Part shown: piece after piece, positions 1 through 20,247 of the stretch
How the letters are laid out: the number at the start of each line of letters is the position of its first letter
Position numbering within the stretch: the first letter of the stretch is position 1
IMG/VR virus record: IMGVR_UViG_3300025652_000722
Coordinates: 1-20,247 of that record
Source of the DNA: a virus
Direction: 5' to 3' (one strand)
DNA: 20,247 nucleotides
Position numbers and translations under genes: made by a program
The notes under the pieces: generated by a model
The model's database searches: none
Told to the model about the DNA's origin: nothing
The model's input: only the letters and a program-made list of their open reading frames with translations

Positions 1-807
1 TGGTTTGATTTAAACAACATTGACCCGGACGGGAATGTGACTAGCGATGTTGTCGGCATAACAGACGGCGCGTCGCCAGAAGGCCACGTCGACACGGTGG
101 GCGGTATCATCACACACATATGCGGATTACTCGGTGTTAGTGTTAACGCTGCCAGCATGACGGCCCTTGATGTCGCTTGGCCACATAGGTTGGGTGTTTT
201 TATTGGTGATCGGACAAACGCAATGGAGCTTATTGATTCCTTGATTCCAGACGGCTGGTTCTGGGGGTCAAATCGTGACGGTGAGATAGTAGCCGGTCTT
301 TTAACGCCACTTGTTGGCGGTGAGTCGATAGCGCTAGTTATCGATGAAGTAGAGACCCAAGGCGAGATCGAGGTCGAATTACTATCGCCTGTTTTCTGGA
401 AGGTCCGCGTCGGTCACTCTAGGAACTACACGGTTACTAATTCAACGGATGCTGGATTAAATGAAAAGGATAAGGAGCGTAACGCGGCTGAGTACAAAGT
501 GAAGTCAACCGAGGATGCGTCGATAAAAACAACGTATGCTAACGCGATCAACCCTGACTTGTTTGAGACGTTTATAACAACACCAGCGGACGCGGCTACG
601 GAAGCGGCCAGAATTCTTGCGTTGCATGGAACGCAAAGGAAGAGGGTTAAGGTGTCATGCTTTGCTGGGCCGTTTCAGCTTGAGATCGGCGATGTAATCA
701 CATTGACAGACTCAAGATTTGGTCTTTCAGCGGGCGAGGATTTTATAGTTATTGGAATATCAGAATTTTACTTAGACAATCGGATTGATTTAATCTTATG
801 GCGATAG
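1..807 (+). CDS. Phage tail-tip/hub-type protein, C-terminal part (5' truncated by window edge)
   Basis: The reading frame is open from base 1, so only the last 268 codons are present. A GTG at 37 is unlikely to be the start because coding potential continues upstream of it. The C-terminal part has the look of siphovirus tail proteins of the tip-attachment (J-like) class: a segment GDVITLTDSRFGL near residues 224-236 followed by a short beta-rich end. That pattern is common where these proteins close a beta domain. The gene overlaps the next by 10 nt, which fits a tail operon. The family placement is by resemblance and position, not by a decisive motif. It could equally be another tail hub or baseplate component. 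Confidence 0.6.
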   Translation, partial: WFDLNNIDPDGNVTSDVVGITDGASPEGHVDTVGGIITHICGLLGVSVNAASMTALDVAWPHRLGVFIGDRTNAMELIDSLIPDGWFWGSNRDGEIVAGLLTPLVGGESIALVIDEVETQGEIEVELLSPVFWKVRVGHSRNYTVTNSTDAGLNEKDKERNAAEYKVKSTEDASIKTTYANAINPDLFETFITTPADAATEAARILALHGTQRKRVKVSCFAGPFQLEIGDVITLTDSRFGLSAGEDFIVIGISEFYLDNRIDLILWR

Positions 808-1643
808 AGAAAAGCATACTGTTAGGAGTGAATCGCATAACAACGATTACCGCAACTAATGAATTAGGGGAGTTCGTAGACGACAATCTACTAAACACAC
901 AACCGTCGGAGTTGTGGAAGGCCTCTAGCGTTCCAAGTCCAGCAGTTGTCACGATTACCGGCGCACTAGATAAGGCACGCACGGTCGGCGGGTTTGGTTT
1001 AGGGAATCACAATCTCACAACCGAATCGATACAACTTGAATTGTTTGAAGATGCCGCCATGACGATCAGAGTTTACAACACGGTCTGGTCGGCTACGGAC
1101 GCGTATTATGCGTGGGGTACTGGGTCGTGGGGCGATATCGACTCAACATGGGGCGGGTTCTCACTTTCAGGAACTGAGATTGATCAGCATTTTATAAAGA
1201 CATTTACATCCGTTTATTGTCAATATTACCGGGTCACGCTTTCGTCATTAACAGCAGCGCCGAGCGCTGGCGTGCTGTTTATCGGTGACGCGTTGCAGTC
1301 GGGTGTGAGTCGCGACCCGAGTATTCCGGTAGTCGATCCAAGCACGGTGACGATGACTCGCGGGCAAGCTATGCGGTCAGATAACCAGCCAACATTTAGA
1401 GAGATTAGTGTTCGTTACGTTGCGTTAACATCAACTCAGGCTCATAATTTACGGTTAATTTGTCGCGAGACAGGAAAGCGAGGGTTAATGGTTTTCTCAC
1501 TAATCCCCGGCGCTTCCGGGCTTGAGGAACTTGAAACCGCACTAGTCTGTAGACTGGTGAGTTGGGATGGTCCGACAAGAATGTGGGAGTCGAATCAAGA
1601 GTCTCGATACACAGCAGAATTAACCTTTAGGGAGGCACTATGA
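798..1643 (+). CDS. Tail-tip associated structural protein, hypothetical
   Basis: This 281-aa protein starts inside the end of the upstream tail gene (10 nt overlap) and is coupled by ATGA to the next gene. It has no signal peptide or membrane segment and is rich in Ser, Thr and aromatic residues, with a Trp/Gly cluster around residues 104-122 (YYAWGTGSWGD). The first half, with a Trp near residue 41 and alternating hydrophobic strands, loosely resembles a discoidin-like beta sandwich, but that is a guess. Immediate synteny behind a tail-hub type gene makes a distal-tail or receptor-binding accessory role likely. No enzymatic motif is visible. Confidence 0.6.
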   Translation: MAIEKSILLGVNRITTITATNELGEFVDDNLLNTQPSELWKASSVPSPAVVTITGALDKARTVGGFGLGNHNLTTESIQLELFEDAAMTIRVYNTVWSATDAYYAWGTGSWGDIDSTWGGFSLSGTEIDQHFIKTFTSVYCQYYRVTLSSLTAAPSAGVLFIGDALQSGVSRDPSIPVVDPSTVTMTRGQAMRSDNQPTFREISVRYVALTSTQAHNLRLICRETGKRGLMVFSLIPGASGLEELETALVCRLVSWDGPTRMWESNQESRYTAELTFREAL

Positions 1644-2113
1644 CCATTGCATACACACTTAGCGAATTAGTCGCGCTAACGCCGGACGCCGAGCGTTACG
1701 CGGCGGTAAAGGCATTGACAGAATGGGTGCAGCAGCATCAAGCAGACTTGGCGGCTAACGGATGGAGCGCGTCTGCGAATCCAAACACTTTTGATAGCCA
1801 TCGGTATTTACTAACAACCGGCACATCAACAGTATATGTCGGAACCTTTTCGCCGACGTTCGGCAGCCTACAGGACGGCTGTATGTTGAAAGTAGACTTC
1901 CACGCGACAAGCGGCGCTAGTCCTACACTCAACCTTGATTCGCTTGGTGCAAAGGCAATTGTTAAGCCTGACGGGTCGGCTATCGGAGCGGGGGAGTTAA
2001 TACTAGGAACCGTGCTGCCATGTATTTATTCAACCACGCTTGACAGTTGGGTTGTAATTGGAATATCACCGGCGGGCTACGGCTATATATCATCACAATT
2101 ATTTGAGGGCTAA
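1640..2113 (+). CDS. Tail fibre-like protein, hypothetical
   Basis: A 157-aa protein whose ATG overlaps the previous stop as ATGA, implying translational coupling. Residues about 96-110 read SPTLNLDSLGAKAIV, the kind of short Asn/Leu/Gly beta-turn segment that recurs in phage tail-fibre and side-fibre modules, followed by a Gly-rich stretch and a hydrophobic strand near the C-terminus. The N-terminal 40 residues look helical and could be an attachment domain. Position in the tail operon supports a virion role. It is short for a complete fibre and may be a fibre-tip or linker subunit. Confidence 0.55.
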   Translation: MTIAYTLSELVALTPDAERYAAVKALTEWVQQHQADLAANGWSASANPNTFDSHRYLLTTGTSTVYVGTFSPTFGSLQDGCMLKVDFHATSGASPTLNLDSLGAKAIVKPDGSAIGAGELILGTVLPCIYSTTLDSWVVIGISPAGYGYISSQLFEG

Positions 2114-2116
2114 AAA

Positions 2117-2482
2117 ATGGCGACCATCGGGCATCTAAGTGAAAGCGATAGCGGAGAATCGATCTTGATTACTGCAACAGCAACGGCGGGAACAACAGTG
2201 CACACAGCGGTAGCAGCAACAGATCAGATCGACATGGTGCATCTCTATGCATTCAACGGACACACGGCATCTGTAGAGATCACAATCGAATGGGCTACAG
2301 TGGCAGCAGCACGTAACATAGTGCTTACGATACCAGCAGATTCAGGACTGACACGCATCACACCGGAAGGTGGACTACCGGCGCAGAACAGTGAGATAAT
2401 TGCAGTGTTCGCGGGTACGACCAACGTGGTGGGAATCATGGGTAAAGTGGTTAGATCTACAACTGATGAGGCGTTCAACTAG
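2117..2482 (+). CDS. Small tail-region structural protein, hypothetical
   Basis: A 121-aa protein starting 3 nt after the upstream stop. Its composition is beta-rich with many Thr, Ala, Val and Ile, no Cys and a single Trp, and no signal peptide. Segments such as residues 48-72 alternate hydrophobic and polar residues as in virion beta-sandwich proteins. It lies inside the tail operon, and its stop codon TAG shares its G with the GTG start of the next gene. I do not recognise the family. A fibre accessory or decoration role is inferred from context alone. Confidence 0.55.
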   Translation: MATIGHLSESDSGESILITATATAGTTVHTAVAATDQIDMVHLYAFNGHTASVEITIEWATVAAARNIVLTIPADSGLTRITPEGGLPAQNSEIIAVFAGTTNVVGIMGKVVRSTTDEAFN

Positions 2483-2967
2483 TGGAGCAAGTAAATAAGG
2501 GCGTATCCGTACCAGAGGCGGCGTGGAATTTAACCAAATCAGATCAAGCTGGCCTTACCTCCAATGTTGATGTGAAGGTTACATGGGACGCTATAGATAG
2601 CCAATCAATGGGCGTACATATTGACCTAGGAAATAACCGAGTTATAGCACTAAGGGGCGGAACGTACCTTGTTGGTGCTCATATGGGGCTTGATCCTGAT
2701 GGTGGAACCGCAAAAATGGATGACACAAGATGCAAAATATTTAAGAATGGCGTTGAAACTGTCTCAGTACTCTATGAGTATGAAACAACCAACATATACC
2801 TACAACCAATTGGCATAGTGTATAAAATGTCGCTTGAAGCAAATGACTATATTGAGATCTACATAAACGCTGATGTGGCTGGTTCAAGTGCGTATTCAAT
2901 AATAAGTTCAAGATCGGCTGGAATATTTGAAGATGCTAGATTTATAGGAGTTCTTATTGATGACTAA
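2482..2967 (+). CDS. C1q/TNF-like jelly-roll tail protein, putative
   Basis: The 161-aa frame starts at a GTG that shares one base with the upstream TAG. The layout resembles C1q-like trimeric jelly-roll domains: a strand after GGTYLVGAHMG near residues 57-67, a central KIFKNGVE turn, then DYIEIYINADV near residues 124-134 and an ARFIGVLI final strand. Such domains occur at the tips of phage fibres, where they bind receptors, and in capsid decoration proteins. The context here is a tail operon. Fold assignment rests on pattern, so confidence is moderate. The 3' end overlaps the next gene by 8 nt. Confidence 0.5.
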   Translation: MEQVNKGVSVPEAAWNLTKSDQAGLTSNVDVKVTWDAIDSQSMGVHIDLGNNRVIALRGGTYLVGAHMGLDPDGGTAKMDDTRCKIFKNGVETVSVLYEYETTNIYLQPIGIVYKMSLEANDYIEIYINADVAGSSAYSIISSRSAGIFEDARFIGVLIDD

Positions 2968-3511
2968 CGACATAGATCTTATTTTTAGGCACATTTTTGG
3001 GATAACACCAAGTAGCAACATTGACCCAAAAACCCATTGGATGTTGAGAGATGACTCAGACGGACAGGGGGTGTATGTAAGCGAATGGAACTATCAAGAT
3101 CCACAACCAACTGAAGCCGAGATAGTTGCAGCAGAACCAGCGGCAATGGAAGCACACAATAAACGGATGTTAGGTTTGTACGCAGAAGAAAAATCATTGA
3201 GGCACGGCGCCAATATGATTGATCCTAACTCTGACACGTTTGAGACGGTAGCGGACCCAACAAGCGGTGATAACGAGATTCGGCAAGCAACGGGTATAGC
3301 AAGAGCGAAGATGCACAACGGCAAGGCTCGCGGTAGAGACGGTGGAAACGCGTCAGTAGTTGGAAGTAAAGCTAGAAACAACGCAGCGCAAGCAGTTGAA
3401 GAGTCTGTTGGTGTTGCACTAGTTGACATTGAGCTTGGAATAGCTATCGGCGCAATAACGACAGAAACGGAAATTGATAATATAGTTTCTGCTATAGATT
3501 TAACGTATTAA
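2960..3511 (+). CDS. Tail assembly chaperone-like protein (XkdW-type N-terminus), hypothetical
   Basis: A 183-aa protein. The ATG at 2960 is preferred over the TTG directly before it, because AGGAG at 2946-2950 sits 9 nt upstream. The N-terminal half contains WNYQDPQPTEAEI near residues 39-51, a phrase typical of small phage tail assembly or fibre-assembly chaperone-like proteins of the XkdW kind, which usually follow fibre genes. The C-terminal half is Ala- and Asn-rich and likely helical. It overlaps the upstream structural gene by 8 nt. The role in fibre folding or attachment is inferred from resemblance and position. Confidence 0.5.
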   Translation: MTNDIDLIFRHIFGITPSSNIDPKTHWMLRDDSDGQGVYVSEWNYQDPQPTEAEIVAAEPAAMEAHNKRMLGLYAEEKSLRHGANMIDPNSDTFETVADPTSGDNEIRQATGIARAKMHNGKARGRDGGNASVVGSKARNNAAQAVEESVGVALVDIELGIAIGAITTETEIDNIVSAIDLTY

Positions 3512-3522
3512 AAGGGTTCACA

Positions 3523-3939
3523 ATGTATAAAATTTTACTGGTTGCGGTTGCAACTTTAACTTTAGTCGCGTGTAAAGGCGAGGCAAAAACTACGTCAACT
3601 GCTATAGTGCAGTTACATGGGCATGGTGGGGTTAATCACTCTCATCAGAATGGTGGTGGGTCTCACACACATAGTAACGGCACATCGTCTAGTGCATCGT
3701 CTAGCAATTCAGAATCTTCTGGGTCAATAGGTTGCCAAAACAATTGCAATAACGGTAACAAGCCAACCAAACCAGCCAAGCCTGCGAAGCCAACCAAACC
3801 AGCCAAGCCTGCGAAGCCTGCTAAACCCGGCAAGCCTGCGAAGCCTGCTAAACCCGGTAAACCAGCCAAGCCTACTAAACCCGGTAAACCCGGCAAGCCT
3901 ACTAAACCCGGTAAACCCGGTAAACCTAAACGCCACTAA
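3523..3939 (+). CDS. Lipoprotein with His-rich segment and Lys-Pro repeat arm
   Basis: A 138-aa protein with a lipoprotein signal: a short basic N-terminus, a hydrophobic run and the lipobox LVAC with the lipidated Cys at residue 17. Next come a His-rich stretch (about residues 32-52, HGHGGVNHSH then GGGSHTHS), a Ser/Asn linker with two Cys (about 73 and 77), and from residue 80 a run of about 18 KPT/KPA/KPG triplets ending in KPKRH. The arm has no acidic residue, so the mature protein is a strongly cationic, probably extended rod tethered to a membrane. Phage lipoproteins include superinfection-exclusion factors and spanins. This one lacks a spanin-like layout, and its function is unknown. 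AAAGGG at 3511-3516 is the likely ribosome binding site. Confidence 0.75.
   Translation: MYKILLVAVATLTLVACKGEAKTTSTAIVQLHGHGGVNHSHQNGGGSHTHSNGTSSSASSSNSESSGSIGCQNNCNNGNKPTKPAKPAKPTKPAKPAKPAKPGKPAKPAKPGKPAKPTKPGKPGKPTKPGKPGKPKRH
3760..3927 (+). repeat. 9-bp tandem repeat coding for the KP[A/T/G] arm
   Basis: Degenerate 9-bp units in frame, mostly of the forms AAGCCTGCG, AAACCCGGT and AACCAAACC-type variants. Together they encode 18 KPx triplets plus a final KP. Blocks of several units recur nearly identically, which suggests growth by unequal exchange or slippage. Copy number is expected to vary between related phages. Confidence 0.85.
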
Positions 3940-3962
3940 GCTATTATCCATAAGGAGTTACC

Positions 3963-4169
3963 ATGTCGGATAATGACCACTTCTCGGTTAAAGAGTATAT
4001 ACAGTTTATGGATGATCGCGTCACTAGACGCTTAGAGGAGTTGCTTGAGCAGACCAAGAAAACAAACGGACGGGTTCAGGAACTGGAGCGATGGAAGGCT
4101 TATCTTACCGGAGGCTTGGCCCTCGTTTTTGTCTTGGGCTTGCCGAACATTATACGGATCTTTTCATGA
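3963..4169 (+). CDS. Small coiled-coil membrane protein (XhlA-like)
   Basis: A 68-aa protein. Residues about 8-44 are charged and heptad-like (RRLEELLEQTKKTNGRVQEL), followed by one hydrophobic segment at about 48-66 that ends in a short basic tail. This layout, a cytoplasmic coiled coil plus one C-terminal membrane segment, matches the small XhlA/haemolysin-like proteins found near phage tail and lysis genes, where they may help a holin. AAGGAG at 3951-3956 sits 6 nt before the ATG. The stop overlaps the next start as ATGA. Its precise function cannot be told from sequence. Confidence 0.6.
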   Translation: MSDNDHFSVKEYIQFMDDRVTRRLEELLEQTKKTNGRVQELERWKAYLTGGLALVFVLGLPNIIRIFS

Positions 4170-4609
4170 AAAATCGAACATTTCATACGTGTACGCTAAC
4201 CTTGGTATGGGTCTTGGTTTTGCTGGTGACTATCACATCAGTGACGCCTTTCATTCCATTGAGTTGGGTGGTTCACTATAAGTCAATTGAGTACTCGGAT
4301 GTTTGCGTCGGCGACAATCGACAGGTTGTAACAGCCCAGCGCAACGTGCCGTTTGCGTTATCTGCGACCAGCACTGGCGAGGTTCACAATATCACTAACG
4401 GCATACGGTTAGAGACAACAATTCGGAGAAAGGCTGATTTTGTTTACCAGAAAGAGAGCAATTCAATACACTACACGATCGTTTGGGATAGTCCATTTAG
4501 AGTGGTCGGAGAGTATGAGGCACTTCAATTTGTTGACGTTCATTTCAGTTGGTTCAATATTTCTGGTGAGAGGCCCCGGGGGGTATTTTCTGTAATTGAG
4601 TGCGAGTAA
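4166..4609 (+). CDS. Membrane-anchored protein, hypothetical
   Basis: The ATG at 4166 overlaps the upstream stop as ATGA and begins directly with a signal-anchor: MKNR then a hydrophobic run to about residue 35. The product is 147 aa. The upstream in-frame extension runs through the previous gene in another frame and is not credible. The rest is a soluble beta-rich region with three Cys overall and several aromatic residues, presumably outside the cytoplasmic membrane. It is the last gene before the terminator at 4672-4698. I recognise no family. Its place between tail and lysis genes suggests an accessory ('moron'-type) envelope protein. Confidence 0.6.
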   Translation: MKNRTFHTCTLTLVWVLVLLVTITSVTPFIPLSWVVHYKSIEYSDVCVGDNRQVVTAQRNVPFALSATSTGEVHNITNGIRLETTIRRKADFVYQKESNSIHYTIVWDSPFRVVGEYEALQFVDVHFSWFNISGERPRGVFSVIECE

Positions 4610-4671
4610 ACATTAACATTCTTTAATTGTTAGTATTAATCGTTGATCTAAGTAGTAAACCCGAGTATAAG

Positions 4672-4698
4672 AAGGCCACCACTGAGGTGGTTTTTTTT
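4672..4698 (+). terminator. Intrinsic terminator after the tail/accessory operon
   Basis: GCCACC and GGTGGT form a stem across the loop ACTGA and are followed by eight T. The flanking A and T runs extend the stem. It separates the operon ending at 4609 from the gene starting at 4726. No convincing promoter lies between it and 4726, so downstream genes probably depend on partial readthrough. Confidence 0.85.
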
Positions 4699-4725
4699 AT
4701 GGCTACAAATTACTGGAGAGATAAT

Positions 4726-5148
4726 ATGAGTAGATATGTTGTTGGCGGCTTACTAGGAGTTCTCGCGCTTGTAACGCTTCAGGCGAAGGCGGTGACATTA
4801 GTTGAACCTAAATTGTTAGGCGGTGGCGTTACAGAAGAAAACGCAATAAAATTCCATCCGGTTGGCGTTTATATAAATATAAAAGATTGCAAGGTCTTCT
4901 CGATCACATTAAAACAAAACGCGAAGGGGAAGTCTGCATCGATGGTTGAGGCTATAGTTAAGAAGAACGGGCTGCCCAAGCGTGAACCACTGGCTTACTG
5001 GGCGGTTATTGAAGAAGCGACAGGCGCGCGTGTTTTCTTCAAATTAAAGGGCGGCGAATATTGTCCGTGGAATGAGATCACCGACGAGTGGCACGCGGAA
5101 AGTCCGCAAGGTCCAAACGCAGTAAAAGAGTTAAGGGTGCGCGCATGA
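4726..5148 (+). CDS. Exported protein with Sec signal peptide, hypothetical
   Basis: The ATG at 4726 is chosen because GGAGAG at 4715-4720 precedes it and it begins a clean signal peptide (MSRYVVGGLLGVLALV, cleavage likely after AKA at about residue 22). The in-frame extension upstream would run through the terminator. The product is 140 aa. The mature part has two Cys that could form a disulphide and no membrane segment, consistent with a small periplasmic protein. It is coupled by ATGA to the next gene. It sits between tail and lysis genes, a usual location for accessory genes that alter the host envelope. No family was recognised. Confidence 0.6.
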   Translation: MSRYVVGGLLGVLALVTLQAKAVTLVEPKLLGGGVTEENAIKFHPVGVYINIKDCKVFSITLKQNAKGKSASMVEAIVKKNGLPKREPLAYWAVIEEATGARVFFKLKGGEYCPWNEITDEWHAESPQGPNAVKELRVRA

Positions 5149-5336
5149 GCGACATAGAAATTGATATTAGCGATAATGAGAGGCTGGAGCTAGTGAGGAT
5201 CTGGGTTAACAATAATCTCACGCCTGAGTCAGCATCCGTTTATGCAGACACAGAAGATCTTGAACAAGCAATATTCAATGAGGCTGTTATAGATGTTTTG
5301 AAAGAGCAGATTAAAATAAACAAATGGGAGCCATAG
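5145..5336 (+). CDS. Small acidic protein, hypothetical
   Basis: A 63-aa protein whose ATG overlaps the previous stop (ATGA), which decides the start over an in-frame ATG at 5088. It is acidic and predicted helical, with residues such as ISDNERLELVRIW and a run of Glu/Asp in the middle. There is no signal peptide, Cys or membrane segment, so it is presumably cytoplasmic. Function unknown. It is followed 4 nt later by the HNH-type gene and so belongs to the same transcription unit. Confidence 0.5.
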   Translation: MSDIEIDISDNERLELVRIWVNNNLTPESASVYADTEDLEQAIFNEAVIDVLKEQIKINKWEP

Positions 5337-5340
5337 AACA

Positions 5341-5712
5341 ATGTTAAAACACTGGATTAGAAACTATGCAAATAAAAAAACTATACGTAGCGCAACTAAA
5401 CTTACTGAGTCAATACGCAACAGTTACGCCGTTAATAAGTCGATGCGCGTATACCGTAAAAAAGGGCGGGAGAACGGAACGTGTCGTTGCTTTCATTGCG
5501 GGTCTACTCGTAATATTCATATCCACCACATCTATCCTGTTTGCGTTGCTCCAGAGTTGGCTGGTGATCCTAGTAATTTTCTTTTTGCTTGTGCCAAACA
5601 TCATTTGGTACTATGTCACAACGGGAATTGGAAAAATTATGTCGAAAATTTAGACCAAATATCATTTACACTAAAGCACTGGACCACGAGGACACAAGAA
5701 AATGAAATTTAA
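5341..5712 (+). CDS. HNH-type nuclease domain protein
   Basis: A 123-aa protein with a basic N-terminal 45 residues followed by an HNH-like zinc core: C50-x2-C53, HH at 62-63 inside HIHHIYPV, N79, C84-x2-H87-H88, then NWKNY. This order (CxxC, HHxxP, N, CxxHH) matches small bacterial and phage HNH nucleases, where the first His of the pair or its neighbour activates water and the Cys/His set binds structural zinc. It sits just before the lysis genes, not next to a terminase, so a packaging role is not indicated. It could be a free-standing homing-type nuclease. The C-terminus overlaps the next gene by 11 nt. Confidence 0.7.
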   Translation: MLKHWIRNYANKKTIRSATKLTESIRNSYAVNKSMRVYRKKGRENGTCRCFHCGSTRNIHIHHIYPVCVAPELAGDPSNFLFACAKHHLVLCHNGNWKNYVENLDQISFTLKHWTTRTQENEI

Positions 5713-6031
5713 AGCAGGGGTTTCGGTTTACGGGGCGCATCCTTTCATCTGGCTACATATCCAACATGCATCAAAATTCTGGAATACTCATATGCACGGG
5801 CTGACGATAACGTCAATGTGCGACGGGAAACACTCGAAACACTCGGATCACTACAAGGGCATGGCATGGGATACCCGGACGTGGACTACGCGAGACAGCG
5901 GCGTTCAAGTTTATGGGGATGCGCGGTCCAGATTGCTTGAAAAGTACGTAGAACACATGGGAGACCAGTTCTTCATATTGGATGAAGGCACACATTTTCA
6001 CACATCATGGAGACCGACTCGATATGGGTAA
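5702..6031 (+). CDS. Peptidase M15-like endolysin (DD-/LD-peptidase fold)
   Basis: A 109-aa protein with the signature of the M15/hedgehog zinc peptidases: S48-D-H50-x2-G-x-A-x-D57 (SxHxxGxAxD), where H50 and D57 are metal ligands, and E95-x2-H98 near the C-terminus, giving the catalytic Glu and third ligand. Such enzymes cut peptide cross-links in peptidoglycan and act as phage endolysins. The protein is short for the class, about the size of a bare catalytic domain, with no cell-wall binding domain and no signal peptide. That suggests holin-dependent release. The start overlaps the HNH gene by 11 nt, and the end overlaps the next gene by 8 nt. Confidence 0.75.
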   Translation: MKFKAGVSVYGAHPFIWLHIQHASKFWNTHMHGLTITSMCDGKHSKHSDHYKGMAWDTRTWTTRDSGVQVYGDARSRLLEKYVEHMGDQFFILDEGTHFHTSWRPTRYG

Positions 6032-6569
6032 GGGCGCGCTAACATACGAAATGCTACGACCTAATGCGCGTATTGGCGATACCATCGCGTGCGACAGAAA
6101 GGGGCTAATGAGTTGGGGAATAAAAATCTTCACGCTGTCGAAATATAATCACACTGCGGTAATTTACGTGTCTGACGACCATGATGCCGTGTGGATCGCA
6201 GAAATGCTGCAAGGCAAGGGGCTTTTATGGACGCCGGCGAGCGACTGGGTTAGGGATAAGCTTAATCGAGGGATAGGGCTGCGATACTGTTTCAGGCCGA
6301 CCGGAACGAATGACGAGGAGTCCATGACTGAGTTTATGATTAAGTCGCGCGCGAGCCATTTAAAATACGGCTGGAACTCACTCTTAAAAATCCTAGTCGG
6401 TCAGGCCTTGCGGTTGCGGTACAATACAACGTCATTGGTCTGTAGCACTTTCGCTCAGTCCATACATGAGGTCGGCGGATACCAAGGCTATGCGGTTTTA
6501 GCAGACCCTGATGACGTTCAAGAACACTCACAAATAACTTTCAAAATCAAAAAGGCCAAAAATGATTAA
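6024..6569 (+). CDS. Permuted NlpC/P60-like (YiiX-type) cysteine hydrolase
   Basis: The likely ATG at 6024 overlaps the end of the M15 gene and has GGAG at 6009-6012 upstream. An earlier in-frame ATG at 5982 would lie deep in that gene. The 181-aa product shows the order seen in circularly permuted papain-fold proteins: an early RPNARIGDTIAC strand, a histidine in KYNHTAVIY (H43), an acidic residue in WIAEM (E60), and a late cysteine in LVCSTF (C140). Relatives are amidases or peptidases acting on peptides, lipids or cell wall. In a lysis cassette a second peptidoglycan-acting enzyme is plausible but not proven. It overlaps the holin gene by 8 nt. Confidence 0.65.
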   Translation: MGKGALTYEMLRPNARIGDTIACDRKGLMSWGIKIFTLSKYNHTAVIYVSDDHDAVWIAEMLQGKGLLWTPASDWVRDKLNRGIGLRYCFRPTGTNDEESMTEFMIKSRASHLKYGWNSLLKILVGQALRLRYNTTSLVCSTFAQSIHEVGGYQGYAVLADPDDVQEHSQITFKIKKAKND

Positions 6570-6867
6570 TTTAGAAAACCAAAATGAACCGACGATAGAT
6601 GACTATAACCGACTACTGGAGTCGCACGGGGATCTGTTAGAGCGCATCGCAAACCTCAAGCGCATCAACCCAAACACTAAGTCATGGTACAAGTCGAAGG
6701 GCGTCATGGGCGGGCTGGTTGCGGTTCTTGTCGGCGCGTTAAGCATCGCGGGAAACGCTCTTGGTTGGCCGGACGCAGTAATGCAGCCACTTGTATCAAT
6801 GGGCGGAGTTGGCGGCTTGGTGGCGATTGTGGGACGAGTCACGGCAAGCCACGAGGTTAACGCATGA
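6562..6867 (+). CDS. Holin, putative
   Basis: A 101-aa protein with a charged N-terminal helix (about residues 1-45) and two hydrophobic segments (about 47-68 and 77-94), rich in Gly/Val/Ala and separated by a short GWPD turn, ending in a short polar tail. This matches two-segment phage holins with a cytoplasmic coiled N-terminus. Position directly after two wall-degrading enzymes and before a lipoprotein supports a lysis role. It is coupled at both ends: the start is inside the upstream gene and the stop overlaps the next start as ATGA. No dual-start motif is obvious. Confidence 0.75.
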   Translation: MINLENQNEPTIDDYNRLLESHGDLLERIANLKRINPNTKSWYKSKGVMGGLVAVLVGALSIAGNALGWPDAVMQPLVSMGGVGGLVAIVGRVTASHEVNA

Positions 6868-7229
6868 AACCAATCATTGTTGTAAGCGCGGCGCTGATCT
6901 TGGGCGGATGCAGTTATAAATCTAATATGATTTATGTAACTGGAGACGCAAATAGGATCGAAAGATTAGCGGATGATATACCGGCGGGTTCCGCTATTGA
7001 TGATCTGGGTCGTAACGCAAAGGACCTAAAGGAGTTGATCACAGTCGACCCGGTCAAGTTATTATCGGGAGATGTTGTTGTAAGCCGGGCTGAGAAGAAG
7101 CCAAGCGCATTAAGATCTCTGCTAAGTAAATTTAAGAAGAAAGATGACGACTCAGACGATGTCATCACGCCGTTGCCGGATCTTAAAATCACGCCGGAGC
7201 AAATAACCGAAATTGAGGCCGCACAATGA
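6864..7229 (+). CDS. Lipoprotein of the lysis cassette (possible spanin subunit)
   Basis: A 121-aa protein beginning with a lipoprotein signal: MKPIIVVSAALIL then lipobox LGGC with the acceptor Cys at residue 16. The mature part is charged, with a predicted helix around residues 30-60 and a Lys/Asp cluster (KKKDDDSDD) near 90-98, then a Pro-containing tail. No second membrane segment exists, so it is not a unimolecular spanin. It could be the outer-membrane partner of a two-part spanin, but no embedded Rz-like partner is visible. The start couples to the holin stop by ATGA and its own stop couples to the next gene the same way. Confidence 0.6.
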   Translation: MKPIIVVSAALILGGCSYKSNMIYVTGDANRIERLADDIPAGSAIDDLGRNAKDLKELITVDPVKLLSGDVVVSRAEKKPSALRSLLSKFKKKDDDSDDVITPLPDLKITPEQITEIEAAQ

Positions 7230-7909
7230 ATACGAAAGCAATTGAATTGCTAGAGCAAGTTATCGAGATATTAAAGTCCGGCCAAGATGTTGATGGCGGG
7301 GCGCATGAGGATGCGCCGTTGTCGGATACAAAATGGATGGAGTACTTAATTAGACTCGCCGAGGCGCGGGAGTTGAAGAAAGAGATAAGGGAAAACAAGC
7401 CAGACATCACGCCGTCGACCACATTCCACGTCGACTATTATGATGACTCGATGGCGTACATCAATCGCTATCCAGACATTGAGGAATGGTTGAGAAATTT
7501 TTCAGACAACGCAAAGGTCGGGCGTGCGCGCGATCATTACGAGAGATTCGGGAAGGATGAGGGTCGCATATGGGGCCGCGTTGAAAAGATACCGGCGGTT
7601 AAGGCGAACACTTATACGGACCTATCATCCGGCGCACCGGCCGGGTTTTTATGGAAGCCTGTTAGTGAGTCGCGCGGCGGTATTCCGGTCTTGCTCACGC
7701 CGAGGGGTTGGGAGAGAAAAGAGGTTTCATTGCGTACGCACGATGGCGGATTCATCAAGTCAAGAGTGGAGTATCGAGGACTCACAAACGGCGACCGGCA
7801 GACCTATTTTTTCCACGGCGTAAAAGCAAACCAACTGCCGTCAAACACGCTGTTAAACATCGGATCGGATTTGTACCTGATAAAGAACCCAACGGTAAGG
7901 ATCGGTTAA
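7226..7909 (+). CDS. Hypothetical protein with a YPDI...HYxxFGxxEGR motif
   Basis: A 227-aa soluble protein. Residues about 76-113 contain AYINRYPDI, then RARDHYERFGKDEGRIWG. This 'YPD(V/I)...HY..FG..EGR' unit is widespread in bacterial surface proteins, secreted enzymes and phage proteins. Its function is poorly defined, and it is often taken as a small helical binding repeat. The N-terminal 60 residues are helical and acidic. The C-terminal half is beta-rich with basic patches. It is the last gene of the lysis operon (ATGA coupled) and ends 39 nt before a terminator. It could be a virion or lysis accessory protein. Confidence 0.55.
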   Translation: MNTKAIELLEQVIEILKSGQDVDGGAHEDAPLSDTKWMEYLIRLAEARELKKEIRENKPDITPSTTFHVDYYDDSMAYINRYPDIEEWLRNFSDNAKVGRARDHYERFGKDEGRIWGRVEKIPAVKANTYTDLSSGAPAGFLWKPVSESRGGIPVLLTPRGWERKEVSLRTHDGGFIKSRVEYRGLTNGDRQTYFFHGVKANQLPSNTLLNIGSDLYLIKNPTVRIG

Positions 7910-7948
7910 GGTGGTCCTTAACTGCTGAAAAGCACTGCAAATAAAACT

Positions 7949-7972
7949 AAACCGCCAAACGGCGGTTTTTTT
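7949..7972 (+). terminator. Intrinsic terminator of the lysis operon
   Basis: ACCGCC pairs with GGCGGT across the loop AAAC, extended by A:T pairs, and is followed by seven T. It closes the rightward late operon just before the early promoter at 7995-8022. Confidence 0.9.
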
Positions 7973-7994
7973 ATCATTTTTTTTCAAATAGGGG

Positions 7995-8022
7995 TTGCGC
8001 GCTAGGTTTTCATGTGTATAAT
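7995..8022 (+). promoter_or_regulatory. Early sigma70-type promoter 1
   Basis: -35 TTGCGC (7995-8000), 16-bp spacer, consensus -10 TATAAT (8017-8022). A shared initial transcribed motif TTGAAACAAACAAC lies at 8031-8044, 8 nt after the -10. It drives the gene at 8066. Confidence 0.8.
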
Positions 8023-8030
8023 ACAACGTA

Positions 8031-8044
8031 TTGAAACAAACAAC
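8031..8044 (+). promoter_or_regulatory. Shared early leader motif, copy 1
   Basis: TTGAAACAAACAAC, which starts 8 nt downstream of the -10 and therefore at or next to the transcription start. The same motif is found behind the promoters at 8302, 16228 (minus), 18899, 19503 and 19765. Confidence 0.75.
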
Positions 8045-8065
8045 AGCAACAAGAGAGAAACGAAA

Positions 8066-8239
8066 ATGACTTACAAAAACTTAAAAGCAGATTACCAGAA
8101 CGGCGACATGAGCGATATCGGCATGGCTACAGAAGCGCAAATTGATCGATTGATTAAAGAAACTGGTAATGATGACATTTTCGCTCACTATGAAAATGCT
8201 TTAGAGGAAATGAGAATTTTGATGGCTGAGTTCATCTAA
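8066..8239 (+). CDS. Small acidic early protein, hypothetical
   Basis: The ATG at 8066 follows the AGAGAG-rich leader (8051-8057). An in-frame GTG/ATG extension upstream would cover the promoter and is excluded. The 57-aa product is acidic and helical, with pattern ATEAQIDRLIKETGNDD and a C-terminal amphipathic helix. It has no Cys, signal peptide or membrane segment. As the first gene behind a consensus promoter it is likely an immediate-early protein. Such small early phage proteins often bind host enzymes, but nothing in the sequence identifies a target. Confidence 0.6.
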   Translation: MTYKNLKADYQNGDMSDIGMATEAQIDRLIKETGNDDIFAHYENALEEMRILMAEFI

Positions 8240-8247
8240 TCAACAAC

Positions 8248-8267
8248 GGGGCGGCAATCGTCGCCCC
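8248..8267 (+). other. GC hairpin without U-tract, copy 1 (plus strand)
   Basis: GGGGCG pairs with CGCCCC around GCAATCGT, 9 nt after the stop at 8239. No T-run follows directly, so it looks more like an RNA-processing or stability element than a strong terminator. Close relatives lie at 8601-8620 and 20096-20112. Confidence 0.7.
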
Positions 8268-8301
8268 AACGAATTATTTTGAGAAAAGATTAAAATAGTT
8301 G

Positions 8302-8329
8302 TTGCATTCTAAATTTTCATCTGTATAGT
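8302..8329 (+). promoter_or_regulatory. Early sigma70-type promoter 2
   Basis: -35 TTGCAT (8302-8307), 16-bp spacer, -10 TATAGT (8324-8329). From about 8331 to the ATG at 8373 the leader is almost identical to that of promoter 1, showing duplication of the promoter-leader cassette. Confidence 0.75.
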
Positions 8330-8337
8330 GCGACGTA

Positions 8338-8351
8338 TTGAAACAAACAAC
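8338..8351 (+). promoter_or_regulatory. Shared early leader motif, copy 2
   Basis: TTGAAACAAACAAC again, 8 nt after the -10 of promoter 2, followed by AGCAACCAGAGAG and the start codon region, as in copy 1 with one difference. Confidence 0.75.
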
Positions 8352-8372
8352 AGCAACCAGAGAGAAACGAAA

Positions 8373-8588
8373 ATGTACGACAACGATCCAGATTATTTTC
8401 ATTACATGAGCGATTCAGAGCATGATTCAGGTGAGGCAATATTGGGAGCGAAGTGGGCGGCAGAAGAAGGTAGATGTTTAGGAGCATGGTTGGTCACTTC
8501 TCGAGATGCGATCATCGCTAATCCTTTTTACAAGGGCGCTCCAGTTCCTCATCCTGAAGATTACCAAGACGACGACGATTATTCATAA
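8373..8588 (+). CDS. Very acidic small early protein, hypothetical
   Basis: The ATG at 8373 lies at the same place relative to the duplicated leader as in the gene at 8066, which decides the start. The 71-aa product has 16 Asp/Glu against 4 Lys/Arg and ends in an Asp run (QDDDDYS). Asp/His/Tyr are frequent in the first 20 residues. The charge is compatible with a DNA-mimic or host-protein inhibitor, but that is only an idea from composition. No conserved motif is recognised. It shares promoter structure with its neighbour although the proteins are not similar, so the cassette moved with different cargo. Confidence 0.6.
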   Translation: MYDNDPDYFHYMSDSEHDSGEAILGAKWAAEEGRCLGAWLVTSRDAIIANPFYKGAPVPHPEDYQDDDDYS

Positions 8589-8600
8589 CACTTAATCAAC

Positions 8601-8620
8601 GGGGCGGCACAAGTCGCCCC
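8601..8620 (+). other. GC hairpin without U-tract, copy 2 (plus strand)
   Basis: GGGGCG pairs with CGCCCC around GCACAAGT, located 12 nt after a stop codon and followed by ACACACAG instead of T residues. The flanks (ATCAAC before, a trailing A after) resemble copy 1. Confidence 0.7.
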
Positions 8621-8643
8621 ACACACAGTACGAGAGAACGAAA

Positions 8644-8877
8644 ATGATTAAAGAAACAACAATAATGCTTGTCGGCGATCAAATGATCGCTATGCTCTCA
8701 CGGGGAGAATTTCTTTCTCATCACACAGGCGTTATGCATTACGTCTGTGAAATGATCCCATGCCTAAGACCGTTTAGCCCTCAAGCATGGGACGTCGCTG
8801 ATCGCATAGAAGACTACCTGAGCGACTATTACCCCAACTGGAGTCGAGTCAATCAAAACAACTTCAGCCAGAGCTAG
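8644..8877 (+). CDS. Small early protein, hypothetical
   Basis: A 77-aa protein whose ATG follows a short leader with CGAGAG and ACGAAA, a truncated version of the leader used at 8066 and 8373. It has two Cys (about residues 35 and 40) and several His and Trp, with a C-terminal half predicted helical (AWDVADRIEDYLSDYYPNW). It has no signal peptide. No own promoter is visible, so it is probably co-transcribed from 8302. Function unknown. Confidence 0.55.
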   Translation: MIKETTIMLVGDQMIAMLSRGEFLSHHTGVMHYVCEMIPCLRPFSPQAWDVADRIEDYLSDYYPNWSRVNQNNFSQS

Positions 8878-8887
8878 GGGAACGAAC

Positions 8888-8960
8888 TAGTAAAGTAAGA
8901 TTTACTAACGGCGCCGATAGTAAAGGGCGCTAAACTTGGCCGATCTTCTGGCCGATATTA
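8888..8960 (+). promoter_or_regulatory. Structured leader with inverted repeats upstream of the gene at 8974
   Basis: TAGTAAA (8888-8894) and TTTACTA (8901-8907) form a perfect 7-bp inverted repeat, and TAGTAAA recurs at 8918-8924. GCGCC (8911-8915) can pair with GGCGC (8926-8930), and GGCC arms flank GATCTTCT at about 8938-8953. The stretch could be an operator or a folded 5' leader. There is no T-run to make it a terminator. Confidence 0.45.
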
Positions 8961-8973
8961 ATCGAGGTGAAAA

Positions 8974-9159
8974 ATGAATTTACAAGTTGATAAGAGTATT
9001 AATTTGGTGAGACTGGTGGAAGCCTTGGCGTCCGGCGGTTTTGAAATAAAGGCGAGAGGGATATCGCTCGAAATAGTAAAAAAGGAGATGAACGTCATCG
9101 AGAAAACATCCGATCTTATCGAGAGCGGAAACATTCCCGACTACACTTACAACGATTAG
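8974..9159 (+). CDS. Small protein preceding the recombination genes, hypothetical
   Basis: A 61-aa protein with a good ribosome binding site (GAGGTG at 8964-8969). It is predicted mostly helical with mixed charge (VRLVEALASGGFEIKARG, then EIVKKEMNVIEKTSDLIESG). It has no Cys and no membrane segment. It lies 15 nt before the Sak4-like gene and so is likely transcribed with it. Such small genes often encode accessory factors of phage recombination, but nothing in the sequence assigns one. Confidence 0.5.
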   Translation: MNLQVDKSINLVRLVEALASGGFEIKARGISLEIVKKEMNVIEKTSDLIESGNIPDYTYND

Positions 9160-9174
9160 AAATTAGGACATAAT

Positions 9175-9969
9175 ATGTTTGATTTGAACTCAATTACACA
9201 AACCCGGAACGAATCACCGCCAACTATTTTAATCCACGGCATCGAGAAAATTGGCAAGTCCACGTTTTTCGCTGGGGGCAGCGTCGATGGGGTAGATTAC
9301 GAGGGCGCGCCGAATCCGATATTTATACGGACAGAATCTGGCACAAAAGGATTATCAACGAAAGCGTTCCCCATATGCGAATCACTCGCGGATCTGCATT
9401 CCTGCCTTGATACGCTTATAAACCAAGAGCACGACTTTAAGACTGTGGTGCTGGATTCGGCGGACTGGGCTGAGAAGTTAATCATCAAGTCGATATGCGA
9501 GAAGGATCGCGTCGATAGCTTGGCGGCTGCGGCCGGCGGCTACGGCAAGGGTTATGATGTACTAGTGTCCGAGTGGTCCAAGATCATCGCAAAGCTTGAT
9601 AACCTCAACCGAGTAAAGAAGATGTTTGTCGGTATAATTTGCCACAGCGTTGTCGCTCAATTTAACGACCCGGAGAGTGAACCGTATGACTACTATAAAT
9701 TGAAAATGCACTCAGCGAAGTCAGGCAAGGCCGGGTCCTCGGATATGCTTGTCGAGTGGGTTGACGTGTGCGGATTCGCGTCAAGGAAAACAGTCACAAC
9801 AACAAAGGGGGATAAAAAAGTAACTCGGGGCGTTGATATTTCCAACAACGCAAGTATACTCTACCTACGAGGCAAGCCGGCTTATGTGGCAGGAAACCGT
9901 TTCGGAATGCCGGCCGAGATTGATCTTCATTGGTCAAACTTTATCGAATCATATAAAGCAAACTCTTAA
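9175..9969 (+). CDS. Sak4-like RecA-fold recombinase/annealing ATPase (AAA_24)
   Basis: A 264-aa protein with a RecA-type ATPase core: Walker A in HGIEKIGKST (residues 21-30) and Walker B in TVVLDSAD (about 90-97), followed by a helix/strand region ending near residue 262. Size and motifs match the phage AAA_24 family that includes Sak4, a minimal Rad51/RecA-like protein which promotes single-strand annealing and depends on a cognate SSB. The next gene is a DUF669 SSB-like protein and a Cas4-like nuclease follows, the usual neighbourhood of Sak4. It lacks the long N- and C-terminal domains of RecA. RBS: TTAGGAC just before the ATG. Confidence 0.8.
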   Translation: MFDLNSITQTRNESPPTILIHGIEKIGKSTFFAGGSVDGVDYEGAPNPIFIRTESGTKGLSTKAFPICESLADLHSCLDTLINQEHDFKTVVLDSADWAEKLIIKSICEKDRVDSLAAAAGGYGKGYDVLVSEWSKIIAKLDNLNRVKKMFVGIICHSVVAQFNDPESEPYDYYKLKMHSAKSGKAGSSDMLVEWVDVCGFASRKTVTTTKGDKKVTRGVDISNNASILYLRGKPAYVAGNRFGMPAEIDLHWSNFIESYKANS

Positions 9970-9998
9970 CATTTAAACCCAAACAGGACTATATCAAA

Positions 9999-10496
9999 AT
10001 GGCACAAATTAAACCTTTTACAATTGACCCAGAAAACGCACAAGATGAGTTCTCGCCCCTAGTAGGCAAGCATAACGTCATCTGGACCGATAGCGAGATG
10101 GTCGCGACCAAAGCCGGAACCGGTTTTTACCTTAAAGCCCAAGGTCAGGTTATCGACGGCCCGCGATCCGGTGCGGTTTTCTTCCACATGCTCAACCTTA
10201 TCAATCCGAATGAGGTCGCGGTTAAAATCGCGACTCAGCACTTAACGCAAGTGGCGATTGCAACAGGTGTCGAGGGTGAGTTAACGGACACCAACGTGCT
10301 GCATAACAAGCCGATGATGGCCGACTTTGCGCTGCGCAAGGACGACCCGCAGTACTCTGAGGTCAAGCGCTACTCAAAAGCCGGTGGCGCATCTAAGCCC
10401 GTCGCTCAGGCGGAACCAGTTGCTCAGGCTGCGCCGGCTACTCAGGCGGAGCCAGTTGCTCAGGCGGATGACGACACGCCGCCGTGGATGAAATAG
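9999..10496 (+). CDS. DUF669-type single-stranded DNA-binding protein
   Basis: A 165-aa protein. The first ~120 residues resemble the DUF669 family (an OB-fold-like domain with GTGFYLKAQGQVIDGPRSG at about 41-59). After that comes an Ala/Gln/Pro/Val linker with repeated AEPVAQA-like units (about 135-155). It ends in DDDTPPWMK, an acidic tip with a terminal hydrophobic pair, like the C-terminal tip of SSB proteins that recruits partner enzymes. DUF669 proteins neighbour Sak4-type annealing proteins in many phages, where they bind ssDNA. Here the gene starts 29 nt after the Sak4-like gene, and a terminator follows. Confidence 0.8.
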   Translation: MAQIKPFTIDPENAQDEFSPLVGKHNVIWTDSEMVATKAGTGFYLKAQGQVIDGPRSGAVFFHMLNLINPNEVAVKIATQHLTQVAIATGVEGELTDTNVLHNKPMMADFALRKDDPQYSEVKRYSKAGGASKPVAQAEPVAQAAPATQAEPVAQADDDTPPWMK

Positions 10497-10527
10497 CACT
10501 AGCCTAGCAAGCAAGGTTGTATAAACG

Positions 10528-10551
10528 AAAGGGCTGAAAGGCCCTTTTTTT
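10528..10551 (+). terminator. Intrinsic terminator after the SSB-like gene
   Basis: AAAGGGC and GCCCTTT pair around TGAAAG, followed by more T residues. The nuclease gene at 10565 begins only 14 nt later, with no separate promoter evident, so partial readthrough would set the ratio of SSB to nuclease. Confidence 0.8.
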
Positions 10552-10564
10552 ACCGGCATAAAAC

Positions 10565-11629
10565 ATGAAAACAATCGACAAGATATTTAATAACTATGAA
10601 TCGGAATCCGATGGTCCGCGCGGACATCTGGGCGGTTCGCAAATAGGGCATCCGTGCTCAAGGGCGCTGTGGTACGGGTTTCGATGGGCCGAGTCTAAAC
10701 AGTTCGACGGCAGGATGTTGCGACTGTTTCAGCGCGGGCATAGGACCGAGCATGTCTTTATTGGTGAGCTTGAGAAGGCGGGCGTAACGATCTATCAATA
10801 CGACCCAAACACTGGCGAGCAATTTAATTATAACGCCTTCGGTGGGCATTTCGCCGGATCAACAGACGGCGTTGGGAAGGGTGTTGCGGAAAACCCAGAG
10901 GTCTGGCACCTGCTCGAGTTCAAGACTCATAATGAAAGGTCTTTTAAAACCCTTGAGACTCAAGGCGTTGAGAAGTCTAAACCCGAGCATTTCTCGCAAA
11001 TGCAAATTTATATGCACTGGTCTAAATTAAAGGCCGCGTTTTATCTGGCGGAGAATAAAAACAACGATTCGCTGTATAGCGAAGTCATAGAGTATAACGC
11101 GGATGTTGCCGCGCGGTTACTAAATAAAGCCGAGCGAATTATTGAGTCGTCGACACCGACTGAACGGGTTAGCGACGATCCAGATTATTACCGGTGCGGT
11201 CCTAAGTGGTGCGAGTTTAGAGACATATGTCAGGGCCGTAAAACTGCAAAAGTCAATTGCCGTACTTGCGTTCACTCCACGCCAAGCACGTCAGGTAGCG
11301 GCGCACAGTGGACGTGTGCGCGGTTTCGCGACTCGGTGATACCTTTGCAAGCCCAGCGTGCCGGGTGTCCTGAGCATCGGTTTATACCGGATCTTATCCC
11401 ATGGGCCAAGGCTGTTGACGCGTCTAAAGATGATAACTGGGTTGAGTATGAGCTTGATGGCGGGTTCCGTTTCAGGAACGGATTTGGCGGCGAGAACGGT
11501 TACACATCAAACGAGTTATCGGCGGTAGATAAATCCAGCGTTGGATTCCTGCTGGGTGATAGCACCATTACAAGCCTGCGCGATCATTTAAACGCGGAAT
11601 TAATCGAGTACAAAAAAAATGAAGTTTAA
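10565..11629 (+). CDS. Cas4/RecB-like PD-(D/E)XK exonuclease with C-terminal Cys module
   Basis: A 354-aa protein. Nuclease signatures: RGHRTE with H59, D101 in GSTDGVG, E118-F-K120 (ExK) and Q145-x3-Y149 (QxxxY), the four motifs of the RecB/Cas4 family. C31 near the N-terminus together with C211, C216 and C222 fits the Fe-S cluster cysteines of Cas4-like enzymes. Beyond residue 230 there is a second Cys set (C232-x2-C235, then further Cys up to GC before PEHRFIP). It probably resects DNA ends for annealing by the Sak4-like protein. No strong ribosome binding site precedes the ATG. The 3' end overlaps the next gene by 11 nt. Confidence 0.8.
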   Translation: MKTIDKIFNNYESESDGPRGHLGGSQIGHPCSRALWYGFRWAESKQFDGRMLRLFQRGHRTEHVFIGELEKAGVTIYQYDPNTGEQFNYNAFGGHFAGSTDGVGKGVAENPEVWHLLEFKTHNERSFKTLETQGVEKSKPEHFSQMQIYMHWSKLKAAFYLAENKNNDSLYSEVIEYNADVAARLLNKAERIIESSTPTERVSDDPDYYRCGPKWCEFRDICQGRKTAKVNCRTCVHSTPSTSGSGAQWTCARFRDSVIPLQAQRAGCPEHRFIPDLIPWAKAVDASKDDNWVEYELDGGFRFRNGFGGENGYTSNELSAVDKSSVGFLLGDSTITSLRDHLNAELIEYKKNEV

Positions 11630-12302
11630 AAACGTCGGCGTTATAGGTGATACGCATATCCCATACACACATCCGGATTACTTGGATTTTTGCTTGAGTG
11701 TTTTTGATTACTGGGGAGTCGATACGGTTGTTCACATCGGTGACTTGATCGACCATCACGCGCTGTCCTTTCATCAGTCAGAAGCACGGCTGAAGGGCGC
11801 GCATGGTGAGTTGCTGGATGCTATCGATCAGCTACAGCCGTGGTACGAAGCGTTTCCAAAATTAACGCTATGCGGCGGGAACCACGATCTCATCCCGGCA
11901 AGGCAACTGAAAAACATCGGCATGGATGCCGAGGTATGGATGAAGCCGTTGGGTGAGGTTTATCAGTTCCCAAGGGGTTGGAGTCTTGTCGACACTATCA
12001 CTATCGATGGAGTTCTATATCATCACGGTTATACCGCAAACGGCGTTAATGGCTTTCGACGTGACGCCGAGCAGAGAATGTGCAGGACCGTCACGGGCCA
12101 CGCACATGGTAACGCTGGCATAAGCGCCAGCGCGTCCGAGCATCGGCTGGTATGGGGCATGGCCGTGGGCTGCGGCGTTGATAACGAGTCGATGGCCTTT
12201 GCTTATGGCAAGCACTTCATGCGAAAACCAATCCTTGGCTGCGGCGTAGTCATTGAGGGTGAGCCACACGTTCACTATATGCAACTGGGAGAAAAATCAT
12301 AA
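11619..12302 (+). CDS. Calcineurin-like metallophosphoesterase
   Basis: A 227-aa protein with all motifs of the binuclear metallophosphoesterase fold: GDTH (D11, H13), GDLIDHH (D42), GNHD (N88, H89), HHG (H136) and GHAHG (H161, H163). These residues hold two metal ions that hydrolyse phosphodiesters or phosphomonoesters. It has no accessory capping domain, so it is the bare catalytic fold, smaller than SbcD/Mre11 and lacking an SbcC partner nearby. Placed between a nuclease and a helicase, it is probably active on DNA ends or on nucleotides, but the substrate is not readable from sequence. Overlap with both neighbours suggests coupled translation. Confidence 0.85.
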   Translation: MKFKNVGVIGDTHIPYTHPDYLDFCLSVFDYWGVDTVVHIGDLIDHHALSFHQSEARLKGAHGELLDAIDQLQPWYEAFPKLTLCGGNHDLIPARQLKNIGMDAEVWMKPLGEVYQFPRGWSLVDTITIDGVLYHHGYTANGVNGFRRDAEQRMCRTVTGHAHGNAGISASASEHRLVWGMAVGCGVDNESMAFAYGKHFMRKPILGCGVVIEGEPHVHYMQLGEKS

Positions 12303-12487
12303 TGTACCAATTAAACGTAAAACTTAACATCGGCGATAAGACTCCAGATAACCATACTTATCTTGGTTGGGCCAAGTATCATATCGAGCTATTTGACGAT
12401 ATTAAATTGATGAATGACAGAATCGAGTTCTGGGAGTCAGTCGGTGTGACAGCAACACGCGGGAAGTTAACGGAAAAGAGCATCTAA
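12302..12487 (+). CDS. Small protein between phosphoesterase and helicase, hypothetical
   Basis: A 61-aa protein that shares one base with the stop before it (TAATG) and one with the start after it (TAATG again). It is rich in Asp, Lys and aromatic residues, without Cys or membrane segment. Predicted structure is a short beta region followed by a helix (ELFDDIKLMNDRIEFWESVG). The tight coupling on both sides argues for a real gene. No family recognised. Confidence 0.55.
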   Translation: MYQLNVKLNIGDKTPDNHTYLGWAKYHIELFDDIKLMNDRIEFWESVGVTATRGKLTEKSI

Positions 12488-14127
12488 TGAAATTAAGAGA
12501 CTATCAAGAGAGCAGCGTTAATTCGCTGCTCAGTTGGAACTATCGAGATCAAGGCAATCCTCTGATCGTGTTACCTACGGGTGCCGGCAAGTCGATTGTC
12601 ATCGCCGAATTCATAAAGCGGATTATGTCATTCTCCGGTCAGAGAGTCATCATGCTTGTTCACAGCAAGGAACTGGTGGCGCAAAATGCTGATAAACTTT
12701 TAAAGTTATACCCAGACGCGGATGTTGGGATATATTCTGCATCGCTCGGGAGGCGCGACATAACATCAAACATATTATTTGCCGGCATCCAGTCGGTTTA
12801 CAATAAAGCCAATTTGCTGGGCAAGTTTGACATAGCCATCATCGATGAGTGTCACACTATATCGGCAAAAGATGAAGGTATTTACAGAACCTTTATATCG
12901 GCGCAGTTAGCCATCAACCCAAAGTTTGTAATTGCCGGGTTGACTGCCACGCCATTCAGGACCGGGCACGGAACGATTCTCGAGGGTGATGCACCGCTTT
13001 TTGGCGGGATTGCCCACGAAGTTAACTTGCTCGACTTATTCGATGCCGGGCACCTGTCGCCGGTTATTCCCAAGCAGCCGGTCACGACCATCGATACGTC
13101 CGGCCTACATACCCGGATGGGTGAGTTTATACCAAAAGAAATTGACGCCGTCGCTAACACGGATGAGATAACAAAGGCGGCTGTTACTGAAATGATCGAG
13201 CAGGGGCGCGACAGGAAGTCGTGGCTTGTATTCTGCTCTGGTGTGGACCATGCCGAAAATGTGGCGAGAGAGATACGATCTAGGGGCGTGACGTGCCAAG
13301 CGATCACCGGGAAGACACCAAAGCATCAGCGAGATGAGTGGATTGACCAACACGGTCGCGGGTCGTTACAGTGTCTCACAAACGCGAACGTTTTAACGAC
13401 CGGGTATGATTGCCCACGGCTAGATCTGATTGCTCTTCTGCGGCCTACAAAATCGCCGGTTTTATATATTCAGATGATCGGTAGGGGAACGCGATTATGC
13501 CCGGAGACCGGCAAGCAAAATTGCTTGGTCCTAGATTTTGCCGGCAACGTGATGAGACATGGTCCGATTGATTTAATCAAGCCTTGGGCGCCTACGTCGG
13601 GAGATAGCGGGTCAGGCGATGCGCCGGTTAAGATGTGTCAGACGTGCCGCACGCTTTGCCCGGCGTCGTCAAAATCATGCATCAACCCGACGTGCCATTA
13701 CGTGTTCCCTGAGAACACTGATCCGAAGCATGAAGCCCGCGCCGGTGTATTGAGCCTGCTATCAGACCGCGACAGGCCCCTACACGACCCGATCATCACG
13801 GTACCGGTCACTGCTATGGGGTTCACCAAGCACGCCGGCAAGCGCGGACGGCCGCCAACGATTAAGGCGACTCTGATCCATAGCCAGAAAGACTCCGGGT
13901 TTGGTAACGTCGATGAGTACTTATGCGTAAAGCACGGCGGGCCGGCTTCATCGAGCGCGTTGCGAACGATGCAGAAACTTGGTATACACCTGACCGTGAT
14001 GGATTTAATCCAGAAGGGGATTGATGAGATCATTGAGATCTGCAATCAGACAGCAAAAAAGCCGTCGACCATAAAAATCGATACGACCAAGAAATTCAAT
14101 AAAATACTGAAATTCAATTATGTTTAA
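12487..14127 (+). CDS. Superfamily 2 DEAD/DEAH-type DNA helicase
   Basis: A 546-aa helicase. Motif I: LPTGAGKS (29-36). Motif II: DECH at 120-123. Motif III: TATP at 153-156. Motif VI: QMIGRGTR at 329-336. An N-terminal Q-type LRDYQ at 3-7 precedes motif I. After the two RecA-like domains there is a zinc-ribbon-like set, C384-x2-C387, C391, C398-x4-C403, then a 140-residue tail with a Lys-rich end. This layout matches phage RecG/UvsW-like or Rad25-like SF2 helicases that remodel replication forks. It sits in the replication block and is coupled to its neighbours by overlaps (1 nt and 8 nt). Confidence 0.85.
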   Translation: MKLRDYQESSVNSLLSWNYRDQGNPLIVLPTGAGKSIVIAEFIKRIMSFSGQRVIMLVHSKELVAQNADKLLKLYPDADVGIYSASLGRRDITSNILFAGIQSVYNKANLLGKFDIAIIDECHTISAKDEGIYRTFISAQLAINPKFVIAGLTATPFRTGHGTILEGDAPLFGGIAHEVNLLDLFDAGHLSPVIPKQPVTTIDTSGLHTRMGEFIPKEIDAVANTDEITKAAVTEMIEQGRDRKSWLVFCSGVDHAENVAREIRSRGVTCQAITGKTPKHQRDEWIDQHGRGSLQCLTNANVLTTGYDCPRLDLIALLRPTKSPVLYIQMIGRGTRLCPETGKQNCLVLDFAGNVMRHGPIDLIKPWAPTSGDSGSGDAPVKMCQTCRTLCPASSKSCINPTCHYVFPENTDPKHEARAGVLSLLSDRDRPLHDPIITVPVTAMGFTKHAGKRGRPPTIKATLIHSQKDSGFGNVDEYLCVKHGGPASSSALRTMQKLGIHLTVMDLIQKGIDEIIEICNQTAKKPSTIKIDTTKKFNKILKFNYV

Positions 14128-14329
14128 GACACCAAGGCAGCGAAAGATAGAACGGCTTGAGCGCGAGCTTGAGACGTTAAGGGCGGAGCAGTACCGGGCC
14201 GAGAAGGGCGTGTGTCATTTCTGCGCGCTCTTTACCAATGACGACGATTACTGTAAGAAATGGAAGCGGGCCGTGCCGGACGAGGCCCAGCGCGACGGAT
14301 GCAGTTTTATAACCGAGATTCCGTTTTAA
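14120..14329 (+). CDS. Small Cys-rich zinc-module protein, paralogous to nuclease C-terminus
   Basis: A 69-aa protein with a basic helical N-terminus (KIERLERELETLRAEQ) and a Cys set C32-x2-C35 ... C45 ... GC61. The order and the PxxxQRxGC ending resemble the C-terminal module of the Cas4-like nuclease encoded at 10565-11629 (C232-x2-C235 ... C ... PLQAQRAGC). It therefore looks like a free-standing copy of that module, probably a metal-binding partner. It overlaps the helicase gene by 8 nt and ends the replication operon. Confidence 0.6.
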   Translation: MFKTPRQRKIERLERELETLRAEQYRAEKGVCHFCALFTNDDDYCKKWKRAVPDEAQRDGCSFITEIPF

Positions 14330-14336
14330 GGTCCTT

Positions 14337-14345
14337 TGCTATACT
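14337..14345 (+). promoter_or_regulatory. Candidate extended -10 promoter
   Basis: TGCTATACT, i.e. TG at 14337-14338, one base, then TATACT at 14340-14345. No clear -35 is present at 14317-14322, which extended -10 promoters can do without. Transcription would start near 14352, just before the hairpin at 14357-14395. Confidence 0.4.
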
Positions 14346-14356
14346 TATATCGTTTA

Positions 14357-14395
14357 GAGGGGCGCGGTCGTGTGATACGATTCGCGCTCTTTTTT
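14357..14395 (+). terminator. Hairpin and U-tract immediately before the DUF1127 gene
   Basis: A long stem: GGCGCGG pairs with TCGCGCT (with wobbles) and the inner TCGT pairs with ACGA around GTGAT, followed by six or more T. It ends 2 nt before the ATG at 14397. It may terminate the replication operon or form a short RNA from the candidate promoter at 14337-14345. Confidence 0.7.
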
Positions 14396-14396
14396 A

Positions 14397-14582
14397 ATGA
14401 AGTTAACGACGGGTGATGAAGTGAGTTTTTTTATTGGTGAGGTGGTTAGGTTGGTCAGGTTGTGGAGTATTCGAAGGACCGGCAGGGGTGAGTTGAGTCG
14501 GATGAGTGAGTACCAGTTGCGAGATATCGGTCTCACTTCGGCGGATGCAAGTAGGGAGATCCGGAAACCATTTTGGCGGTAA
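14397..14582 (+). CDS. DUF1127 domain protein (YjiS-like)
   Basis: A 61-aa protein whose last ~35 residues match the DUF1127 signature: arginine-rich, ELSRMSEYQLRDIGL, then a terminal KPFWR (residues about 57-61). DUF1127 proteins are small, common in proteobacteria, and some bind RNA and affect its turnover. They are unusual in phages. The start is uncertain: the ATG at 14397 directly follows the U-tract without a ribosome site. A GTG at 14421 with GGGTGA upstream would give 53 aa and still contain the whole domain. A terminator follows at 14606-14628. Confidence 0.7.
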   Translation: MKLTTGDEVSFFIGEVVRLVRLWSIRRTGRGELSRMSEYQLRDIGLTSADASREIRKPFWR

Positions 14583-14597
14583 CATAATCCAAGCACA

Positions 14598-14628
14598 AAA
14601 AAAATGGGCGCTAATTGCGCCCTTTTTT
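14598..14628. terminator. Bidirectional intrinsic terminator between convergent operons
   Basis: GGGCGC (14606-14611), loop TAATT, GCGCCC (14617-14622), with an A-run on the left and a T-run on the right. It therefore works on both strands and separates rightward genes ending at 14582 from leftward genes ending at 14647. Confidence 0.9.
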
Positions 14629-14646
14629 ATTGCGTAACGGAAATAC

Positions 14647-14772
14647 TTAGCCGATCATGATCGTTACGTAAAAGCAAAATAATACAAGCGAACATCCCCA
14701 GAAAATAAAAGTTAAGCAGTCCGCGATCTTGCGCGAAAACTTTAAGTCGTCTTCACTTCTACATTGTTTCAT
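14647..14772 (-). CDS. Small single-span membrane protein, hypothetical
   Basis: A 41-aa frame read leftward from ATG at 14772, which lies inside the end of the upstream gene (14-nt overlap), so translation would be coupled. Residues about 1-18 are charged and polar (MKQCRSEDDLKFSRKIAD). Residues about 19-41 form one hydrophobic segment ending in MIG. Composition, overlap and location before a bidirectional terminator support a real gene. No family recognised, and phage membrane peptides of this size have diverse roles. Confidence 0.5.
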   Translation of the reverse strand: MKQCRSEDDLKFSRKIADCLTFIFWGCSLVLFCFYVTIMIG

Positions 14773-15175
14773 CGATTAGCGCCTCATCGTGCTGGGTGAT
14801 ATGGCTACGCATAATTACGCGCTTCGCTCGGGCATCATCATGTTCACTCGCTTCAAGATCACTCAGGTCTCGATACCGGCCCTTGTGACGGAACCGGGCA
14901 ATTATCACCGACAACTCTTTACATCTCTTGAGTGTCGATTCCCTGTCGAAGTCTTCCGGTGGTCTCGCCGGGAATAGCGACGCGTATAGCTCCCTAGAGG
15001 GTGATGTCCTTGTCGCGTCTTCGATCCGCGTGTGCCGGGAACTACCGCCATCGTTCACGTAGTTCATAAAAACGCCACAGGCCCGGCCTTCCGAGCAAAT
15101 GGACCGATTTTCGCATCCGACACAAGGCTCGCTATCAATCGCCTCGACCCTGCTTATAAAGTGTTGTAAACTCAT
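14759..15175 (-). CDS. Cys-rich N-terminal protein, hypothetical
   Basis: A 138-aa protein on the minus strand starting at the stop of the DUF3310 gene (4-nt overlap). Near the N-terminus it has C18-x2-C21-x5-C27-x5-C33 (EPCVGCENRSICSEGRACG), a spacing suited to a metal site, then a basic and charged C-terminal half rich in Arg, Asp and Glu that should be helical. It has no signal peptide. Similar short Cys clusters occur in phage proteins of unknown role encoded next to DUF3310 genes. Function unknown; a nucleic-acid-binding role is only suggested by the basic Cys module. Confidence 0.6.
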   Translation of the reverse strand: MSLQHFISRVEAIDSEPCVGCENRSICSEGRACGVFMNYVNDGGSSRHTRIEDATRTSPSRELYASLFPARPPEDFDRESTLKRCKELSVIIARFRHKGRYRDLSDLEASEHDDARAKRVIMRSHITQHDEALIDETM

Positions 15176-15393
15176 TTTTTTACCTCGATTAATGACTCAA
15201 TTTCCTTGTTGATGTAAAAGACCGCTTTCCGCAAATCTTCAACGCTTTTATTTTCACCCTTCAACCCGGCGCGCCATATGTACTTAACGGCGTTACCTAG
15301 ACAGAAGTTCATGTGCTTTGTGATGTCGATGCACTCGACACCCGATGGATGCGCGACGTAATGTCGCGGATGATTCACTGCGTCATGTTTCAT
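15172..15393 (-). CDS. DUF3310 family protein
   Basis: A 73-aa protein with the DUF3310 signature: VNHPRHYVAHPSGVECIDI at about residues 6-24, then NFCLGNAVKYIWRAG at about 29-43, and a helical C-terminal tail with ENKSVEDLRKAVFYI. DUF3310 occurs in many phages, often with nucleotide-metabolism genes, and is sometimes annotated as a nucleotide kinase-like protein. The biochemical role is not settled. The start at 15393 has GGAGAG 5 nt after the stop region of the preceding small gene. It overlaps the next gene by 4 nt. Confidence 0.85.
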   Translation of the reverse strand: MKHDAVNHPRHYVAHPSGVECIDITKHMNFCLGNAVKYIWRAGLKGENKSVEDLRKAVFYINKEIESLIEVKK

Positions 15394-15395
15394 AG

Positions 15396-15548
15396 CTATG
15401 CTCTCTCCAGTTCTTCGGTTGATATTACAGGTTTTTTCCCGTGACTAATTAACGATAAGGCATGGGCTTTTGCCCACGCTTCCACGGCCCAGACTGCTTC
15501 CAGCTTATACTGGAAAGATTCCGACGATGTGTAAACGTAATATTTCAT
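15396..15548 (-). CDS. Small early-type protein, hypothetical
   Basis: A 50-aa frame on the minus strand from ATG at 15548 to TAG at 15396-15398, directly before the DUF3310 start. Upstream, CAGGT at 15556-15560 sits about 8 nt before the ATG inside a repeated intergenic cassette, which is strong support for translation. The product is MKYYVYTSSESFQYKLEAVW followed by Ala-rich helix and a Glu-rich end (STEELERA), a soluble alpha/beta peptide. The DUF3310 ribosome site lies in its last codons, so the two are coupled. Function unknown. Confidence 0.6.
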   Translation of the reverse strand: MKYYVYTSSESFQYKLEAVWAVEAWAKAHALSLISHGKKPVISTEELERA

Positions 15549-15568
15549 TATATGTACCTGATTGGCGT

Positions 15569-15583
15569 GGGGCATTACGCCCC
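15569..15583 (-). other. GC hairpin without U-tract, minus strand copy 1
   Basis: On the transcribed strand GGGGC and GCCCC pair around a 5-nt loop containing the stop codon of the upstream gene. The sequence then runs into the CAGGT ribosome site of the next gene, so this is not a terminator. Confidence 0.65.
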
Positions 15584-15928
15584 GTTTTGGTTTTCATATG
15601 CTTCGAGGTTTCGATCTCGAAATGTAGGTTTAAAATTAGCGTAATCGCTCCAACTTAGCGTGTACATGACGCAAGGTCCTTCTGCGTTTTCGTGCATTTG
15701 TTTTCTAGCCCGCTCAAGGGCGTAGTAGTTAGCATTGATTATTGTGACGCTAGACGATTCGCAGTTGTCGCAATCGCGGACCCATACATAAACAGGAATC
15801 TTGCCGTTTTTACTGTTTGTTTTGATCGTATTAACTTCCTGCTGCTTTCGTTCAAGATCATTCGGCAGATTATCTTGATCCATTTTGTATGACTTTTTAA
15901 TTGCTTTTTTAAATTTAATTGATAGCAT
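15575..15928 (-). CDS. Small protein, hypothetical
   Basis: The ATG at 15928 is preferred: it is preceded by CAGGTATATATAAA (AGGT ribosome site) in a repeated intergenic cassette, and the GC hairpin at 15951-15967 lies upstream. The longer frame to 16024 would run through that hairpin. The 117-aa product has a basic N-terminal helix, a central beta region (VYVWVRDCDNC, with C-x2-C) and a helical, Arg-rich part near residues 70-85. It has no signal peptide. Function unknown. The stop codon falls inside the hairpin at 15569-15583. Confidence 0.6.
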   Translation of the reverse strand: MLSIKFKKAIKKSYKMDQDNLPNDLERKQQEVNTIKTNSKNGKIPVYVWVRDCDNCESSSVTIINANYYALERARKQMHENAEGPCVMYTLSWSDYANFKPTFRDRNLEAYENQNGA

Positions 15929-15950
15929 TTTATATATACCTGATGGGCAT

Positions 15951-15967
15951 GGGGCGCAATGCGCCCC
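15951..15967 (-). other. GC hairpin without U-tract, minus strand copy 2
   Basis: A perfect inverted repeat: GGGGCGC, loop AAT, GCGCCCC. It lies 7 nt after the stop of the gene at 15975-16163 and before the CAGGT ribosome site of the next gene. No U-tract follows on the transcribed strand. Confidence 0.75.
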
Positions 15968-15974
15968 GTTTGGT

Positions 15975-16163
15975 TTAGTTGAAGCAGATTTTTTCAACAA
16001 GGTGATTCTGTTCTCCCAACTCAAGGTGACTTAGTCCTAAAGTTGCGGCCATTACCGTTATACCTTCGCCGTAAACTTCGTTCTGTTCTTTAGCGTCGCG
16101 AATCATTTCTTCCGTGATGTTAAGGTGTTTCATTATTTCGATCTGTTTTTTGCTTAGTTTCAT
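15975..16163 (-). CDS. Small helical protein of the leftward early cluster, hypothetical
   Basis: The ATG at 16163 (MKLSKKQIEIMKHLNITEEM) is chosen because the frame upstream of it would cover the strong promoter at 16201-16228. GAG at 16173-16171 lies about 10 nt upstream on the minus strand. The 62-aa product is helical, with a Lys-rich first helix and an acidic second half (VYGEGITVMAATLGLSHLELG), and has one Cys near the end. Being first behind the promoter, it should be made early. Function unknown; it could be a small DNA- or RNA-binding regulator, a guess from charge distribution. Confidence 0.6.
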   Translation of the reverse strand: MKLSKKQIEIMKHLNITEEMIRDAKEQNEVYGEGITVMAATLGLSHLELGEQNHLVEKICFN

Positions 16164-16178
16164 TTTTATGCTCGGTTG

Positions 16179-16192
16179 GTTGTTTGCTTCGA
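16179..16192 (-). promoter_or_regulatory. Shared early leader motif, minus-strand copy
   Basis: TCGAAGCAAACAAC on the minus strand, 8 nt after the -10 box of the promoter at 16201-16228, so at or next to the transcription start. It differs from the plus-strand copies at two positions. Confidence 0.7.
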
Positions 16193-16200
16193 TACGTCGT

Positions 16201-16228
16201 ATTATACGCATCGAGGCAAGGCCGTCAA
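16201..16228 (-). promoter_or_regulatory. Strong leftward sigma70-type promoter
   Basis: On the minus strand: -35 TTGACG (16228-16223), 16-bp spacer, consensus -10 TATAAT (16206-16201). It drives the leftward small-gene cluster from 16163 to 14647. The sequence just after the -10 (ACGACGTAT) is shared with the promoters at 7995 and 8302. Confidence 0.85.
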
Positions 16229-16251
16229 CAGGTTTCTTCAAGAAAAATGAA

Positions 16252-18267
16252 TTATTTTTTCCAAGGCAAAACTATCGAATCCAGATTGATCGTTGGAACT
16301 GAATCTTTCAAGTGATACTCCCTATCGATTTTTATCACCAGATCTCGGTTATTGAGTGCGCGCTTTACAGCGGCCGGCTGAGGTCGCGGCTTAAACGTCT
16401 CGCAAAGTTCTAGTATATCACTATGGGTATTAACTCCACGTTTTATAGCGGACACCACAGCGCCACTGGCGCGGATATCTGCGGATTCTTTAGCCGCAGG
16501 AACTGGACCATCTTGGGCCGGCGAGTCTAGCGGGTCGTACTTGTCCATCTCGGTTATTTCATAACTCGATAGGTCCAAGTGATAGGACCGGTTAGACGCG
16601 ACACCACCGAATCTTGACTTCTTATTGAACGTTGAGATCGTCTGATATAACTCGGCTTCATATTTCTTAGAGTGTAGGAACGTCAATTCATCGACATCCG
16701 CTTCGATGTCGTTCGTGCCCTCAAACGTGATCTCGCGCATCTGTGACCCAATGACACGCTTGTTCGTATGACCCAAGATGATGATGGTCGCACCTTTAGC
16801 GCGCATGGTCCTGAAGTCGTGGAGAATGGTTTTAACTTGCTTCTTATCTATCATATCCACGAAGTTCTTGATCGTGTCGATAATAATCACGGTATCTGAT
16901 AAGTCGGTGGCCAGCGATGACGCGAGTATCAATTGTTCCCGGACGTCTTTTGACCCGGCATTATCAACGCCGGAATAATCGGGAGCTATAATTAAGAAAC
17001 TTTCTAAGTGATCAGTTTCCTCTGCGAGCGCTTTAAGCATTTGAGGGGGTGATTCGGCGTCACAGTAAAGCACTTGCATCCCATCCTCGGCAAACTGCTT
17101 GGACCAGCACTTCGCAAGCGCGGACTTGCCTGTTCCGGCCTCGGCGATGATGGCGTGTACGTGGCCCTTTGCGATCAATCCATCGACTAGGAATTCGATA
17201 TTTTTTACATCCTTGAGCTTTTTAAGGTTAGTTGATAGGTTTGAAAATAGCCGCGTGTCGATACCCTTGGACGTCATCCCAAGCTGGTCCTTAACTTGAC
17301 GCAGTCCCTCGAGGCAATGTAAGTCATTAAAGTCCGTCGGTTTCGTCGAAGCATCTGAGAACACTGGGATCATATAATTAATGCCTAGTTCCTTCTGGAT
17401 TTTCTGAGCTGACCGCAGCCCGGCGTTGAACTCTTTAAACATATCGTTATCTGGCGCGACGATTACTGTCTTATCTGAGTAGTTAGATTTAGCCCACTCA
17501 GCGACTGCGTACATCTGACCGACTGAGAACGCGACTAGAGACGTGCATCCGGTAGCCATGTGAATAGATGCGGCGGTAGCAAAACCCTCTGATACGTACA
17601 CACACTTGCCCTCGCCGTCGATTTTGTAAAGGCCCTGTTTTATCTTGCCGTTTTTCATGAACAGCTTGGAACCGTCAGCACTGATTTTCTGGTACGACGT
17701 GACTTCCGACGTCTCGCAGTTCTTTATCGGGATGACTAGGGCGCCTTTCTTATTAACCAGTGCACCGAACGGCAATATATTCTTACGCGCAAGGTACGGG
17801 TGCTCAGGGGTTGCCGGGTCGCACGCCATTAAATCGAGCGCCGCGGTCCGACCGGCTTCCGCTTGTCGATGTTTTCGTTCGCGCTCAATGCGTTTTGCGT
17901 GGATCTTATTGGCCGTTTTTATTTCTTGCGCCTCTACCGCCGTGAGGTCGCTGGAGTCGACAGATGACCAGTGAGTCTGTGATCCGTCGAGCCATGAGCC
18001 GTAAACGCCGTAGAGCGTACGTCCGTTTGACTGCAAACAATACCAGCCATCTCTATTCCCTGACTTACCTCGGGAGTCTTTACATCGAAGTATTCCGTCG
18101 CTTATATAAGCGTCGTCAATCTCAAGCCCGGACGATCTGGCATCGGACCAGAACTCAGATTGGTCTTTCTGCTTAATCTCTATCGGGTCGGCATCTGACG
18201 GGTCGATCCAAAAGGGTGCAAGCTTGCCCGATGGCAGCATGGAAAACTTATAAACATTATTGGTCAT
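16252..18267 (-). CDS. TOPRIM primase-helicase (bifunctional replication protein)
   Basis: The ATG at 18267 (MTNNVYKFSML) is preferred over an ATG at 18336, which lies in the promoter -35. GCGAG at 18279-18275 precedes it. The 671-aa product has an N-terminal domain with DGWYCLQSNGRTLYGVYGSW (about 73-92), typical of phage and plasmid TOPRIM primases. The TOPRIM core has E227 in SEG and D273-x-D275. A RecA-like (AAA_25) helicase domain follows, with Walker A AEAGTGKS (375-382), Walker B VIIIDT (460-465) and LGHTNK (498-503). No CHC2 zinc finger is visible. It would prime and unwind at the adjacent origin-like region. The downstream gene cluster has its own promoter. Confidence 0.85.
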   Translation of the reverse strand: MTNNVYKFSMLPSGKLAPFWIDPSDADPIEIKQKDQSEFWSDARSSGLEIDDAYISDGILRCKDSRGKSGNRDGWYCLQSNGRTLYGVYGSWLDGSQTHWSSVDSSDLTAVEAQEIKTANKIHAKRIERERKHRQAEAGRTAALDLMACDPATPEHPYLARKNILPFGALVNKKGALVIPIKNCETSEVTSYQKISADGSKLFMKNGKIKQGLYKIDGEGKCVYVSEGFATAASIHMATGCTSLVAFSVGQMYAVAEWAKSNYSDKTVIVAPDNDMFKEFNAGLRSAQKIQKELGINYMIPVFSDASTKPTDFNDLHCLEGLRQVKDQLGMTSKGIDTRLFSNLSTNLKKLKDVKNIEFLVDGLIAKGHVHAIIAEAGTGKSALAKCWSKQFAEDGMQVLYCDAESPPQMLKALAEETDHLESFLIIAPDYSGVDNAGSKDVREQLILASSLATDLSDTVIIIDTIKNFVDMIDKKQVKTILHDFRTMRAKGATIIILGHTNKRVIGSQMREITFEGTNDIEADVDELTFLHSKKYEAELYQTISTFNKKSRFGGVASNRSYHLDLSSYEITEMDKYDPLDSPAQDGPVPAAKESADIRASGAVVSAIKRGVNTHSDILELCETFKPRPQPAAVKRALNNRDLVIKIDREYHLKDSVPTINLDSIVLPWKK

Positions 18268-18306
18268 GTTAATACTCGCTTGTTGTGTGGTTGATTGGGG
18301 TGCCGG

Positions 18307-18336
18307 AGTATAGGCCAGCACATGACCCCAGCGCAA
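18307..18336 (-). promoter_or_regulatory. Candidate leftward promoter of the primase-helicase gene
   Basis: On the minus strand: -35 TTGCGC (18336-18331), 18-bp spacer, -10 TATACT (18312-18307). The start codon is 40 nt downstream of the -10. GGGGT and ACCCC half-sites flank it at 18298-18302 and 18325-18329. The common leader motif is absent here. Confidence 0.55.
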
Positions 18337-18428
18337 ACCAAAAGTGGGGGTTTTTTGGGTAAAATTTCAACCTTATTGAATTTTGGGGAAAATGGGGGTT
18401 TTATGGGAAAAAGGTTTTTACACTGGGT

Positions 18429-18463
18429 TTTCCTTTTAAAATCAATAACTTAGGGCGGTTTAG
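18429..18463 (-). repeat. 35-bp repeat, copy A (minus)
   Basis: On the minus strand the core reads CTAAGT, two to three variable bases, TTGATTTTAAA, one variable base, GGAAA (18428-18453). The first third, AAAAAG-like in other copies, is poorly conserved here. Spacing to copy B is 67 bp. Confidence 0.75.
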
Positions 18464-18495
18464 TCCTAAATCCTGTTTTATTGAGTTTCAGGGAA

Positions 18496-18530
18496 TTTCC
18501 GTTTAAAATCAACTACTTAGGTCACTTTTT
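18496..18530 (-). repeat. 35-bp repeat, copy B (minus)
   Basis: On the minus strand: AAAAAGTG, three bases, TAAGT, two bases, TTGATTTTAAA, one base, GGAAA. It shares the same orientation as copy A and is inverted relative to copies C and D. Confidence 0.85.
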
Positions 18531-18650
18531 AGGTTTTGGGAACTATTTTCACGAAAACGCACCCATACACCCATAATCACCATATTGCTCTCAGCTACAC
18601 ATATGCTCACGCATACACTCACCCCAGAAGAGGGGGAATAAGGGGGTTTC

Positions 18651-18674
18651 ATATATATATATATATATATATAT
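18651..18674. repeat. (AT)12 dinucleotide tract
   Basis: Twelve uninterrupted AT units, preceded by GGGGGTTTC and followed by AGAGAAAGAG. It lies close to the symmetry centre (about 18631) between repeats B and C and is the least stable duplex in the region, fitting a DNA unwinding element. Confidence 0.95.
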
Positions 18675-18731
18675 AGAGAAAGAGAATATATAGGGGAGTC
18701 CCCATTTTTCAAAAAATAGCACGCATTTCGA

Positions 18732-18766
18732 AAAAAGCGATCTAAGTCATTGATTTTAAAGGGAAA
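18732..18766 (+). repeat. 35-bp repeat, copy C (plus)
   Basis: AAAAAGCG, three bases, TAAGT, CA, TTGATTTTAAA, G, GGAAA. The last 25 bp are nearly identical to copy D. Confidence 0.85.
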
Positions 18767-18796
18767 TCCTGTCTAGGTCGCGAAATTACAGAAATA

Positions 18797-18831
18797 AAAA
18801 AGTGCTGTAAGTCATTGATTTTAAAGGGAAA
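18797..18831 (+). repeat. 35-bp repeat, copy D (plus)
   Basis: AAAAAGTG, three bases, TAAGT, CA, TTGATTTTAAA, G, GGAAA. Starts 65 bp after copy C, mirroring the 67-bp spacing of A and B. Confidence 0.85.
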
Positions 18832-18861
18832 CCGGCTTATTCCACTAAACCCGCACTTTTC

Positions 18862-18894
18862 AAATGCAGAATAAATGCAAAATAAGTGCAAAAT
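18862..18894 (+). repeat. Three tandem 11-bp iterons
   Basis: AAATGCAGAAT, AAATGCAAAAT and AAGTGCAAAAT stand in perfect register, one helical turn each, directly upstream of the promoter at 18899. They look like binding sites for an initiator or a regulator. Confidence 0.8.
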
Positions 18895-18898
18895 GGGG

Positions 18899-18927
18899 TG
18901 GACATCTGAATCTAGGTGGGTGATAAT
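18899..18927 (+). promoter_or_regulatory. Early rightward promoter from the origin region
   Basis: -35 TGGACA (18899-18904), 17-bp spacer, -10 GATAAT (18922-18927). The motif CTGAAGCAAATCAAC begins at 18936, 8 nt after the -10. Iterons abut its upstream side. Confidence 0.7.
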
Positions 18928-18968
18928 TGGAATCACTGAAGCAAATCAACTAACCGGGAGTATCGACT

Positions 18969-19214
18969 ATGATGTCAGCAGGAAAAACCGAAGCCGAAGC
19001 CAAAGCAAACGCGCTCGCCGCGTCGATCGAGAACAAGGGTTGTTATGTGACGGTCTATGCCTGTTTTGGCCTTTTTATGAAGATCTCAAAAAGACTGAAC
19101 ACGTTTGACCCATCTGACAACCTGTTTGGCGTATACTGGTTAAACGGGAAAGAGAAAAAATTCACCACTGCTCAAAAGAGAAAAGATGAGCAATCAACTC
19201 CGAGCATGTCATGA
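18969..19214 (+). CDS. Small early protein, hypothetical
   Basis: Two adjacent ATGs (18969 and 18972). GGGAG at 18956-18960 favours the first, giving 81 aa. The N-terminus is an Ala/Glu/Lys helix (KTEAEAKANALAASIE), followed by a beta region with two Cys (CYVTVYACFGLFM) and a polar Lys-rich tail. It has no signal peptide. It is the first gene downstream of the origin-region promoter and is coupled by ATGA to the next gene. Function unknown. Confidence 0.6.
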   Translation: MMSAGKTEAEAKANALAASIENKGCYVTVYACFGLFMKISKRLNTFDPSDNLFGVYWLNGKEKKFTTAQKRKDEQSTPSMS

Positions 19215-19519
19215 AGAATGAAGTCATATATGAATGGTGGGTAGAGACTTTCACGCCAGACGAGTATGAGGATATTGAGGACTGCGGTGAGATAGATCTC
19301 TGGGAACTGCCGATCACTCCACCAGTCGGTCTCTCTGCTCGACTATGCTTGAGGAGGCTCGCCGGTAATGATACTGATGGGATCACCGACATCGGATACG
19401 CATACCTCAATGGAGACACTCTGGAGGACAACTTCGACTCAGGACATAAAGTCCCTCAGAAATATAAAAATAAATTAAGTGCGATTAAATCCAAAATAGG
19501 GGTGTACATCAAGATTTAG
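19211..19519 (+). CDS. Acidic early protein, hypothetical
   Basis: A 102-aa protein starting at ATG overlapping the stop of the upstream gene (ATGA). The N-terminal 35 residues are very acidic and Trp-containing (EYEDIEDCGEIDLWE), the middle has a Cys/Arg-rich helix (SARLCLRRLAG), and the C-terminus is basic (KYKNKLSAIKSKIG). The bipolar charge is notable. No known family. It shares a transcript with the preceding gene. The -35 and spacer of the next candidate promoter overlap its last codons. Confidence 0.6.
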   Translation: MKNEVIYEWWVETFTPDEYEDIEDCGEIDLWELPITPPVGLSARLCLRRLAGNDTDGITDIGYAYLNGDTLEDNFDSGHKVPQKYKNKLSAIKSKIGVYIKI

Positions 19520-19531
19520 ATGTGATCAAAT
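19503..19531 (+). promoter_or_regulatory. Weak early promoter with leader motif
   Basis: -35 TGTACA (19503-19508), 17-bp spacer, weak -10 TCAAAT (19526-19531), with the leader motif TTGAAACAAACAAC at 19539-19552, 7 nt after the -10. The motif, more than the boxes, supports a promoter. Confidence 0.4.
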
Positions 19532-19572
19532 GCAGTTCTTGAAACAAACAACATAACCGAGAGATAGCGAAA

Positions 19573-19752
19573 ATGAAAAAACCACAACCAATTCGATTCG
19601 ACACAATTGAAGAAGCCGCAGCCTATATTATCGATGCCAACATGGTTGGGACCCTCTCAACTGTTTATGAGAGCGGTTATTATCAGGCCGTAACAGGCCT
19701 TGCGAAGGGTTTTTACATATTCGGGAGCGGAAGCAAGCCATTAACAAAATAA
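19573..19752 (+). CDS. Small early protein, hypothetical
   Basis: A 59-aa frame from ATG at 19573 to TAA at 19750-19752, preceded by the standard early leader (motif at 19539-19552, CCGAGAGATAGCGAAA before the ATG). The leader matches those at 8066 and 8373, which is the main support. The product begins MKKPQPIRFD, continues with an acidic/Ala helix (TIEEAAAYII) and a Gly/Tyr-rich beta end (GLAKGFYIFGSGS). No family recognised. Confidence 0.65.
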   Translation: MKKPQPIRFDTIEEAAAYIIDANMVGTLSTVYESGYYQAVTGLAKGFYIFGSGSKPLTK

Positions 19753-19764
19753 ATGAAATAAGTG

Positions 19765-19793
19765 TTTACAACGGAATTTTGATGGGGTATATT
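19765..19793 (+). promoter_or_regulatory. Early promoter with operator-like palindrome
   Basis: -35 TTTACA (19765-19770), 17-bp spacer, -10 TATATT (19788-19793). Leader motif CTGAAACAAGCAA starts at 19801. The -10 lies inside the palindrome at 19783-19800. Confidence 0.75.
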
Positions 19794-19800
19794 TACCCCA
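19783..19800. promoter_or_regulatory. Perfect palindrome over the -10 box (operator candidate)
   Basis: TGGGGTA and TACCCCA flank TATT with no mismatch and straddle the -10. A dimeric repressor bound here would block RNA polymerase. No transcription would include it as a hairpin, because the transcription start lies at its right end. Confidence 0.65.
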
Positions 19801-19853
19801 CTGAAACAAGCAAATTCACCCAAGCCTAACAAGCAATTAGCCGAGGATTTAAG

Positions 19854-20087
19854 ATGTACAAACTGAACGAATTAATCGAACTAACAAGCCCGGCTGGAGA
19901 CGTAACAACCGTTAAGGTTATTGATATTCGAGCAAAGGCCATAAAAGTCAGAGGCAATGTTAGTGAGGCATGGTTCGCTAAATCTGCGATTGATTCTGAT
20001 GGTTGGGTCGCCGACTGGGTTCAATTCACAATATCCCACTGCTTTTTGTGGGATTGCCCATATAACGATAATTACGTTTCAAAATAA
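19854..20087 (+). CDS. Small early protein, hypothetical
   Basis: A 77-aa protein, ATG at 19854 after CCGAGG (19841-19846). The first half reads as a small beta-barrel-like domain (LIELTSPAGDVTTVKVIDIRAKAIKVRG), then a Trp-rich stretch (AWFAKSAIDSDGWVADWVQF) and two Cys near the end. Soluble, no signal peptide. It is driven by the operator-bearing promoter. A small regulatory or nucleic-acid-binding fold is conceivable but unproven. A GC hairpin follows at 20096-20112. Confidence 0.6.
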   Translation: MYKLNELIELTSPAGDVTTVKVIDIRAKAIKVRGNVSEAWFAKSAIDSDGWVADWVQFTISHCFLWDCPYNDNYVSK

Positions 20088-20095
20088 ACTAAACC

Positions 20096-20112
20096 GGGGC
20101 GGTAATCGCCCC
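20096..20112 (+). other. GC hairpin without U-tract, copy 3 (plus strand)
   Basis: GGGGCG pairs with CGCCCC around GTAAT, 8 nt after the stop at 20087, followed by ACACCAATT. Same design as the hairpins at 8248 and 8601. Confidence 0.75.
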
Positions 20113-20153
20113 ACACCAATTACTAACCAAAATATTTAAATAGGACAAAAACA

Positions 20154-20247
20154 ATGATTACTCAAATTGAAATTTCACAAAAAAAGACAAGCCACATCCT
20201 GCATTTACTGCTTTCGATTTTCACGGGCGGGCTTTGGTTACCCATTT
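20154..20247 (+). CDS. Small membrane protein, N-terminal part (3' truncated by window edge)
   Basis: The ATG at 20154 follows TAGGACAAAAACA (AGGA ribosome site). Only 31 codons are present. After a short polar start (MITQIEISQKKTSHI) a hydrophobic segment begins (LHLLLSIFTGGLWLP). The phrase TGGLWLP is typical of small two-segment membrane proteins found in bacteria and in phages, some linked with superinfection exclusion. The frame is open to the window end, so length and second segment cannot be checked. Confidence 0.6.
   Translation, partial: MITQIEISQKKTSHILHLLLSIFTGGLWLPI

Follow-up and report, generated by a model that had tools for sequence, protein, structure and literature searches.

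Four repeats that mirror one another beside an AT tract in a virus record are very probably IHF-type sites, near-ideal as judged from their sequence, and the region that holds them is a plausible replication start or two-way control switch. The record, a linear stretch of 20,247 bp (hereafter the window), is probably a fragment. IHF is a bacterial DNA-bending protein borrowed by many phages, and with this assignment an apparently private repeat becomes readable as an IHF-type element. The site type is already known, whereas the layout found here, with four sites in mirrored pairs, is unusual and differs from that of known IHF sites. A search of open-access text by letters found neither the long strict form of the element nor the mirrored quartet, returning only sequence strings that were unrelated, judging by title.

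Identity and layout of the four repeats

The two left-hand repeats lie on the minus strand, the outer one at positions 18429-18463 (24-bp core, 18429-18452; strict IHF consensus AATCAATAACTTA at 18440-18452 on the plus strand) and the inner one at 18496-18530 (core, 18496-18519; strict consensus AATCAACTACTTA at 18507-18519 on the plus strand). The two right-hand repeats lie on the plus strand, the inner one at 18732-18766 (core, 18743-18766) and the outer one at 18797-18831 (core, 18808-18831), both with the strict consensus AATCAATGACTTA on the minus strand. From left to right, the cores differ from TAAGTCATTGATTTTAAAGGGAAA at 2, 3, 0, and 0 positions, and the 20,247-bp record contains no other copy. 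Also, a 17-base core with up to three mismatches occurs at exactly four places in the window, a number reached in none of 100 dinucleotide shuffles. The repeat families measure 33-36 bp, and the spacing within the pairs is 67 bp on the left and 65 bp on the right. The places and strands of the four 35-bp repeats and the two spacings had been proposed by a sequence-only reading of the same DNA and were reproduced here. That reading had also put the AT tract next to the symmetry center (18631), and the tract indeed starts 20 bp to its right, beside the center and not on it.

The pairs face outward, a layout that by itself is weak evidence of design, mirror patterns being two of the 16 orientations that four sites can adopt. 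Nonetheless, the near-equal spacing, together with a 55-bp inverted similarity (18495-18549 versus 18713-18767, 76%), adds support for design beyond the outward orientation.

The reverse complement of the core holds the IHF consensus WATCAANNNNTTR, and strict matches to it in the window are the four repeats only; if R is allowed for the second A, two further places match. An A/T tract stands upstream of the consensus in all four copies, in the form TTT(T)CC-(N)-TTTAAAATCAA, for a total of about 35 bp. IHF wraps 35 bp of DNA, and its strongest sites pair the consensus with an A-tract on the opposite side (PMC8421141). Comparison with the known sites (WATCARNNNNTTR; lambda attP H' and oriC IBS1) shows the same strict consensus in all four copies, the same 35-bp length, and the T/A-tract to the left of the consensus, along with a proteobacterial distribution and a place beside tRNA attachment sites, both of which are described below. 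However, the fixed sequence of the element (TTTTCCCTTTAAAATCAAnnACTTA or the TTATAA form) is far longer than the published consensus. This suggests, from the conservation of sequence, that the preferred natural IHF site could be longer and stricter than the consensus in print.

The element in other phages and in bacterial genomes

The sequence-only reading had proposed to look for the 35-bp unit in related phages. The unit does recur, although as an IHF-type site in unrelated phages and not as a phage-specific box. The pattern AAGTNNTTGATTTTAAANGGAAA was found in 92 viral-contig stretches, compared with two for the reversed pattern, and dereplication by flanks left 59 independent sites, around which sequence information falls to noise a few bases beyond the borders of the element. 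ORF mapping places 56 of the 59 between genes and the remaining three at the edge of short predicted ORFs. A position that was free in this first pattern, and at which IHF demands Y, is Y in 59/59 sites. Moreover, when only TTGATTTTAAAGGGAAAA was imposed and three consensus positions were left free, YAA appeared at the IHF offset in 47 of 64 sites, where about two would be expected; some of these 64 overlap the first set, and 31 come from new loci, many of them with YAA. The sister form TAAGTNNTTGATTTATAAGG occupies at least 120 viral-contig stretches, corresponding to at least 66 independent sites among the matches listed. Hence the long IHF-type element, of which TTTAAAGGG and TTATAAGG are forms, is common almost letter for letter to at least 59 (TTTAAA form) and at least 66 (TTATAA form) independent phage contexts. 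In viral contigs (L256-L334), the sister form written as TAAGTnnTTGATTTATAAGG is commoner still than the TTTAAA form, with at least 120 stretches.

A survey of 84,980 species genomes found the exact element in 17 stretches, of which 16 belong to Proteobacteria. IHF itself is restricted to a few phyla, Proteobacteria among them (PMC10380432). In 10 of the 17 genome matches (L100, L104, L106, L108-L111, and L114-L116), 2-7 bp separate the element from the 3' end of a tRNA-Met, -His, -Gln, or -Phe gene or of a tmRNA gene, which is the position of an attachment site, and in L116 an integrase gene directly follows it; tRNA attachment sites also carry the long element. In lambda-type attachment regions, the classical place of an IHF site is beside the tRNA end. 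Taken together, the consensus kept at free positions, the proteobacterial bias, and the placement at tRNA ends are the reasons for regarding the repeats as IHF-type sites.

These same tRNA ends raise the alternative that the window region is a temperate-phage attP in which IHF sites surround a crossover core, and a near copy of the element also adjoins the tyrosine integrase gene of Agrobacterium phage Rivra. However, the region has no core resembling a tRNA end (T-loop-like), the window has no tRNA, and no integrase was found among the window proteins tested, although in a fragment such a gene could lie beyond the 20.2 kb. An attachment site is improbable here.

The large genes next to the element encode primases, DNA polymerase, terminases, ribonucleotide reductase, an SbcC-like protein, and RNA polymerase, neighbors so varied that no single phage gene family accounts for it; in three phages (L011, L022, and L083), the 3' end of a primase gene is 114-131 bp away from it. 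Of the loci that carry the element, 17 have a small-terminase-like family and 21 a large-terminase-like family, and in Vibrio phage 1271 about 200 bp, which include a tiny ORF, separate the element from the small terminase gene, as if IHF aided the binding of the small terminase at a packaging site of the cos or pac type. However, most terminase loci have the element farther off, at 0.5-3 kb and beyond intervening genes, and no terminase stands next to the window region, whose neighbors are the primase-helicase and ORFs without a family, leaving this function very improbable for the window.

The least probable reading takes the copies as promoters of a phage-encoded single-subunit RNA polymerase. 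They are conserved, oriented, and outward-facing, and TAAAGGGAAA bears a superficial likeness, on reading the sequence, to the T3/T7 start region. However, the same string turns up in phages that are not related to one another, in either orientation, and next to the tRNA genes of bacteria, its conserved free positions fit the IHF consensus, and no copy precedes the other operons of the window. The T7/T3-like promoter was rejected on account of this IHF-like conservation, the spread across phages and chromosomes, and the lack of further copies in the window.

Further copies close to the first (at least 17 of 23 positions matched, within 700 bp) exist in 13 of 70 loci of other phages, and the arrangements seen are tandem, convergent, or outward-facing, the last in L029, L030, L031, and Vibrio phage 1.049.O. 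None of these shows the two-plus-two arrangement with equal spacing, and the mirrored layout is therefore unusual, though its pieces are common. The DNA around the element has a short-repeat content of 0.20, compared with 0.105 in other intergenic DNA. Short repeats surround it in L083, L031, L067, L070, and L074, and each phage has its own (TTGACCTTT, GAGTACAAAAC, TTACAATCTTACA, and others), as though a single IHF bend could work with various initiators or repressors.

Because it is so widely shared, the long element flags nucleoprotein control points in uncultured phage genomes, that is, origins, attachment sites, and divergent control regions, and the mirrored quartet offers a concrete case in which to test whether IHF architecture can define an origin.

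The non-coding gap and its neighbors

The repeats and the AT tract sit in a non-coding gap of 701 bp between the primase-helicase gene and small ORFs that run rightward. The primase-helicase gene (Toprim_3 + AAA_25; 16252-18267, minus strand) is the first gene of the leftward operon and forms the left edge of the gap; its ATG start at 18267 was chosen by reading, and the longest frame begins with TTG at 18336. The encoded protein can be aligned along its length, at 23-24% identity, with the primase-helicases of Salicola phage CGphi29 and of Alteromonas phages PB15 and XX1924. On the right, the first ORF (81 aa; 18969-19214, plus strand) and the other short plus-strand ORFs have no family match. 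The sequence-only reading had located the repeats between a primase-helicase gene and early genes; the left-hand neighbor was confirmed by its domains, whereas the label given to the right-hand side is a presumption, since those short ORFs match no family.

The AT tract, (AT)12.5 at 18651-18675 (25 bp), is a candidate unwinding element. The least stable DNA of the window is centered on it, between the site pairs, at scales of 40, 60, 100, and 200 bp, and no (AT)10 or longer was found elsewhere in 1.8 Mb of retrieved DNA from phages and genomes, the window's own copies aside. Beside the right pair, three tandem 11-bp repeats (AAATGCAAAAT; 18862-18894, plus strand) stand one helical turn apart, being candidate initiator boxes, operator boxes, or UP-like A-tracts. 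A sigma-70-like promoter match (TGGACA-17-GATAAT; 18899-18927, plus strand) immediately precedes the first rightward ORF and agrees with the consensus at 10 of 12 positions, a match to the consensus only, and five such matches were found in the region, compared with 2.8 expected. The stretch from the primase gene to the left pair holds two G/T-rich direct repeats of 24 bp (18341-18364 and 18389-18412, plus strand) next to the primase start, and within them runs of G alternate with runs of A/T.

The gap contains no exact match to a DnaA box, and locus-specific boxes of the AAAATGGGG type are, for most word sizes, no more frequent than in shuffled sequence. Its short-repeat content is 0.24 versus 0.14 (p about 0.05), a marginal excess. 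Rfam and tRNA searches of the window gave no match. GC skew, which the sequence-only reading had suggested in cumulative form as a check of the origin, is +0.05 to the left and +0.17 to the right of the gap center, tracking gene direction with no flip; because skew follows transcription, it does not discriminate either way.

A possible replication origin or divergent control region

Our tentative reading, held at somewhat short of an even chance, is that the region is a replication origin with an AT unwinding element and IHF as an architectural factor. The host IHF would occupy the four sites, each as long as the 35 bp that it wraps, and would bend the DNA sharply at every one of them, and the region of about 400 bp could then be folded compactly as a nucleoprotein complex. 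Within each pair, the sites are 65-67 bp apart, that is, about 6.2-6.4 helical turns, and the bends would therefore be roughly in phase. Such folding would help the AT tract, the weakest duplex of the window, to open, and the opened tract may admit the neighboring primase-helicase or its loader. A more specific version, which we consider unlikely, is a bidirectional origin in which mirrored IHF pairs, and not arrays of phage-specific boxes, fold the DNA, and (AT)12 opens for a RepA-like primase-helicase. The observed basis of the origin proposal consists of the sites, the sequence and distribution that mark them as IHF-type, the low duplex stability, and the gene context.

Two features of an origin are present, namely an easily unwound AT-rich element and a replication gene, that of the primase-helicase, adjoining the gap. 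Also, in E. coli oriC the logic is one of IHF plus an AT-rich unwinding element (PMC10380432), and in both oriC and the window IHF-type sites adjoin an AT-rich, easily melted stretch. However, oriC has one primary and one secondary IHF site along with DnaA boxes, whereas the gap has four sites and no exact DnaA box. A likeness in layout is found in Vibrio phage 1.049.O (L117:3790-4620), where a divergent gap carries outward IHF-type sites (-, +, +) and an AT-rich stretch. It differs in that one of its three sites closely matches the long element (20/23), in its many GTGGCAC/GTGCCAC boxes, and in flanking genes without assigned function.

The primase genes that end near the element in three other phages speak for an origin, as does the richness in short repeats of the DNA around the element. 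Cultured relatives also speak for an origin. In Alteromonas phage PB15 and Idiomarinaceae phage 1N2-2, a repeat-rich non-coding stretch likewise adjoins the homologous primase-helicase gene, and repeated 8-mers cover 0.45 and 0.47 of these stretches, compared with 0.16 and 0.09 in shuffles. However, neither stretch contains a strict IHF site, which counts against an origin of the kind proposed here, and both differ from the gap in having dense GGTTCA or GGTACA boxes and in lying on the downstream side of the gene. The stretches (L377:19530-20000 in PB15 and L375:300-580 in 1N2-2) are found directly past the primase-helicase 3' end, and the boxes, which read GGTTCA in one phage and GGTACA in the other, surround similar sequence; by their sequence the stretches may be regarded as candidate origins with diverged box specificity.

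Against the origin, the gap shows no clear initiator boxes, having three 11-bp repeats and an overall excess that is marginal. Moreover, IHF sites have many functions, and IHF identity alone therefore gives no pointer to an origin. The candidate origin of the sequence-only reading thus retains the primase-helicase, the unstable AT center, the IHF-type sites, and the 11-bp repeats, but loses the repeat unit as a phage-specific initiator box. Relatives that lack the repeats while keeping the replication genes had been named as counter-evidence, and this holds in part: the element is absent from the surroundings of the primase in 80 loci, forming 18 distinct groups, whose primases are all distant homologues. 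The same result bears on the idea that the repeats are recognition boxes of the phage's own primase-helicase or of another private initiator. The four copies do adjoin the primase-helicase gene, but since distant relatives of the primase occur without the element, recognition by the primase itself was rejected as its role. The element also occurs in phages and chromosomes with quite different neighbors, and private boxes of any kind are highly improbable.

A divergent transcription control region that is no origin explains the anatomy of the region almost as well, and we regard it as possible, though short of probable. In this case, IHF bending would aid contacts of an activator, a repressor, or RNA polymerase at the promoters, with a leftward promoter serving the primase operon and a rightward promoter serving the small-gene operon. 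The gap does separate divergent operons, with one site pair for each, the 10/12 promoter match at 18899-18927 precedes the first rightward ORF with the phased 11-bp repeats upstream of it, and in other phages the element is often between genes of other functions. However, the promoter-like matches are near chance, no regulator gene was recognized beside the gap, and the AT tract would have no obvious role. The origin and the control region are compatible, and possibly both apply; the present evidence separates them poorly.

In a search for close relatives, no DNA match was found among cultured phages and none by primase peptides, and the search with the helicase returned a single find, a 4.7-kb fragment of 100% identity. 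The window helicase is closest to those of PB15, XX1924, and 1N2-2 (about 41%), and since these relatives infect Alteromonas or Idiomarinaceae, this suggests a gammaproteobacterial host. Other window proteins are a Sak4-like ATPase (AAA_24), a DUF669/single-strand-binding-like protein, a Cas4-type exonuclease, and a phosphoesterase. The window also encodes a 61-aa protein with a DUF1127 domain (14397-14582, plus strand) and a 138-aa lipoprotein-like ORF (3523-3939, plus strand), in which consecutive Pro-Ala/Gly/Thr-Lys repeats make up the second half.
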